A DNA stretch of 64,000 bases, taken from the NCBI RefSeq assembly GCF_900103655.1, contig NZ_FMXC01000001.1:1-64000 (forward strand). The letters are read 5' to 3'. Numbering within the stretch: position 1 is the stretch's first letter; each line of letters begins with the position of its first letter. Below, in pieces: positions 1-64,000 of the stretch. The notes under the pieces are model-generated. The model saw nothing but the letters and a program-made list of their open reading frames with translations, was not told where the DNA came from and did no database searches. The position numbers and the translations under genes are program-made. The DNA comes from Lactobacillus kefiranofaciens (GTDB lineage: Bacteria; Bacillota; Bacilli; Lactobacillales; Lactobacillaceae).

Positions 1-53
1 TAAATAAAGAATAAAAAATCAATCTATGAGAAAGATCTATTTACACAAAAGAT

Positions 54-278
54 TTGACAGTTTCAGCTAATCTGAAAAAGATGGGAATAGATATGACTAC
101 GGCCACAAAAATGTATTATATTTATATTAATCAACATGGCAAACTTCCATTCGCTCCAAGTACAGGTAGATCGGAATTAGATCAGGCTGTATATGAAGCA
201 AAACATCATCAGTATGCAGGAGAGTACAATTCATTAGAAGAATTCCGAAAGGATCTGTATTCTCCTGATGAAGATTAA
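54..278 (+). pseudogene. RelB/DinJ-like antitoxin, N-terminally degraded
   Basis: The product resembles the central and C-terminal part of RelB/DinJ antitoxins: the stretch KKMGIDMTTATKMYY matches the 'MGIDLTTAVNMF' ribbon-helix-helix region and is followed by a KLPF segment. The usual N-terminal beta strand is missing. The only start in frame is a TTG at 54 with no clear ribosome binding site, and the frame is closed by a stop at 27-29. The toxin remnant that overlaps its 3' end shows this was once a type II toxin-antitoxin pair. It may still yield a short protein, but it looks decayed. Confidence 0.6.
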
Positions 279-460
279 ATATACACATAATTACATAAGA
301 AATTGAAACAACATCATGCTCATAAGTTGACCAATTATTATGAGCTACATATTAAAGGAATTGACTATTAGAATATGATTTTGATAAAGAAACCGGTGAT
401 TTGATTCTTATCTTAATTGATACTGGTGATCATGATGATTTGAAAAGAAAAAGATATTAA
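268..460 (+). pseudogene. RelE/YafQ-family toxin remnant
   Basis: An ATG at 268, overlapping the antitoxin stop, begins MKIKYTHNYI. The frame then breaks. Downstream, in other frames, the DNA still encodes KLTNYYELHIKGIDY, an in-frame stop (TAG), then EYDFDKETGDLILILIDTG and DHDDLKRKRY before a TAA. The 'GDLILILIDTGDHDDL' ending is typical of RelE/YafQ-type mRNA interferases. The remnant carries at least one stop and a frameshift and is shorter than the usual 90-100 residues, so it cannot make an active toxin. Family assignment is from motif resemblance only. Confidence 0.6.
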
Positions 461-490
461 GTGTCTAGGAAAAAGCTCTTTGTCTGAATA

Positions 491-531
491 ACAAAAAAGG
501 GACCAACTTTTGAAAAGTTGATCCCTTTTTT
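491..531. terminator. Bidirectional intrinsic terminator
   Basis: A stem of GGGACCAACTTTT and its near-perfect complement is flanked by A and T runs on both sides. It sits just past the pyrE stop on the minus strand and would also end leftover transcription from the toxin remnant. Confidence 0.85.
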
Positions 532-532
532 G

Positions 533-1156
533 TTACTTCCAAGCCCATGGATCTTCATGCCAGGTCTTTAATGTTTGGTATTGTTCGCTTGTGATATGAC
601 CAGATTCATTTTCCTTTTTGAGTAGTTCTGGGTAAGAAAGAAGCGGCGCATATTTAACTCTTGCTTTTTCAAAGTTTTCTTTTGCATCAGGCAAGTAATA
701 AGTAAAGATTGAAGAAACACCGATGACATTGCCGCCATCTTTTTCAGTTGCCTTAACTGCGTTTAAAACAGAGCCACCTGTAGTGATCAGATCATCAATT
801 AATACAATCTTGTCATTTGCAGTAAAACGACCTTCAATTTGGCGACCTTTACCGTGGTCCTTTGGCTTAGGACGAACATAGATCATTGGCAGGTGCAATT
901 TTTCAGCAACAAGTGCTGCGTGAGGGATACCAGCTGTAGCTACACCGCCGATGATAGCTGCTTCAGGAAATTCTTTAGCGATTAAATTTGCTAAATCGCT
1001 AGCAATCATATCGCGCAAGTCCGGGTAAGAAACCATTAAGCGCAGATCGGTGTAGATTGGTGAAAGCATCCCACTAGCATAAGTAAATGGCTTGTCAGGT
1101 GAAATAGAAATGATTTTTTCTTGAATAAGTTGACTGATAATTTGATCTTGATGCAT
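533..1156 (-). CDS. pyrE: Orotate phosphoribosyltransferase
   Basis: PyrE joins orotate to PRPP to make orotidine 5'-monophosphate, the fifth step of UMP synthesis, in the cytosol. The 207-residue protein carries the PRPP-binding loop IVLIDDLITTGGSV near residue 120 and the conserved KDHGKGRQIEG loop. The start chosen (ATG at 1156, MHQDQII) follows a GGAG-type ribosome binding site inside the pyrF end; an upstream ATG at 1195 would lie well inside pyrF. The stop of pyrF is one base away, so the two genes are translationally close and share one transcript controlled by the attenuator upstream of pyrF. Confidence 0.96.
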   Translation of the reverse strand: MHQDQIISQLIQEKIISISPDKPFTYASGMLSPIYTDLRLMVSYPDLRDMIASDLANLIAKEFPEAAIIGGVATAGIPHAALVAEKLHLPMIYVRPKPKDHGKGRQIEGRFTANDKIVLIDDLITTGGSVLNAVKATEKDGGNVIGVSSIFTYYLPDAKENFEKARVKYAPLLSYPELLKKENESGHITSEQYQTLKTWHEDPWAWK

Positions 1157-1157
1157 G

Positions 1158-1862
1158 TTAATTAAACTCCTTTTTAATTGCTTCGTATGCTGCATGAGGG
1201 TTGCTTGTTAAGGTTATAGGACGACCTACTACGATAGCAGTTGAGCCCCATTCTCTTGCTTGAGCTGGTGTAGCCACACGGGACTGATCATCTTTACTAC
1301 TTCCTTTTGGTCGGATGCCAGGTGTGACATACAAAAAGTCATTACCAATTGCCTGATGTAATTCTTTAACTTCGAGTGGTGAACAAATTACGCCATCGGC
1401 TCCTGACTTTTTAGCCGTTTTAGCAAGACTCATTACTTGTTCACTCATTGATAAAGCACAATTTTGCTCAAAACGCAGAACTTCGTCTGAAATAGAAGTT
1501 AATTCAGTAACTGCAAGTAGTTTTGGTACTGTGTCTCCTGCAGGCGTACCCGCAATTAGACCGTCTTTGGCAGCGTGAATCATTTGGCTGCCACCTAATG
1601 CATGAACGGTGGTGTAGGTGATGCCAAGTTGTGCAAGTAGTTTTGCTGCTTGATAAACAGTGTTGGGGATATCGTGCAATTTTAAATCTAAAAAGATTTG
1701 GTAGCCTTGTTTTGCTAATTTTTTTACTAATTCAGGACCCGTGTGATAGAAAAGTTCCATGCCAATCTTGATAAAAACATCTTGCGGCTGTCCTAAGTTA
1801 GATAAGATTTTTGTTAATTGTTCTTGATTGTCAACGTCTAAAGCAACAATTACAGGTTTCAT
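1158..1862 (-). CDS. pyrF: Orotidine 5'-phosphate decarboxylase
   Basis: PyrF decarboxylates OMP to UMP, the last step of de novo pyrimidine synthesis. The 234-residue protein starts MKPVIVALDV and has the catalytic Lys-Asp-Lys-Asp array in FLDLKLHDIPNTV, plus the phosphate-binding VTPGIRP and STAIVVGRPIT segments of the TIM barrel. The ATG at 1862 has a GGAGGG ribosome binding site directly upstream; a longer start (MYGGK...) would overlap that site. It is the first gene of a pyrF-pyrE transcript that runs away from pyrD. Confidence 0.96.
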   Translation of the reverse strand: MKPVIVALDVDNQEQLTKILSNLGQPQDVFIKIGMELFYHTGPELVKKLAKQGYQIFLDLKLHDIPNTVYQAAKLLAQLGITYTTVHALGGSQMIHAAKDGLIAGTPAGDTVPKLLAVTELTSISDEVLRFEQNCALSMSEQVMSLAKTAKKSGADGVICSPLEVKELHQAIGNDFLYVTPGIRPKGSSKDDQSRVATPAQAREWGSTAIVVGRPITLTSNPHAAYEAIKKEFN

Positions 1863-1874
1863 TTTCCCTCCATA

Positions 1875-1968
1875 CAAAAAAGTCTATACCAGTGCAGAGA
1901 GACACCAGGTATAGACTTTCCCTAGATAAATTTAAGCCAATATTTTGAACTTGCGGTCTCTCTGTACC
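1875..1968 (-). promoter_or_regulatory. PyrR-dependent attenuator upstream of pyrF
   Basis: On the minus strand the leader holds a PyrR-binding sequence (ACAGAGAGACCGCAAG, plus-strand 1948-1968). It is followed by a strong hairpin whose arms are AAAGTCTATACC and GGTATAGACTTT with a T run (plus-strand 1875-1920). Nine bases of the PyrR site (CAGAGAGAC) are perfectly complementary to GTCTCTCTG in the terminator hairpin, so the two structures can exclude each other. This matches the known Bacillus mechanism in which UMP-bound PyrR favours the terminator. It would control pyrFE. Confidence 0.85.
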
Positions 1969-2012
1969 GTTTAAAGTTTGATCAAGGTGAAGTTTAACAC
2001 CCCTGATTAGAA

Positions 2013-2063
2013 AATACAACAGCAAATTTTTGACCTTGCAAAAAAATAAAAGGCGTGTAGAAT
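2013..2063. promoter_or_regulatory. Likely divergent promoters for pyrD and pyrFE sharing a -35
   Basis: The palindrome TTGCAA (2036-2041) can serve as -35 on both strands. Rightwards it is 16 bases from TAGAAT (2058-2063), leading into pyrD. Leftwards it is 17 bases from TGTATT (plus-strand AATACA, 2013-2018), leading into the pyrF leader. This is a prediction from hexamers only. Confidence 0.4.
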
Positions 2064-2116
2064 CAATTTCTAAAAAATAAGCGAATGACAGCGAGCATTC
2101 ATTTTGGAGGAAAATT

Positions 2117-3040
2117 ATGGTTAATACTCATGTAAATTTACCCGGTTTAGATTTGAAAAATCCAGTAATGCCAGCTAGTGGCACCTTTGGTTTTGGCGAT
2201 GTGCCAGCCGCACAAAAATTTGATTTAAATGAATTAGGTGCAATGGTGATTAAAACTACAACTCCGCACGCTACAACAGGTAATCCGCAGCCACAAATTG
2301 CGGTTTTAGAAGATGGTGTTTTGAATTCCGTGGGGCTGACTAACCCTGGCGTTGATCATGTAATTAGTGAAAAATTAACTAAATTACGTCATCAATATCC
2401 CGACTTGCCGATTATGGCCAGCGTGGGAGGAGACAGCGAAGAAGATTATGTCGAAGTCGCAAAAAAACTGTCTGATTCTGGCTTAGTCAATGCGTTAGAA
2501 ATTAATGTGTCCTGTCCTAACGTGGCACAAGGCGGCATGAGTTTTGGCGTTCATGCCGGTGTAGTTGAAAAGTTAACCAAAAAGATTAAGATGGCAGTTG
2601 CTTTGCCAATTTATGTCAAATTGACTCCTAATGTGACTGATATTGTTGAGATTGCTAAAGCAGCCGAATCCGGTGGTGCAGACGGGATTTCGATGATTAA
2701 TACTCTGTTAGGAATGCGGATCGATATTAAAACTAGAAAGCCCCTTTTAGGTCACAACATGGGCGGCTTATCTGGTGAAGCTGTGAAGCCGATTGCCATT
2801 CGCATGATTAGTCAGGTCCGTCAAGCTACAACTTTGCCAATCATCGGGATGGGCGGAATCAATTCTGCTCAAGATGTAATTGAGTTTATGCTGGCTGGTG
2901 CTAATGCTGTAGCAGTTGGGACTGCTCATTTTAACGATGAACTGGCAAGTAAGCATATCGCCGAAGAATTACCAGCGGAACTAGAAAAATTAGGCGTAGA
3001 AGACATCAATGATTTGGTTGGACAAGTTAAATTTAATTAA
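2117..3040 (+). CDS. pyrD: Dihydroorotate dehydrogenase, class 1B-like catalytic subunit
   Basis: PyrD oxidises dihydroorotate to orotate with bound FMN. The 307-residue protein has the class 1 catalytic cysteine in [11 protein letters not shown], the FMN-binding [16 protein letters not shown] and [12 protein letters not shown] segments, and a start with a good GGAGG ribosome binding site. The sequence around the cysteine follows the class 1B pattern (as in Bacillus PyrD), not the class 1A 'CPNVPGKP' pattern. Class 1B enzymes normally work with PyrK, an FAD/iron-sulphur subunit, but no pyrK is present in this window. No terminator precedes it, and the pyrR attenuator lies downstream. Confidence 0.94.
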
Positions 3041-3043
3041 CTC

Positions 3044-3072
3044 TTGACAAACATATTCAATTACAGTAACTT
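3044..3072 (+). promoter_or_regulatory. Promoter for pyrR and downstream pyr genes
   Basis: TTGACA (3044-3049) and TAACTT (3067-3072) are 17 bases apart directly after the pyrD stop, ahead of the attenuator. The -35 is a perfect consensus. Confidence 0.65.
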
Positions 3073-3096
3073 TAAAGCAATGAATGTCCTTTAAAA

Positions 3097-3183
3097 TTAG
3101 TCCCGTGAGGCTAGCAAGGCAGGCTTAAATAGTTTTACTTTACTAAAAGCTCCTAGTCTCAATGTAGGCTGGGAGCTTTTTTC
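3097..3183 (+). promoter_or_regulatory. PyrR-dependent attenuator upstream of pyrR
   Basis: The PyrR-binding sequence AGTCCCGTGAGGCTAGCAAG (from 3099) matches the Bacillus consensus almost fully. It is followed by a terminator with arms AAAAGCTCC and GGGAGCTTTT and a T run (3144-3183). This would make pyrR and downstream genes subject to autogenous, UMP-dependent attenuation. Confidence 0.9.
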
Positions 3184-3206
3184 ATGGGCAGAGTTAGGAG
3201 AATTTT

Positions 3207-3749
3207 ATGGCAAAAGAAATATGGGATGCATTGGCAATTAAGCGTGCATTAACGCGAATTACCTATGAAATCATTGAACAAAACAAGGGAACCGATGATT
3301 TGGTTTTAGTCGGGATCAAGACTCGTGGCGTTTATCTAGCTAATAGAATTCATGATCGAATTCAAAAATTGGAAGGCGTAGATGTGCCTGTTGGTGAATT
3401 AGACATTACGCTTTACCGTGATGACCGCCATGATGCTTCACTAAAGCAAGATCCAGTGGTTAATTCAGACAATATTGGTGTAGACATCAACAATAAGCGA
3501 GTAGTTTTGATTGATGACGTAATCTACACGGGTCGTACAATCAGAGCAGCCATGGATGCGCTCATGCACGTTGGTCGACCAAGCTTGATTAAAGTTGCAG
3601 TTTTAGTAGATCGCGGCCACCGAGAATTGCCAATTCGAGCAGACTTTGTTGGTAAAAATATTCCAACTTCTGCAGATGAACAAGTTGCAGTTAATGTGAT
3701 TGAAAAAGATGGCAAAGATTCAGTTGAACTGAAGGCTTTGCCTAAGTAA
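3207..3749 (+). CDS. pyrR: PyrR bifunctional attenuator protein / uracil phosphoribosyltransferase
   Basis: PyrR binds the anti-antiterminator RNA in pyr leaders when UMP is high and causes termination; it also has weak uracil phosphoribosyltransferase activity. The 180-residue protein has the PRPP loop [17 protein letters not shown] near residue 100 and the family's basic RNA-binding face region (GIKTRG, LYRDDRH). Start ATG with a TAGGAG site. Three candidate target sites are visible in this window: before pyrF, before pyrR and before pyrB. Confidence 0.96.
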
Positions 3750-3783
3750 AAAGAATAACAGATAAATAATCAACCATTTAATT

Positions 3784-3878
3784 GACTCCAGAGAGGGCCA
3801 GAAGGGTTGCTTAGTTTTTCGTATACAAAAATACGGAGAAGAAGCCTGGAGCAATTAAATGCTTCAGGCTTTTTTTGA
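3784..3878 (+). promoter_or_regulatory. PyrR-dependent attenuator upstream of pyrB
   Basis: The leader between pyrR and pyrB has a PyrR-binding sequence (GACTCCAGAGAGGGCCAGAA from 3784). A terminator hairpin with arms GAAGCCTGGAGC and GCTTCAGGCTT and a run of seven T ends 16 bases before the pyrB start. Confidence 0.9.
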
Positions 3879-3893
3879 TAGAAAGAACAGAAC

Positions 3894-4850
3894 ATGAAAA
3901 ATTTAAATCTTGTTGCTTTACCACATTTTGTTAGTGTTGAAAATTTGAAAAATGATGAAGTTGAGGCTCTGATTGAACGTGCAGAATACTTCAAAAAAGG
4001 TGGAGCTATACCTGGGTTAACCAGACCGGTTTACGTCACTAACATGTTTTTTGAAGATTCAAGCAGAACTCATACTAGTTTTGAGATGGCGGAAAGAAAG
4101 TTGGGCTTGACTGTGATTCCATTTGATCCAGCTCATTCATCTGTCAACAAGGGTGAGACTTTATACGATACCTCACTAGTGATGAATGCTTTAGGAGTAG
4201 ATCTTGAAGTGATTCGTCACTCACAAAATGAATATTACGAAGATTTGATTAATTTAAAAGAGCATCAAAAATTAAACATCGGTGTGATTAATGCAGGAGA
4301 TGGTTTGGGTCAGCATCCTAGCCAATGTATGCTTGATATGATGACGATTCACGAACACTTTGATCACTTCAAGGGATTAAAAGTAGCAATCGTCGGTGAC
4401 ATCACTAATTCCCGCGTAGCCAAAAGTGACATGGAGCTTTTAACTAGACTTGGCGCAGAAGTTTACTTCTCTGGCCCTGAATATTGGTATTCTAAAGACT
4501 TTGACCAATATGGCAAGTATGAAGAACTTGATAAATTGATCCCTAAAATGGATGTCATGATGTTGCTACGGGTGCAACACGAACGTCATAGTGGTGATCC
4601 TAATGAAAAGAAATTTGATGCTCACAGTTACCATGAAAAATATGGTATTAACCATAAACGCTATGAGGCTATGAAAAAAGATGCGATCATCATGCACCCA
4701 GGTCCAATTAATCATAATGTTGAATTAAGCGGTGATTTGGTAGAAAGCGACAAGTGCATGTTTGTGCGTCAAATGGAAAATGGCGTCTTTATGAGAATGG
4801 CCATGCTGGAAGCAGTTTTGCGTGGTAGAAAACTCGGAGGGCTTGAATAA
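3894..4850 (+). CDS. pyrB: Aspartate carbamoyltransferase, catalytic subunit
   Basis: PyrB condenses carbamoyl phosphate with aspartate, the committed step of pyrimidine synthesis. The 318-residue protein shows the carbamoyl-phosphate loop [11 protein letters not shown] (about residue 52), the [10 protein letters not shown] segment and the C-terminal [10 protein letters not shown] aspartate-binding motif. Its stop overlaps the pyrC start by one base (TAATG), indicating translational coupling. The ribosome binding site is weak (GAAAG), which may matter because the attenuator terminator ends just upstream. Confidence 0.96.
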
Positions 4851-6127
4851 TGCAAACAGTAATTAAGAATGGAACAGTTTATCAAAATGGACGTTTGATT
4901 CATGCCGATGTGCTAATTGAAGATCAAAAAATTAAAGCGATTGGTACTGATTTAACTGGCGACAAAGTCATCGATGCAACTGGTAAGTTGGTTAGTCCAG
5001 GACTGGTTGATGTGCATGTCCATTACCGCGATCCTGGACAAACATATAAGGAAGATATTGAAACTGGCAGCAAGGCTGCAGCCCATGGCGGCTTTACTAC
5101 AGTAGGAGCCATGCCTAATGTGACGCCGGTTCCAGATACGCCTGATTTAATGAAAAAGATGGTTCAAGAAAATAAACAAAAAGGCATCGTGCACATTTTT
5201 CAATATGGTCCAATTACCAAAAATGAAACAACAGATGAACTGCCTGATTATGCCACATTGAAAAAAGCTGGTGCCTTTGCCCTCAGTAACGATGGTCACG
5301 GCGTGCAAACTGCTCAAACGATGTACCTTGCTATGCAAGAAGCAAAGAAGAATGACTTGATTGTTGCAGCGCATGCTCAAGATGATTCACTTTTTAATCA
5401 CGGCATCGTCAATGAAGGAGAAAAGGCAAAAGAACTGAATTTGCTGCCAGTAACTGAACTAGCTGAAACAACTCAGATTGCAAGAGATCTTTTATTAGCC
5501 GAAAAAACAGGTGTTCATTATCACATTTGCCACGTTTCAACTAAGACTAGCGTTGAATTAGTGAGAATGGCAAAAGCGCGCGGAATTAACGTTACTTGCG
5601 AAGCCGCACCACACCACTTGCTTTTAACTGAAGATGATATTCCTAAGGACAATGGCTATTACAAGATGAATCCGCCACTTAGAAGCAAGGAAGATCAAGC
5701 AGCTTTATTAGTAGGCTTGCTGGACGGCACGATCGATTTAATTGCAACTGATCATGCTCCGCACGCTAAAAAAGAAAAGCAAGGTGGAATGCAAAATGCG
5801 GCTTTTGGAATTACCGGTAGTGAGACAGCCTTTAGCACGCTTTATACCAAATTTGTTAAAAACGATAAGGTCTTTACATTAGAGCAATTGTTATCTTGGT
5901 TGAGTGATCAACCGGCTAAAGTATTTAGCTTAAAAAAGGCAGGAGTGCTGGAACCCGGACGTCCAGCAGATGTTGCACTTTTTGACTTAGAACATGAAAC
6001 AGAATTAAAAGAAAAAGATTACCAATCAAAAGGCGTCAACACCCCATTTACTGGACAAAAGGTTTATGGAGCAACGGTAATGACAATGGTTGATGGCAAA
6101 GTTGTATATCAAAAAGGAGAAGAGTAA
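4850..6127 (+). CDS. pyrC: Dihydroorotase
   Basis: PyrC closes the dihydroorotate ring from carbamoyl aspartate. The 425-residue length and [11 protein letters not shown] metal motif place it in the class I, Bacillus-type zinc amidohydrolases. Further histidine motifs are AAHAQDD, HICHVST and the metal aspartate in IATDHAPH. It overlaps both neighbours by one base (pyrB end, pyrAA start), so the block is a tight operon. Confidence 0.96.
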
Positions 6128-7212
6128 TGCGCTATTTAATTTTAGAAGATGGCAGCATTTATGCTGGTGAAGGATTTGGCAGCGATAGAGAAACTACTGG
6201 TGAAGTTGTTTTTACGACGGGGATGACCGGCTACCAAGAGGCAATTACTGACCAGTCTTATGCCGACCAGATCTTGGTTTTCACTAATCCATTAATTGGC
6301 AATTACGGCATTACCTTAGCCGATTACGAATCATTGCAGCCACAGATAAAAGGCGTGATTTGTCATCAAGTTGCACGCCATCCTGATAATTGGCGGATGC
6401 AAACTACTTTGCCAGAATTTTTGAAGCAATTGCATATTCCAGGCATTCAAGGAATTGATACCCGAGAATTGGTTAAAAAATTGCGAGTTCACGGCACCTT
6501 GCGCGGCAAGATAGCTGATTCTAAAGAAGATGCACAAAAAATAGCGCAAGAATTAAAGCAAAAGAATGTCACTCAAGGCGTAATTAGCCGCGTTTCCACT
6601 AAGAGTGCCTACCCGGTCCCAGGATCCAAACGTAACATCGTGGTGCTTGACTTCGGTATTAAGCACAGCATCTTACGTGAATTGGCTGAGCGCGACTGCA
6701 ACTGTATCGTTTTGCCATATACCGCAACTGCAGAAGAAGTATTAAACTTGCATCCCGACGGTGTTCTTCTTTCAAACGGACCAGGTGATCCAGAAGAAAT
6801 GATCGAAGCAACCAAGATGGTGCAAGAAGTAGAAAAACATGTGCCGCTGTTTGGAATTTGCATGGGCCACCAAGTTTTTGCCTTAGCTAATGGTGCTAAA
6901 ACCTACAAGATGAAGTTTGGTCACCGCGGTTTTAACCATCCGGTCCGTGAGATTGCGACCGGTCATATCGGCTTTACCTCTCAAAATCACGGTTATGCAG
7001 TTGATGCAAATTCAATTGATAAAGATAATTTAATGATTACCCATGAAGAAGTTAACGATGGCACTGTAGAAGGATTGAGACATAAAAAATATCCTGCATT
7101 TTCGGTTCAATTTCACCCAGATGCAACACCAGGACCACACGACGAGGATTCGCTATTTGATGATTTTATGTCAATGATTGATCAAAGAAAGGAAGAAGAG
7201 CATCATGCCTAA
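6127..7212 (+). CDS. pyrAA: Carbamoyl phosphate synthase, small (glutaminase) subunit
   Basis: The small subunit hydrolyses glutamine and passes ammonia to PyrAB. The N-terminal CPSase domain ([18 protein letters not shown]) is followed by a class I glutamine amidotransferase domain with the nucleophile in FGICMGHQ (about residue 244) and the histidine in [13 protein letters not shown]. The family usually has HPE; here the third triad position is Asp, a conservative change. It overlaps pyrAB by eight bases. Equivalent to carA. Confidence 0.95.
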
Positions 7213-10200
7213 AAGAACAGATATTCATAAGATTATGGTGATTGGTTCAGGTCCAATTATTATTGGTCAGGCCGCAGAATTTGATTATTCTGGTACTCAG
7301 GCATGCTTGGCTCTGCGCGAGGAAGGTTATGAGGTTGTTTTAGTCAACTCCAATCCAGCAACAATCATGACTGACACTACAATTGCCGACAAGGTTTATA
7401 TTGAACCCTTAACAGTAGATTCAGTTTCTCGAATTATTCGTCAGGAATATCCAGATGCGATTTTGCCAACATTGGGTGGTCAAGTTGGATTGAACATGGC
7501 ATTGGCTTTGGCAAAAACAGGAATTTTGGATGAACTCCATATTGAGCTTTTAGGTACAAAGCTTGCTTCAATTGAACAAGCAGAGGACCGGGAAAAATTT
7601 AAGGAACTTTGTCAAAAATTAGGTGAACCGGTTCCACCTTCTAAGACGGTTAAGACGGTCGAAGATGCCTTAGCATTTGGGGATGAAATTGGTTATCCAA
7701 TTATCGTTCGTCCAGCCTTTACCATGGGTGGTACCGGTGGTGGTATTTGTCACAATCATGATGAATTAGCCGAGATTGCCAAAAACGGTTTGGAATTGTC
7801 TCCTGTAACGGAATGTTTAATTGAAAAATCAATTGCAGGCTACAAAGAAATCGAATTTGAAGTAATGCGCGATCATAATAATAACGCCATGATCGTTTGC
7901 TGTATGGAAAACTTTGATCCAGTCGGTATTCACACTGGTGATTCCATCGTCTTTTCACCAAGTCAGACTTTGTCTGATAAAGAATATCAAATGCTCCGTG
8001 ATTGTTCGTTGCGGCTAATTAGAGCATTGAAGATTGAAGGGGGATGCAACGTTCAGCTTGCCCTTGATCCAAATAGCTTTAATTATGATGTGATCGAAGT
8101 TAACCCAAGAGTTTCTAGATCTAGTGCTTTGGCTTCTAAGGCAACTGGTTATCCAATTGCCAAAATGGCGGCTAAGATTGCCGTTGGTTTAACTTTAGAT
8201 GAAATCAAGAACCCAGTAACGGGGACCACTTATGCCGAATTTGAACCAGCTTTGGACTATGTAGTCTGCAAGATCCCTCGCTGGCCATTTGATAAGTTCC
8301 CTAAGGCTGACCGAGTTTTGGGTACGCAAATGAAGGCTACCGGTGAAGTTATGGCCATTGGTCGAACAGCAGAAGAAGCCATGCAAAAAGCGGTAAGATC
8401 ACTAGAGATCGATGAAAAAGATCTTTATTCACCTGAAGCACATCAGGCAAGTGATGCACAGCTAGAGCAAAAATTAGTCAAGGCCCAAGATGATCGCTTC
8501 TTTTACTTAGCTGAAGCTTTCAGACGCGGTTATTCAGCTCGAGATGTGCACGAATTAACGAAGATTAATTATTACTTCTTAGATATCGTGCAACACATGG
8601 TTGAGATGGAGAAGACCCTTGAAGAGAACAAGGATGATGCCGATACTTTGCGTTTGGCCAAAAAATATGGCTTTAGCGATCCAACCATTGCCAACCTCTG
8701 GCATGAAAATGCAGATCAAGTCCGTGGCTTTAGAAAAGCTCATGGCATTATCCCGGTCTATAAAATGGTTGATACCTGTGCGGCAGAATTTGAGTCAAGT
8801 ACGCCATACTTTTACTCAACCTATGATGCAGAAAATGAATCGCATAAGACGGGCAAGAAGTCAGTCATTGTTATCGGTTCAGGCCCAATCAGAATTGGTC
8901 AAGGGGTCGAATTTGACTATGCAACGGTGCACTCAGTTAAAGCCTTGCAAAAGATGGGCTATGAAGCAATCGTTATTAACTCCAACCCTGAAACTGTTTC
9001 GACTGATTTCTCGATTTCAGATAAGTTGTATTTTGAACCATTGACCTTGGAAGATGTGTTAAACGTCTGTGATTTGGAAAAGCCGGAAGGCGTGATTGTG
9101 CAATTCGGTGGTCAAACTTCAATTAACTTAGCTGCTGGTCTTGAAAAACATGGCATTAAGATTTTGGGTACCAAAGTTAAGGACGTTAACCGCGCCGAAG
9201 ACCGTGAATTGTTTGATGAAATCATCAAGAAGTTGAAGCTTAACCAACCGCAAGGTTTAACTGCTACTACTCATGAAGGCGTAATTGCAGCAGCTGAAAA
9301 GTTAGGTTACCCGGTCTTGGTTCGTCCAAGTTATGTTTTAGGCGGTAAGGCAATGGAAATTGTTTATACTAAGGCAGAACTTGAGGAATATTTGCAAGAC
9401 CACGTGGACATTGCCGCTGATCACCCAATCTTGGTTGATGATTACCTTGATGGACGCGAATGTGATGTTGATGCCATTTGTGACGGTAAGACAGTGCTTT
9501 TGCCAGGGATTATGGAACACATTGAACACGCTGGGGTTCACTCCGGTGACTCCATGGCCGTTTACCCACCACAAACCTTCTCTGATGAAGTTAAGGACAA
9601 GATTACGGAAGTTACTAGAAAATTGGCTTTGGAACTTAACTGTGTCGGCATCATGAATATCCAGTTCATCGTCCGCGATGGCGAGGTTTATGTAATCGAA
9701 GTCAACCCAAGAGCAAGTAGAACGGTGCCATTCTTGAGCAAGATAACTGGCATCGAGATGGCTCAAGTTGCTACTAGAGTAATTATGGGTGAAAGCTTGA
9801 CTGAGCAAGGCTATAGCGATGGCCTTGCACCAGAACCAGATATGATTTCTGTTAAAGCACCAGTCTTCTCCTTCAGTAAACTATCAGATGTTGATGCTTA
9901 CTTAGGGCCAGAAATGAAGTCAACTGGTGAAGTCATGGGCAGTGATCATACCTTTGCTAAGGCGCTTTATAAGGCCTTTGCCGGTGCCAAGATGCAATTG
10001 CCTGAAAACGGTAATGTTTTGTTAACCATTGAAGATCGTGATAAGGAAAAGATTTTGCCAATTGCTAAGAGATTTGCACGGATTGGGTATAGAATTTTTG
10101 CTACGAAAGGGACTGCAGACTTTTTACGCGGACATGATTTGCACGTTGATCCGGTTACTAAGGTTCACGAAGATGAAGAATCTAAGGAAAACATTCTGAA

Positions 10201-10393
10201 TGAATTAAGAAACGGCAAGATTGATTTGGTAATTAATACCATGGGGCACGACATTGAAAAGAATTCCGATGGCTTCATTATTAGACAAGTTGCCATTGGT
10301 CAAAACGTGCCACTAATTACTGCACTTGATACGGCAGATGCTTTGCTGACTAGTCTTGAAAACAGATCATTTGCGACAGATGCTTTGAAATAA
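7205..10393 (+). CDS. pyrAB: Carbamoyl phosphate synthase, large subunit
   Basis: PyrAB makes carbamoyl phosphate from bicarbonate, ammonia and two ATP. The 1062-residue protein has two homologous ATP-grasp halves (each opening with a '[14 protein letters not shown]' motif, at about residues 8 and 555) and a C-terminal allosteric MGS-like domain from about residue 930. The chosen start MPKRTDIHK follows an AAGGAAG site inside the end of pyrAA; the longer frame from 7178 lacks one. It ends the pyr operon and is followed by a terminator. Equivalent to carB. Confidence 0.96.
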
Positions 10394-10415
10394 AAGATAG
10401 AATAGATTAAAAATT

Positions 10416-10454
10416 GCGATGCGTTTCTCTCAGCTGAGGGATGCATCGTTTTTT
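10416..10454 (+). terminator. Terminator of the pyr operon
   Basis: CGATGCGT and GATGCATCG arms around a loop, followed by six T, 23 bases after the pyrAB stop. Confidence 0.85.
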
Positions 10455-10504
10455 GATTAAAAAAAGATAAAAATTGAAATTTCTTACAAAAAAATTGAAT
10501 TTTT

Positions 10505-12248
10505 TTGAACGAAAAGGCAACACAAATTTATCGAGTTGAATTTAATGGCAAGTATTTTTGGTTTTCTAGTTTAATTGGTGAATTTACTAAAGCATTTAAA
10601 ATGCAAATTTCATTAATTAGTAGATATGAACAGCAGGGGAAAGATTTAACTGAGATTCAAGGCTTAATAGCCGCTGGAAAAGTAAAGGTTGATCAAGTTC
10701 ATTTTATAAATGTTGGTGCGGATATCTGTCAGATGAAGCTTGCACAGATGTTGATTGATGATATGAAGAAATTTGATAGTTCTCAAATTTACGGTCAAAA
10801 AATTCCATTGTTGATGTTTTACTTAAAGAATTATCAGATTGTTGGTGATGAAATTAAAAGTGATTTTAGTGTGAACGAATTGCTTCAGTTAATGAATGAT
10901 TACTGTCAAGTCGACTTTGGTTATCCAAATAATGAAACAGAGTATCAACATTTGCTTGGTGCAAGTGAAAATAGTAATGAATATTTTAAACAACGTTCAT
11001 TGGTTTTAAACTATTGGTTGAAAGATGATCATTATTTACGAATTATTTTGCAAAATGCTATCAATCACAGCAACAGTTCAGTTCTTTCACAGCAAGCGCG
11101 TAGTAATTATAAAAAAGCGTACTATCAATTAGAAAATAGTGAGGTTAATTCTTTATGGTATGAGGATATTGAATCAAGAACTACAGGCTTGACTTGGTAT
11201 CTTACTAGTGCTGATCAAGCAATTAAGATTTTGTCTAATTTTAGAATTGGTTCCGAAGATCAAAATAGAAATATGTCAGAGGATCATCATCTTACTTTTT
11301 CATTAAGACCTAAAACATTCATTAAGACCTAAAACACCGGAACAATATCAAAATGAAGGAATTTTGAACAAAGCAGCGGGTAATTGTAATTCTTTTGCAC
11401 CTGTTCCAGTACCGGTCTTCATTTGTTTTAGTTTGAAACGCATTTTAGAACGTGGTGGCCTACTTATCAATAGTGAATTGAATAATAAAGAAGAGATGTC
11501 ATTTAATTTACAAGAAGATGTGGATTGGGATTTATTTTCTTTCAACAAAAATATCCGTTCCATTTACGCTGATCACGATTCTACTAACTTAATGCAAACT
11601 AAGTGTATTATTAAAGACTACTTGGAGTTTATTGCAAAGGATATTATTAAAATTTATGTTAGAACGGAAGCTGAAAAAGTAAGTTTACTGACGGCTTTAA
11701 TAGAATATCAAGCCAAACAAAGCTTTAGTAAAAAGCATCTGCAATTAATTGATCTTTCTCAATATGCAGCTAGAATTCAAGTTGAACCAGATTTGTTTTT
11801 CGGCGATAGAGGAAAAGTGATTTATGGAGATAATCGGATTGAGTTTTCAGAAATTGGTAAAACCAATATTCAGTCTCATGATGAGCCGTTTAGTATAGTT
11901 AAAGAAATGAAAACAGTATCAAAGATGATAACTATTGGAGGATTAATGCGTCAAGAATTCAAATTAGAAGATAGTAAAGGAAACTTGAAAACCGTAGCAG
12001 TTTATCATAAGCCAGATTGGATTTTAAAAGTGGTTAAGTGGGCTAGTGCATTTACAGGAGAAGTTAGATATTATTTGGGCCTATATTATCACAGCGAATT
12101 TTTGAGCGTGTACAGAATTGAAGGAGAAAACGAATGGATTAATAATCAAGATAAAACACGGATGAATTTTACCGAAAATGAACAACGAATTTTAAAGAAA
12201 GTTGAGGAAAGCTTTAAGTTAGAAACGGTGCGTAAGAATAGAAGATAG
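10505..12248 (+). pseudogene. DarT-like (DUF4433-type) ADP-ribosyltransferase with long N-terminal extension, frameshifted
   Basis: Two consecutive frames (10505-11332 and 11364-12248) become one 574-residue protein if one copy of a 19-bp tandem duplication at 11299-11336 is removed. The joined centre resembles DarT, which ADP-ribosylates thymidine in single-stranded DNA. Order of matches: LTWYLTSADQAIKILSNFRI (cf. 'I.HIDNLPSIL..GL'), HHLTFSLRPKTPEQY (cf. 'HDYVPFYF.PRSPM'), VFICFSLKRIL, then DVDWDLFSF and LMQTKCIIKDYL (cf. 'DWPIL...QAEALI'). The DarT catalytic Glu of QAE would be Lys here (QTK). The first ~215 residues and the C-terminus are not recognised. The start is uncertain (TTG, weak site). 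Family call moderate, frameshift certain. Confidence 0.55.
11299..11336. repeat. 19-bp perfect tandem duplication causing a frameshift
   Basis: The unit ttcattaagacctaaaaca occurs twice with no spacer (11299-11317 and 11318-11336). Because 19 is not a multiple of three, the duplication ends the first reading frame at 11332. Deleting one copy restores a single long frame. Confidence 0.95.
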
Positions 12249-12355
12249 TGGTTAGAAAGCAACTTCTCAAAGCACTGTATATTTTGCTAGCCTATTTAAA
12301 ATAATTTTGATAGAATTTAACTACAGAATATATGTTCAAGAAGAGAGGCGATAAT

Positions 12356-13525
12356 ATGGCTACCGCAACTTTTAAAGTAAATAATGACATCCTCAATTGG
12401 GTTCTACAGATAGCTGGGACTCAACTTAATTCAGAATGGATAAATAAGATTAATACTTGGATAAAAGGCGAAAAGACACCAACTATTAATCAATTAAAGA
12501 ACCTTAGCAAAAAGTCACAAATCCCTTTTGGTAATTTCTTCTTGTCTCAACCGCCTAGAGTAGAAATGCCACTACTTCAATTTCGGACTATTGATAATAG
12601 TGGAATTACAGATGCGAGTCATGGGTTACTGAGTACAATAGATGCTATACAACTAAGAGCAGCTTGGCTTGAAGATTATCGAATTAAGGAAGGCTATTCA
12701 AAAATAGCATTTATTGGCATGGGGAATAAAAAGAAATATCGGTCAGCTTCTTATAAAGAAATTGCGGAGGAAATTTTAAAATATTTTGATTTAGTGAAGG
12801 GATGGAATAGTACTCTTAAATCTAATCAGAATGCCTTTAATTTCTTAAGAAAGAAGCTTAGTCAAAAAGGAATAGTTACTGAGACCGGCAGCTTTGTCGG
12901 TAACAAAACTAGAGATAGTTTAAATATTAATGAATTTAGAGCCTTTGTTTTGATAAATAAATATGCTCCATTCATTTTTATTAATACTAAGGATAGCGAG
13001 AATGCAAGATTATTTTCTCTAGTTCATGAACTAGTTCATTTATGGTACGAAAAAACTGAGATTTTTAATTATAATTTTCAAACCAATCCGCAATATTTGA
13101 ATAAAAAGCTGGAGCAACAAGTTAATAAAATTTCAGAATGTATTTTGTTTGATAAAGATATTTTTGTTAAGGCTTGGATAGAATCCAATGATTTAGCATT
13201 GGATAAAATTTATGAAATTGCTAAAAAATTTAAAACTAGCCCAATAGCAACCGCAATTACTGCTAAGAATTATGGTTTGATTACGCAAAGAGTGGTTGAT
13301 GAGGTTAAAGGAGAAACTACTAAAAACGTTGCTAATCGAAAGAACAAAGGTGGCCCAAATTTCTACGATACGTTGGCATATCGGATTGATATAAATTTTG
13401 CTACTTCTGTGATTAATAGCACAGAAGCTGGTGATACTACTTATTTAGATGCTTTTAGTCTGCTTAATGTTAAGAATATGAAGGGATATGATAGTTTAAA
13501 ACAGAGAGTTGAGGAGAAAATGTAG
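12356..13525 (+). CDS. ImmA/IrrE-type metallopeptidase antitoxin (COG2856), partner of DUF4411
   Basis: The 389-residue protein has an N-terminal helix-turn-helix-like region (LNWVLQIAGTQLNSEWINKINTWIKGEKTPTI...), of the kind found in XRE-COG2856 fusions, and a zinc-peptidase motif LVHELVHLWYE at about residue 224. COG2856 genes of this architecture next to a DUF4411 gene are a known predicted type II toxin-antitoxin pair. The ATG at 12356 has an AGAGGCG ribosome binding site; the alternative ATG at 12332 has none. The downstream gene begins directly after its stop, so the two are one operon. It appears intact. Confidence 0.85.
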   Translation: MATATFKVNNDILNWVLQIAGTQLNSEWINKINTWIKGEKTPTINQLKNLSKKSQIPFGNFFLSQPPRVEMPLLQFRTIDNSGITDASHGLLSTIDAIQLRAAWLEDYRIKEGYSKIAFIGMGNKKKYRSASYKEIAEEILKYFDLVKGWNSTLKSNQNAFNFLRKKLSQKGIVTETGSFVGNKTRDSLNINEFRAFVLINKYAPFIFINTKDSENARLFSLVHELVHLWYEKTEIFNYNFQTNPQYLNKKLEQQVNKISECILFDKDIFVKAWIESNDLALDKIYEIAKKFKTSPIATAITAKNYGLITQRVVDEVKGETTKNVANRKNKGGPNFYDTLAYRIDINFATSVINSTEAGDTTYLDAFSLLNVKNMKGYDSLKQRVEEKM

Positions 13526-14077
13526 ATGGTGAAATATCTATTGGATAGTAATTGTTTCATTGAGCCGATGAAGAGATACTATAGCTTTAAGGCATTTCCC
13601 TCATATTGGAAGTGGCTTAATGAAGAGCTAAATAAAGAGAATAGTTTGTTAGTTATCTCGAAATGTGTAGCTGATGAAATAAATGTTGATCCTAGATTAG
13701 AGAAATGGACTCAAGAGCATTTCTCTAATTTAGTGTATGATAAAAATCGGGATCCTTTTGTTTGGTCCAAATATGCAGAAATTATTAATTATGTCCAAAA
13801 TTGTGGAGCATATCAAACAGGTAGTGTTAATGAATGGAAAAAACCAGGGAAAGCAGATCCATTGTTAATAGCTATAGCTTCCCAATATAATTATCAAATT
13901 GTTACCTTTGAAAGAGAAAGTGGTCAATTTGGTTATGATGTAAATAATGAGTGGAATTGGAAGCACAACGGTGGTCCAATTAGGCATGAACCTAAAATCC
14001 CAGATATTGCTAAGCATTTTGGTGTTTCATGTATTACTTTATTTGATCTTGAGGAAAAATTAAAATTATGTATTTAA
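13526..14077 (+). CDS. DUF4411 family protein, PIN-like putative toxin
   Basis: The 183-residue product starts MVKYLLDSNCFIEPMKRYY, the N-terminal acidic strand typical of DUF4411 and PIN-like ribonucleases. Other acidic positions of the fold are VADEINVD and ADPLLIAIA. It follows the COG2856 gene with no gap, matching the known antitoxin-then-toxin order. It looks complete and is followed by a terminator. Toxicity itself is inference from the family. Confidence 0.85.
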   Translation: MVKYLLDSNCFIEPMKRYYSFKAFPSYWKWLNEELNKENSLLVISKCVADEINVDPRLEKWTQEHFSNLVYDKNRDPFVWSKYAEIINYVQNCGAYQTGSVNEWKKPGKADPLLIAIASQYNYQIVTFERESGQFGYDVNNEWNWKHNGGPIRHEPKIPDIAKHFGVSCITLFDLEEKLKLCI

Positions 14078-14078
14078 A

Positions 14079-14105
14079 AACAATGAATTTTGTCATTGCT
14101 TTTTT
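14079..14105 (+). terminator. Terminator after the DUF4411 gene
   Basis: Hairpin CAATGA / TCATTG with a short loop, followed by CTTTTTTC. Confidence 0.7.
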
Positions 14106-14187
14106 CTTAAAATTATTTTCTACAAACTTATTGAAAATTGTTTAGTTACTTCTTGATTGATAACCTAAATCTCCTGAATGTAAATGT

Positions 14188-14217
14188 TTGCACTAAAAGC
14201 GCTTTCGTTGATACAAT
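14188..14217 (+). promoter_or_regulatory. Promoter with an embedded CcpA (cre-like) operator
   Basis: TTGCAC (14188-14193) and TACAAT (14212-14217) are 18 bases apart. The spacer holds TAAAAGCGCTTTCG (14194-14207), which matches the cre consensus TGWAARCGYTWWCW at all but two positions. A site between -35 and -10 would give carbon catabolite repression of the sugar permease gene that follows. Confidence 0.6.
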
Positions 14218-14261
14218 CGTTTTTGTAACTTTTTAACAAAAAATATAGGGAGAAAAAACGA

Positions 14262-15124
14262 ATGAGTTATCTATTTCTATTTATTCCAGCAATCGGCTGG
14301 GGTCTAATGCCGATGTTTGTTGCTGGAGTCAAAAAGAGTAGCATATATCACCAAATCTTAGGGACGGTGCTTGGTGCATTTATTTTTGGTGCGATTGTTA
14401 CTTTAATTAAACATCCTGCATTTAACGCAACTACTTTTATTTTAGCAATGCTTGCCGGAGCAGCTTGGGTGATCGGTCAAGTTGGTCAGTACTACAGCTA
14501 CTCCAAAGTTGGGGTTTCTGAAACAATGCCAATTTCGACAGGTTTGCAGCTAATCGGTGTGCCATTGGTTGGTGTTTTAATCTTTGGCGAATGGGCAAGT
14601 ACGCAAGCTAAGATCTTTGTTTTTCTTGGTATTCTAGCCTTGATTATCGGTGTGGCATGTACTTCACTAACTGATAAGGGAACTGCAGAAGGTAATAAGC
14701 AGAATCAAACCACAACCATGATCGTGTTGGTTTTAACTACTCTTGGTTACATCACTTCAAGTTCCATTCCAAAGGCTTTGAAGGCGACAGCGTAATGATC
14801 TTCTTTGCTGAAACTCTTGGGATGTTGATTGCTGCGTTCATTTACTTAGTTGCCACTAAGCAAACGCAAGTATTTAAGGAAAAGCAAAGCTATCAAGTAA
14901 TTCCAGCTGGTATTATTTATGCCATTGCTGCTTTAGCTTACATCGTTTCAGTTAAGATGAACGGGGTAAACTTAGCCTTCGTTATGTCACAACTTTGTGT
15001 AGTTATTTCTACTCTTGGTGGAATTATCTTCTTGCACGAAGCAAAGACCAAGAAAGGCTTCATTTATACTGGAATTGGTTTGGTATTGATTGTTGCTGGT
15101 GCGGTACTTACTTCAGTATTTTAG
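14262..15124 (+). pseudogene. GRP-family glucose/ribose uptake permease (GlcU/RbsU-like), frameshifted
   Basis: The first frame (14262-14795) gives a 177-residue membrane protein starting MSYLFLFIPAIGWGLMPMF, typical of the ten-TM GRP transporters. The second frame (to 15124) supplies the remaining C-terminal helices (FFAETLGML...). Adding one base near 14785 (reading ...KALKADSVMIFFAET...) joins them into a normal ~287-residue protein. A strong ribosome binding site (AGGGAG) and the cre-controlled promoter are intact, so the lesion looks recent, or could be a sequencing error. Confidence 0.85.
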
Positions 15125-15130
15125 AAAATT

Positions 15131-15157
15131 AACGTCAGAAAATTCTGGCGTTTTTTT
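15131..15157 (+). terminator. Terminator after the GRP permease
   Basis: Hairpin AACGTCAGAA / TTCTGGCGTT followed by T7. Confidence 0.85.
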
Positions 15158-15238
15158 AATGCATTTGAAATAAAAGAATTCCTAAAAAGGCTTAAAATTG
15201 AAAAGTAAGAGAGTTTTTAGCTACCAAGGAGAAAAATA

Positions 15239-15520
15239 ATGAATGACAATACAGTATATGTAATTAGCGCCCGAAGATATGCCCGTAATGGCGAGGTTAT
15301 TGAGCGAAACGTACACGTTTATAGTTCCTATCAAAATGTAATTGCAGCCTTTAAGCCATGGCTTGAAGTGACCAATAAAGAAATTCATACGAATGATAAA
15401 CAAGAGATGCTCCAAGTGCGAATTTATGATCCAGCCAATGAATTTTTGACGAGATATCGCTTTGACATTTATGAAAAGCAGATTGATAACTTTTTTCCAA
15501 GTACCACAGAACATATTTAA
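15239..15520 (+). CDS. Hypothetical protein, 93 residues
   Basis: I do not recognise the family. The product (MNDNTVYVISARRYARNGEV...) is small, soluble and mixed in charge, with no signal peptide or membrane segment. It has a strong AAGGAG ribosome binding site and lies 11 bases before msrB, so the two are probably cotranscribed. A role linked to oxidative stress is only a guess from that position. Confidence 0.75.
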   Translation: MNDNTVYVISARRYARNGEVIERNVHVYSSYQNVIAAFKPWLEVTNKEIHTNDKQEMLQVRIYDPANEFLTRYRFDIYEKQIDNFFPSTTEHI

Positions 15521-15531
15521 GGAATGATTAG

Positions 15532-15966
15532 ATGACTTTAAGTGAAGCAGAAAAGAAAAGTGCTTTAAAGAAGCTAAATGAAGAACAGTACAACGTTACG
15601 CAAAAAGCGGCAACCGAATATCCTTTTACTGGTAAGTATGATGATTTCTATGAAAAAGGTATTTACGTTGATGTAGTTTCTGGGGAACCGCTCTTTTCTA
15701 GTCAGGATAAGTATGATGCGGGATGCGGCTGGCCTAGTTTTACTAAGCCAATTAAAAAGTTGACCTATCATCGCGATCAGTCGCATGGGATGGAGCGGAC
15801 AGAAGTGACTAGTCCAGAAGCTGAGTCACATCTGGGCCATGTTTTTACTGATGGTCCGATTGATCGTGGTGGTCTACGCTATTGTATTAATTCAGCGGCG
15901 TTGAGATTTGTTCCTTATAATGAGCTTGATGAGCAAGGTTATGGGGAATATAAGAAGCTGTTTTAG
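15532..15966 (+). CDS. msrB: Peptide methionine (R)-S-oxide reductase MsrB
   Basis: MsrB reduces methionine-R-sulphoxide in oxidised proteins. The 144-residue protein has the family core: [26 protein letters not shown] and the catalytic cysteine in [11 protein letters not shown] (about residue 126). The zinc-binding CxxC pairs seen in some MsrB proteins are not present, as in other lactobacilli. It is a stand-alone MsrB without a fused or adjacent msrA. Confidence 0.94.
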
Positions 15967-15987
15967 TTTAATGAATATAAAATGATG

Positions 15988-16018
15988 AGCTAATCGATAA
16001 AATTCGGTTAGCTTTTTT
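15988..16018 (+). terminator. Terminator after msrB
   Basis: Hairpin AGCTAATCG / CGGTTAGCT followed by T5-6. Confidence 0.8.
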
Positions 16019-16116
16019 GTTTGGAATTATAAGAAATATATTAGTATAAATTATTGAATATGAGAATAAAATTATGTATTATTTGTAATTAATAAAAAGG
16101 GAAGAGGAGTATACCC

Positions 16117-16449
16117 ATGACAGAATCTATTTTATCGCCAATGAGTGTATCTATTGGAATTGGCTTCATTATGATTGCTTTTCAAGAATTTTTTGAGACA
16201 GTTTCTTGGAAATACTATGCAGGTGGTGCAGTGCTTGATATAGCTATAGTGTTGCTTTCCCCAGTGCTTGGCCTTGCTAAATATATGACTACAGCGGTAA
16301 CTTGCTTTCAAGTAATCGCAATATTTGCATTATACTTTTTGCTTAAGAAAAAATTGAATGCAATCGTAGCTTTCATTTTAGCTTTATTAATTTCATTTGT
16401 TATGACAATTGCTTTGTGCTGTGTCATTGGAATTGTTTTTAATATTTAG
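16117..16449 (+). CDS. Small integral membrane protein, unknown function
   Basis: The 110-residue product is almost wholly hydrophobic, with about four predicted membrane segments (around residues 8-25, 34-52, 58-77 and 82-108). No family is recognised. It has its own upstream gap after the msrB terminator and a GGGAAGAGGAG ribosome binding site. A GNAT gene follows 31 bases later. Confidence 0.7.
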   Translation: MTESILSPMSVSIGIGFIMIAFQEFFETVSWKYYAGGAVLDIAIVLLSPVLGLAKYMTTAVTCFQVIAIFALYFLLKKKLNAIVAFILALLISFVMTIALCCVIGIVFNI

Positions 16450-16480
16450 ATGAAAAATTGATTAATGGGGGAGTGAAAAT

Positions 16481-16933
16481 ATGGATGTTGAGATTAAAAA
16501 GTATGACAAACAATATTTTGACCAACTTTGTTCCGTCATGGATAGGGCGAGAATGCAGGAACTTAAAAGTGCTGGCTTGGAGCAAGTGTTTTTGTCGTTG
16601 AGGGATGCCCCATATTTAGGCTATTTATTAGATTGTGAAATTTACGTAGCTGTTAAAGAAGGAAAATTACTCGGATTTGTTGGCCTAAGAGCACATGAAT
16701 TGTCATTCATCTATGTTGATCCTGATTATCAAAAGCAAGGAATTGGCAATGAGCTGATGAAGGTTGCGGTATCCCATTTAGAGAAGCCTGTAAAACTGGA
16801 TGTATTTACTGACAATATTGCGGCCAAGTCTTTATATCAAAAATATGGCTTTAAGACTGTTAAAACAGTTACAGAAAAGTGGTCGGATGATTATCCGGTT
16901 GATTTTTCACAGGATACGATGGAGTTGAAGTAA
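16481..16933 (+). CDS. GNAT family N-acetyltransferase
   Basis: The 150-residue protein has the GNAT acetyl-CoA core: VAVKEGKLLGFVGLR, the strand LSFIYVDPDYQKQGIGNELM (R/Q-x-x-G-x-G/A motif as QKQGIG) and the C-terminal NIAAKSLYQKYGFK. The acyl acceptor cannot be told from sequence. Its stop lies two bases from the DUF2785 gene start, so they form one operon. Confidence 0.88.
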   Translation: MDVEIKKYDKQYFDQLCSVMDRARMQELKSAGLEQVFLSLRDAPYLGYLLDCEIYVAVKEGKLLGFVGLRAHELSFIYVDPDYQKQGIGNELMKVAVSHLEKPVKLDVFTDNIAAKSLYQKYGFKTVKTVTEKWSDDYPVDFSQDTMELK

Positions 16934-16935
16934 AA

Positions 16936-17745
16936 ATGAACATACAAATGTTAAAGCAAAAAGTGAATGATTTAAATGCTTCATTTTCTGACAAAGAAGT
17001 GAGTTGGCTCCTTGATAATATTGGAAATCCAGACAATGTAATTCGGGATAATTTAGTTTGTAATATTTTTGGTAATGGCTTTTTTGAAGAGAAATTTACT
17101 AAACAGCAAGTTAGATTTTTAATAGATCAAATTAGTAAAAGAAATCTATTGTTTTATTGCATTAAAGAAAGTGGAAAAACAACACTAACAAGATCTTTTA
17201 CATGTTTATTGTGGGATCTAATTATTCGAACAAATGATAATAAAGATTCGCGGTATTATCAAATCTTAGATAAGGATGAAGAGCAACAAGTATTTAAGAA
17301 TTTAATTTATTATTTGAAAAGTGAGCATGAATTCACTGGCTTTTCAAAAGAATACGGCTGGGTTCATGCAATTGCACATTGTTCTGATGCCTTAGCAGAC
17401 AGTATGTTAAATAAAGATTTTGATCAAGAAATGGTAGAAAAATTTTTATTAGCAGTAAGAGAGATGCTGAATAATATTGATAAACGTTTTATTGATGGAG
17501 AAGAATATCGTTTAGCTGATGTTTTTATAAATGGCTTTAAAGTTAATAAGATTAGCTCTAGTAGTTTTATTAATTGGATAAAATCTATAACTTTTGATCC
17601 ATATTCAGGAGATCTTTTGGAATATTATAAATTTAATAATTTGAAATCAATGTTGGAAGACATATATGTTAAATTGAATTCCTATTCATTGCTTGATTCT
17701 AATTTAAAGAAAATAGTAGAAAAAGATTTTATTAGTAAATATTAG
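16936..17745 (+). CDS. DUF2785 domain protein
   Basis: The 269-residue helical protein matches DUF2785 in its centre: YGWVHAIAHCSDALADSM followed by the GEEYRLADVFI segment. The function of the family is unknown. It is translationally close to the GNAT gene and is followed by a decayed MazG-like gene. No membrane segments or signal peptide are seen. Confidence 0.8.
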   Translation: MNIQMLKQKVNDLNASFSDKEVSWLLDNIGNPDNVIRDNLVCNIFGNGFFEEKFTKQQVRFLIDQISKRNLLFYCIKESGKTTLTRSFTCLLWDLIIRTNDNKDSRYYQILDKDEEQQVFKNLIYYLKSEHEFTGFSKEYGWVHAIAHCSDALADSMLNKDFDQEMVEKFLLAVREMLNNIDKRFIDGEEYRLADVFINGFKVNKISSSSFINWIKSITFDPYSGDLLEYYKFNNLKSMLEDIYVKLNSYSLLDSNLKKIVEKDFISKY

Positions 17746-17755
17746 AAACTTAGTT

Positions 17756-18057
17756 ATGATTATAGACACCAAAAAATTACAAAAAGCAATTATCGAAAAT
17801 AAGAAAAACCATAATTTTAATACCACTGATATAAAATTTGAACTTCTTTGTTTGTATGGAGAAGTAATGAGCTGTTTCAAGCTTGGTTAAAAGAGGATCA
17901 AGAGAATATTAACGAAGAGCTAGCTGATGTAGCTATTTTTCTACTAGGAATTTCTGAAATGTTGGGTAGCGATCTAGGCGAAGATATTGTTAAGAAAGTT
18001 GCTATTAATGCAAAACGAAAATATGTAAATGGAAAGAAGATAATCAATGATGACTAA
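17756..18057 (+). pseudogene. MazG-like nucleotide pyrophosphohydrolase, frameshifted
   Basis: The ATG at 17756 opens MIIDTKKLQKAIIENKK and runs to ...ELLCLYGEV, where the frame breaks. The next frame continues NELFQAWLKEDQENINEELADVAIFLLGISEMLG. Together they match the MazG-like fold: E-x-x-E...E-x-x-D metal motif, here GEVNE and EELADV. Restoring one A in GTAATGAG (17864-17871), giving GTA AAT GAG, joins them into a ~100-residue protein. These enzymes clear non-canonical NTPs. As it stands the gene is broken. Confidence 0.8.
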
Positions 18058-18414
18058 AGTAGAACTGACTCGTTTCAGAATTAAAAAGGGAAAAGAAGCT
18101 AAAGCGCAAGAGTGGATGGATCTTTTGAATGAGCATCATGTTGATACTGTAGCTACGATGGCTGGTGAAAAGATGTATGTCGAAAGTGTCTTTAAAGAAA
18201 AAATCCAGATGGCTATACTTACTTTTACTGGTATTCGGTTCAAGGCGAGGGCGGTAATGCTGTTGAAGAATCTGAAAGCTATATCGATAAGAAGCATATT
18301 GAGTATTGGGATGAATGTATTGATCCTGAATGCAAGCCAGTTGATATGGAATTGGAAGAGAATTTGATTGCACCGAGTGTTGAGAAGGTAATTGAAGAAA
18401 ATAAAAAGGAGTAA
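18047..18414 (+). pseudogene. DUF6176-like protein, frameshifted
   Basis: The start MTKVELTRFRIKKGKEAKAQEW... runs to ...VFKEK and then shifts near 18205. The correct continuation in the other frame is DGYTYFYWYSVQGEGGNAVEES and onwards, ending ...VEKVIEENKKE at a TAA (18412-18414). The whole would be a ~121-residue protein of a small conserved family of unknown function. It overlaps the end of the MazG-like remnant, suggesting a former operon. One missing base explains the break. Confidence 0.75.
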
Positions 18415-18424
18415 AAACTCCTTT
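18405..18424. terminator. Bidirectional hairpin between convergent genes
   Basis: AAAGGAGT / ACTCCTTT perfect stem with a four-base loop, covering the DUF6176 stop and the end of the relB-like gene. Confidence 0.65.
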
Positions 18425-18701
18425 AATCTTTATCTAACTCCTTAAATAATTTATCTGTTGAATCTACAGTTTTATAATTTCCTGCCTTGTATTCTTGGAG
18501 CGATTTTTTAATATTAGATTTCATGAACGGCGAAATTTCAGAATATCTAGATAAATTAACGGGAATGGCATTTTCACTTACAACTTGAGTTAAAATCATT
18601 CGCATTGCAGATGACCAATCAAGCCCATATTCATTAAATACTTTTGTTGCTTGTTTTTTTAAGTCTTCTGGTAATCGCAAACGCACAGTAGTTGTTGTCA
18701 T
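18423..18701 (-). CDS. RelB/DinJ-family antitoxin, orphan
   Basis: The 92-residue product (MTTTTVRLRLPEDLKKQATKVF...) has the full N-terminal ribbon-helix-helix of RelB/DinJ: VRLRLPEDL, then YGLDWSSAMRMIL and AIPV. The ATG at 18701 has a GAGGTGAT ribosome binding site; the GTG at 18710 lies inside that site. No toxin gene follows it on the minus strand; the DNA there is the DUF6176 remnant. It is therefore an orphan antitoxin or a solitary repressor. Confidence 0.85.
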   Translation of the reverse strand: MTTTTVRLRLPEDLKKQATKVFNEYGLDWSSAMRMILTQVVSENAIPVNLSRYSEISPFMKSNIKKSLQEYKAGNYKTVDSTDKLFKELDKD

Positions 18702-18778
18702 AAATATCACCTCATAAATGTAGTATATCTAGTTACATTATGAAACAAATTAAAACATAAATACTGGAGGAAAGGTAA

Positions 18779-18994
18779 ATGAAAACATGGAAAATTAGTG
18801 GAAGTATCGTATTAGTTTTATTCGTAGCAGTCAGTGTATATCTTAGCGTTAGAAAAGTTGACGGGGCTGGTGTAGCACAAACTCCCGAATTGAGAAATAT
18901 CACTTTAATTATCTGGGGAATATTTGGGTTAATTATTTTTATTGGTTATCTAATTTGGCTAGCTGTATTAAAGCATAGAGCTGATAGAAAGTAG
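18779..18994 (+). CDS. DUF3923-like small membrane protein
   Basis: The 71-residue protein has two membrane segments (about residues 7-24 and 41-63) around the conserved RKVDGAGVAQTPELR loop that marks DUF3923. Function is unknown. It has a strong GGAGGAAAGGTAA ribosome binding site and is followed directly by the NUDIX remnant. Confidence 0.75.
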   Translation: MKTWKISGSIVLVLFVAVSVYLSVRKVDGAGVAQTPELRNITLIIWGIFGLIIFIGYLIWLAVLKHRADRK

Positions 18995-19003
18995 GAAATA
19001 TTT

Positions 19004-19354
19004 TATGACAGATGACAAATTAATTGATTGGGCAAAAAACTATAAAGTTTGGCTCGAGCTGGCTTAACATATGGCAAAGAAGAGGCAGGGATCGATATTG
19101 CAGTAAAAAGATTAATTGCGATTCATGATTGTAATAAACGTTATAAAGGGATGTATCCTTATGGAATTACTACAGTATTTTTCTTATGTGAGCCGGTCAG
19201 TGGTAGTTTTACGGAAAATGATGAAACAATTGCCAGTGGATATTTTGCTCTGGATGACTTACCCAAATTAAGTGAAGATAAGGGATCAAAGGAGCAAGTA
19301 GAAGTGCGTTTTGAAGCATTTCATGATCTTGATTGGCAAGCGGAGTTTGAATAA
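19004..19354 (+). pseudogene. NUDIX hydrolase remnant with the Nudix box deleted
   Basis: The ATG at 19004 opens MTDDKLIDWAKNYK, the N-terminus of a lactobacillar NUDIX family that continues 'ARAGLTYGK'. A frameshift lies near 19050. At 19080 LTYGK is joined straight to EEAGIDIAVKRLIAIHDCNKR, which is the last turn of the Nudix box and the C-terminal half. Compared with the family, about 90-100 residues including most of GX5EX7REUXEEXGU are gone. The remnant therefore cannot be active. Confidence 0.8.
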
Positions 19355-19368
19355 AAAACTTATAGGGG

Positions 19369-20498
19369 TTGATTATTATAAGAGAGAAGAATGTTAGTTT
19401 TAAAATTGCGATTTTATTTTTAGCCTTTACAGTTGTTTTTACACTTTTTCGATCTTCAATGTCAGGAATTTTTTCGCTATTTTATGCAAAGAATGGAATT
19501 GAAAGTGCTAGTATTAGCTCGATAAAATCTTTTCAAAATATAGGAATAATGGTCGGTCTTTTACCAGCAGGTTATTTAGCAGATAAAATTGGTAGACTAA
19601 AAGTTTTAACATTGTCTTCTTTAATTATTGCAACTAGTTTCTTAATCTTAATTTTATTTAGAAGTTTCTTGGTTTTCTCACTTGCAGAGCTTTTATATGG
19701 AATCGGATTAGCGCTAAATTCAGGAACTTTAGTTTCATATATAACTGATTTGCAAGAGCAAAATAAAATCGCACCTGATTATTTGAAATTAAAGATACTG
19801 CACCTATTTGGTTTGCTATGGTTGGATTAGCTATTTATCCATTATTTATATTTATTACTGTTAAGTATTTATCCTTTTCTGATAATAAAGCAATAGATCA
19901 AGTTCAGAAACAAAGGGGATATAATCTAAGAAGTATTATTAGCTTTTTTTGGAAAAAGAATTTTTGGATTTTACTTTTGCTAAATGTGGGATATGATTGT
20001 GGCACACAGTTTATTCTTATCTACTGGTCAATTATTTATGTCGAAAAGTTAGGCTTTAACTTATCGCTGATTTATACGCTTTTCATGTGTGCGCTTATTC
20101 TAGGATCAGTAATATATAGTAGAGTATCTACTTTGCTTAATGTGAAAAATATTACTTTGATAAATACAGTATGTATGATTTTTATGTTTGTATTGAGTGG
20201 AATTGTCGATAATAAATTTTTACTTTTAGTTTTATTTTTAGCAATTGAGCTATTAATGGGAATGATGTCGGGACAAATTTCAGCTACTAGTAATGAAGCA
20301 ATATATGGTGAACGCAATAAATCAACAATGCTTTCAACTGTATCATTCATTACGGAAATTTTAGTGAGTCTGTCTTTATTTATCAGTAATAGTATTATGA
20401 ATTTGTTTGGAAACTTAAAAGTAATGTTTTTCGTATCAGCAATATACTTTGCGGTAATTTTGCTGATTATTCCATTAATTAAGAAGAAGGAACAGTAA
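19369..20498 (+). pseudogene. MFS transporter, internal deletion and frameshift
   Basis: The first frame (19369-19830) encodes about four N-terminal membrane helices including the MFS loop AGYLADKIGRLK and VSYITDLQEQNK. The second frame (to 20498) encodes the later helices (MVGLAIYPLFIFITV...). At about 19790 the sequence jumps from DYLKLK to DTAPIWFAMVG in another frame, so a block of membrane region plus the frame is lost. Joined length is ~375 residues against ~400 or more for the family. Substrate unknown. Confidence 0.8.
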
Positions 20499-20892
20499 TG
20501 CTAGACAAAATATGGCAAAGAATGTATCACAAAGCTAAAGCAGTACAAAACTTTCGTGAAATATCAAACCACATGGAAGCTGGTGGAGTCGCAGCTACGG
20601 TTCTATCTAGCTCAGGTAAAATCTACACAGGGGTATGTGTAGATACAGCTTCTACTTTAGGAGTGTGTGCTGAACGCAACGCTCTGTTTATATGATTACT
20701 AATGGTGAGTCAAATATCACACGCGTATTGGCAATCATGCCGAATGGCAAAACTGGTGCACAGTGTGGGGCTTGTCGTGAATTCATGGCGCAATTGATGG
20801 AAGGTCATTATCAGGATGTTGAAGTAATGCTTGATTATGAACATGAAAAAGTTGTTACGCTCGGCGAATTAACTCCTGATTGGTGGTTATAG
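20498..20892 (+). pseudogene. Cytidine deaminase-family protein, frameshifted
   Basis: The first frame ends ...VCAERNALFI at a TGA; the second begins MITNGESNITRV and contains GAQCGACREFMAQL. Zinc ligands are in CAERNA and CGACRE, as in cytidine/blasticidin deaminases. Restoring one A in TTTATATG (to TTT AAT ATG, near 20690) gives a continuous 131-residue protein. The start overlaps the MFS stop (TAATG), so it was cotranscribed with the transporter. Confidence 0.85.
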
Positions 20893-20896
20893 CATA

Positions 20897-20929
20897 AAAA
20901 TAGAAGAGCTAATCACTCTTCCATTTTTT
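20897..20929 (+). terminator. Terminator after the deaminase remnant
   Basis: Stem around AGAAGAG / CTCTTC flanked by A and T runs. Confidence 0.7.
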
Positions 20930-20932
20930 AGT

Positions 20933-21285
20933 TTATCCTTGTGCCAATTTAGTCACAATAAACGAATTTAATGAAACATTTTCTTCATCTGCTTCCTCAG
21001 CTAAATGAGCATGTAATGATTTAGGCATTCTAACTAATAGTTTTCCAGAATATTTTTATTAACAGGCTCTGGGATCTTTATATTACGTCTTAAGCAAGAC
21101 GAAAACCATGCCTTTTTTGCACCGTTTAATTCAGTGATAGCTTCGTCTAATGAATCACCATAGGCAATAACACCGGGAAGTTTAGGAGTAGTAACACGAT
21201 AATATGTTTCGCCATCATCTTCTACAATTTTTTAAAATTCGGTTGAGTAATTGAGCTTCATGTAGTAATTTAGATCTTTTTTCAT
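20933..21285 (-). pseudogene. HicB-family antitoxin, stop codon and frameshift
   Basis: On the minus strand an ATG at 21285 opens MKKDLNYYMKLNYSTEF, then meets a TAA at 21232-21234. Reading on gives KIVEDDGETYYRVTTPKLPGV..., the HicB partial RNase H fold. After a frameshift near 21045 it continues SGKLLVRMPKSLHAHLAEEA, a C-terminal DNA-binding HicB domain, to a stop at 20933. No hicA toxin is seen beside it. Both lesions are needed to explain the sequence, so it is clearly dead. Confidence 0.85.
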
Positions 21286-21381
21286 AGCAACTAGTTATCC
21301 TTAAATTGATTAAATAGAAGAATTCTTTTTCTTTTAATTATATCGTTCAAAAACAAGTTTTCACAGAAAGAAGTAAAAACA

Positions 21382-21888
21382 ATGAAACCAAAATTAATTA
21401 TCATCAGAGGTAATTCAGGTAGTGGTAAAACAACTTTAGCTAAGGAAATTCATCAGCGATTGCCACGTAATACTTTATTAATTCCGCAAGATACAGTTAG
21501 AAGAGAAATGCTAAATGTTAAAGATGGAGAGAACACTTTAGCCTTACCACTATTAGAAAATTTGCTGGAGTATGGCTATACTCATTGTTCCTATACTATT
21601 TTAGAAGGTATTTTAAATGCAAAATGGTATTCAGAATTATTTAGAAAAGCTCAACAACTTTTTGGCGATCAAATTTATGCTTACTATTTTGATATTCCAT
21701 TTGAAGAAACAATGAGACGACACAAAGAGCGTCATGAAAGTTCCTTTGGCGAAGAAAAAATGCGTTCATGGTGGAACGCCAATGATTATATTGGATTTAT
21801 TTCAGAACGAGCTTTTACTAGTCGAATGAGTTTAGATGATGAAATTCAGGGTATCATAAATGATATTCAAATGGAGAAGAAAAAATGA
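21382..21888 (+). CDS. P-loop kinase (AAA/zeta-toxin/uridine kinase-like)
   Basis: The 168-residue protein has a Walker A motif GNSGSGKTTL at about residue 10 and an acidic strand YTILEGIL, followed by a HERHE lid region. It resembles small nucleoside or sugar kinases of bacterial resistance and metabolism genes; the substrate is not clear. Its last codons overlap the next gene by four bases, and the two kinases probably act in one operon. Confidence 0.75.
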   Translation: MKPKLIIIRGNSGSGKTTLAKEIHQRLPRNTLLIPQDTVRREMLNVKDGENTLALPLLENLLEYGYTHCSYTILEGILNAKWYSELFRKAQQLFGDQIYAYYFDIPFEETMRRHKERHESSFGEEKMRSWWNANDYIGFISERAFTSRMSLDDEIQGIINDIQMEKKK

Positions 21889-22700
21889 CCCTAGTTGAAA
21901 AATTAAATCAAGAGCTACACAGTAATCTAAAGCCAATCAATCATGAATCTCTTAACAAAACTTTTGTAGGTTATAGCAATTTATATAAGCAGTCAATTTT
22001 TGTAAAGCAATTTGCAAAAAGACAAGGAGACTATACGGAAGAGATGGTTACGAATCAATTGAATGACCGTGTAATAACGAATATGTTAATCGATGATAAA
22101 TATATTTTGGTTTTAAAGGATGTTAAGCCTAGAGATATATCATCGAGTGTTGACCAAAATTTAGCATTTAAAATGGGACAAGTTCTCGGTAATTTTCATA
22201 CTCATGTTCAGCCTTTTCCAAAAATAAAGATTGTCAAAAATCAATTTGATAACTATTTATCTGAAATAAATACTTTTCAAGATTCTTTTTATAAAAACAA
22301 ACTAATTAAAGTTGCAAGAAAAATTAAATCAAATAAAAATGAAATTCAAGAAAATCTAAAAACAAATTCAAATTTTGTCTTACACGGAGATGTGGGTATT
22401 AGAAATTATAAGTACATTAATGGGAAATTAGCGCTAATTGATTTTGAAAAAGCACGTTTGGGTCCCGCATATCAAGATTTTATTAAATTGTTCTATCAGG
22501 ATTTTTCATTAAATCAGAAATTAATCAATTCCTTTTTGAAAGGGTATTCGACTGAAAATTCAGATTATCAATTATCAAATCTGACAAAACAGTATTTAGT
22601 TTTTACTACGGCAATTGGAATTTTAAATTATACTGAAAAAATTAATGATATTGCTTTTAGAAACATAGGTAAGCGAATGCTTGACAGTATAGAAGACTAG
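21885..22700 (+). CDS. Aminoglycoside phosphotransferase-fold kinase
   Basis: The 271-residue protein has the APH/choline kinase catalytic loop VLHGDVGIRNYKY (Asp as base, Asn as metal ligand) near residue 168 and the metal motif LALIDFEKARLG near residue 183. The family phosphorylates antibiotics, sugars or choline; the substrate cannot be assigned. It is coupled to the preceding P-loop kinase gene by a four-base overlap. Confidence 0.75.
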   Translation: MTLVEKLNQELHSNLKPINHESLNKTFVGYSNLYKQSIFVKQFAKRQGDYTEEMVTNQLNDRVITNMLIDDKYILVLKDVKPRDISSSVDQNLAFKMGQVLGNFHTHVQPFPKIKIVKNQFDNYLSEINTFQDSFYKNKLIKVARKIKSNKNEIQENLKTNSNFVLHGDVGIRNYKYINGKLALIDFEKARLGPAYQDFIKLFYQDFSLNQKLINSFLKGYSTENSDYQLSNLTKQYLVFTTAIGILNYTEKINDIAFRNIGKRMLDSIED

Positions 22701-22791
22701 TAACTGATTCGAGATATTGCACAGGCAGTGGTTATTGAATTTATCGATTTAATGGGGACTATCCATTTATTAATTAAAGCAGAGGGTACAC

Positions 22792-23553
22792 ATGAATGAA
22801 GAACCATTTATTTTAGATATTGATTTACATAAACAGGCCATAATAGAACCTGGAGTTGAAAATTTACAATATAAATTTCATGAGAAATTGCTTTTTGCGT
22901 TTGTTCCAGATGATGAAATTAAATCTTTTTTAGATAGACATTCTCATAAGACTTTGGGGAAATTTAAAACTGTTTCGTTTAGACCTAAAGTATATGAAGT
23001 AGAAATCAATAATCAACTAATTACTTTATGTCAAGCTCCAGTGGGAGCGCCAGCTTCAACTAAATTTTTGGATTGGTTGATTAATTATGGAGTTAAACAA
23101 GTATTAACTGTTGGAAATGCAGGAGCACTAGCCGATTTACCTGAAAACACGATCTTTGTTCCGCAAAGAGCGATTCGTGGGGAGGGTACGTCTTTTTATT
23201 ACAAAGAATCAAGTAAGATTATTAAATTAGATAATAAGTTTGTAAAAAAAGTTGAGAATGAAATAAAAAATTTAGGTTTTCAATATGAAGAGGGAACAAC
23301 TTGGACAACAGATGGCTTTTTTAGAGAAACTCCTAACCAAGTTTTGCAAGCTAAAGAATTAGGTGCAAAAACTGTAGAAATGGAGTGCTCAGCTTTGGCT
23401 GCTTGCGCGGAATTTAGAAACATAAATTTTGCACAAATTTTGTTTACTGCTGATAGTTTAGCTGACATGGATAACTATGATAAACGTAACTGGGGTCATG
23501 ATTCATATAGTGTTGGACTTAATATCGGATCTCAAGTGTTAGTAAATTTATAA
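22792..23553 (+). CDS. Nucleoside phosphorylase family protein, copy 1
   Basis: The 253-residue protein has the PNP/UDP-like fold signatures: VLTVGNAGALADL (phosphate/ribose loop), RAIRGEGTSFYY, TTWTTDGFFRET and the ribose-binding VEMECSALAACAEF. Such enzymes split nucleosides with phosphate to free base and ribose-1-phosphate. It is followed 32 bases later by a close paralogue, so the pair arose by tandem duplication. It looks complete, with a GAGGG ribosome binding site. Confidence 0.85.
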   Translation: MNEEPFILDIDLHKQAIIEPGVENLQYKFHEKLLFAFVPDDEIKSFLDRHSHKTLGKFKTVSFRPKVYEVEINNQLITLCQAPVGAPASTKFLDWLINYGVKQVLTVGNAGALADLPENTIFVPQRAIRGEGTSFYYKESSKIIKLDNKFVKKVENEIKNLGFQYEEGTTWTTDGFFRETPNQVLQAKELGAKTVEMECSALAACAEFRNINFAQILFTADSLADMDNYDKRNWGHDSYSVGLNIGSQVLVNL

Positions 23554-23585
23554 TAATATTTCAACTAAAAATGGAGTGTAAAGCT

Positions 23586-24347
23586 ATGAATAAACAACCA
23601 TTTATTTTAGATTTTGACGAAAATCCGCATGCAGTAATAGAACCGAATCATGATCAAGAACCATTTCATTTTCATTCAAGATTGCTTTATGCATTTGTAT
23701 CGGAGAAAGAAATCAATGCATTTTTAGATAAGCACCTTCATCGCACTTTAGGAGAATTTGAATCAGTTTCATTCAATCCTAAAATCTATGAAGTTCAAAT
23801 TGATAATGAATTTTTTACTTTATGTCAGGCGCCATTAGGTGCCCCTGCAGCTGTACAATTATTAGAGTGGTTAATTACCTATGGTGTAGAAACAGTTCTA
23901 ACGATTGGTACTGCAGGTGCTTTAAATGATTTACCAGAGAATGAAATGTTTTTGGTTAAACGAGCAATCCGTGATGAAGGAACGTCTTTTCACTATATGG
24001 ACCCGGGACAGTTTGTTGATTTAGATCGTGATTTTTTAAAGCAGGTAGAAAAAGCATTATCTGAATTAAATCTGGATTATGATGAAGTTACCACTTGGAC
24101 AACAGATGGTTTCTTTAGAGAGACACCTAAAAAGGTTGCACAATTCAAGCAATTAGGGGCAGCCACTGTGGAAATGGAATGTGCTGCTTTAGCTGCCTGT
24201 GCCCAATTTAGGGATGTTGATTTTGCTCAAATCTTATTTACTGCTGATACTTTAGCAGATATGGAAAACTATGATGAACGTGACTGGGGCAGTGAATCAC
24301 ATAGTGTAGGATTGGAGATAGGATCAAAAGTGGTCGCTCAGCTTTAA
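23586..24347 (+). CDS. Nucleoside phosphorylase family protein, copy 2
   Basis: The 253-residue paralogue of the preceding gene shares TTWTTDGFFRET, VEMEC and APLGAPA segments and differs most at the N-terminus. The start ATG at 23586 has GGAG eleven bases upstream; an earlier ATG at 23571 overlaps that site. Both copies keep the expected motifs, so neither is obviously a pseudogene. The convergent AAC(3) remnant follows. Confidence 0.85.
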   Translation: MNKQPFILDFDENPHAVIEPNHDQEPFHFHSRLLYAFVSEKEINAFLDKHLHRTLGEFESVSFNPKIYEVQIDNEFFTLCQAPLGAPAAVQLLEWLITYGVETVLTIGTAGALNDLPENEMFLVKRAIRDEGTSFHYMDPGQFVDLDRDFLKQVEKALSELNLDYDEVTTWTTDGFFRETPKKVAQFKQLGAATVEMECAALAACAQFRDVDFAQILFTADTLADMENYDERDWGSESHSVGLEIGSKVVAQL

Positions 24348-24357
24348 AGAATAATAA

Positions 24358-24396
24358 AAACGGTAAGAGCTTAAAATTGTGCTCTTACCGTTATTT
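24358..24396. terminator. Bidirectional terminator
   Basis: AACGGTAAGAGC / GCTCTTACCGTT perfect stem between convergent genes, flanked by A and T runs. Confidence 0.9.
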
Positions 24397-24397
24397 G

Positions 24398-25196
24398 TTA
24401 TTGATGATTATCTTTTTGTTTAAACCATTCACGTGCAAAATCAATTAATGCATGTGCATCAATTAACTTAATAACACCCTTATCCAGCTTAATAGTTTTC
24501 CATTTATTAGGATGAGCTTTTTCAAACGCTGCTCCCAATTCGTTAAAGTCATCATAAGAATACATATCAATATTTTGATATTTGGTCCAAATCGTTTTGC
24601 CGTTTTTGTCAACGTCAGTTGCAGCTAAGCAAGTTTCAGTTTTGCGGCCAATTGTTGATTCTGCGTAATGAAGCATCGTGCAGGTTTCGTAGTCTGTTCC
24701 TAAGAAAATAATTTTGATAAAGATAATCTAGTGGACTGTTTACACCATAGGGCATGTTGAGAGTTTGTCTCTCAGCAATACTTTCTTTATTTTTACCCCA
24801 AATTGCGATCGGTAAATAAGGGTGACTGCTTCGAACAACATTAGGCAATCTTCTAAAATATTCTGGAGTGACACCCAAACCTACAGTAATCGAAGTTGCT
24901 GGATTATAAGGTGGCATATTATCACGAACGAATTGAATCAAGTCCTTGCGAACTGGTGGATACTCCCAAGTTGCGGGATCACAATTGGTTGTAACTTGAG
25001 AAGGCATCATTAATGTGCCATCTGATAAAGTTTCTTCCAAAGCCTGGACAATAGTTTCGGGCCCACCTGGAACATAGTTAAACTTGCTCATTGCTGTGTG
25101 AACAAGACAAGCATCATTAGCTTTAATTCCGACTTCTTTCAATGCTTGTTTGAAATCGATCTTGGTTGTAACAGTGTTAATTAAATTTTCAGACAT
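24398..25196 (-). pseudogene. AAC(3)-family aminoglycoside N-acetyltransferase, frameshifted
   Basis: The minus-strand frame from 25196 (MSENLINTVTTKIDFKQAL...) has the AAC(3) segments CLVHTAMSKFNYVPGG and SSHPYLPIAIWG. At about 24715 it shifts; the other frame continues IIFLGTDYETCTMLHYAES and TKYQNIDMYSYDDF, then the C-terminus. The two together give a ~265-residue protein. These enzymes acetylate aminoglycosides or other amines using acetyl-CoA. The missing bases in the middle show it is broken. Confidence 0.85.
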
Positions 25197-25224
25197 AATC
25201 ATTTTCCTTTTTCAAATAGTAACG

Positions 25225-25299
25225 TTATTGACTGGGTCTGAAAAATGCTACTCTTGTTTTAATTTCTGCGTTGTTAATTTTATTTTTTTTGTTACTCAT
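25225..25299 (-). CDS. Possible 24-residue peptide upstream of the AAC(3) remnant
   Basis: A minus-strand ATG at 25299 with GGAGAATTATT just upstream opens a 24-codon frame (MSNKKNKINNAEIKTRVAFF...) ending 28 bases before the AAC(3) start. It could be a small protein or a regulatory leader, or may be chance. No homologue is recognised. Confidence 0.3.
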   Translation of the reverse strand: MSNKKNKINNAEIKTRVAFFRPSQ

Positions 25300-25345
25300 A
25301 ATAATTCTCCATTTTCAAGAATATAGTTCACATTTTATCACATTA

Positions 25346-25386
25346 AATAAGCACTAATTCCAAGTAAGAAAGAACTAGTGCTTATT
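25346..25386 (-). terminator. Terminator of pepX
   Basis: Inverted repeat AATAAGCACTA / TAGTGCTTATT about 20 bases after the pepX stop on the minus strand. Confidence 0.75.
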
Positions 25387-25405
25387 AATATGATTTTTAA
25401 ATTAT

Positions 25406-27772
25406 TTATTTTTCATAAAACTTAATCTCAGTCTTGGCTAAATCAACTGTATAAGTTTCTTCTTCAAGTGGACGCTTCGTCATCCCTTCGTCGGTTGAAT
25501 AGATGATTAAAGCTAACTTGCTGCCAGATGGAATGGTGTAGTAGGTAGGTTGAAGCAAGAAGTCTAAATCGTAGAATTTATCAGCTTCGATTTCTTCAGG
25601 CTTTTTCATGTCTTTGTAGTTTTGTAAGTTCATGTGTGCCTTGGTGATTAATTTAGCCTTAGTCTTCTTGTCTGGGACAAATTCTTGCAAAGTGTCAGTA
25701 CCAAATCTGTAACCAAGTTCTTGACCACCGCGCATCAAGAATTTAGGTGTAGCAATCAAACGTTTTCTTTCACCAAGTTCAACTAAAGCAACGGAGATTT
25801 CACCCTTAGGCAAACTGCCAGAAACGCGAACTTTGACTTCAGGACGACCCACAATCGTAGTTGGATGAATAAATTCATCAGTTTCAAAACGTAAACTTGG
25901 CTTAGCCCATTTTTCATCACCGCAAATGAACTTGTATTGCCAATCGCTTTCTGAAATACCAGCTTTCTTGAATTCAATACCGCCAACATCGGTAAAGGAC
26001 TTTTGTGCTTTGCCGTTGCCATCTTGGAAAAGTTCGCCTTCATCAGTAGGGTAGTAGATCTTTTCTTGGCCTAAATCATTGCTCCAGTCAGGTTCTTCAT
26101 GCCACTTGTCAGCTTGCAAGTTATCTTGAATCATAACCGTTGGCCATTGATTGTAAGCATTATTTTCAATGCCTAAAAGTTCATGAACAAACCAAAGGTT
26201 CATCAAGTCTGTAAAGTCAATCGAAACAAAGTTGTTCATATTGTAGTGTGGACCTTGGTGCAAGAAGAGGTGATGCTTCATTGGCATCTTTTTAACCAAT
26301 TGCCAGATCTTGTAAACGTTCTTTGGCTTAACGTTCCAGTCATTTAAGCCATGAACAGAAATCCAGGAACACTTGATACCATCAGCGTGGTGACGGTAAT
26401 TTCTTGCTTCCCAGAAGTCAGAATATTGACCCGTTGCACGATCCTCTTTTTCAAGCAATTCTTTTTGCATCTTGTCATATTCTGACTTGATCTTGAGATA
26501 TGACCCTGCATCCCACAAGTTTGATTGACAAGTTTCAGCAAGTAAGTCTAAATCTTCGCCTTGGCAAGCTTCAGGAGCAATAACCAAACCATGTTCACGA
26601 TAGTAGTCATACCAAGAAGAAATCGCAGCTTCAGAAACAACAGTCTTTAGGCCCTTAACTCCAGTAGTAGCAATCGCAATTTGTAAAGTACCTAAGTATG
26701 AACGACCAGTCATCCCGATATTACCGTTGCACCAATCAGCTTTAGTTTGAACAGTTCTAGTTCTGTCAGTGTAGGCAACACGATCACCATGGAGCCATTC
26801 GATTACTGCTTTTGCAGATTCGGTTTCTTCAGGCGCACCAGTGATGCGGACGCCGTCACTGCCGCGGGTTCCGATTGCACCAGCGAAGACACTGGCAAAA
26901 CCGCGAGCTAACATGTATTCGTTAAGTGGGTAAGAAGACTTGTGTACTGCTTCTTCAGTTGCTGGGTGGCTAGAGCCATCTGGCTTTTGCGCCTTGACGA
27001 TTGGTGAGTGAACGTATTGTGGATCATTCCATTCAGTAGCATCAGATAGGTTTTCGTCAACGCTATGGTTGCGTTTTTCATTAGCAATAATGCCGCCAAA
27101 GTATGGAGATGCTGTGTAAAGTGCTGGCACTTGAAGTCCTTTGTTTGTTTCAGCAGGACGGAAGATAGTCGTTTGAATCAAATCGCTCTTGCCGTCGTGA
27201 TCAGTATCAAGATCAGTTTCAACATAAACAACTTCGCGAATAACCTTGTTGGTATCAAAAACAGGAATAGACTTGCCGTTGAAGAACTTGAACTTATTTT
27301 GACCCCAGAATTGAGTGAAGTAGCCTTTACCAGCCATCACATCAAGTAAAATCTGACCGTTCTTAGTACGGGTATTAAGTAAACGATAAAAAGCAGAAAT
27401 GAGCTTTTGATTATCGCTAATATCTTGTACAAAAGGCAAAGCTTGTTTTTGCATAAAGCCCGTTGGATCAGCAAAGTCGTAATCGTAATGAACATGGTAG
27501 CCTAAAAGCTGCAAAGCTACATTATAGAATTGAGCTGTACCAATGGACGTTGGTTCTTGCTTTAAAAAGTCAGCCAAGGTTTCGTGATCGGAAACGGCGA
27601 ATTCTGCTAGCTTCGCAGTTTTAGCCTCGGCGATTGTATTTTTGATTAACTTAGCCAACAAGTCGCTAAAATCCCAATCGGCGTAATTTCTAGGCAAAAA
27701 GTTGATGTCGATTAATTCTTTGACCTGTTGCTCAAAAGGTGTATCGACGTAGGCGTATTGATTGTATTTCAT
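25406..27772 (-). CDS. pepX: X-prolyl dipeptidyl aminopeptidase
   Basis: PepX (EC 3.4.14.11, S15 family) cuts X-Pro dipeptides from the N-terminus of peptides such as casein fragments in the cytosol. The 788-residue protein has the nucleophile serine in [15 protein letters not shown] (about residue 358), the family's N-terminal helical domain and a C-terminal jelly-roll region. Its length matches the family (~760-795). The ATG follows an AAAGGAG site. It is monocistronic and the most lactobacillus-specific marker in the window. Confidence 0.97.
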
Positions 27773-27906
27773 ATTTTTCTCCTTTGGTTAGTTTAATTAT
27801 CTATAGTTTACCTTTTTAAGAGAGTAGAACCAATAAAAATGAAAGTAATATGGAAATATTTTAAGATGAAAAGGCTTTATTTTTATAGGAAAAATATTCT
27901 AGGTAT

Positions 27907-27935
27907 TTGATTTCATTAAAAAAGCTTGCTAAATT
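27907..27935 (+). promoter_or_regulatory. Promoter of the ABC transporter leader
   Basis: TTGATT (27907-27912), 17-base spacer, TAAATT (27930-27935). A start near 27942 would give a leader of about 310 bases before the first ABC gene. Prediction from hexamers. Confidence 0.5.
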
Positions 27936-27992
27936 AAATATGTATGATATTATTTTAAATAATTAGTAGAAACAGAGAGGTTTTATTGCCAT

Positions 27993-28016
27993 ATGATTCG
28001 TTTACGTAAGTTCTAA
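27993..28016 (+). CDS. Seven-codon leader peptide MIRLRKF
   Basis: An ATG at 27993 with an AGAGAGG ribosome binding site (27974-27980) opens MIRLRKF followed by TAA. The R-L-R motif is the +X+ sequence (as in the ErmDL leader MTHSMRLR) known to stall ribosomes when a macrolide is bound. It lies in the leader of an ABC transporter pair and upstream of an intrinsic terminator, as expected for a drug-induced attenuator. Short frames occur by chance, so this is a hypothesis. Confidence 0.5.
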   Translation: MIRLRKF

Positions 28017-28148
28017 TATTTGATTTGTTGTTTAGCAAAATACTGTATTTACATGCTTATTTAGTGTACCTAATTTTGCTCACATCTCAATTATTAGCAG
28101 TAAGTGAATCTAGGGTAATTTTCTACGTCTAAATTAGCCTTTATTTGT

Positions 28149-28190
28149 TGCACTGTTTTTGAGAGTGAGTATCTCATGGCAGTGTTTTTT
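28149..28190 (+). terminator. Leader terminator upstream of the ABC transporter genes
   Basis: Nested hairpin: outer GCACTG / CAGTG and inner TGAGA / TCTCA, followed by TTTTTT. It is 65 bases ahead of the ABC gene with no gene end just before it (pepX is divergent), so it can only act as an attenuator of the ABC transcript. Confidence 0.75.
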
Positions 28191-28255
28191 CTTTGCAATA
28201 AATCATTATTAGATTCAGAAAAAAACTAATATTTTTACAAAGAATGAGGAAAATA

Positions 28256-29833
28256 ATGGGTTTAAAAGATTATTTTAAAATTAATCATCAGCGTGCTTTT
28301 TTAGTATTGTTTTTAATTACGTTGACTCAAGCAGCTACTACAGTTTACACCTATTTGACTAGTTCACAGCTTAATGCTTTGTCTTAGGGAAAATTTGTCT
28401 ATTTTGTTGTATTGATTGCAGTTCAATTTATTTTCGGTCAAATTTGTAACATTAGCTTTAATTACTCTAATGTACAAAATACTAGACAAACACAGGATTT
28501 GTTTCATCAAGTAAGACAAAAAATAGTTGCACACTATTATCAAAAGCCAGCTAAAGTCTCAGAAATGGAAAATCATTTAGGCAATGATTTGCAGCTGGTG
28601 CAAGAGAGCTATTATGATGTGCTATTCTACTTTGTTTGTGACTTTATTTATATTTTGTTAACTATTGGGACGCTCTTTTCATTTCATTGGTTATTAGTTG
28701 CCTATGCCTTATTAGTTGCCTTGCTAGCAGTTCTTGTCCCTAAGTTACTTGAAAAATATACTAATAAAGCTACAGAAAAAGTATCTAGTAAAAATGCTGA
28801 TTTTTTACATGCCATAGAAAAATGGTTCAATGGACTAGCTGAATTAAGACGATATCAGAATAAAACGGTCTTAAAGAAAGTAGTAGGAAAGAATAGTTAT
28901 CAGCTAGAAAAAAGTGAATATAAACGTGACAAAGCATTAGCTTATACAGCAATGGTAGCTGCAATCTTTAATATTGCTGGGCGTGTCGGCGTACCTTTAA
29001 TTGCTGGAATTTTGTTTTTTAATCATCAAGTTGATTTAGGTGTAATTTTAACGGCTGGGTATTTCGCCAATGGTATTTTCTATAGTGTTGATAGCTGTGT
29101 GAATAGATATATGCAGTTGAAATCGACCAGAACACTTCGTAATCGATTGAAAGTGCTACAAAAAGTAGTAGTTGAAAATCAATATGATGACTTGGATAAA
29201 GTTGATTCTATTCAAGTAAAGAATTTAACCGTTCACTATAAAGCAGGTGAAAGCATTAGTTATCCTGATTTCACTCTTCATCGAAGCGACAAGGTTTTAC
29301 TGACAGGAGATAGCGGTACTGGTAAATCTACTTTGTTAAAAGTAATGCTGGGACAAGTTAAGCCTAAAACAGGTGAGGTGATTTATTTAGATAAGAACAG
29401 TAAGGTTTTACATCCCGATCTAAGGAAACTAGGCTATCTGGCGCAAGATTTATTAATCTTTCCAGGTAGCATTGCAGATAATATCACGATGTTTAATTCA
29501 AAGCTCAATTCAAGAGTTGGTGACCTAGTAGAACAAGTGGCTTTTAAAGACGATCAGGCACGTTTTAATGATGGGCTACAGACAAAGCTGGATCCTCATC
29601 ATGAATTGCTCTCTGGTGGACAGAAGCAAAAAGTAGTTTTAATGCGGTTATTACTGCACCAGACGCCGATTCTTTATTTAGATGAGCCAACTAGTGCCAT
29701 CGATCAAAAAGCCACAACCTTAATTCTGCAGAATTTGATAAAAACAAAGGCAACACTTCTAATGATTGCTCATAATTTAACATCAGAGCAAAAAGCATTG
29801 TTCGATCGTGAAATTTGCTTGGAGGAAAAATAA
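28256..29833 (+). pseudogene. ABC exporter half-transporter, first gene, nonsense mutation
   Basis: An ATG at 28256 (GAGGAAAATA site) opens MGLKDYFKINHQRAFLVLF and meets TAG at codon 44 (28385-28387; probably from CAG). The frame resumes and encodes the rest of a 525-residue exporter: membrane domain, Walker A GDSGTGKST, signature LLSGGQKQK, Walker B ILYLDEPTSAIDQ. Apart from the stop it is intact, so the lesion is recent, or the second half is made from a later start. Its stop overlaps the next gene (TAATG). Confidence 0.85.
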
Positions 29834-31386
29834 TGAACTGGAAGGAATTATTTAAGTTAGAGCTATTTAGATTTTGTCTGGCAATTAGTTTGCAAATGAT
29901 CGCTGCAGGTGGAGAGGTTGGAGTTGCCTATACTTTAACGTTGCAATTCAATGCAGTTAAAAATAGAGATTTAAAATTATTTTTATGGTGGACAGTAATT
30001 CAATTAATTTGTTATGCGTTAGTATTTTTATTTTATAATATCGCTTCCATACTTTGGCAAAAAGCATTGCAAAAGTATTTTCACTTAGTAAGACAAGAAA
30101 TCACGGATCACTATTTTACTGATAGTCATCAACATAAGGTAGGAAGTGTACAGAATCGACTAACTAATGATATAAAAATCTTGCATAAAGATTACTTTAA
30201 TTCTTTTATATGGGTAGCAGGGATGATCGCAAGCATCTGCAGTGTGACCATGACTTTATTAACCTTTCAATGGGCATTGTTAATCGCCTGTTTACTTTTA
30301 GCTGTGGTTCAAATCTTCTTGCCCAAGTTGTTAGATAAGCCACTGCAAAGAGCAACTAAGAAAGTTTCTTCAGCTAATCGAGAATATTTAACAACTTTGG
30401 GTGATTGGCTAATTGGATTGTCTGAATTGCGAAGGTTTGAAGCTAATGAAAAGTTATTCAAAACCGTTGCTAAATTTTCAGGTCGTTTGGGAGCAGCTAA
30501 TGTGCAAAAACAGAAAGTTGATCAAGAATTAGATTACTTGAATCAATTAGCTTATTCACTAGGGGATGCTTTGATTTTCTTATTAACAGGATACTTAGTT
30601 GCTAATAATTTGGTCGTGTTTGGGTTAGTCGCTAGTATTGGCAATTTTAGTGCAGCGCTTTTTAGCTCGCTTCAAGGCATCGCTAATTATACCGGCAAGA
30701 TGCGTGCAACTAAGAAGTTACGTGAAGAGATTTTAGCATCTAGAGAAAAAATTACTACGACAAGAACGGTAAATGCAAAAGCACCAGCAGGATTTACAAT
30801 TCATGATTTAGCAATTGATTTTGAAAATGGTGAAGGAGTTGTTTTCCCCGATATTCAAGTAAAAGCAGGAGAAAAGATTTTACTGACTGGTGATTCAGGA
30901 GCAGGCAAGTCAACTTTATTTAAATTGCTATTAGGAGAAAAACAAGCTAGTTGTGGTGAGATCCAATATTTTGATCAAAATGGAACGAGGATTTATCCTA
31001 ATCTATCCGAGATTGGTTATTTGCCGCAGGAACCAACTTTTTTTCCAACCACTATTGCAAAAAATATTACGATGTTTAATCAGAAATTAGATGATGGCAT
31101 AAATGCTGCAATAAAACGAGTGGAGTTTGCAAGCGATGTGACTAAGATGCCGGCAGGAATTGAGACGAGCATAAATTTGGATCAATTGAATGTTTCGGGT
31201 GGTCAAAGACAGAAAATTGTTTTAGCTAGAAGTTTGGTTCATCAAAGCAAATTAATTTTAATTGATGAAGCTGCGACGATGAAAATCTTGCAAAATATTC
31301 TTACTGGTAGTGCGACAGTCGTGTTTATTGCACATAACTTTAATGAAGAGATGCGACACCTATTTGACCGGGAAATACATCTATAG
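29833..31386 (+). CDS. ABC exporter half-transporter, second gene, NBD lacking the D-loop
   Basis: The 517-residue protein has an ABC membrane domain and an ATPase domain with Walker A GDSGAGKSTL and signature LNVSGGQRQK. Walker B LILIDEA is followed directly by ATMKILQNIL. In the first gene the same place reads DEPTSAIDQKATTLILQNL, so seven residues covering the D-loop (TSAIDQK) are missing in frame. The D-loop is needed for ATP-dependent dimerisation, so this copy is probably impaired. The chosen start (29833) overlaps the stop of the first gene; the pair likely worked as a heterodimer. Confidence 0.88.
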   Translation: MNWKELFKLELFRFCLAISLQMIAAGGEVGVAYTLTLQFNAVKNRDLKLFLWWTVIQLICYALVFLFYNIASILWQKALQKYFHLVRQEITDHYFTDSHQHKVGSVQNRLTNDIKILHKDYFNSFIWVAGMIASICSVTMTLLTFQWALLIACLLLAVVQIFLPKLLDKPLQRATKKVSSANREYLTTLGDWLIGLSELRRFEANEKLFKTVAKFSGRLGAANVQKQKVDQELDYLNQLAYSLGDALIFLLTGYLVANNLVVFGLVASIGNFSAALFSSLQGIANYTGKMRATKKLREEILASREKITTTRTVNAKAPAGFTIHDLAIDFENGEGVVFPDIQVKAGEKILLTGDSGAGKSTLFKLLLGEKQASCGEIQYFDQNGTRIYPNLSEIGYLPQEPTFFPTTIAKNITMFNQKLDDGINAAIKRVEFASDVTKMPAGIETSINLDQLNVSGGQRQKIVLARSLVHQSKLILIDEAATMKILQNILTGSATVVFIAHNFNEEMRHLFDREIHL

Positions 31387-31485
31387 ATCAGTTTATAAAA
31401 TGATTCGCACAATTTTGTTTAATAATTAGTTTTTTTAAATTATCAAAGCGATTAAGGATTTTGATTTTTTTGTGTAATAAATATT

Positions 31486-31512
31486 GAGTACTATAGTTAA
31501 TACTATGGAGTC
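31486..31512. promoter_or_regulatory. Imperfect dyad upstream of the PARG gene
   Basis: GAGTACTATAGT TA ATACTATGGAGTC forms an imperfect inverted repeat about 55 bases ahead of the next gene. It resembles the spaced operators of MerR-type regulators, but no such regulator is seen in the window and the -10 is not clear. Confidence 0.3.
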
Positions 31513-31566
31513 ATAGCAAATCAGAGTAAACTAAAAGAAAAATAGACGTAAAAGAAGGTATGTTCA

Positions 31567-32361
31567 ATGAATAGAACTCAAGTAAAAGACAACGCCAGAA
31601 AACATGAGGCAATGGTAGAGAAACTGTTTCAAACGCAGATTCAGCAGTCAATTGAAGAAACTATCGTGTATGATCAGGATTCTTTTAATGATAAATCAAA
31701 AAATAATTTTACTAAATTAGCCCAGCAAATCGTTTGGCCACTAGCTACGGATCAAGCAGTAATCAAGGCTTTTAAAACATATAAAGGTCAAAAAATTGCG
31801 GCATTGAATTTTGCTTCATATACTAATCCCGGCGGGGGTTTCTTGAATGGTGCTATGGCGCAAGAAGAAGCGATTTGCGCGCAATCAGATTTGTATCCAG
31901 TTATTTCGAGTCAGAAGAATTTCTATGATTGGAATAAACGGCATCTGAATCAGAAGATGTATTTAAATCGCGCCTTGTATTCACCCGATATTTTATGGGG
32001 CACTTCTACGGTGCCACAGGGGAAGAGTGCTGTGATTACTTGTGCTGCACCTAATAAGAGTGCTGGCCGACGTTTAGTAGAAGATAAAGAAGCACAAATG
32101 AAATTTGAGAGTAACGCAAATAGTGCAATGCTTAGTCGCATGAATTTTGTTAAGCAAATTGCTGAAGAGCAGAAAGTTAATGTCTTAATCTTAGGTGCAT
32201 GGGGAGCAGGCGTCTTTGGCTTTACGGCAGATGAAGTTGCTAAAATGTGGCGGAGAGTTTTTGCTCAGACAAGCAGCATTGAAATAGTAATCTATGCTAT
32301 TATTCCTGATAAACGTAGTAATCAGGCAGTTCGCGCTTTTAAAGATGTATTTGAAAAGTAA
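31567..32361 (+). CDS. Bacterial-type PARG (TIGR02452/DUF2263 macrodomain-like hydrolase)
   Basis: The 264-residue protein contains the PARG catalytic signature in order: NFASYTNPGGGFLNGAM AQEEAIC, i.e. GGG-x6-QEE, at about residues 88-105, then GAWGAGVFGF. These enzymes remove ADP-ribose from proteins (or poly-ADP-ribose). Its gene stands alone between the ABC pair and a PH-SHOCT gene. The link to ADP-ribosylation recalls the broken DarT-like gene 20 kb away, but nothing shows they act together. Confidence 0.88.
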   Translation: MNRTQVKDNARKHEAMVEKLFQTQIQQSIEETIVYDQDSFNDKSKNNFTKLAQQIVWPLATDQAVIKAFKTYKGQKIAALNFASYTNPGGGFLNGAMAQEEAICAQSDLYPVISSQKNFYDWNKRHLNQKMYLNRALYSPDILWGTSTVPQGKSAVITCAAPNKSAGRRLVEDKEAQMKFESNANSAMLSRMNFVKQIAEEQKVNVLILGAWGAGVFGFTADEVAKMWRRVFAQTSSIEIVIYAIIPDKRSNQAVRAFKDVFEK

Positions 32362-32377
32362 TAAGAGAAGTTAATTT

Positions 32378-32986
32378 ATGGGATTATTTAATTTATTTAG
32401 TAAAAAACAGCAACAAGCTAATCAGTCATTCTTAGCTAAGCAACGTAGCCAGCAGGCAATTGTCAAAATAAAAAAATTAGCTTTGCCATCTAGGATCAAG
32501 CAGCAATTAATCAAAGCTGAAGTTTATGATGTTTGGTTGAATAGTCATGATTTGTTGCCCTTGGCAAATTTAATTGAAGAAAGTGAAACGATTGAATATG
32601 CGGCTGTTGGAATTGATGACCATAGCAAGACAGTAATGTTAATTTGTACGAATTATCGTTTGCTTATTTTACAAAAGAAAATGACTAGTGAAAATACAAA
32701 TATTATTCCGCTAGCTCAGATTAAGAGTGTTATCCTCAAACAACAATTGGCTTATGTTGAATTGAAGTTGATTGTCAAGGATGCACAGTTAGATTTTAAC
32801 TCGCTTAATAAAGTACCAGCTGGAATTCTAGCAGATAAAATTAGAAAATATGCTAAATTAGCCCAGAAAGGATCGGTTGTCGATCAACAGCTGGAACAAA
32901 TTAAAAAGTTGAAAGGCCTTAAGGATGAAGGCATTTTGACTGAAGAAGAGTTTCAGGCAAAAAAGAAGAAAATTTTGGATATGTAA
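32378..32986 (+). CDS. PH-like domain protein with C-terminal SHOCT domain
   Basis: The 202-residue protein has a bacterial PH-like beta core (roughly residues 65-150: VGIDDHSKTVMLICTNYRLLIL...) and ends with a SHOCT module, LEQIKKLKGLKDEGILTEEEF. Function unknown. It lies 16 bases after the PARG gene, so the two may be cotranscribed. Confidence 0.75.
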   Translation: MGLFNLFSKKQQQANQSFLAKQRSQQAIVKIKKLALPSRIKQQLIKAEVYDVWLNSHDLLPLANLIEESETIEYAAVGIDDHSKTVMLICTNYRLLILQKKMTSENTNIIPLAQIKSVILKQQLAYVELKLIVKDAQLDFNSLNKVPAGILADKIRKYAKLAQKGSVVDQQLEQIKKLKGLKDEGILTEEEFQAKKKKILDM

Positions 32987-32990
32987 ACAG

Positions 32991-33022
32991 AAAGCTGAGT
33001 ATCATCAAATACTCAGCTTTCT
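32991..33022. terminator. Bidirectional terminator
   Basis: AAAGCTGAGTAT / ATACTCAGCTTT perfect stem between convergent genes. Confidence 0.9.
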
Positions 33023-33024
33023 TC

Positions 33025-35143
33025 TTATTTAACTTGCATTTTCATAATTGCCTTAACCGAAATAATCTCAATTTGTTGTGTAGCAATATTTTTAACTTGC
33101 AGCATCTTATTGATGGTTGGGTTAGCAGCAGCTTGCATAATGTCTTCGATGATTTGTGAATCAGGAGAACTGTACTCATATTTAGTTTCATCAAAGGTCG
33201 CCAATAAAATAGTTGAACCGGTATTAGCAACAGGAGCTTTTGGTGCTTCAATTGGAGCAGATTCAGTTGCAACTGGTTTACTAATCAATTTATTTGCAAT
33301 TGGTTTATTTTTAGGCTCGGCATGCTTGATAATCTTAACTTTAGGCACTTCGATTTTCTTTTCTGGCTCTGTAGCTTTAGCTTTTTCAACTGTTTTAATA
33401 GGTTGCTTGTCTTCTTTTTTAGGTTCAGTGGAAGTTTTATTAACCGTGGCCTTTAAGATCTTATCTGTATCAATTTTCTTAGGCTTTTCTACAGGTACTG
33501 GCATTTTTATCAATTGGGATTTCGCGTTTAGTGACAATGGTATTTTTGTTAGGTAAAAGATTACGAACAGTTTTACGTGCTTTGAAGAGGTCCATGACCC
33601 TGGGACCGTAAACATTAATTGAGTAATGTAATCCATTAAGAGGGAAGAATTCTTCTTGTCTAATGCGTGTGTCAACTTCACTACGGTCAATCCCGGTTTG
33701 TTTAACAATATCATCAGTTGTAAAAATAGGTAGGATATCTTTTAGGTGTTCTACAGTTGATGCATCTTGTGCACCAATCACTTTTCGCATGATGTCCCAA
33801 CTTTTAGCGTCATATCGTCTGGTTAAGCCTGAATCCGCGGTTGGCTTAATAAGACCTTGTTTTCTTGCATTTTCTACAATTTTTTTGTCAACATCTAATG
33901 TATTAACTAATTCAAGCTCAGATAAGGCAGAGGTTGGTCGCAAGGATTCAATCTCGTTTGAAATTTCTTCAGTATGAATGTCTTTAGCTAAAGCCCAATT
34001 CTGATAACTAGCGATGTAGCTGGATTCGCCTTCTTCAGGATGAAGCCACATAATATAGCCTAGGAAGATATTAGGGTTAGTTGGTACAGGGACAAATTCA
34101 TGTTCAGTCAACAATTTGAAGTCAGTTACCATATTGAAAGTACCACTGTTTGAAGGTGAGGCTTCACTCATGAATTGGATCTTGTCACCTGGTTTCAATT
34201 CGCCTAACTTTTTAATATCGCTAACGTAGGGCAAATAATACTTGGCAAAAATCAAACGATCGCTGGCAACATTGCGTATATTTTTAACTTCCAACTGCGG
34301 CATTTTATGACCGATTGAAGGGATTTTAATGGCGTGACTACGAATTACTTCGGCAGTATAGGTTTCTTTGCTTTTGTTAACCAAAGGAAGAACGTCGTTA
34401 GATTCACCTTGCTGTAATGCTTGCAAACGTTGTTGGAATTTCTTATAGCGACTGGGTTGGAACTTAACATCAACGTGGGCCCCATTAGCTGCAAACTCAT
34501 CAGTATTATGGGTTAAATAATTTTCTGTATAATTCTTCTTAGTAAGATTATTATTGCTTAATTCAACTACCCAGGAATCTTGACGATCGTAGCCGCTGAC
34601 TAATGTTTCAGGACGATTAGTACCTAAAAATATCCCAGCTTTTTTAATAAATGTAGCAGCTAAGCCGTATTTCCCTTGACCATATTGTTTAACCTTACTA
34701 ATTCCTTCGATATAATCGCCAATTGCCAGTTGTTGATCAGGATGTTCAATATATTTGATATTTTCAATATTTAACCAGGCGTGATAGTCAAGAATTTCTA
34801 TTTTTTCATCTGAATAACAAGAAATTTTATCAATTAATAGTGAACCATTTAAATTAGTTTTATTAGGTAAAGTTACATCACCTAATACACCCAGCCATTT
34901 TACCCAAATATCAGCATCAAAATAGGGCTTAAGGCGAATATGAACAGAATTAGGATGTAAATATTTGTTCAATTGTCCATTGATAATTTGATTTCTTTTC
35001 ATATTGAAGACAATTGCTTTTTTAGCTAATTTTAATTCTTTTATTTTAATAAAATCAGCATATAATTGATTTTCTTTATTGCTACTATGATGTAGCTTAT
35101 GTCGATTCTTATGCAAAAGCTTTTTCAAGTTATCGGTTTTCAT
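33025..35143 (-). pseudogene. Large unrecognised protein, frameshifted at an A-run
   Basis: The minus-strand frame from 35143 (MKTDNLKKLLHKNRHKL...) gives 554 residues and ends at 33479. The neighbouring frame continues with MPVPVEKPKKIDTDKILKA, a Pro/Lys-rich linker and a C-terminal block to 33025. Contracting A5 (plus-strand 33504-33508) to A4 would make one ~710-residue protein. I do not recognise the N-terminal region; a later segment TTDDIVKQTGIDRSEVDTRI looks helix-turn-helix-like. An A-run at the break could mean phase variation, a mutation, or a reading error. Confidence 0.7.
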
Positions 35144-35387
35144 AATTTTCCTTCTTTATTCTAAGTAATTAATTTTTTCTTTTTTATGATTCAACTTAGT
35201 ACAAGGTTAAACATCTCCTTACTATTGTCAGTTATTCCATTATATAATAAAATCTAATATATAATAAAATCTAAGTTTTTTTCGTAAAAGTCAAATATGG
35301 TCAATTTTGCGTCCAATTCTGTAAGTAAAATATTTAGCAAAGCCTAAAAATTATCTTGCTAAATTAAAATTTATTTAGAAGCATAAA

Positions 35388-35434
35388 AATAGTTCATTAC
35401 CATTTTAGTTGTGGTGATGAACTATTTTCTTTTT
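35388..35434. terminator. Hairpin terminator upstream of the large unknown gene
   Basis: AATAGTTCATTAC / GTGATGAACTATT arms with T-rich flank (TTTTCTTTTTT). Bases 35144-35387 between it and the large unknown gene hold no gene that I can see, only AT-rich sequence. Confidence 0.7.
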
Positions 35435-35790
35435 TATAACCAAGTTTGTTCAAAAATATTTTCTTTAAAGCCACAGGTTAAATGCTGTTCATCAACAACA
35501 AGGGGCCTTTTGATCAATTTACCATCTTTAGCCATCATGCTTGCAGCTTCATTAATAGTCATTGTTGGTATCTTATTTTTTAATTTTTGTTCGCGGTAAT
35601 GCTGACCATGTGTATTGAAAAAGTATTTTAAGCCACGATCTTAATACTTGGTCATCCAATTAATTAAATCTTCTTTTTTAGGTGGTTGTTCTACTAAATC
35701 TTGAAATTCGTACTTAACATTGTGCGCATCCATCCATTTTTGTGCTTTGCGTGAAGTAGAGCAGCGTTTGTAACCGTAGAATTTAATCAT
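35434..35790 (-). pseudogene. ArsC/Spx-family thioredoxin-fold protein, nonsense mutation
   Basis: On the minus strand an ATG at 35790 opens MIKFYGYKRCSTSRKAQKW, the CxxS redox/active-site region of the arsenate reductase/Spx family, and meets TAA at codon 50 (35641-35643). The same frame then continues DRGLKYFFNTHGQHYREQKL and KLIKRPLVVD to a stop at 35434. The whole would be 118 residues. One base change explains the break. Confidence 0.85.
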
Positions 35791-35804
35791 AATTATCCTT
35801 TCAT

Positions 35805-36701
35805 TTATTTTTGCAAAAAGTTTCTGAAAAATTCAATTTCCTCATCGTTTGCAATATCAGCTAATTCGTCCTTTTGATCAACGAAGAAGACATGACCGTG
35901 CGGATTATCTTTATCACCATAAGATTTACAGATTGCATGGACGCCACGTCCTAATAAGAAGCCAAAGAGCGTAAATTGCATATCATGCAAAAAGTCATTG
36001 TTGGCGGTAATTAAGTAAGTAGGCAGGAAGTTTTGATTAATGTATTTTTCGACGTTAAGCTGCTCGTGATATTTATTTATTGCTTTTTTAGTAAAGTAAG
36101 TACTAGCTAATCCATCTAGGTTGCTTGGGGTTAGCATGAAAGAAGCAGCACAGTTTAGGCCAACTGCACGGAATTTTAAATTCAATGGCTTATATGGGAA
36201 TAGCTTTGCATAATCAGGATTAGTTAAAATAGTTGCATATTGTTCTGCCATTTGTCCGCCAGCACTATCACCAACGATGAAAACATTATTTCTGTCTAAA
36301 CGATATTCCTCAGCGTGCTCATCAACCCAGTGCATGTAACGATCGACATCGTCTAGTTCATCTGGAAATTCCGCATTTTCTGGCGCTAAACGATAATTAG
36401 GATTAATAAAAGCAAAACCTCGCTTAGCAAGTCCCATACCATAGTATTGGTAGATCTCTTTAGTACCATAAACCCAGCCACCACCGTGAATATTAATGAT
36501 TACAGGAAATGGGGCCTTGTATTTTTTAGGTAGATAGACATCTAATGTATGCCATTTCTGATCTGGACCATAAGGCAGATTGTCTAAACGTTCAACTTCA
36601 GGAATATCATTTGGCAGATCGCTATCTCGCTTAGTATCGTGTTTGTAGGCACCGGTTCTGAAATCTTCTACGAATTTTTTGATTTTATCTTTAAGTTCCA
36701 T
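35805..36701 (-). CDS. Alpha/beta hydrolase, HSL-type esterase
   Basis: The 298-residue protein has the oxyanion-hole motif NIHGGGWVYG (about residue 70) and the nucleophile elbow IVGDSAGGQ (about residue 144), the HSL/family IV esterase pattern. A further loop PNYRLAPE supports it. No signal peptide is seen, so it probably acts in the cytosol on short-chain esters. It lies 14 bases downstream of the ArsC-like remnant's start, on the same strand. Confidence 0.88.
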   Translation of the reverse strand: MELKDKIKKFVEDFRTGAYKHDTKRDSDLPNDIPEVERLDNLPYGPDQKWHTLDVYLPKKYKAPFPVIINIHGGGWVYGTKEIYQYYGMGLAKRGFAFINPNYRLAPENAEFPDELDDVDRYMHWVDEHAEEYRLDRNNVFIVGDSAGGQMAEQYATILTNPDYAKLFPYKPLNLKFRAVGLNCAASFMLTPSNLDGLASTYFTKKAINKYHEQLNVEKYINQNFLPTYLITANNDFLHDMQFTLFGFLLGRGVHAICKSYGDKDNPHGHVFFVDQKDELADIANDEEIEFFRNFLQK

Positions 36702-36799
36702 AGTCGTTCTCTTTTCTAGTAAGTATCTGTATCTAATTAAATTATACTTTAATTAATTTGCCTAGAATTGAAAAAATAAGAATTTTTTTGAAAATACCC

Positions 36800-36828
36800 T
36801 TGCATTTCGAATGAGCTTCTCATATAAT
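36800..36828 (+). promoter_or_regulatory. Promoter of tRNA-Arg
   Basis: TTGCAT (36800-36805), 17 bases, TATAAT (36823-36828), about 38 bases ahead of the tRNA. Confidence 0.75.
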
Positions 36829-36866
36829 AATTTATGTTCTGTTGAGGACATACAAACATACAAGAT

Positions 36867-36940
36867 GGTCTGGTAGCTCAGCTGGATAGAGCAACAGTCT
36901 TCTAAACTGTGGGTCGTGGGTTCGAATCTCACCCGGATCA
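36867..36940 (+). tRNA. tRNA-Arg (anticodon UCU)
   Basis: A 74-base cloverleaf can be drawn: acceptor GGTCTGG / CCGGATC, D arm GCTC...GAGC, anticodon stem ACAGT / ACTGT with loop CTTCTAA (anticodon TCT at 36901-36903), T arm GTGGG TTCGAAT CTCAC, discriminator A. CCA is not encoded. It reads AGA/AGG codons. Confidence 0.95.
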
Positions 36941-36947
36941 TAAATGT

Positions 36948-36974
36948 AGCAACGTTTTCAAGCGTTGCTTTTTT
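36948..36974 (+). terminator. Terminator of tRNA-Arg
   Basis: AGCAACG / CGTTGCT with T6 directly after the tRNA. Confidence 0.85.
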
Positions 36975-37070
36975 GTATTTTAAGTGATTGACCATTAATT
37001 TGAAATGATTAATTGTATAATACAAATAGATGACAAATGTTAATCGCTTCTTACATTATAACCATATCGG

Positions 37071-37158
37071 TTGACTAAAGTTTAAATCGATATTATTCTA
37101 AATTTGATTCCATATAAAGAAGATCTACAAATGTGAAATTTTTTAGTTGTTTTCACAT
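37071..37158 (+). promoter_or_regulatory. Promoter and 5' UTR hairpin of the lysozyme gene
   Basis: TTGACT (37071-37076) and TATTCT (37094-37099) are 17 bases apart. The untranslated leader ends with a perfect eight-base stem ATGTGAAA / TTTCACAT (37131-37158) three bases ahead of the GGAGG site, which may protect the mRNA or control access of ribosomes. Confidence 0.5.
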
Positions 37159-37175
37159 AGCGGAGGAAATTAATT

Positions 37176-38405
37176 TTGACTAAAACTAAGAAGATTATTA
37201 TTAAATTAGCATGTGCAACTATTCTTGGTACTGCGGGCGTTGCATTGACTCACGTGAATATGCCGCAAGTAACAGTAAATGCAGCAGCAACTTCCGTTGC
37301 TGCTCGCGCCTTAGGCGTGGATGTTGCTAGTTATCAGAGTGCTGACTTATCAAGTCATGCTCATGCAGGTGCACAATTTGCTATCGTTAAGGTAAGTGAA
37401 GGGACTTCTTATAGTAATCCTAAGGCTTCAAGTCAAATTTCAACAGCTTTATCAAATAATATGATGCCAATGGCATATCATTTTGCAACTTTCAGTTCTA
37501 ACAGTAGTGCTGCAGTTGCAGAAGCTAATTATGCGATTAAAGCTGCTCAAGCATTTGGCTTGCCTAAGGGCTCATACATAGCTTGTGACTATGAAACTGG
37601 TCAAGGCAACAATATTTATGGTGGTAAGACGCCAACGGCTAACGCAATTATTGCCTTTATGGATCAAATTAAGGCAGCAGGCTATAAGCCACTTCTTTAT
37701 GCAAGTTCATCAGTTTTGCAACATCAGATTGATGCCAATAGCGTAGTTGCTAAATATCCTAATTCTTTATGGGTAGCTTCATATGCTATTTCTGGTAGAA
37801 TTGATAATCCTAATTTTAATTACTTCCCATCAATGAATGGAGTTTCAATTTGGCAATTTACCGATAATTGGCGTGGTTTAAATGTTGATGGTAACGTTGC
37901 AGTTTTGCCTTTGTCTACAGATGGCAATGTTACTTCCAATAATGGTGCTATTTCGCAAGCTCCAACAAATAAACCAGCGGAAAATACTGCAAGTGCTAAG
38001 CCGGCTTCTAACCCTAAGCCTGCAGCAACTACTAATAATGAGTTGGCAACGTCTGGTTATGTAATGAAGAAGGCTTACATTTACAATAAGAAGGGCGAAC
38101 GTCAAAGCGGTTACTATGCAGCTTACTATGGCATTAAATATTACGGTTCAACCGTGAAGCTTGATAATGGCAAGACAGCCATTAGAGTTGGTGACGATCG
38201 TTATGTCATGGCAAGTAATGTCTTAGGCAATTCGCGCGTGATGAAGCATAATGTTTACATTTATAATCATGCGGGTCGTCGTGCTAACTGGAGAATTTTG
38301 AGAAAAGGTACTCCAGTTAAAACTTACGGTACGAGATTCCATATTCATGGCAAGAGTTACTACCGTATTGGCAAAGGATTGTATGTAAAGTGTGCTAATT
38401 TCTAA
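37176..38405 (+). CDS. Secreted GH25 lysozyme with C-terminal S-layer-type (SLAP) repeats
   Basis: The 409-residue protein has a signal peptide (MTKTKKIIIKLACATILG..., cut near AAAT at ~38), a GH25 muramidase domain from about residue 45 (GVDVASYQ, catalytic ACDYETG, WQFTDNW) to ~250, a Thr/Pro/Ala linker and two ~55-residue SLAP-like repeats (each with AYIYN or VYIYN at the start) that hold the protein on the wall. The gene starts with TTG, nine bases after GGAGG. It should cut peptidoglycan in cell-wall turnover. Confidence 0.92.
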   Translation: MTKTKKIIIKLACATILGTAGVALTHVNMPQVTVNAAATSVAARALGVDVASYQSADLSSHAHAGAQFAIVKVSEGTSYSNPKASSQISTALSNNMMPMAYHFATFSSNSSAAVAEANYAIKAAQAFGLPKGSYIACDYETGQGNNIYGGKTPTANAIIAFMDQIKAAGYKPLLYASSSVLQHQIDANSVVAKYPNSLWVASYAISGRIDNPNFNYFPSMNGVSIWQFTDNWRGLNVDGNVAVLPLSTDGNVTSNNGAISQAPTNKPAENTASAKPASNPKPAATTNNELATSGYVMKKAYIYNKKGERQSGYYAAYYGIKYYGSTVKLDNGKTAIRVGDDRYVMASNVLGNSRVMKHNVYIYNHAGRRANWRILRKGTPVKTYGTRFHIHGKSYYRIGKGLYVKCANF

Positions 38406-38424
38406 GTTTAAAAACTGAATATTG

Positions 38425-38472
38425 AAAAGCGTAATGATTTTCCTATTTTTAGAAAATTGTTACGCTTTTTTG
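38425..38472 (+). terminator. Terminator of the lysozyme gene
   Basis: AAAAGCGTAA..GATTTTC / GAAAAT..TTACGCTTTTTT stem. Confidence 0.85.
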
Positions 38473-38529
38473 TATAATGAAAATACCTAGAAAAACGTCT
38501 AGATGTTTGATAAAAAGGTGAATTAAATT

Positions 38530-39429
38530 TTGAAAAAACGACTAATAACAATAATTTTATTGAGTTTAACCACTTTACTTGCGGGATGCACAGTAAGTGA
38601 TAATACACATCATGTGAAATCAAATTCGAAGACCGTTAAAGTTGAAAAAAAGATAAAACCGAAGCAGGGGAAATATCAAGTAATTGAGCAAAATTGGACT
38701 ATACAAAGAGATGGTGTCAATATTTATGGTCGCTTGTATTTGCCACAAAATAAGGTTGGTAAAAAGAAGGCAGTAATTTTAGCGCACGGTTTAGCAGGCA
38801 ATCACCAAGATTTAGCTAATTATGCAAAGTACCTAGCCAGTCGCGGCTATTTAGCTTATGCGTTTGATTTCCCAGGTGGTGCAAAATGTGGTTTAAGTAA
38901 CGGTATAGATCAATTGCAGATGTCGATTTTTACTGAAGAGCAAAATCTGAAAACTGTTTTAAAGGCTGTTAAAAATAGAAATGATGTAAATTCTAAAAGA
39001 GTTTCACTTTTAGGTGAAAGTCAAGGTGGTGCAGTTGCTGCGATGCTGGCTTCAAAGAATCCTAAGGAAATTAGATCATTAATTTTACTTTATCCTGCAT
39101 TTTCGATCTCTGATTATACTCAAGCTGCCTTTGGCTCCATTAAAAAAGTGCCCAAAACTTTGAATTTGTTTGGTTTCACCGTTGGCAAAGCTTATTTTGA
39201 GAAGCTGTTTAAGTTTAATTTATTAAGGAGCGCTACTAAATATCATGGTCCTGTTCTCTTGCTTCACGGTACAGATGATATTATTGTGCCCGAAACTTAT
39301 TCTGAAAAAGCTGCTAAAAAATTTAAACATGCTCAACTTTATAAATTTAAACATGCAGGACATGACTTTAAGGGCAAGTATCAAAAGTGCGCTTTTACTT
39401 TAATTGATAACTTTTTAGAGAAAAACTGA
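38530..39429 (+). CDS. Lipoprotein alpha/beta hydrolase
   Basis: The 299-residue protein has a lipobox LLAGC (cysteine at residue ~20) after a hydrophobic signal, then an alpha/beta hydrolase fold: ILAHGLAGNH (oxyanion region), nucleophile LLGESQGGAV (about residue 165), and acid/base in HGTDDIIVPE and HAGHDF. It is probably an esterase or thioesterase anchored to the outer face of the membrane. TTG start with AAAGGTG. It is followed by the DUF2207 gene nine bases later. Confidence 0.88.
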   Translation: MKKRLITIILLSLTTLLAGCTVSDNTHHVKSNSKTVKVEKKIKPKQGKYQVIEQNWTIQRDGVNIYGRLYLPQNKVGKKKAVILAHGLAGNHQDLANYAKYLASRGYLAYAFDFPGGAKCGLSNGIDQLQMSIFTEEQNLKTVLKAVKNRNDVNSKRVSLLGESQGGAVAAMLASKNPKEIRSLILLYPAFSISDYTQAAFGSIKKVPKTLNLFGFTVGKAYFEKLFKFNLLRSATKYHGPVLLLHGTDDIIVPETYSEKAAKKFKHAQLYKFKHAGHDFKGKYQKCAFTLIDNFLEKN

Positions 39430-39438
39430 GGTTAAATC

Positions 39439-41232
39439 ATGAGAAAGAAGTATCTAGGTCTAGTTGGACTTTTAAGTTTGCTCGGCTTAATGATTGTTTT
39501 TACTCAAAAAGTTAAAGCTGATGTTAATTATGATATTAACAATGTTGCTGTAACTGCTAAGGTGAATCGTGATGGATCAGTAACGATGCATCGTGAGTTC
39601 AATTATAGTTTTGACAGTGATGCACATGGTGTTTTTTATCGGCAGAACTTGACTAAAAAACAAAAAATTACCAATATCCAAGTAAAAGTAAATAATCATC
39701 CAGTAAAATTATCTCAAAGTGGCAAGAATAATACTTATCAATTAACCAAAAATAAGAATTCTTATAAATTTAAAGTATTTCACAATATTGCTGAAGCTGA
39801 TGCTGTCAAAGTGGAATACTCTTATAAAATCTTGCATTTAATTACTAATTATCAAGATACTGCAGAATTGAATTTCAAGATTATTGGTAATGGTTGGGAT
39901 GCAGATTTAGATCATGTCAGGGCTACGGTAATTTTTCCAGGTTCAGTTAAAGGCTTAAAAGCATGGGCGCACGGACCACTTGATGGCTATACTCAGGTAT
40001 TGCCTAGACAAGGGAAAATTATCATGACAGCTGATGATGTAGCGGGTGATAGTGGAGTTGAAGTTCATGCGCTTTTTCCAACTTCAGTGACTGCCATTAA
40101 TACCAATGTAGTTAAAGAAAATAGAAAAAAAGCAATCGAAAAGCAGGAAGCTCAATTAGCAAATGAGGCAAATCGAAAACGACGTAATCGATCTTATGTT
40201 AATTGGACTGTAGTAGCCATTTCATTAGTTAGCGGATTATTTGTTGTTATTAAGGGATTATTTAATAAAAAAGCTGGTTTTAAGCCTAAGAAAACTAAAG
40301 AATTATCACATAATTATGATATTCCTGATGTTAATCCAGTGGGTGCGCAAATTTTGGATAATGTTGCTTTACCCAATACGAAGGCGTTTACGGCCTATTT
40401 GATGCAGCTAGCCGGCCAGCATAAAGTAAAGATCGAAGAATATCACACAAAGCATTTAAAGAAAACGCATTATCAGATTTCTCTAGTAGATAAGAGTATT
40501 CTCGCTGATGAGCTGATTTACTTTTTGTTCAAACAAGTGGGAGATGGAAATTCTTTTACTACGAATTCTTTGAAAAAATATGCTTCTAAAAAACTAGGTC
40601 AAAAGTTTGATGAGTGGTGTAATAAGCAATATGATGCGGTAACTGCTGCAGGCTATCTAGATGATAAAATTGAACGACAACGTAGTCATTACCGCAAGCT
40701 TACTATTACTGGGATTGTGCTTAGTACTATCACTTGGGTGATCGCAGTTTTTTGCTTTAATGCTAATACCTATATTGTTTTGATAGGCATAGGATTAATC
40801 TTGCTTGAATTCATTGCCTTCTTTATTGGCAATCATCGATTGAGTCTTTATACACAAAAAGGAGCCATCGAAACTAACAAGGTGCGTGGCTTCGAAAAAA
40901 TGTTAGATGATATTGGTCGTTTCAAGATGAAGGACGTTGGCGATCTGATCTTATGGGAAGATATTATGCCTTATGCTGTAGCCTTTGGCTTGTCTAAGAA
41001 GGTACTAAAACAGTTAAAACTAGAATTTAGTCAAGAAGAATTAAGTAGTACTGGTTTTATTGTAGGCAGTGCGTTTTATAGTCCCGGTAATGATGGCTTT
41101 GCTAATAATTTTGAAAGCAGTTTTTCTAGTGGCGTATCATATGGTTCTTCGTCAGTTTCTGGTACCAGTGGTGGCTTTTCTGGCGGTTCATCTGGTGGTA
41201 TTGGTGGAGGAAGCGGTGGTGGCGCTTTCTAA
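39439..41232 (+). CDS. DUF2207 membrane protein
   Basis: The 597-residue protein has a signal peptide, an extracellular beta-rich N-terminal domain (VNYDINNVAVTAKVNRDGSV...), a membrane helix near 253-270, a cytosolic segment, two more helices at about 420-460 and a glycine/serine-rich tail ending GGGSGGGAF, all typical of DUF2207. Function unknown. It is probably cotranscribed with the lipoprotein hydrolase upstream and the tautomerase downstream. Confidence 0.9.
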   Translation: MRKKYLGLVGLLSLLGLMIVFTQKVKADVNYDINNVAVTAKVNRDGSVTMHREFNYSFDSDAHGVFYRQNLTKKQKITNIQVKVNNHPVKLSQSGKNNTYQLTKNKNSYKFKVFHNIAEADAVKVEYSYKILHLITNYQDTAELNFKIIGNGWDADLDHVRATVIFPGSVKGLKAWAHGPLDGYTQVLPRQGKIIMTADDVAGDSGVEVHALFPTSVTAINTNVVKENRKKAIEKQEAQLANEANRKRRNRSYVNWTVVAISLVSGLFVVIKGLFNKKAGFKPKKTKELSHNYDIPDVNPVGAQILDNVALPNTKAFTAYLMQLAGQHKVKIEEYHTKHLKKTHYQISLVDKSILADELIYFLFKQVGDGNSFTTNSLKKYASKKLGQKFDEWCNKQYDAVTAAGYLDDKIERQRSHYRKLTITGIVLSTITWVIAVFCFNANTYIVLIGIGLILLEFIAFFIGNHRLSLYTQKGAIETNKVRGFEKMLDDIGRFKMKDVGDLILWEDIMPYAVAFGLSKKVLKQLKLEFSQEELSSTGFIVGSAFYSPGNDGFANNFESSFSSGVSYGSSSVSGTSGGFSGGSSGGIGGGSGGGAF

Positions 41233-41270
41233 AAAAGCTTGTATAATTAATTGAAAAAGGAGGAATTTTT

Positions 41271-41450
41271 ATGCCATTTGTACATATTGAATTAATTAAG
41301 GGACGTTCAGATGAACAGATTACTAATTTGATGAAAGATGTTACTGAGGCAGTACATAAGAATACTGGGGCACCTAAGGAACATATTCATGTAATCATTA
41401 ATGAATTAGGCAAGCATTCATACGGTCAGGGCGGTGAATGGAGAGCCTAG
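41271..41450 (+). CDS. 4-oxalocrotonate tautomerase family protein
   Basis: A 59-residue protein ([20 protein letters not shown]...) with the N-terminal catalytic proline after the initiator Met and the [15 protein letters not shown] segment of the 4-OT family. It has a strong AAGGAGG site. It probably acts as a hexameric or dimeric tautomerase, but the substrate is unknown. Confidence 0.92.
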
Positions 41451-41458
41451 TTTTGAGT

Positions 41459-41500
41459 AAAAAAGATCTTCTGCGTTTAAAAAACAGAAGATCTTTTTTA
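41459..41500. terminator. Bidirectional terminator
   Basis: AAAAGATCTTCTG / CAGAAGATCTTTT stem between the tautomerase and the convergent ilvE. Confidence 0.9.
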
Positions 41501-41512
41501 GATATGTTTAAT

Positions 41513-42538
41513 TTAATTCAATTTAACTACCCAATTGTAGTTATCTGCTAAGTCACCAACTTGAATGCCAAATAAAGTATCGTAAAGTTTTTGAGTGATT
41601 GGACCGGCTTTAGTTTCACTGCCAAAGACATGCTTTTTACCTTTATAAGTTAGTGAACCAACGGGAGAAATAACTGCAGCTGTTCCCATAGCACCAGTTT
41701 CTGCGAAACGATCTATTTCGTTAATCGGAATTTTAGTTTCAATTGGATCAAGGTCGAGATCCTTAGCCAGTTTAAGGATTGAGCGTTTAGTAATAGAAGG
41801 CAGGATTGAATCTGATTTTGGCGTCTGGAATTGTCCTTCTTTAGTAATGCCAAAGAAGTTAGCACCCCCAAATTCGTCAATATACTTATGCTCTTTAGGA
41901 TCCAAATAAAGAGCATCGGCGAACCCGTTCTTTTTTGCAATTAAAGATGGCATTAAACTGCTGGCATAATTGCCAGCGGTTTTAGCTTGACCAGTACCAG
42001 CTGGTGCAGCTCGATCATAGTCACTGACTTCGTAAGGCATAGGCTTAAGACCCTTAACGTAAGCACCAACAGGTGTAGCATAAATTCTAAATTGGTAGGT
42101 TTCAGAAGGAGAAACACCGACAACAGATTGCATTCCCATCATGAAAGGACGCAAATATAAAGTACCATCAGAGCCATAAGGAGGAACAAAATCTTGGTTA
42201 GCCTTGACTACTTCTTTGACAGCTTTGATAAATTTATCCTCTGGATAAGGTTCCATTAGTAAACGTTTAGCGGAATTAGCCATTCTCTTAGCGTTTTGAT
42301 CAGGTCTAAAAAGATTAATCCCGCCATCTTTTCTGCGATATGCTTTTAAGCCTTCAAAAATTTCTTGACCATAATGTAATTCTTCAGCAGCTTCATTAAA
42401 GGTAATGGATGAATCTTGAGTTAGATGTCCACCTTGCCATTTACCATCTTTAAATTCATCAACCCAGCGATAAGGCAGATCATGATATTTAAAACCAAGT
42501 TTATTCCAATTTAAGTCTTCAGGACGAGTTTTAACCAT
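41513..42538 (-). CDS. ilvE: Branched-chain amino acid aminotransferase
   Basis: IlvE moves the amino group between branched-chain amino acids and 2-oxoglutarate with pyridoxal phosphate. The 341-residue protein has the class IV aminotransferase core: YGQEIFEGLKAYR, the lysine-containing RAAPAGTGQAKTAGNYA region, DEFGGANFFGI and ETGAMGTAAVISPVG. The ATG at 42538 has an AGGAGG site; an earlier ATG (42556) precedes that site. In these amino-acid-requiring bacteria it probably serves amino-acid catabolism and flavour formation. Confidence 0.94.
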   Translation of the reverse strand: MVKTRPEDLNWNKLGFKYHDLPYRWVDEFKDGKWQGGHLTQDSSITFNEAAEELHYGQEIFEGLKAYRRKDGGINLFRPDQNAKRMANSAKRLLMEPYPEDKFIKAVKEVVKANQDFVPPYGSDGTLYLRPFMMGMQSVVGVSPSETYQFRIYATPVGAYVKGLKPMPYEVSDYDRAAPAGTGQAKTAGNYASSLMPSLIAKKNGFADALYLDPKEHKYIDEFGGANFFGITKEGQFQTPKSDSILPSITKRSILKLAKDLDLDPIETKIPINEIDRFAETGAMGTAAVISPVGSLTYKGKKHVFGSETKAGPITQKLYDTLFGIQVGDLADNYNWVVKLN

Positions 42539-42618
42539 CGCAAATCCTCCTTGCATAATTAAATGCTACTTTCTTAAATTATAGTGGGACTAAAGTTAAA
42601 ATGCAAAGAACAAGTTAG

Positions 42619-44943
42619 CTATTTATGAAAAAAATTGCCAAACCAACTATGGTGCTTTTTCTTTTGTTCTTGGTCCATTAATTTTTTATTTAGTTCTGAC
42701 ATTTGCTTACCCATTTCAGTCATTTGAGTAGTTGCCTTAGCCATTTGAATAACGGCATCTTGTTGTTGATGAGCCCGTACTTTATCACTATTCTGATATT
42801 TAGTCATTAAAGTATCATTGCCTAGCCATTTATCAAAATTTTTAATATCGATAATAAATCCGGTGCTAGTTTGCTGAGAAGAAATGTGATATTTTCGTGG
42901 CAAATATTGGAAATACCGTTCCATTAACATTGAACCACTATTTCTTGCCGTACTGTCGGAAACTTTATTAAATAATTGCTTATTAACTTGTGCTTTTAAT
43001 CGATCATTTTGTTGAGTAAAGATAATATCTTTACCTGTTTCAGCTTGATTGATTAACATTGCCCAGTCGTTGCGACCAACAAAAAGAGAATAATCGTAGT
43101 TTTCTGAAAAATATTTATCAATTTGATCGTAGATTTCAAATTTTTTAAGTGCAATCTTAATAATTGATTTAATAGGATAAAGATAATCCTTTTCAATTTC
43201 CTTTGCATCTGCAGAAGATACGTTTGCAAAAAATTCAGCTAACTTAACTTGGCAATATTTGAATAAATCGTCATTAGCTCTGTTAAATAAACTATTTAAT
43301 GCTTCTTCACGTTTTTCATTATTACCTGAAAAGGTAGATTCAAAGCTAAGATACCATAAACGACGCATCATCTCTGTTTTTAATGAAAACTGTGATTTGA
43401 TTGAGCTTTCACGTCTGTTCATAGTAAAGATAAACGTTGGTAGGGGATGGGTTAAATTTCGGTTGTTAGTAACTTCTTTAATAAATCTCTCGAAGTAAGT
43501 TCGCGTGGTTAAATCTGGACTTACATCATCAATCATTAAAGGACTAACGGGCCCATTGCTGTAAACATAATCGCTTAATGTAGTGGTGATAGTCATATTA
43601 ATGTTACTCTTGCCATTAACATAATTTTTAGAATCTAACATCCCACTGTCTAAGAAATTGTGGGCGCCGATTAGTTTAGCAGCTAATTTCTTTCCTAAAG
43701 TTGATTTACCAGTTCGTCCTTGTCCAATTAAAGCAACTGCAATTGGTACATCTTCTCTAGAACGGTTCGAATTAGATAGTTCGTATAAGTTGCGGATTTT
43801 CCAAAGCCAAGGTGATTCATAAAGAAAAAGCATGAAATCACAGGCTTGCCAGCCTTCTCCGACATCTTTGTAAGTATTATATTCATGCACGATATCGCAA
43901 AATAGTTGTAGTGCATCTTTCAATTGATCGTTAGTTAGGTTAGAGGATACAACTTGGCTTGGTATATTATTGCCAATTTTAGCTGCTTGAAAAAGTTGCC
44001 CATTATTGTAGAATAATGCTGGCTTAGGGAAGAGATCTACTTCACGATTAATTTTCAGTGTTTCATCATTTTGCTTTTGATCTTGGTGAGTAATTTTTTG
44101 AGTTAGCGTATATAAATCACGTCCGATAGTATCTAGCTTTCTTCTTTTATGTCCACCATCTCCAAATAAAGTAATTGCTTGTGTGACTGTTAATTTTTCT
44201 TTTTCAGAAAGCTTTTTAAATTCGTCGTCTTTGCTGTATTGTTCACGGTATTTTTTTATTTCTTCAGCCGGTAGAATAACAATATCTTTTTTGTCAGAGT
44301 TTAAATTGTTATCAATGCTAAGTGAAGAATCGTGTAGAATATGAATTTGTAATTCTTCAGTATCTTTAGCCTTTAAATATCCTGCTAGTTTTTTAGAATT
44401 AATGTAAGTAGTTGCATGTTGTAAATTATTGTTGAATAGTTGCTGATAAGACTGAAATAGAGGATCTGCAGTTGAACCGTAATCAAGAATTAGTTGCTCC
44501 ATATTTTGAGACAAAGCTGCTTGAGTTAAATTCATTGAACCGGAAAAAACAGCATACCTTTGACTGTTGCTAACTTGATAAAATTTAGTATGGATTAATT
44601 CATTCTTGGTAAAAAGAAGTTCAAGGCTTCCGTCAAGTAGTCTAGTGGTAAATTCACTTGTAGGGTGTTTATAGCTATATTCAATTATATTTTTACGTTT
44701 ATTTAATAATTGATCAATTCTTTTTCCGATCGAATTTTGACCATTGTCGCTCAAACCTAAAATTAGAGTGATTTTGGAAAAGTGAGGCAGCAAGTAAGTT
44801 TCGATAAACTTAATTGAAGAAACAAAAGAGATCCCTTTAAAATTAGTGAAATTATTTTCATGGCATTGTTGGTCGATTAGTTGCCAAAAGTTGGCATTGG
44901 AAATTAGTTTCTTTTGAGGATGATCAAGGACATTTAAGGGCAT
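42619..44943 (-). CDS. PLD-like phosphodiesterase fused to an SF3-like ATPase
   Basis: The 774-residue protein has an N-terminal PLD-like segment with one HxK motif (IHTKFYQV about residue 117) and the GSMNLTQAAL turn. From about residue 380 to 560 there is an ATPase domain: Walker A IGQGRTGKSTL (about 405-413), Walker B LMIDDVS (about 470) and a motif C-like TFIFTMNRR (about 506) as in superfamily 3 helicases. A C-terminal Lys/Gln-rich coil ends the protein. PLD nuclease plus NTPase suggests a DNA- or RNA-acting machine, possibly antiphage. No precise family is recognised. The start has GAAAGGAG upstream. Confidence 0.75.
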   Translation of the reverse strand: MPLNVLDHPQKKLISNANFWQLIDQQCHENNFTNFKGISFVSSIKFIETYLLPHFSKITLILGLSDNGQNSIGKRIDQLLNKRKNIIEYSYKHPTSEFTTRLLDGSLELLFTKNELIHTKFYQVSNSQRYAVFSGSMNLTQAALSQNMEQLILDYGSTADPLFQSYQQLFNNNLQHATTYINSKKLAGYLKAKDTEELQIHILHDSSLSIDNNLNSDKKDIVILPAEEIKKYREQYSKDDEFKKLSEKEKLTVTQAITLFGDGGHKRRKLDTIGRDLYTLTQKITHQDQKQNDETLKINREVDLFPKPALFYNNGQLFQAAKIGNNIPSQVVSSNLTNDQLKDALQLFCDIVHEYNTYKDVGEGWQACDFMLFLYESPWLWKIRNLYELSNSNRSREDVPIAVALIGQGRTGKSTLGKKLAAKLIGAHNFLDSGMLDSKNYVNGKSNINMTITTTLSDYVYSNGPVSPLMIDDVSPDLTTRTYFERFIKEVTNNRNLTHPLPTFIFTMNRRESSIKSQFSLKTEMMRRLWYLSFESTFSGNNEKREEALNSLFNRANDDLFKYCQVKLAEFFANVSSADAKEIEKDYLYPIKSIIKIALKKFEIYDQIDKYFSENYDYSLFVGRNDWAMLINQAETGKDIIFTQQNDRLKAQVNKQLFNKVSDSTARNSGSMLMERYFQYLPRKYHISSQQTSTGFIIDIKNFDKWLGNDTLMTKYQNSDKVRAHQQQDAVIQMAKATTQMTEMGKQMSELNKKLMDQEQKKKHHSWFGNFFHK

Positions 44944-45096
44944 AATTATAATTCTCCTTTCAATAGATATATTAAAAATGGTAAATCAATTATATCCAAC
45001 GCACGTTTGAAAGCAAAAGAAAAATATCATTTATTTTTATTAATTAAAAGTAAGTAATAAAATATAAAAGTATGACAAATAAAAGTGGTGAAAAAT

Positions 45097-46425
45097 ATGT
45101 ATGATTATCGAAATAATCTTAAAATAATTTTGAATAAAACAGATGCGGATGATAAGAGCTTAGCTAACAGTTTGAATGCGATTAAGGCAATTATTGCTAT
45201 GGCTGAAGGAAATACAGCTAATACACAGTCAATTGCTCAACGAAATGCGGATCTTAAACAATTTAAAAATCTATTACTGGGTTTAACTAAATTAATCGAG
45301 GTGCCAGGGGATGCTGGAGCTAAAAATGAGTCTTTAGCCGCACTACACAAGTTAACTTTTGTATCAGGTGTTGGCAAACGCTATGGCAATGTCTTAGGTA
45401 AGCTTGATCAGGCAATTCAAAAATCAAAAACTACTAAGGATGTAGTCAATAAGAAAATTTTTGAGGATGCAATTAAACTTAAACAGCAGCCTAAGCGAGA
45501 TTATCGTAAAGGAAAACGTTATACAGTGATTAGAGCCTTATCTGGTTGCAATTTAATTAATGATAATGGACAGATTGTCTATCGCATTAAGGAATCGCAA
45601 ATACATTCACTCAATTTAAGAAGTGGTGATATTGTGGAAGCTCTAGAAGATAAGGATAATTCTAATTATGAAGCTGAAGTATTGCGTGTAGTCGGTTGTC
45701 AAAAATTGCGCAGTCGCGACTATGATCCAATTGAAGAGTTTCGTTATGCAGTTGTACAGGGAAGAACGGGGCAATTAGCAATTACACGCAATATTAAAGG
45801 TGAAAAGCTGCGCATTCGCTGCAAGGAAGTAACGATTCCAGTTGATTCCAGTTATTATCAGGGTGAAAATATTCATCTAGAAGATGGTTCAATTGTAGAT
45901 TTGGCTTGGTATACGGGGGATGTCCGTATTAAGAAGAATCCAGCAGATGCTGTGCAAATTCGCTGGATTTATCAAGTAGATCCGCCTAAGCAGTCTGATT
46001 TATCTTATAAGAAAAAAGATAAGAGCAAAAAAGACACTGCAGAAGAATTAACCAAACTAGACATGAATCTGCATTATCAAAGAGTTGGAATTGCAATTGG
46101 TGATAATCAAAATGAAGGTATTCTTGAAGGAATTGTTACTCGCTATAACGGTATCCCAATTCCAATTAATGCCTTTGAAGGTAAGAAAAAGGTAATGGAA
46201 AGACAGATCAAGGATTTAGATATTGTGATTCTAATGACTGCTTATGCTGCTCATGATGCAACTTGGAATATTCAAGAATTTGCTTCAAAGTATGGCGTAA
46301 AGTTTGCAGTTTCATCATCTAAAGGCTATCGTTCGTTTGAGCGTGCTTTATATCGGGCTGAAAATGGTTTACCAGCTTATGAAGGTACGCAGTCAATTGA
46401 ATATAAGGAAACTAAAAAATCCTAA
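45097..46425 (+). CDS. DUF2325 C-terminal domain protein
   Basis: The 442-residue protein has an N-terminal helical region, a middle of small beta domains (GKRYTVIRALSG..., LRSGDIVEALED) and a C-terminal DUF2325 module (IKDLDIVILMTAYAAHDATWN...GVKFAVSSSKGYRSF). DUF2325 is a small alpha/beta domain of unknown role often seen beside nucleases. The ATG at 45097 has GTGGTGA upstream; a GTG at 45085 is in frame too. It is divergent from the PLD-ATPase gene with a 141-153 base gap, so the pair could be jointly controlled. Confidence 0.75.
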   Translation: MYDYRNNLKIILNKTDADDKSLANSLNAIKAIIAMAEGNTANTQSIAQRNADLKQFKNLLLGLTKLIEVPGDAGAKNESLAALHKLTFVSGVGKRYGNVLGKLDQAIQKSKTTKDVVNKKIFEDAIKLKQQPKRDYRKGKRYTVIRALSGCNLINDNGQIVYRIKESQIHSLNLRSGDIVEALEDKDNSNYEAEVLRVVGCQKLRSRDYDPIEEFRYAVVQGRTGQLAITRNIKGEKLRIRCKEVTIPVDSSYYQGENIHLEDGSIVDLAWYTGDVRIKKNPADAVQIRWIYQVDPPKQSDLSYKKKDKSKKDTAEELTKLDMNLHYQRVGIAIGDNQNEGILEGIVTRYNGIPIPINAFEGKKKVMERQIKDLDIVILMTAYAAHDATWNIQEFASKYGVKFAVSSSKGYRSFERALYRAENGLPAYEGTQSIEYKETKKS

Positions 46426-46430
46426 AATTA

Positions 46431-46459
46431 TTGATCTTAATTGAAAAGCGTTGTATGAT
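46431..46459 (+). promoter_or_regulatory. Promoter of rplU
   Basis: TTGATC (46431-46436), 17 bases, TATGAT (46454-46459). Confidence 0.7.
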
Positions 46460-46465
46460 ATAAGA

Positions 46466-46579
46466 GTTGTATTTGTGGAGACCTCCACATCTGCAACCGC
46501 ACGGCTTGAGGTTAGAAGTCTTCTTGTGTAAGAAGCACCCCAGTTCGGCGAGTCTAAGTATTTTTTCGGAGGTGTACAA
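46466..46579 (+). promoter_or_regulatory. L21 leader RNA (ribosomal protein leader)
   Basis: The 5' UTR before rplU has the hairpins typical of the Firmicute L21 leader: GTGGAGACCTCCAC, then a conserved stretch (TCTGCAACCGCACGGCTTGAGG) and GTCTTCTTGTGTAAGAAG, followed by CCAGTTCGGCGAG. This leader is thought to mediate autogenous control by ribosomal protein L21. Called from position and structure, not by covariance model. Confidence 0.7.
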
Positions 46580-46891
46580 ATGTACGCAATTATTAAGACC
46601 GGTGGTAAGCAATACAAAGTTGCAGAAGGCGACAGCGTATTTGTAGAAAAGCTTGATGCTGAAGAAGGCAGTTCAGTAACTTTTGACGAAGTTATCCTTG
46701 TTTCTAATGGTGACGACGTTAAGGTTGGTACTCCATTAGTAGATGGTGCTAAGGTAACTGCTAAAGTTGAAAAGCAAGGTAAGGAAAGGAAGGTTGTAAC
46801 TTTCAAGTACAAGCCTAAGAAGCACTCACACAGCAAGTATGGTCACCGTCAACCTTATACTAAGGTTACAGTTGAAAAGATTGAAGCTTAA
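46580..46891 (+). CDS. rplU: 50S ribosomal protein L21
   Basis: The 103-residue protein begins [20 protein letters not shown] and ends with a basic [22 protein letters not shown] region, the L21 signature. It binds 23S rRNA. The next gene, rpmA, begins 18 bases after its stop; in most Firmicutes a prp protease gene lies between them, but there is no room for it here. Confidence 0.98.
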
Positions 46892-46909
46892 TTCAGAGGT
46901 GAAATGATT

Positions 46910-47200
46910 ATGAATATTTTAGGTATGAAATTATTTGCCCACCACAAGGGTGGCGGTTCTACTGCCAACGGTCGTAACTCAGCTGGTCGTCGTTTAGGCG
47001 CTAAGGCTGGTGACAGTCAATCAGTCCACGCAGGTACTATTATTTACCGTCAACGTGGTACTAAGATTCACCCAGGCAAGAATGTAGGCCAAGGGGGAGA
47101 CGACACTTTATTTGCACTTGTAAACGGCGTTGTTAAGTTTGAACGTCTTGGCAAGTACAAGAAGCAAGTTTCTGTATACCCAGCTGAAGAAGCTAAGTAA
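46910..47200 (+). CDS. rpmA: 50S ribosomal protein L27
   Basis: The 96-residue protein has the L27 body [20 protein letters not shown] and [20 protein letters not shown]. The short N-terminal leader [10 protein letters not shown] precedes the mature part; in Firmicutes such a leader is removed by the Prp protease. The ATG at 46910 lies eight bases from AGAGGTG; an ATG at 46904 is too close. Without Prp in the usual place the leader may be handled by a gene elsewhere. Confidence 0.97.
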
Positions 47201-47216
47201 TTCAGATTAAAAGAAT

Positions 47217-47249
47217 AAGGCGGGTAGCATTGTGCCACTCGTCTTTTTT
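47217..47249 (+). terminator. Terminator of rplU-rpmA
   Basis: AAGGCGGGTAGC / GCCACTCGTCTT stem followed by T6. Confidence 0.75.
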
Positions 47250-47282
47250 CATGGTGTTTTACATGTCTTAAGACTAGAAATC

Positions 47283-47291
47283 TGGTATAAT
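47283..47291 (+). promoter_or_regulatory. Extended -10 promoter upstream of the Xaa-Pro peptidase gene
   Basis: TGGTATAAT (extended -10) about 32 bases ahead of the start, with only a weak -35. It may drive the following run of genes. Confidence 0.5.
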
Positions 47292-47322
47292 TGAGTAAAT
47301 GCTATGCAAAGAAGGTTTTGAC

Positions 47323-48432
47323 ATGGAAAAACAGCAAGAGCTATTAACATTAATACAAAGTAGAATAAAAAAGGTTACAGCTTTGATTAAAGAACATAAT
47401 GCAGATGCAATGATTATCTTTAATCAAGCTAATTATCGTTATCTTACTAATTTTACTGGTGAAGAAGCACAATTGATTTTAAATGCTGACGGCGGGCGGA
47501 CCTTATTGTCGGATTCACGTTTTGCTGGTCAAATTAAAGCCCAAGCTCCCGGTGAAATGAATGTAATTATGAAACATTCAAGTGATTATGAAGAACTTAC
47601 TAAAGCACTTAAGAAAATGAACGTTAAAAAAGTTTTAGTAGAAGGCGAGTTTGTTTCAGCTAGTGAATTTTTTAAATTAAAGGAATTGAATCCAGACATT
47701 GAATTTACAATGGTCGAAGAATTAGTTGAACGGGTACGTAATGTCAAAGACAAGCTTGAAATTGCTGCCTTGCGCAAAGCCGTTGATATTTCAATGGAAA
47801 GCTTTAAGGGTATTATTCCGATGATTAGACCAGGCGTAAAGGAGCGTGACATTGCTGCTAAACTTGATTATTTATTTAAAGTTAATGGTGGCGATGGACC
47901 GGATTTTGATACTATTGTTGCGTCGGGCGTGCGTTCAGCATGGGCTCATGGTGTAGCAAGTGATAAGCGTTTGGTAGATGGCGAGATGATCGTTATTGAT
48001 TTCGGTAGTTTTTATCATGGTTATGCGGCCGATATTACCCGAACTGTGTCATTAGGTGCGGTAGATGCAGAGATGCATAAAATTTATAAGGTCGTACTTG
48101 AAGCACAACGTCGAGGCATTGCGGCTGCCGTCACCGGCAATACTGGTCGTGATGTAGATAAGGCAGCGCGTGATTATATTACAGCACAAGGATATGGTGA
48201 ATATTTTGGTCACGGCATTGGTCATGGAATTGGATTAGAAATTCATGAATTATGTCAGCCTGCTTTACCGTTTAGGATAACGAAACTAGTTAACAATATG
48301 GTGCACACGGTTGAACCAGGCATTTATTTACCAGGTAAAGGTGGAGTTAGAATTGAGGACGATGTCTTAGTTCATGATAAAACGCCAGAAGTATTGTCAA
48401 CTTTGCCTAAAAATGAACTAATTTCTTTATAG
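47323..48432 (+). CDS. M24 family Xaa-Pro aminopeptidase
   Basis: The 369-residue M24 metallopeptidase removes an N-terminal residue before proline. The metal ligands are visible: VIDFGSFYHGYAADITRT (two Asp), FGHGIGHGIGLEIHE (His), VEPGIY (Glu) and GVRIEDDV (Glu). The ATG at 47323 follows AAGAAGG; an in-frame ATG at 47299 has no site. It stands directly before efp, as pepP/YqhT-type genes do in other Firmicutes, where it may help supply or free proline. Confidence 0.92.
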   Translation: MEKQQELLTLIQSRIKKVTALIKEHNADAMIIFNQANYRYLTNFTGEEAQLILNADGGRTLLSDSRFAGQIKAQAPGEMNVIMKHSSDYEELTKALKKMNVKKVLVEGEFVSASEFFKLKELNPDIEFTMVEELVERVRNVKDKLEIAALRKAVDISMESFKGIIPMIRPGVKERDIAAKLDYLFKVNGGDGPDFDTIVASGVRSAWAHGVASDKRLVDGEMIVIDFGSFYHGYAADITRTVSLGAVDAEMHKIYKVVLEAQRRGIAAAVTGNTGRDVDKAARDYITAQGYGEYFGHGIGHGIGLEIHELCQPALPFRITKLVNNMVHTVEPGIYLPGKGGVRIEDDVLVHDKTPEVLSTLPKNELISL

Positions 48433-48512
48433 ATAGATTTTAATAGGCTGAAGTTATAGCCAAACGCGCTTAAGATTGGTAAGATAATAATTGTAGAAAT
48501 GAGGGACTTAAT

Positions 48513-49082
48513 ATGACAATGATTTCAGTTAACGAATTCAAGAATGGGTTAACTGTCAAGTACAACAATGACTTATGGCGCATTGTTGAATTCCAACATG
48601 TAAAGCCAGGTAAAGGTGGTGCTTTCGTACGTTCAAAGCTTAAGAGTTTAAGAAGTGGCGCTGTACAAGAGTATACTTTCCGTTCAACTGCTAAGGTTGA
48701 AACTGCAGAAATTGAAACTAAATCAATGCAATACTTGTACAACGATGGTAGTAGCTATGTCTTTATGGATACTACGACTTATGATCAATTGGCTATTCCT
48801 AATGAGCAAATTGGTGATGAAGCCAACTATTTATTGGAAAACATGGTTGTTAATGTAATTATGCACGATGGTGAAACATTAGGTATTCAATTACCAAACA
48901 CTGTTGATTTAAAGGTTGCTAAGACTGAACCTAATATCAAAGGTGATACTTCATCAGGTGGTGGTAAGCCAGCTACCATGGAAACTGGCTTGGTAGTTAA
49001 TGTGCCATTCTTCATTAATGAAGGCGACGTCTTAACTATTAATACTACTGATGGTACCTACGTATCACGTGCTAATAAGTAG
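48513..49082 (+). CDS. efp: Elongation factor P
   Basis: EF-P helps ribosomes stalled on proline runs. The 189-residue protein has the three-domain layout: KOW-like N-terminal domain ([26 protein letters not shown], with the tip lysine in PGKGGAF), OB domain, and ending [14 protein letters not shown] precedes the ATG; the second in-frame ATG (48519) is also possible. It sits between the Xaa-Pro peptidase gene and an Asp23-family gene, the usual Firmicute order. Confidence 0.96.
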
Positions 49083-49099
49083 TTTTTTGAGGTAACAAA

Positions 49100-49525
49100 A
49101 TGGCAGATAGTTCAAAAATTCTCTTAAGTGGTGAAGAAAACAGCGAACAAATCAAGATTGATACAAGTGTTTTAGAGGTTATTTTGGGTATTGCTGCTGA
49201 AAAAATTGATGGTATTGCAGGAATGCGTGGCAGCCTTAAATCAGGTCTTAGCTGGGTTCTTGGCCGTGAAAATCATGGTAAGGGCGTCAATGTGAAGACG
49301 GATGAAGATAATAAGCTGATTGCAGACGTTTATGTTTATCTTGAAAGTGGCGTAAATGTACCTAAAGTTGGTATGGAAATTCAAAAAGCTTTAAAGGCAC
49401 AGCTACTTCAAATGACTGATCTGGAACTTAAGTCAATTAATGTTCATGTGGTAGGTTTGATTTTCCCAGAAGACGAAAAAGACGCTGAAGAAAATACCTC
49501 AGAGCTGTTTCCGGAGGACAAATAG
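49100..49525 (+). CDS. yqhY: Asp23/Gls24 family protein (YqhY-like)
   Basis: The 141-residue Asp23/Gls24 protein has the core VLEVILGIAAEKIDGIAGM and the ADVYVYLESGVNVPKVG beta segments, and ends acidic. In Bacillus YqhY affects acetyl-CoA carboxylase activity; the role here is not known. It lies 17 bases after efp and five before nusB. Confidence 0.9.
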   Translation: MADSSKILLSGEENSEQIKIDTSVLEVILGIAAEKIDGIAGMRGSLKSGLSWVLGRENHGKGVNVKTDEDNKLIADVYVYLESGVNVPKVGMEIQKALKAQLLQMTDLELKSINVHVVGLIFPEDEKDAEENTSELFPEDK

Positions 49526-49530
49526 AGAAA

Positions 49531-49923
49531 ATGAACCAACACGAAAGTCGAAAAGTTGCTATGCAAGCAGTTTATTTGGCTAATCAAGAACCAGATTTAA
49601 CTGCTGAAGATGTTGAAGCAAAAATCGTCGCAACACTGGATTTAAAACAGCTTTCTGCCTATTCTAAGAAATTGATTGAAGGCGTAATTTCAGATCGTAA
49701 GGATCTACAATCTGAATTAGCTGATCATTTAAAAAAAGGCTGGCGTCTTGAACGTGTAAGCCAAATTGTTGTTGCTATCATGGAAGTTGCACTTTATGAA
49801 ATAAAGCATAGCAATGAAATTGATGCTAAAGCGGCAGTTAATGAAGCTTTAAACCTGTGTGACGAATTTGCTGAGCCAAAGGAAAAACCATTTATTAATG
49901 GGATATTAGCAAACTTTGTTTAA
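49531..49923 (+). CDS. nusB: Transcription antitermination factor NusB
   Basis: NusB binds boxA RNA with NusE (S10) in rRNA antitermination. The 130-residue helical protein has the family start ESRKVAMQAVYLA and the C-terminal AAVNEALNLCDEFA...KPFINGILANF block. It is part of the efp-yqhY-nusB operon. Confidence 0.96.
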   Translation: MNQHESRKVAMQAVYLANQEPDLTAEDVEAKIVATLDLKQLSAYSKKLIEGVISDRKDLQSELADHLKKGWRLERVSQIVVAIMEVALYEIKHSNEIDAKAAVNEALNLCDEFAEPKEKPFINGILANFV

Positions 49924-49925
49924 TA

Positions 49926-49958
49926 GCAATTATAGCCATTTTTTGCCGGCTATTTTTT
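49926..49958 (+). terminator. Weak hairpin between nusB and folD
   Basis: ATAGCC / GGCTAT stem with a T-rich tail; it may attenuate transcription into folD. Confidence 0.45.
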
Positions 49959-49975
49959 ATTAAAAGGAGAATTCA

Positions 49976-50827
49976 ATGGGAATAATTCTGGATGGTAAAG
50001 CATTAGCAAATAAATTAGCAGAAAATCTTAAAGAAAAGGTAAAGACTTTAAAAAATGAGGGAATAACTCCACATTTTTGCGTAATAAATATTGGGGACAA
50101 TCCCGCTAGCAAGATTTATGTTCACACTAAAAAACGACGTGCAAAAAAAGTAGGACTTATTCAGGATATATATCAGTTGCCAACTGATACTCATCAGGAG
50201 CAAGTATTAGCTTTAATTGATAAGTTAAATGCTGATCAGAGTATTAATGGTATCATGGTGCAATTGCCTGCTCCGAAGCAGATTAATGCGGATGAGTTAC
50301 TTGAAAGAATTGATCCTAATAAAGATGTCGATGGATTGACTCCAGCTAATATTGGTCGACTCTGGTTAGAAGATCACTTTGTAGAACCAGCCACTCCTGC
50401 TGGTATTATTGCATTACTCCAGCATTATAATATTCCACTAGTAGGAAAAGATGTAGTAATCATTGGTCGTAGTAACATTGTAGGTCAACCTTTGGCAGCA
50501 TTAATGCTTGAACAAAATGCAACAGTAACTATAGCTCATGCTAAGACTAAAAATTTAGCTGCACTTACTAAAAAAGCGGATATTATTGTTTCTGCTACAG
50601 GACAAGCATTTTTAGTAACTGCTGAAATGGTTAAAGATGGAGCTGTAATTATTGATGTAGGCATGAATCATGTAAATGGTAAATTAGTAGGTGATGTTGA
50701 CTTCGATGCAGTCAAGAAAAAGGCGAGCTATATAACACCTGTTCCTGGTGGGGTTGGTCCTCTTACAGTACAATCTTTAATGGAAGCAGTTGTAAAACTG
50801 ACTAGGAGACAAAATGACCGAAAATAA
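49976..50827 (+). CDS. folD: Bifunctional methylenetetrahydrofolate dehydrogenase / cyclohydrolase
   Basis: FolD turns methylene-THF into formyl-THF with NADP. The 283-residue protein has the catalytic lysine in SKIYVHTKKR, the QLPAPKQ segment, KDVDGLTPANIG, the nucleotide site VIIGRSNIVGQPLA and the end PGGVGPLTV. It overlaps xseA by 14 bases. Formyl-THF also feeds fmt further down the window. Confidence 0.96.
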   Translation: MGIILDGKALANKLAENLKEKVKTLKNEGITPHFCVINIGDNPASKIYVHTKKRRAKKVGLIQDIYQLPTDTHQEQVLALIDKLNADQSINGIMVQLPAPKQINADELLERIDPNKDVDGLTPANIGRLWLEDHFVEPATPAGIIALLQHYNIPLVGKDVVIIGRSNIVGQPLAALMLEQNATVTIAHAKTKNLAALTKKADIIVSATGQAFLVTAEMVKDGAVIIDVGMNHVNGKLVGDVDFDAVKKKASYITPVPGGVGPLTVQSLMEAVVKLTRRQNDRK

Positions 50828-52172
50828 GTATTTAACGGTTACGGATTTAAACTATTATATTACGCAGAAGTTCAAAAATGACCCATACTTACACAAGGTC
50901 TTTCTTGAAGGCGAGTTATCTAACTTTCGCTATAGGCGTAATTCACACCAGTATTTTTCGTTAAAGGATGAAAAATCTAAAATCAACGTGGTAATGTTTC
51001 GTTCCTACTTTGATAAAGTGAAATTTAAACCAGAAGAAGGAATGAAAGTATATGTAGTAGGTTATGTTAGTGTATATGGCCCTCAAGGATCATATCAGTT
51101 CTATGCAGAAAAAATGGAGCCTGCTGGTTTAGGTGCTTTATATGAGCAACTAAAGCAATTGCAGGCTAAATTAGCCAAGGAAGGTTTATTTGATCCTGAG
51201 CATAAACGTAGTCTGCCTCGTTTTCCAGATCGAATTGCGGTGGTTACTAGCGCGTCAGGGGCAGTTATTCACGATATTATGGTGACGGCTAACCGGCGCT
51301 TTCCGCATGCTGAGATTGATTTATATCCGGCACAAGTTCAAGGAGACACTGCAGCAGAGTCACTTGTGCATGCAATGCAGCAAATTGCCGCTCAAGGTGA
51401 TAAATATGATGTGATGATTATTGGCCGTGGTGGTGGATCACTAGAAGATCTATGGCCGTTCAATGAAGAAGAGGTTGTGCGGCAAGTATATTCAATGCCC
51501 ATGCCAGTAATTTCTTCAGTAGGACATGAAACTGATACAACTTTGTGCGATTTGGTTGCCGATGCACGTGCCGCTACTCCAACCGCAGCAGCAGAATATG
51601 CAACACCCAATTTGACTGATGAATTAGCTGGAATTCATCAATTGCAGAGTAGATTATTAGCTAGTATGCAGGCTATTATTCGGGTACGGCGTGATCAGCT
51701 TAAACGAATTGAAAATTCAGTAATTATGCGTGAACCAACGCGTCTTTACGATCAGCAGATTCAACAGGTTGATCTGCTTAATCAACGTTTGCAAAATGGC
51801 ATGCAGAATAAATTGGATCGCTATCAGCAAAATTATCGTCTGTTGCAACAGCGATTGATTAGTGCTAGTCCGGTTCAATCAGTTAAACAAATGAAACAGC
51901 AAAGACTCTTTTTGTCTAAGCGTTTAACTGCTAATATGCAGCACTATTTGAAGAATCAGCGCAATAGATTTACCCAAATAGTGCAGCAATTGGATGATTA
52001 TAGTCTATTAAAGACTTTAGAGCGTGGTTTTGTTTATACAACCAATGATCAAGGAAAGACTATTAGTTCTACTAGGCAGATTAAGCCTAAAGATCAGTTA
52101 AATCTGCACTTTAAAGATGGTCAAGTTACAGCAACAGTTATAAAAGTAGAAGGAAAATATAATGCCAACTAA
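50814..52172 (+). CDS. xseA: Exodeoxyribonuclease VII, large subunit
   Basis: XseA is the catalytic subunit of exonuclease VII, which degrades single-stranded DNA. The 452-residue protein has an N-terminal OB fold (YFSLKDEKSKINVVMFR), the catalytic core (VVTSASGAVIHDI, GRGGGSLEDLWPFNEEEVVR, SVGHETDTTLCD) and a long C-terminal coiled coil rich in Gln and Arg. It overlaps xseB by 11 bases. Confidence 0.96.
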   Translation: MTENKYLTVTDLNYYITQKFKNDPYLHKVFLEGELSNFRYRRNSHQYFSLKDEKSKINVVMFRSYFDKVKFKPEEGMKVYVVGYVSVYGPQGSYQFYAEKMEPAGLGALYEQLKQLQAKLAKEGLFDPEHKRSLPRFPDRIAVVTSASGAVIHDIMVTANRRFPHAEIDLYPAQVQGDTAAESLVHAMQQIAAQGDKYDVMIIGRGGGSLEDLWPFNEEEVVRQVYSMPMPVISSVGHETDTTLCDLVADARAATPTAAAEYATPNLTDELAGIHQLQSRLLASMQAIIRVRRDQLKRIENSVIMREPTRLYDQQIQQVDLLNQRLQNGMQNKLDRYQQNYRLLQQRLISASPVQSVKQMKQQRLFLSKRLTANMQHYLKNQRNRFTQIVQQLDDYSLLKTLERGFVYTTNDQGKTISSTRQIKPKDQLNLHFKDGQVTATVIKVEGKYNAN

Positions 52173-52398
52173 GAAAAATAATTTTGAAGAACAATTAAGT
52201 GAGTTAGAACAAATTGTTACTAATTTAGAGAATGGCAACGTACCACTTGAAGATGCTTTAAAACAATTTCAAGTGGGTGTAAAGATTAGTCGTGATTTGG
52301 ATAAAAAATTAACTAGTGCTGAAGAAACGGTAGCTAAGTTGATTGATAGTGACGGTACGGAGCACAAATTAGATCCTAATAATGCTTCGGCTCCATAG
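52162..52398 (+). CDS. xseB: Exodeoxyribonuclease VII, small subunit
   Basis: The 78-residue XseB has the family motif FEEQLSELEQIVTNLENGNVPLEDALKQF and a short acidic tail. It binds the coil of XseA; the overlap with xseA implies coupled production. Confidence 0.95.
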   Translation: MPTKKNNFEEQLSELEQIVTNLENGNVPLEDALKQFQVGVKISRDLDKKLTSAEETVAKLIDSDGTEHKLDPNNASAP

Positions 52399-52406
52399 GA
52401 ATAGTT

Positions 52407-53276
52407 ATGACAGCATTTACTTTTTTTAAAGATAATTGGACTCCGGTAATTGATGATTATTTAGCTCAGCATTTGGCTGATGAAGTTGATGATCAAAAAA
52501 TTAGTCAAATTATGGCTTATTCGGTCATGGCTGGTGGCAAGCGTTTACGTCCCTTGCTATTTTTAGCAACACTTAACGCGTTAGGAAAAAAGATAGAACA
52601 ACCTGAAATTAGAATTGCTTGTGGAATAGAGTTAATTCATACTTATTCACTTATTCATGATGATTTACCTGCCATGGATAATGATGATTATCGTCGTGGC
52701 AAGCTGACTAGTCACAAAAAGTGGGGCGAGGCAGAAGCAATCTTAGCTGGTGATGCTCTTTTACCCATGGGAATTCAATGGATTGCTGAAGGAAGTCAAT
52801 CCGTGGAGTCAGTTTCTATTATTACCAAGGCCGTAGGCCCTAACGGTATGGTTGGTGGGCAATATTTAGATATTGATTCTACTAATAATGCTAGTGTTGC
52901 TGGTGATGCTAAATTTATTAATAAGATGGAATGGCTTAAGACAGGCTGTTTAATTCAAGCGAGTGTGCAAATGGCCGCAGTATACGCACAGGCTAGTCAA
53001 ATTGAACAAGTGAAATTAATTGATTTTGCTAAGGCTTTTGGCCGCTCTTATCAAATCTATGATGACTTAGTAGATGTTGTTGAAACAAGTGAAGAGGCTG
53101 GTAAGGCAACACATAAAGATAAAGAAGAAGGTAAAAATAATACTTTGACTTTATTAGGCATTACTAAAAGTCGCCAGGAATTAACAGACTTAATTGACCA
53201 AGCTCAAACTGATTTACATGGTTTGAATGGCGAAACTTTAGCTGGCTTTTTAGATCTTTATCAAAAGGTGTTATAA
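52407..53276 (+). CDS. ispA: Farnesyl/geranylgeranyl diphosphate synthase
   Basis: The 289-residue trans-prenyl diphosphate synthase has the first Asp-rich motif DDLPAMDNDD (about residue 86), GGKRLRP at the N-terminal side and the second Asp-rich region YDDLVDVVE near residue 215. It makes C15 diphosphate for undecaprenyl and quinone lipids. Its stop is immediately before the next gene's start. Confidence 0.94.
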   Translation: MTAFTFFKDNWTPVIDDYLAQHLADEVDDQKISQIMAYSVMAGGKRLRPLLFLATLNALGKKIEQPEIRIACGIELIHTYSLIHDDLPAMDNDDYRRGKLTSHKKWGEAEAILAGDALLPMGIQWIAEGSQSVESVSIITKAVGPNGMVGGQYLDIDSTNNASVAGDAKFINKMEWLKTGCLIQASVQMAAVYAQASQIEQVKLIDFAKAFGRSYQIYDDLVDVVETSEEAGKATHKDKEEGKNNTLTLLGITKSRQELTDLIDQAQTDLHGLNGETLAGFLDLYQKVL

Positions 53277-54089
53277 ATGGCAAAACAAAGAGCAGATGTT
53301 TTATTAGCACAGCAAGGAATTTTTCATTCTCGTTCTGCCGCTCAAAGAGCAATTATGGCAGGTTTAGTTTCAGATCATAATCATCAAAGAATTGATAAAA
53401 GTGGAACTAAATTCCCTGAAGGCGAAAAATTTTATATCAAAGATGATGGTAAAAAATATGTTTCTCGCGGTGGTTTTAAGTTAGAGAAGGCATTAAAAGT
53501 TTTTGATATTAATCTAAAAGATAAAGTTTGTTTAGACATTGGTGCTTCAACGGGTGGTTTTACTGATGTTGCTCTGCAAAATGGAGCGAAGATGGTTTAT
53601 GCTCTAGATGTTGGCTACAATCAATTAGCATGGCAATTACGTGATGATCCACGAGTTGTAGTAATGGAAAAGCAAAATTTTCGTTATTCAAAACCAGCTG
53701 ATTTTAATCAAGGTTTACCAGATTTTGCAATGACGGACGTATCTTTTATTTCATTAGATTTGATTATGCCACCAATGTATGAAATTTTAAAAGATCAATG
53801 CGATGCGGTTTGCTTAATCAAGCCGCAATTTGAGGCTGGCCCTGAAAATGTTGGCAAGCATGGTATAGTTCATGATCATGAAGTCCATAGGCAAGTTATT
53901 GAGCACACAATGCAAAAAGCTTTAGCGATTGGTTTTAATATTTTAGGTGTTGATTATTCGCCTATCAAAGGTGGCAAAGGAAATATCGAATTTTTGATCC
54001 ATCTACAAAAAGATGAGTCAAATGGCGGTCATAATTTATGGCAAGGTACGGCTGAGGATGTTGTAGCTTGTGCCGTAAATGGTCTTTAG
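53277..54089 (+). CDS. tlyA: TlyA-family rRNA (cytidine-2'-O)-methyltransferase
   Basis: The 270-residue protein has an N-terminal S4 RNA-binding domain (RADVLLAQQGIFHSRSAAQRAIMAG) and an FtsJ-like methyltransferase domain with the SAM motif CLDIGASTGGFTD and the conserved IKPQFEAG. TlyA methylates 16S and 23S rRNA and its activity sets capreomycin sensitivity in mycobacteria. It lies directly after ispA; argR, common between tlyA and recN in Firmicutes, is missing. Confidence 0.92.
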   Translation: MAKQRADVLLAQQGIFHSRSAAQRAIMAGLVSDHNHQRIDKSGTKFPEGEKFYIKDDGKKYVSRGGFKLEKALKVFDINLKDKVCLDIGASTGGFTDVALQNGAKMVYALDVGYNQLAWQLRDDPRVVVMEKQNFRYSKPADFNQGLPDFAMTDVSFISLDLIMPPMYEILKDQCDAVCLIKPQFEAGPENVGKHGIVHDHEVHRQVIEHTMQKALAIGFNILGVDYSPIKGGKGNIEFLIHLQKDESNGGHNLWQGTAEDVVACAVNGL

Positions 54090-54099
54090 GAGTGAAAAT

Positions 54100-55782
54100 A
54101 TGTTAGTCGAACTGGATATCAAAAACTTTGCAATTATTAAAAGCTTAAAGGTTCGCTTTCAAGAAAAAATGACCGTCATTATTGGTGAGACTGGTGCAGG
54201 TAAGTCAATTATTATTGATGCGGTTTCACTATTAATGGGTGGTCGTGGTCAAAAGGAAATGATTCGATCTGGAGAAAAGAAGGCAGTAATTACTGGTCTG
54301 TTTGAACTGGATGATCAAAAAGAAAAGATTGCTGATCTTTGTGATAAATATGGCTTGCCTCATGAAGACGATCAATTAGTAATCAGTCGCGAGTTGGCGG
54401 TTAAAGGCAGAAATGTAGTGCGGATTAATGGACAATTAACTACTATTAATGTTTTGCGTGAAATTGGCAACTATTTGGTTGATATTCACGGTCAGCATGA
54501 TCAGCAAATATTAATGGATCAAGATCGGCAGATTGACCTGGTTGACAACTATGCACCAGCTGAATTTAAAGATAAATTAGCAGCATATCAGGTAGATTTT
54601 GCTAAATGGCAAAAAGTAACTACTCAGTTGCGCCACTTGCGTCAAGATGCACAAGAATTAGCACAAAAGCAAGATATTTTGCAATTTCAAAATAATGAAT
54701 TAGAGTCGGCGAATCTTGAAGATCCTCAAGAAGATGAAAAACTAGAGGAAGAATTTAATGAGTTAAATAATTATCAAAAAATTGCAGATACGGCAAATTA
54801 TTTTATGCAATTATACGATGACGATGAGCATGGAATTGCTACGCTATTAGGTGATGCGCAAAATGCCGCTACGGATCTGACTGAATTTGGTTCTAAGTTT
54901 AAAGATTTTGCTAAAACAGTTGATGATGGAGCTTATGCTTTAAATGATGCTCGCAGCGAATTATCTAATTTGATGGATCAGATGGATTTTGATGAAGAAC
55001 GTTTTCAATATGTAACTAATCGTTTAGATACTTTGAATTCATTAAAGAAAAAATACGGGCCAACTCTAACAGATGTTTTTAGTTTTTATGCTAAAGTACA
55101 GAAAGAATTAGGTCAGTTTGAAACAGGCGGTTTAGATGAGGAAAAATTAAAAGCAGAAGTTGCGCAAATTGAAAACAAATTGAGTAAAGAAGCTCGTCAA
55201 TTGCATTTGATCCGAGAAAAGGTTGCTCACTCACTCGAAGAGCAGATTAAGCAAGAATTGGCAGATCTTTACATGGAAAAGGCCCGTTTTTCAATCAATT
55301 TTGAGGAAACTAAAACTTTTACTGCTAAAGGAATTGACGCAATTGTCTTTTTAATTGCTCCTAATCCTGGCGAAGATTTGATGCCGTTAGTAAAAATAGT
55401 TTCTGGTGGTGAACAGTCGCGCTTAATCCTTGCATTAAAGTCTATCTTTAGTCGAGTGGAACCAGTTGGTACCATGATTTTTGATGAAATTGATACCGGT
55501 GTATCAGGACGGGTGTCTGCCGCAATTGGTAAGAAGATGCATTCGATTGGGCAAAATAAGCAGGTCATTGCCATTACCCACTCCCCGCAAGTTGCCGCTG
55601 CAGGTGATCAACGCTATTTGGTTGCCAAAAAGGTTAAAGATGGTTCAACTTTCACGCAAATTGGACCACTTAGCAAGGAAGAGACCATTACTGCAATTGC
55701 ACAAATGATGGCAGGTCAAGATGTAACAGACGCAGCTAAGAAAAATGCTGCCGATTTGATTAAGAGTATAAAAGATGAATAG
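54100..55782 (+). CDS. recN: DNA repair protein RecN
   Basis: RecN is an SMC-like ATPase that gathers broken DNA ends. The 560-residue protein has Walker A GETGAGKSIIIDA (about residue 30), long coiled coils in the centre, the signature VSGGEQSRLILAL and Walker B IFDEIDTGVSG. The ATG at 54100 follows AGGAGTG; an earlier in-frame ATG at 54079 lies inside tlyA. It overlaps the ASCH gene by eight bases. Confidence 0.96.
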   Translation: MLVELDIKNFAIIKSLKVRFQEKMTVIIGETGAGKSIIIDAVSLLMGGRGQKEMIRSGEKKAVITGLFELDDQKEKIADLCDKYGLPHEDDQLVISRELAVKGRNVVRINGQLTTINVLREIGNYLVDIHGQHDQQILMDQDRQIDLVDNYAPAEFKDKLAAYQVDFAKWQKVTTQLRHLRQDAQELAQKQDILQFQNNELESANLEDPQEDEKLEEEFNELNNYQKIADTANYFMQLYDDDEHGIATLLGDAQNAATDLTEFGSKFKDFAKTVDDGAYALNDARSELSNLMDQMDFDEERFQYVTNRLDTLNSLKKKYGPTLTDVFSFYAKVQKELGQFETGGLDEEKLKAEVAQIENKLSKEARQLHLIREKVAHSLEEQIKQELADLYMEKARFSINFEETKTFTAKGIDAIVFLIAPNPGEDLMPLVKIVSGGEQSRLILALKSIFSRVEPVGTMIFDEIDTGVSGRVSAAIGKKMHSIGQNKQVIAITHSPQVAAAGDQRYLVAKKVKDGSTFTQIGPLSKEETITAIAQMMAGQDVTDAAKKNAADLIKSIKDE

Positions 55783-56215
55783 TATTAATAAGTTTTGGTT
55801 AGATTTTTGTCAAAAGCATCAAGTAAATCCTGCTGCATTAGAAGAAGCATTTGCATTTGGTAGAAATAGCACCGATGCTAATGCATTAAGTGATTTAGTC
55901 GATCGCGGGATCAAGACAGCAACAACAAGTGTTTATAATCCTAATGAAGATTTACCAACGGTAGGGATGTACGCCATTGTTTTAGATGGCAATAATCAAC
56001 CAGTTTGTGTAATCCAGACTAAAACTGTGGAAGTTATGCCATTTAAAAATGTCTCTGCCAAGCATGCTTATCTTGAAGGTGAAGGAGATCGGAGTTATGA
56101 ATCTTGGCGCAAGGTTCATGAAAAGTTTTTCACCTGGGAATGTCAAGAAATCTTAGGGCGGAAATTCACTGATGAGACAGAAGTAGTCTGTGAGACTTTT
56201 GCTAAAGTGCAATAA
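55775..56215 (+). CDS. ASCH domain protein
   Basis: The 146-residue protein (MNSINKFWLDFCQKHQVNP...) has the ASCH features: DRGIKTATTSVYN, then PTVGMYAIVLDGNNQPVCVIQTK and ...EGDRSYESWRKVHEKFF. ASCH proteins are PUA-like and may bind RNA or act as N4-acetylcytidine amidohydrolases. It overlaps recN and has no separate promoter. Confidence 0.85.
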   Translation: MNSINKFWLDFCQKHQVNPAALEEAFAFGRNSTDANALSDLVDRGIKTATTSVYNPNEDLPTVGMYAIVLDGNNQPVCVIQTKTVEVMPFKNVSAKHAYLEGEGDRSYESWRKVHEKFFTWECQEILGRKFTDETEVVCETFAKVQ

Positions 56216-56284
56216 TAGAAAACTTGAAAAAACAGGGATTTTAGTGCAAACTAGTTATATTAATAGTTACTAGAGGAGTTTAGC

Positions 56285-56899
56285 ATGGCAGATAAAGGTT
56301 TATTACTCGTGCTTTCCGGTCCCTCAGGAGTTGGTAAAGGGACAGTTAAAAGTGCAATCGTTGAAAATAAAGTCTTTCCGTTTGAATATTCAGTTTCAAT
56401 GACAACTCGTAAACCGCGTCCCGGAGAAGTTGATGGTAAAGATTATTTCTTCGTCAGCGAAGCGCGTTTTCAAGAAGCTATTAAAAATGGTGAGCTATTA
56501 GAATATAATGAATATGTCGGTCACCATTATGGTACGCCACTTGCTCCAGTGAAGGAGATGCTTCATGAGGGCAAAGATGTTTTACTTGAAATTGATGTTA
56601 ATGGTGCTCAAAAAGTTCGTGAAAAGATGCCCGATGGAGTATTTATTTTCTTGACTCCACCAGATTTGTATACGCTGCATTTACGGTTAGAACGTCGTGG
56701 AACAGAGCCTGAAGCAGTTATTCGTGGACGGATCAAACAAGCACGGAATGAAATTCTGGAAATGGCAGATTACGATTACGCAGTAGTAAATGACACAGTT
56801 GCCAATGCAGTAGACCATATCAAAGCAATCGTTGATGCAGAGCATGTCAGTGTTAAGCGTGTGATTGATGACTATCGTAAGATGGTCAAGGAGGATTAA
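56285..56899 (+). CDS. gmk: Guanylate kinase
   Basis: Gmk phosphorylates GMP to GDP. The 204-residue protein has the P-loop [10 protein letters not shown] (note Gly-Lys-Gly-Thr), the GMP-binding [19 protein letters not shown] and the lid [14 protein letters not shown]. It has a GAGGAG site and precedes rpoZ, the usual pair in Gram-positives. Confidence 0.96.
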
Positions 56900-56906
56900 A
56901 CTAATT

Positions 56907-57131
56907 ATGAGAATTACTTACCCATCAATTGACAAATTATTATCACGTGTTGATTCACGTTATTCATTATCTGTTCTTCCTGCTAAAAGAGCACATGAAC
57001 TAGAAGCTGGAGATCCACCTACGTTAGACCACTTTAAGTGTGACAAGTCAGTTGGCAAGGCCCTTGAAGAGATCGCTGCTGGTAAAATTAAAGTTGATCC
57101 GGCTCATGCTGAGATTAACCTCGAAGATTAA
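56907..57131 (+). CDS. rpoZ: RNA polymerase omega subunit
   Basis: The 74-residue omega protein has [29 protein letters not shown] and [14 protein letters not shown]. The ATG at 56907 lies after AAGGAGG, which itself overlaps the end of gmk; an in-frame ATG at 56865 is inside gmk and has no site. Confidence 0.95.
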
Positions 57132-57137
57132 TTTGCT

Positions 57138-57168
57138 GACCTTCATCCTTTGGGTGGAGGTCTTTTTT
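57138..57168 (+). terminator. Terminator between rpoZ and priA
   Basis: GACCTTCATCC / GGGTGGAGGTC stem (with G-U pairs) and T6. Confidence 0.8.
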
Positions 57169-57180
57169 ACAGGTGATTAG

Positions 57181-59580
57181 ATGATTGCTCAGGTTATTGT
57201 AGATGTTGCAGTTAAGCAGACTGATCGTATTTTTGAATATCATATTCCAACTGAATTAGAAAAAAGCATTCAGATTGGTTCGAGGGTAGTAGTACCTTTT
57301 GGCAGAAGAAAGGTACAAGGCTTTGTTGTAGGTTTAACTGAAAAAAGCGAGTTTAAGGGCAAACTGAAAGACTTATTAGTTATAGTTGATGAAATGCCAC
57401 CTTTAACCCCCGAATTGGTTGATTTATCGCAAAGTTTAGCAAAGGATATTTTTTCTTACCGTATTAAAATATTGCAGGCAATGTTGCCTTGGGTGATGCG
57501 TGCTGGTTATCGTAAATTATTAGTTCCTAATAATGATCAGGCTAAACAATTACCTTTTTTTAAAGGGGATCCAATTGATTTAAATAAGTTAACGGATTTG
57601 CAACAAATCGAAAAAGTACATCAATTGCTTAGAAACGATGATGCTAAGATTGAGTACTTAGTTGAAAACCGCGCTAAAAAGAAAAAAGAAAATCAATATG
57701 CGTTAGCGTTAGATTCAACTGAATATACTAAAATATATAATACTTTGCGTCAAAATGCGGTTAAACAAAAAAAGCTAGTAATGGATATTATTGAAAATGC
57801 AGCTACATATCCTAAATCTCAAAATAAATTAGAAAAGGAATTAGGTTTAACTGCGGCTGTATTGAATTCCGCCGTGAAAAAAGGTTGGCTGGTTAAAAAG
57901 GCTGTTGAGGTTTACCGTAATCCATTAGCCGGTTTTGAAGACGATGAAAAGCCTAAGCCGGTAACCTTAAATGAACAACAGCAAGCAGCTTTAGATCAGA
58001 TTGCTAGTGCGATCAATAAGCGGCGTTCAAAGACCTTTTTGCTAGAAGGGATTACTGGCAGCGGCAAGACAGAAGTGTATTTACATGCAATTAGTAAGGC
58101 ATTAAGTCAAGGACGTAATGCTCTGATGTTAGTGCCAGAGATCTCTTTGACTCCGCAAATGGTAAGGCAAGTTAAAGCACGATTTGGCAATCAAGTAGCA
58201 GTTTTGCATAGTGCCTTATCTGAAGGCGAAAAATATGATGAATGGCGTAGAATTCGTCGTGGTGAAACTAAAGTGGTAGTTGGTGCAAGAAGTGCTGTTT
58301 TTGCACCATTAGATAATATTGGTTTGATTGTAATTGATGAAGAACATGAAGCCTCTTATAAGCAAGAAACAGATCCACGCTATAATGCTAAAGATGTAGC
58401 ACTTTGGCGTAGTCGTTATCATCATTGCCCGCTCGTTCTAGGCAGTGCTACCCCTGCTCTAGGTAGTCGTGCAAGGGCGCAAAAGCATGTTTATCAATTA
58501 TTGCGATTAACTAAACGAGCTAATAATAAGAAACTGCCGCAGGTTAATTTGATTGATCTGAAGCACGTTCAGTTTGCTGGAGGTCAATTTGATTTATCTG
58601 TCGATTTAGTTGCTGCGATTAAGAAACGCTTAGAGAAAAAAGAGGAAGTTATTTTGATGTTGAATCGGCGCGGGTTTGCTAATTTTATGCTTTGCCGGGA
58701 GTGTGGTTTTGTCTTAAAGTGCCCGAATTGCGATGTATCATTGAATTTACATAAAGACACTAACAGCATGCAATGTCATTATTGTGGTCACAGTGAACCT
58801 ATTCCTCAGGCTTGTCCTAATTGTCAAAGTAAACAGATTCGTTTCTTAGGAACGGGTACGCAAAAAGTTCAAGAAGAACTAAAAGAACTTTTACCGGGTG
58901 CCAGAATTTTACGAATGGATGTTGATACGACTCGTCGAAAAGGCAGCTATAAGCGAATTTTGGATGCGTTTGGCGATCATGAGGCAGATATCTTGTTAGG
59001 AACGCAAATGATCGCTAAAGGACTGGATTTTCCTAATGTTACCTTAGTAGGCGTTATTAATGCGGATACCGGATTATGGATTTCAGATTACAACGCGTCG
59101 GAAAGAACTTTTGAGTTATTGACGCAAGTAGCTGGTCGTGCAGGTCGAGCTGAAAAAGAGGGCGAAGTTTTAATTCAGACTTATAATCCCGAACATTATG
59201 CGATTCAATTAGCTAAAACTCAAGATTATGAACGTTTTTATGGCTATGAGATGCATGTTCGACATGAAGGAAATTATCCGCCATACTTTTTTACAGTTTT
59301 GATTTCAATTTCAGCCAAGAAGGAACAAAATGCTGCTAGAGAAGCATTTCGCATTAAAAGATATCTAATGCAGCACTTAGGACAGGAAACAATTATTTTG
59401 GGTCCATCGCCCAGTGCAATTTCTCGATTAAAAAATAAATATTATTATCAAATACTGGTAAAATATAAAAAAGAACCAAATTTAAATAAGTTATTACACC
59501 ATGTTCAGGATTCTGCTCAGGAAGCCAGGAAATATGGATTAAGTATTTTTATTGATAACGAACCAGAAAGAATTATGTAA
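57181..59580 (+). CDS. priA: Primosomal protein N' (replication restart helicase)
   Basis: PriA reloads the replisome at stalled forks. The 799-residue protein has Walker A GITGSGKTEVYL (about residue 290), DEEH Walker B (VIDEEHEASYKQETDPRY), the zinc-binding cluster CRECGFVLKCPNCDVSLNLHK...CHYCGHSE...CPNCQS and helicase motifs GTQMIAKGLDFPNVTLVGV and QVAGRAGRAEK. It starts after AGGTGATT and ends just before fmt. Confidence 0.96.
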   Translation: MIAQVIVDVAVKQTDRIFEYHIPTELEKSIQIGSRVVVPFGRRKVQGFVVGLTEKSEFKGKLKDLLVIVDEMPPLTPELVDLSQSLAKDIFSYRIKILQAMLPWVMRAGYRKLLVPNNDQAKQLPFFKGDPIDLNKLTDLQQIEKVHQLLRNDDAKIEYLVENRAKKKKENQYALALDSTEYTKIYNTLRQNAVKQKKLVMDIIENAATYPKSQNKLEKELGLTAAVLNSAVKKGWLVKKAVEVYRNPLAGFEDDEKPKPVTLNEQQQAALDQIASAINKRRSKTFLLEGITGSGKTEVYLHAISKALSQGRNALMLVPEISLTPQMVRQVKARFGNQVAVLHSALSEGEKYDEWRRIRRGETKVVVGARSAVFAPLDNIGLIVIDEEHEASYKQETDPRYNAKDVALWRSRYHHCPLVLGSATPALGSRARAQKHVYQLLRLTKRANNKKLPQVNLIDLKHVQFAGGQFDLSVDLVAAIKKRLEKKEEVILMLNRRGFANFMLCRECGFVLKCPNCDVSLNLHKDTNSMQCHYCGHSEPIPQACPNCQSKQIRFLGTGTQKVQEELKELLPGARILRMDVDTTRRKGSYKRILDAFGDHEADILLGTQMIAKGLDFPNVTLVGVINADTGLWISDYNASERTFELLTQVAGRAGRAEKEGEVLIQTYNPEHYAIQLAKTQDYERFYGYEMHVRHEGNYPPYFFTVLISISAKKEQNAAREAFRIKRYLMQHLGQETIILGPSPSAISRLKNKYYYQILVKYKKEPNLNKLLHHVQDSAQEARKYGLSIFIDNEPERIM

Positions 59581-59593
59581 AGGAGATGCTTGA

Positions 59594-60538
59594 ATGACAT
59601 CAATCATTTTTATGGGGACGCCTGAATTTTCAGTTCCAGTACTCGAAGGTCTAATAAATCATGGTTATGAAATTAAAGCAGTAGTAACGCAACCAGATAA
59701 AAAGGTAGGACGCAAACAAAAAATCACTAAGAGTCCAGCTAAAATTGCTGCAGAGAAACATGATTTGCCAGTCTTTCAACCAATTAAGCTATCCGGTTCT
59801 GAAGAAATGAAGCAGTTGATTGATATGCATGCTGATTTAATTGTTACTGCAGCATATGGTCAATTTTTACCAACTAAATTTTTGAATTCAGTTAAAATTG
59901 CTGCTGTAAATGTTCACGGGTCGCTTTTGCCTAAATATCGTGGTGGCGCACCAATTCAGTATTCCTTGATCAATGGGGATCAAGAAACTGGAATTACTAT
60001 TATGGAAATGGTCAAGAAGATGGATGCTGGTGACATTTACGCGCAAGAAGCACTTAAGATTGAGCCAGAAGATAATGCCGGGACTTTATTTGAAAAATTG
60101 TCTTATCTTGGTCGTGATTTATTACTTAAGACTTTACCGTCAATTATTGATGGCAGTATAAAGAAAACGCCACAGGATCCTGAGCAGGTTGTTTTTTCAC
60201 CTAATATTACTAAAGAACAAGAAAAAATCACGGTTAAAATGACTGCTCGTGAGGCTAATAACATGATTCGGGCTTTAAACCCAGATCCTGGTGCTTACAT
60301 GATGATTGAAGGTAAACGGTTCAAAGTATGGCAGGCTGAAGTTGCTCAAGAGACAACAGAGCTTAATCCTGGTTGTTTAATTGCAAATAAAGGTCGTTTT
60401 GCCATTGCTTTTGCAAATAAATCTGTGTTGAATTTGTTAGTAGTTCAGCCAAGTGACAAGAAAAGAATGGAGATTAAAAGCTTTTTAAATGGTCAGGGCA
60501 GCAAATTTAAACCAGGAGAAGAAATTGTCGATCAATAA
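59594..60538 (+). CDS. fmt: Methionyl-tRNA formyltransferase
   Basis: Fmt formylates initiator Met-tRNA with formyl-THF. The 314-residue protein has the active-site region VNVHGSLLPKYRGGAPIQYSLINGDQETGIT (Asn-His-Asp triad) and the C-terminal tRNA-binding domain. The gene end overlaps the rsmB start by 14 bases. Confidence 0.96.
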   Translation: MTSIIFMGTPEFSVPVLEGLINHGYEIKAVVTQPDKKVGRKQKITKSPAKIAAEKHDLPVFQPIKLSGSEEMKQLIDMHADLIVTAAYGQFLPTKFLNSVKIAAVNVHGSLLPKYRGGAPIQYSLINGDQETGITIMEMVKKMDAGDIYAQEALKIEPEDNAGTLFEKLSYLGRDLLLKTLPSIIDGSIKKTPQDPEQVVFSPNITKEQEKITVKMTAREANNMIRALNPDPGAYMMIEGKRFKVWQAEVAQETTELNPGCLIANKGRFAIAFANKSVLNLLVVQPSDKKRMEIKSFLNGQGSKFKPGEEIVDQ

Positions 60539-61850
60539 AAGTGCACGGGCGATTAGTTTAGAAACTTTAATAAGAGTTTTAGCAGATGGCTCATATTCAA
60601 ATATTAGTCTGAATAACAGCCTGCAGCATTCTAGCTTATCCTTGACTGATCAAAATTTAGCTACGAGGATAGTTTATGGAACTATTCAATATCGGCTGTT
60701 TTTGGAATATCAATTAAAGGGCTTGGTAAGAACCAAGATTACTGAAAAATATCTTAAACCACTTTTGTTAATGTCGCTTTATCAGATTATTTTTTTAGAT
60801 AAAGTACCTAATCGTGCAGTCTTAGATGAAGCTAATAAGTTGGCTAAACAATTTGGTAGACATCATTCATCTGGCTATCGAATTATAAACGGAATTTTGC
60901 GTTCGTTTATTCGCCGCGGGGTGATTTTACCAGATAAAAAAGATCGAATTCGCTATTTGAGCATTAAAGAAAGCGTGCCAGAATGGTTAGTTAATTACTT
61001 TATTAATAATTTTGGCATTAAAAAAACCGAATCTGTCTTAACTAGTATTAATCAGCCTGCTAAAAATAGTGTACGTATTTCAAGTTTGGTTGATTCCAAG
61101 CAAGTATTTGCCAAATTGAAGGCTGATGGCTATGAGCCACAGTGGTCTAATTTGTCTACACATGATGTTGTTTTAAATCATGGTGGGATAAGTCAAAGTG
61201 ATTTATTCAAGCAAGGAAAGTTGACAATTCAGGATGAAGCCGCTAGCTTAGTGGTAGAAGCTTTTAATTTTGACCAAGAAGCAGATCATGTATTAGATGC
61301 TTGCAGCGCACCAGGTGGTAAGACTGTCCAAATTGCAGAGAATATTAAGGGTGATGTTATTGCTCTTGATATTCATGAAAAGAAATTAAATCTAGTTCGA
61401 GAAAACGCTCGGCGAATGCATGTTGAAGATCGGGTTAAAACTAAGGCATGTGATGCACGTAAAGCACCAGAAATTTTTAAGCCGGGTGAATTTAGTAAAA
61501 TATTGGTAGATGCTCCTTGCTCTGGTCTTGGTTTACTTAGAAGAAAGCCAGAAATTCGCTATACTAAGAGCTTGCAAGATTTGCGAAATCTGCAAAAAAT
61601 TCAATTAGCAATTTTGAATTCTGTAAGTAGCTTATTAAAAGAGCAAGGTGAGTTAGTTTATTCTACTTGTTCAATTTCAATAGAAGAGAATGAGCAAGTT
61701 GTAAAGCAGTTTTTGCGACAGCATCCCAGCTACAAGCTAGAGCCCTTTAAGTTGAGTAAACTTGAATCAGAAACAGGGATGCTGAAAGTAATGCCTGATC
61801 TAGACGGTAATGATGGATTTTTTATTGCCAAATTTAAATTACGAGGTTAG
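60525..61850 (+). CDS. rsmB: 16S rRNA (cytosine(967)-C(5))-methyltransferase
   Basis: RsmB methylates C967 of 16S rRNA. The 441-residue protein has the NusB-like N-terminal domain (SARAISLETLIRVL...), the SAM motif VLDACSAPGGKTVQIAE, VDAPCSGLGLLRRKPEIRY and the catalytic cysteine in YSTCSI. The start is TTG (60525) six bases after AGGAG; an upstream in-frame ATG (60489) lies deep in fmt and lacks a site. Confidence 0.94.
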   Translation: MSINKSARAISLETLIRVLADGSYSNISLNNSLQHSSLSLTDQNLATRIVYGTIQYRLFLEYQLKGLVRTKITEKYLKPLLLMSLYQIIFLDKVPNRAVLDEANKLAKQFGRHHSSGYRIINGILRSFIRRGVILPDKKDRIRYLSIKESVPEWLVNYFINNFGIKKTESVLTSINQPAKNSVRISSLVDSKQVFAKLKADGYEPQWSNLSTHDVVLNHGGISQSDLFKQGKLTIQDEAASLVVEAFNFDQEADHVLDACSAPGGKTVQIAENIKGDVIALDIHEKKLNLVRENARRMHVEDRVKTKACDARKAPEIFKPGEFSKILVDAPCSGLGLLRRKPEIRYTKSLQDLRNLQKIQLAILNSVSSLLKEQGELVYSTCSISIEENEQVVKQFLRQHPSYKLEPFKLSKLESETGMLKVMPDLDGNDGFFIAKFKLRG

Positions 61851-61854
61851 ATTT

Positions 61855-62610
61855 TTGATTGAAACAGCATATGCTTCAAGTATCGGTAAGGTACGAAAAA
61901 GCAATCAAGATTTTGTAGGAGTTTTTAAAAATCGTAAAGGAATTCCTTTGGCCATTGTCTGTGATGGGATGGGTGGTCATCAGGGTGGTGATGTTGCCTC
62001 AACGATGGCAGTAACTCATTTAGGGCATAATTTTATTACAACAGATTTTACTGATGCTAATATTGCTCATAAATGGTTAGAGGTCCAATTAAATTCTGAA
62101 AATGAGTCAATTCTAAAAACAGCTGATAAGTTTCCTGACTTAAATGGGATGGGGACGACAGTTGTGTTAGCTTTTGCTTTTGATGATGACGCTTTGATTG
62201 CTCATCTAGGTGATTCGCATGCTTATAGTTACTCTGAAGGCAAGTTTGTTCAATTGACGGAAGATCATTCTTTGGTTAATGAACTGGTTAAAATGGGGCA
62301 AATTACTAAAGAGCAGGCTAAGCATCATCCTCAAAAAAATATTATTACGCAAGCTTTAGGAGTTTCTAGTACGATAGATCCGGAATTCGATAATATTGAA
62401 TTGGGCGAAAATGATATTATTTTGCTTTGTACTGATGGCTTGACTAATTCACTTAGTGATCCGCAAATTCAACAGATTTTAGCAACTAAGGAGCTCAGCT
62501 TAAAAGAACGTTGTAATAAGCTCATCAGTGAAGCTAATCGATTAGGCGGTGGTGATAATATTACTGTCTGTCTAGTTTGGAACAAGGAGGACGAGAGCAG
62601 TGATCGATAA
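61855..62610 (+). CDS. stp: PP2C-family protein phosphatase (Stp/PrpC)
   Basis: Stp removes phosphates from proteins phosphorylated by PrkC. The 251-residue protein has the metal-binding motifs SNQDFVGVF, VCDGMGGHQGGDVAS, LIAHLGDSHAYSY and LCTDGLTN...GGGDNITV. TTG start at 61855 after GAGGTTAG. It overlaps the kinase gene by 11 bases, so both are translated together. Confidence 0.95.
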   Translation: MIETAYASSIGKVRKSNQDFVGVFKNRKGIPLAIVCDGMGGHQGGDVASTMAVTHLGHNFITTDFTDANIAHKWLEVQLNSENESILKTADKFPDLNGMGTTVVLAFAFDDDALIAHLGDSHAYSYSEGKFVQLTEDHSLVNELVKMGQITKEQAKHHPQKNIITQALGVSSTIDPEFDNIELGENDIILLCTDGLTNSLSDPQIQQILATKELSLKERCNKLISEANRLGGGDNITVCLVWNKEDESSDR

Positions 62611-64000
62611 AGGTTATCTGCTTGGTGAACGCTATCGAATCATTGATACTTTAGGCGAAGGTGGGATGGCTAATGTTTATTTAGCTGAAGATATTATCTT
62701 GCAGCGTAAAGTAGCTGTTAAGATCCTGCGGCTTGATTTACAAAATGAGCCTCAAACGCAGGCACGTTTTCAAAGAGAAGCATTAGCTACCAGCGAGTTA
62801 AGTCATCCTAATATTGTTTCTGTTCTTGATGTAGGCACAGACCATAGCTTGCCATATATGGTAATGGAATATGTCGATGGTCCCGATTTAAAAGAATATA
62901 TTCGTAAAAATTCCCCCTTAGATTTGCGTGAAGTCATTCGGATTATGGATCAAATCTTAAGTGCGGTTGCTTTGGCACATAAGCATAATGTGATTCACCG
63001 TGATTTAAAACCACAAAATATTTTGATGGATAAGAGAGGCAATATTAAAATTGCTGATTTTGGGATTGCAGTAGCCTTAAATCAAAGTTCTATTACGCAA
63101 ACGAACTCCGTTATGGGCTCAGTTCATTATATGTCACCTGAGCAAACTAGGGGCGGAATGGTTACTAAGCAATCCGATATTTATTCTTTAGGAATTATTT
63201 TGTATGAATTGCTTACTGGTACTGTTCCTTTTAATGGAGATACGCCAGTTTCGATTGCTCTTAAACATGCTCAGGAGCTAATTCCATCTATCAGAAAGAA
63301 AGATAAAAGTGTTCCGCAAGCATTAGAAAATGTGGTCTTAAGAGCAACAGCTAAAGATCCACGTGATCGTTATCCTTCTGCCCAGGCTATGAAGGCGGAT
63401 CTAGACAGCAGTCTTGATCCTGAACGCAGTGATGAACCGGTTTTTGTACCTACACATGGTTTAAATAACGATAAAACGATTGTATTACCTGGTTTTAGGC
63501 CACAAGAAAAGCAGCAAGAAAAACCAGAGGTTTCCAAAGAAGACACACAGCCTGAAGAGCCTAAAAGCAAAAAAATTTTTTGGCAAAATGTTAAAGATCA
63601 TAAATGGTGGTGGATTTTTTCGGTAATTACAGCTGGCTTGATCATTTTTATTATGATTTTTGCGTTAAGTGGCAGAGGTGATAAGCCTGAACAAGTTAAT
63701 GTCCCCGATGTAACTAATATTGCTGAAAACCGGGCTAAAGATAAATTAGAGGCTGCTGGTTTACAAATTGGGCAAGTGATTAAACGTCAGTCTGATGATG
63801 TAAAAAAGGGGCGCGTAATTGCAACTAAACCCAATGCTGGAAATAGTATTGATCAGGGAAAAACTGTCGATTTAATTGTTTCTAGTGGCTCGAGTATGGT
63901 AAAAGTAGCTGACATGGTTGGCAAAGAATATGATGAGGCTACAAAAAAACTAGAAAATTTGGGTTTTGATGTAGTTAGAGAAGATCAATATTCAGATAAA
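62600..64000 (+). CDS. prkC: Serine/threonine protein kinase with PASTA repeats (PrkC), cut off by the window end
   Basis: PrkC senses peptidoglycan or its precursors and controls growth. The 467 visible residues begin with GTG (AAGGAGG site). The kinase has GEGGMANVYLA, VAVKIL, HRDLKPQN and DFGIA with SPEQ, then a Lys/Glu-rich linker, one membrane helix (about residues 335-357) and the first PASTA repeat VNVPDVTNIAENRAKDKL, followed by the start of a second. The 3' end lies beyond position 64000. Confidence 0.95.
   Translation, partial: MIDKGYLLGERYRIIDTLGEGGMANVYLAEDIILQRKVAVKILRLDLQNEPQTQARFQREALATSELSHPNIVSVLDVGTDHSLPYMVMEYVDGPDLKEYIRKNSPLDLREVIRIMDQILSAVALAHKHNVIHRDLKPQNILMDKRGNIKIADFGIAVALNQSSITQTNSVMGSVHYMSPEQTRGGMVTKQSDIYSLGIILYELLTGTVPFNGDTPVSIALKHAQELIPSIRKKDKSVPQALENVVLRATAKDPRDRYPSAQAMKADLDSSLDPERSDEPVFVPTHGLNNDKTIVLPGFRPQEKQQEKPEVSKEDTQPEEPKSKKIFWQNVKDHKWWWIFSVITAGLIIFIMIFALSGRGDKPEQVNVPDVTNIAENRAKDKLEAAGLQIGQVIKRQSDDVKKGRVIATKPNAGNSIDQGKTVDLIVSSGSSMVKVADMVGKEYDEATKKLENLGFDVVREDQYSDK

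Follow-up and report, generated by a model that had tools for sequence, protein, structure and literature searches.

The leader of a two-gene ABC exporter operon in Lactobacillus kefiranofaciens is, with a probability that we put at about 0.8, a ribosome-mediated transcription attenuator of the exporter pair, a variant of the vmlR/BmrB kind with an upstream ORF (uORF) of seven codons. Comparison between genomes and RNA folding point to a conserved leader ORF, three mutually exclusive helices, linkage to the exporter genes and a likeness to the leaders of ABC-F genes. The window, by which we mean the whole stretch of 64,000 nt that was analysed, is included in a 2.28 Mb draft genome, and its features are collected in Table 1. 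In the proposed mechanism the ORF and its flanks would pair with segment 2 when no ribosome is held on the leader, leaving segment 3 free, and the terminator would form (off). If a ribosome stalled within the ORF, at about codons 3–7, segment 1 would be covered; segment 2 would then pair with segment 3 as an antiterminator, and transcription would enter the exporter genes (on). We infer that such stalling takes place, the signal most likely being a ribosome-targeting antibiotic or a similar translation inhibitor. Our confidence was lowered slightly because the antiterminator register of the window differs from the consensus and because the ribosome occupancy test is purely a folding calculation.

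Table 1. Features of the exporter locus and of related leaders; coordinates are those of the window unless a locus is named.
Feature	Coordinates	Strand	Remarks
Promoter (putative)	27926–27953	+	TTGCTA, 16 nt, TATTAT, TG before the -10; the scan found 6 vs 6.0 expected, chance level
Shine-Dalgarno-like AGAGAGG of leader ORF	27974–27980	+	GAGG in 14/14 leaders
Segment 1 (initiation region, ORF, post-stop bases), 5' side of predicted anti-antiterminator	27985–28020	+	RNAalifold, pair counts
Leader ORF, 7 codons, MIRLRKF	27993–28016	+	ATG ATT CGT TTA CGT AAG TTC TAA
Possible NusG-type pause motif TTATTT (TTNTTT)	28057–28062	+	Between segments 1 and 2; column kept in 14/14 leaders
Antiterminator hairpin (predicted)	28077–28171	+	Single-sequence folds 14/14, consensus counts
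Segment 2, 3' side of predicted anti-antiterminator	28090–28119	+	28093–28109 also 5' side of consensus antiterminator
Intrinsic terminator	28150–28190	+	Stem 28150–28157 / 28178–28185, then T run
3' side of helix with 28012–28029	28197–28213	+	Possible in read-through RNA alone; 93.3% of 210 cells paired; weak covariation
ABC exporter half-transporter A	28256–29833	+	Start ATG 28256; TAG inside the frame at 28385–28387 (codon 44)
ABC exporter half-transporter B, 517 aa	29833–31386	+	Open; start overlaps the stop of gene A
MEN/MKN leaders before Vga/Msr-like ABC-F genes	L083 1122–1335, L084–L092, L105		R1/R2 matches
MRF/MRN three-codon leaders	L095 3272–3444 (minus strand), L107 1070–1268, L108 1035–1219		G010, G060, G009

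The leader was searched for in 75 Lactobacillus genomes, with a close orthologue of gene A, the first exporter gene, taken as one of 56% identity or more. Among the matches listed, 14 genes in 13 genomes (own included) were at least 56% identical to gene A, the others reaching 43% at most, and the leader lies upstream of all 14 close orthologues. A DNA search with the leader (E <= 0.001) gave matches in 19 of the 75 genomes; 13 of these (14 places, own included) contain full leaders, and six with matches of just 27–35 bases were dropped as chance. The seven-codon ORF, which stands in the window as originally predicted, is retained in every one of the 14 leaders. Its start, stop and peptide (MIRLLNL) are identical in 13/13 homologues, and the four variable sites of the homologous ORFs are all synonymous. 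In most pairs the synonymous sites of gene A are close to saturated (pS ~0.55–0.8), and against this background agreement in all seven residues strongly indicates constraint; pairing of the RNA rather than coding could be partly responsible for the synonymous pattern of the ORF. MIRLRKF is confined to the window, where three of the seven codons have changed in meaning.

A degenerate MIRLLNL pattern was present in 12 of the 75 genomes at 13 places, every one at this locus, and a wider uORF pattern was found in 12 of 397 Lactobacillaceae genomes, seven of them in the genus and at this locus. The five remaining genomes with the wider pattern were taken as chance matches: L074 and L075 are inside long ORFs, L076 has the same flanks as L075, L077 is a MIRLLNF before an unrelated gene, and L073 was so judged when viewed as sequence. 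The string MIRLLNL was not found in the open-licence PMC papers searched.

The AGAGAGG sequence had been described as a good ribosome binding site; it is present, but at 12 nt it stands rather far from the leader ATG. Among the homologues, GAGG lies 10–11 nt 5' of the ATG in 12 of 13 cases and 13 nt away in G026, where an extra in-frame ATG one codon upstream could also serve as start. Loss of the ORF and its ribosome binding site from related leaders had been named in the original prediction as evidence against it; both are conserved (ORF and GAGG each 14/14). An alternative start, TTG 27986 (window frame MPYDSFT), is better spaced from AGAGAGG, yet its frame is not conserved: the start is absent in G067, the residues and length of the frame differ between species, and the candidate was rejected. 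At the -10 position of the putative promoter an ATGnTAT block is kept in 14/14 leaders. A role for TTNTTT in pausing is possible, on the single analogy of vmlR.

Folding of the whole leader gave a z-score of -2.96, beyond chance expectation. The helices of the off state were derived by RNAalifold on the leader alignment alone, and pairs were counted on alignment A2 (14 leaders) and in 500 shuffles. In the predicted structure the initiation region (27985–27990), the ORF (27995–28007) and post-stop bases (28013–28020) pair with 28090–28119. Conservation of stem pairing had been expected, and standard pairs do fill 97.6% of 490 cells (0/500 shuffles as high). In 16 cells both partners have changed (the shuffles average 4.4; 0/500 as high), the covariation score is 0.257 vs 0.210 in the shuffles (0/500 as high), and the pair statistics lie far above those of slid controls; within the ORF, position 28001 forms a U-A pair with 28104 in nine leaders and a C-G pair in three. 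Two counts speak against the attenuator: the number of pairs with a double change, six, is reached by 23/500 shuffles, and the pair-type count, reached by 283/500, is no better than shuffled.

The orphan terminator noticed originally is confirmed: its arms show covariation in G018 and G067 (CACTG/CAGTG to TGCTG/CAGCA) and 99.1% of cells pair; a simple consensus scan for terminators found none at 28150–28190. The stem (start 28150) begins 133 nt after the stop codon of the leader ORF, which ends at 28016. No clear antiterminator had been recognised at the outset; one is now predicted by consensus counts as well as by single-sequence folds. The consensus form pairs 28093–28101 with 28152–28160 and 28103–28109 with 28143–28149 (93.8% of 336 cells), and because it uses segment 2 of the off helix together with the 5' arm of the terminator, it should be mutually exclusive with both. 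Its covariation is weak, 146/500 shuffles reaching as many double-change pairs and 25/500 as many paired cells. When the region up to the terminator loop was folded singly, a long hairpin of -24.6 to -37.3 kcal/mol resulted in 14/14 leaders. The window alone among the 14 adopts a shifted register (28097–28107 with 28141–28151, 28077–28090 with 28159–28171), in which the 5' terminator arm is still enclosed. The complementary blocks pointed out earlier, AGCAAAAT / ATTTTGCT, do exist at 28034–28041 / 28073–28080, but AGCAAAA is kept in just 4/14 leaders. The combination first proposed, a leader ORF, a terminator and an ABC pair, is conserved as a unit, and a switch between mutually exclusive folds is predicted for it. 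No Rfam family matched at gathering score on the window leader, nor on L037, L083 or L095. Elsewhere in the window Rfam recognised a PyrR binding site and an L21 leader (3084–3185 and 46485–46565).

Ribosome occupancy was simulated by folding the transcript between an assumed start at 27960 and the T run, the ribosome being represented by a 31-nt mask. The free RNA had a terminator probability of 0.86 or more in 14/14 leaders. With the P site placed in silico on codon 5, this fell below 0.5 in 10/14 (in G010 only to 0.49); the non-switching leaders are one close group, G013, G028, G005 and G060b, where it stayed at 0.56–0.97. With the P site on codon 1 it remained at 0.66 or more in 13/14, the exception being the window, which already switches. 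Shuffling of segment 1 (27985–28022) left a switch in 17/280 trials vs 10/14 for the native leaders, the shuffled controls failing mostly because the free RNA no longer makes the terminator. A sliding mask had its effect where it overlapped segment 1, which in the window means from -20 to +30 of the ATG; placed at +120, near or on the terminator stem, it cost 7/14 leaders part of their terminator. For the window, the free terminator probability hangs on the assumed RNA start (0.95 from 27960, 0.24 from 27977), and the consensus core of the antiterminator has a probability of only 0.06 in the masked RNA.

A covariance model of the 14 exporter leaders (R1) was run on the 75 genomes. It recovered all 14, 10 further leaders in 10 other genomes (E 7e-8 to 5.6e-6) and four weaker places (E 0.007–0.044). 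All 10 further leaders stand directly 5' of a gene for a 516–522 aa ABC protein without a membrane part (ABC-F), and their ORFs have three codons, MEN (8) or MKN (2). One of these ABC-F proteins was scanned with NCBIfam and scored 324 bits to a ribosomal protection-like ABC-F model (cut-off 380) and 319 bits to the Vga family (cut-off 725); judged by its sequence it is Vga/Msr-like, and with scores under the cut-offs it is no certified member. When the 24 leaders are aligned jointly, 94.8% of 1063 cells are paired and 26 of the 49 pairs are changed on both sides (0/500 shuffles as high); this result is favoured by the fitting of the alignment to the structure.

The joint model (R2) added a leader in G007 (MKN, same ABC-F gene) and, before a second ABC-F-like gene, leaders in G010 and G060 (MRF) and G009 (MRN). 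With R1 the 10 ABC-F leaders had scored 46–55 bits and the MRF leader of G010 just 27 (R2: 41 bits, E 8.8e-5). Five antisense R1 matches on known leaders scored 26–30 bits, and scores near 30 are therefore no evidence; R1/R2 matches in G066, G031 and G016 were judged by eye to be chance. Among 201 genomes of the family (8 of the genus), R1 found its own leader only, and R2 gave 10 matches, all within the genus, in 397 family genomes, the search filters being such that weak matches are lost. In G032, R2 also hit what looks like a decayed leader (L106, 3219–3447, minus strand) that has a terminator but has lost its uORF and the ABC-F gene; the remnant adjoins the same upstream genes as in G007.

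In silico, a P site on the start codon removed the terminator in 10/10 ABC-F leaders, although it returned at codon 3 in L087 and L089; of the exporter homologues, folded in the same run, 9/13 switched at codon 5 and 0/13 fell below 0.69 at codon 1. By analogy of design the MEN, MKN, MRF and MRN leaders belong with the uORF leaders of vmlR, CplR, VmlR2 and LsaA. The likeness between exporter and ABC-F leaders may reflect shared ancestry or convergence. Tentatively, Lactobacillus may possess one RNA switch design that serves two kinds of defence against antibiotics, ABC-F proteins of the ribosome-protection type and a membrane exporter pair, the length of the uORF tuning the drug class: a three-codon ORF would fire at the start codon and MIRLLNL further in, in response to elongation-stage, peptide-dependent inhibitors, with MIRLRKF a re-tuning. 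We regard this extension as doubtful.

The product of gene A has the domains of an ABC exporter with a membrane domain (PF00664 + PF00005). In the window only the TAG at codon 44 breaks its frame, the remainder being open, as is gene B. Homologues of gene A are open (525–527 aa) in 11 of 12 checked, the exception, G010 (L013), stopping after 163 aa; with the window, this makes two interrupted copies of the gene among the 13 examined. Gene A has a gene B match 3' of it in 12/12 loci checked, although in G067 the contig ends within that match. In G028 (L008, ~3790–3803) the gene B match extends over two reading frames, and gene B may be interrupted there. The interruption of gene A in the window counts against an attenuator in this particular genome. 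Nevertheless, pN/pS for the window gene A is 0.26–0.40 vs its relatives, and 0.12–0.43 among the relatives, i.e. ordinary constraint, from which it follows that the stop is recent, or is an error in the sequence, or is circumvented by initiation at an internal TTG (28412).

The exporter had been called drug-type, which the proteins do not bear out: among the best 25 of 181 and the best 25 of 162 NCBIfam matches, all are to generic ABC families and lie under curated cut-offs, and the PDB matches listed are likewise generic ABC exporters. Downstream of the exporter pair, 31567–32361 encodes a protein with a microbial-type PARG domain (TIGR02452).

The original prediction had seen in R-L-R a possible +X+ sensor of macrolides of the kind known from ErmDL. 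The gene under the control of ErmDL is ermD, which codes for a methyltransferase. With telithromycin, translation of ErmDL halts at R-L-R while Leu occupies the P site (PMC8298421), and by this analogy the R-L-R of the window peptide M-I-R-L-R is a plausible stall site. As a conserved sensor the motif fails: R-x-R had been expected to recur in related leaders, yet the R/K-x-R/K signature of ErmDL-type leaders occurs in the window only and R-x-R in 0/13 homologous leaders, all of which read MIRLLNL. On comparison of the sequences R-L-R is a lineage-specific change, and it is confined to a genome with an interrupted gene A. Under erythromycin, ErmDL still stalls fairly well once its arginines are lost (PMC8298421), so MIRLLNL may yet respond to a macrolide; and as the constraint on gene A is ordinary, the operon may still have been in service when MIRLRKF appeared. 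Weighing these points, we consider it unlikely that the attenuator is specifically a macrolide or ketolide sensor acting through R-L-R. MIRLRKF may represent re-tuning of the sensor or early decay. Decay of the window element, or a useless product, is a reading that we would give roughly one chance in three, and it is compatible with a working attenuator in the relatives. It draws on the TAG in gene A and the interruption of the same gene in G010, on the three leader codons altered in the window only, and on the register shift of its antiterminator; the open remainder of gene A, the open gene B and the ordinary pN/pS, with the origins of the stop that it allows, argue the other way.

A leader that gauges the supply of Leu, Ile or Arg in the manner of trp/leu-type attenuators would account for a MIRLLNL in which three of seven residues are leucine. 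The three-segment layout is also that of amino acid attenuators. Its target is nevertheless an exporter pair, and the related ABC-F leaders (MEN, MKN, MRF, MRN) are without leucine, so that the RNA design is shared and the composition is not; we think this reading very improbable. Marginally less probable still is a riboswitch-like leader that binds a ligand or a protein and has no need of the short ORF. In its favour are the size and conservation of the fold, and an aptamer or protein factor was proposed in 2010 for such 'ABC-leaders' (PMC2965389), but ORF, start, stop and peptide are kept in 13/13 homologues, the ORF sequence doubles as the 5' arm of the predicted switch, and no Rfam family was matched at gathering score.

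Ribosome-mediated attenuation of the exporter pair, the reading preferred here, would provide a further case of such control of an ABC exporter after bmrCD, in lactobacilli and with a minimal sensor of seven codons, and the comparative structure is good enough for the design of tests. The likeness to the ABC-F leaders suggests that one switch has been reused for different resistance functions, and it opens to experiment the question whether the drug that is recognised depends on the length and peptide of the uORF. Attenuation through uORFs is documented for ABC-F genes (PMC9226507, PMC10201436); lactobacilli are not mentioned in the available text of the uORF4u paper (PMC10219788). In vmlR of B. 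subtilis a Met-Ile-Asn uORF lies within an anti-antiterminator, and the leader also has a TTNTTT pause motif, an antiterminator and a terminator (PMC9226507), and the uORFs of CplR, VmlR2 and LsaA read MR[I/M], MK[L/Q] and MAGN (PMC10201436). The window leader shares with vmlR the uORF in a predicted anti-antiterminator, the antiterminator, the intrinsic terminator, TTNTTT and an ABC-protein gene downstream. It differs from vmlR-type ARE-ABCF leaders in that its uORF has seven codons instead of being a tri- or tetrapeptide (MIN in vmlR) and its target is a membrane exporter pair instead of an ABC-F gene; moreover, the 13 exporter homologues mostly need a ribosome at about codon 3 or later in the simulation, not at the start codon.

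A parallel in target is bmrCD of B. subtilis, a two-gene multidrug ABC transporter for which ribosome-mediated transcription attenuation was reported as a first (PMC4191407). Its leader BmrB (yheJ), however, is an ORF of 53 residues with the terminator inside the coding region, whereas the terminator of the window lies well beyond its seven codons, clear of the leader coding region. MsrDL of msrD also combines a very short ORF (MYLIFM, 6 codons) with an intrinsic terminator and an ABC-protein gene; the peptide is unrelated, the target is an ABC-F gene, and erythromycin stalling at the stop codon is proven for MsrDL (PMC10314930). ErmDL has R-L-R in common with the window peptide and with 0/13 of the homologues (PMC8298421). 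In the same genus, a 2010 survey described an 'ABC-leader' with a predicted terminator and antiterminator, located ahead of an operon for multidrug export in L. gasseri and L. johnsonii (PMC2965389). The text of that survey names no leader ORF and leaves the mechanism open, and the two elements are likened here by description only (PMC2965389). They are possibly the same element, in which case ribosome-mediated attenuation would offer a mechanism for the 'ABC-leader'.
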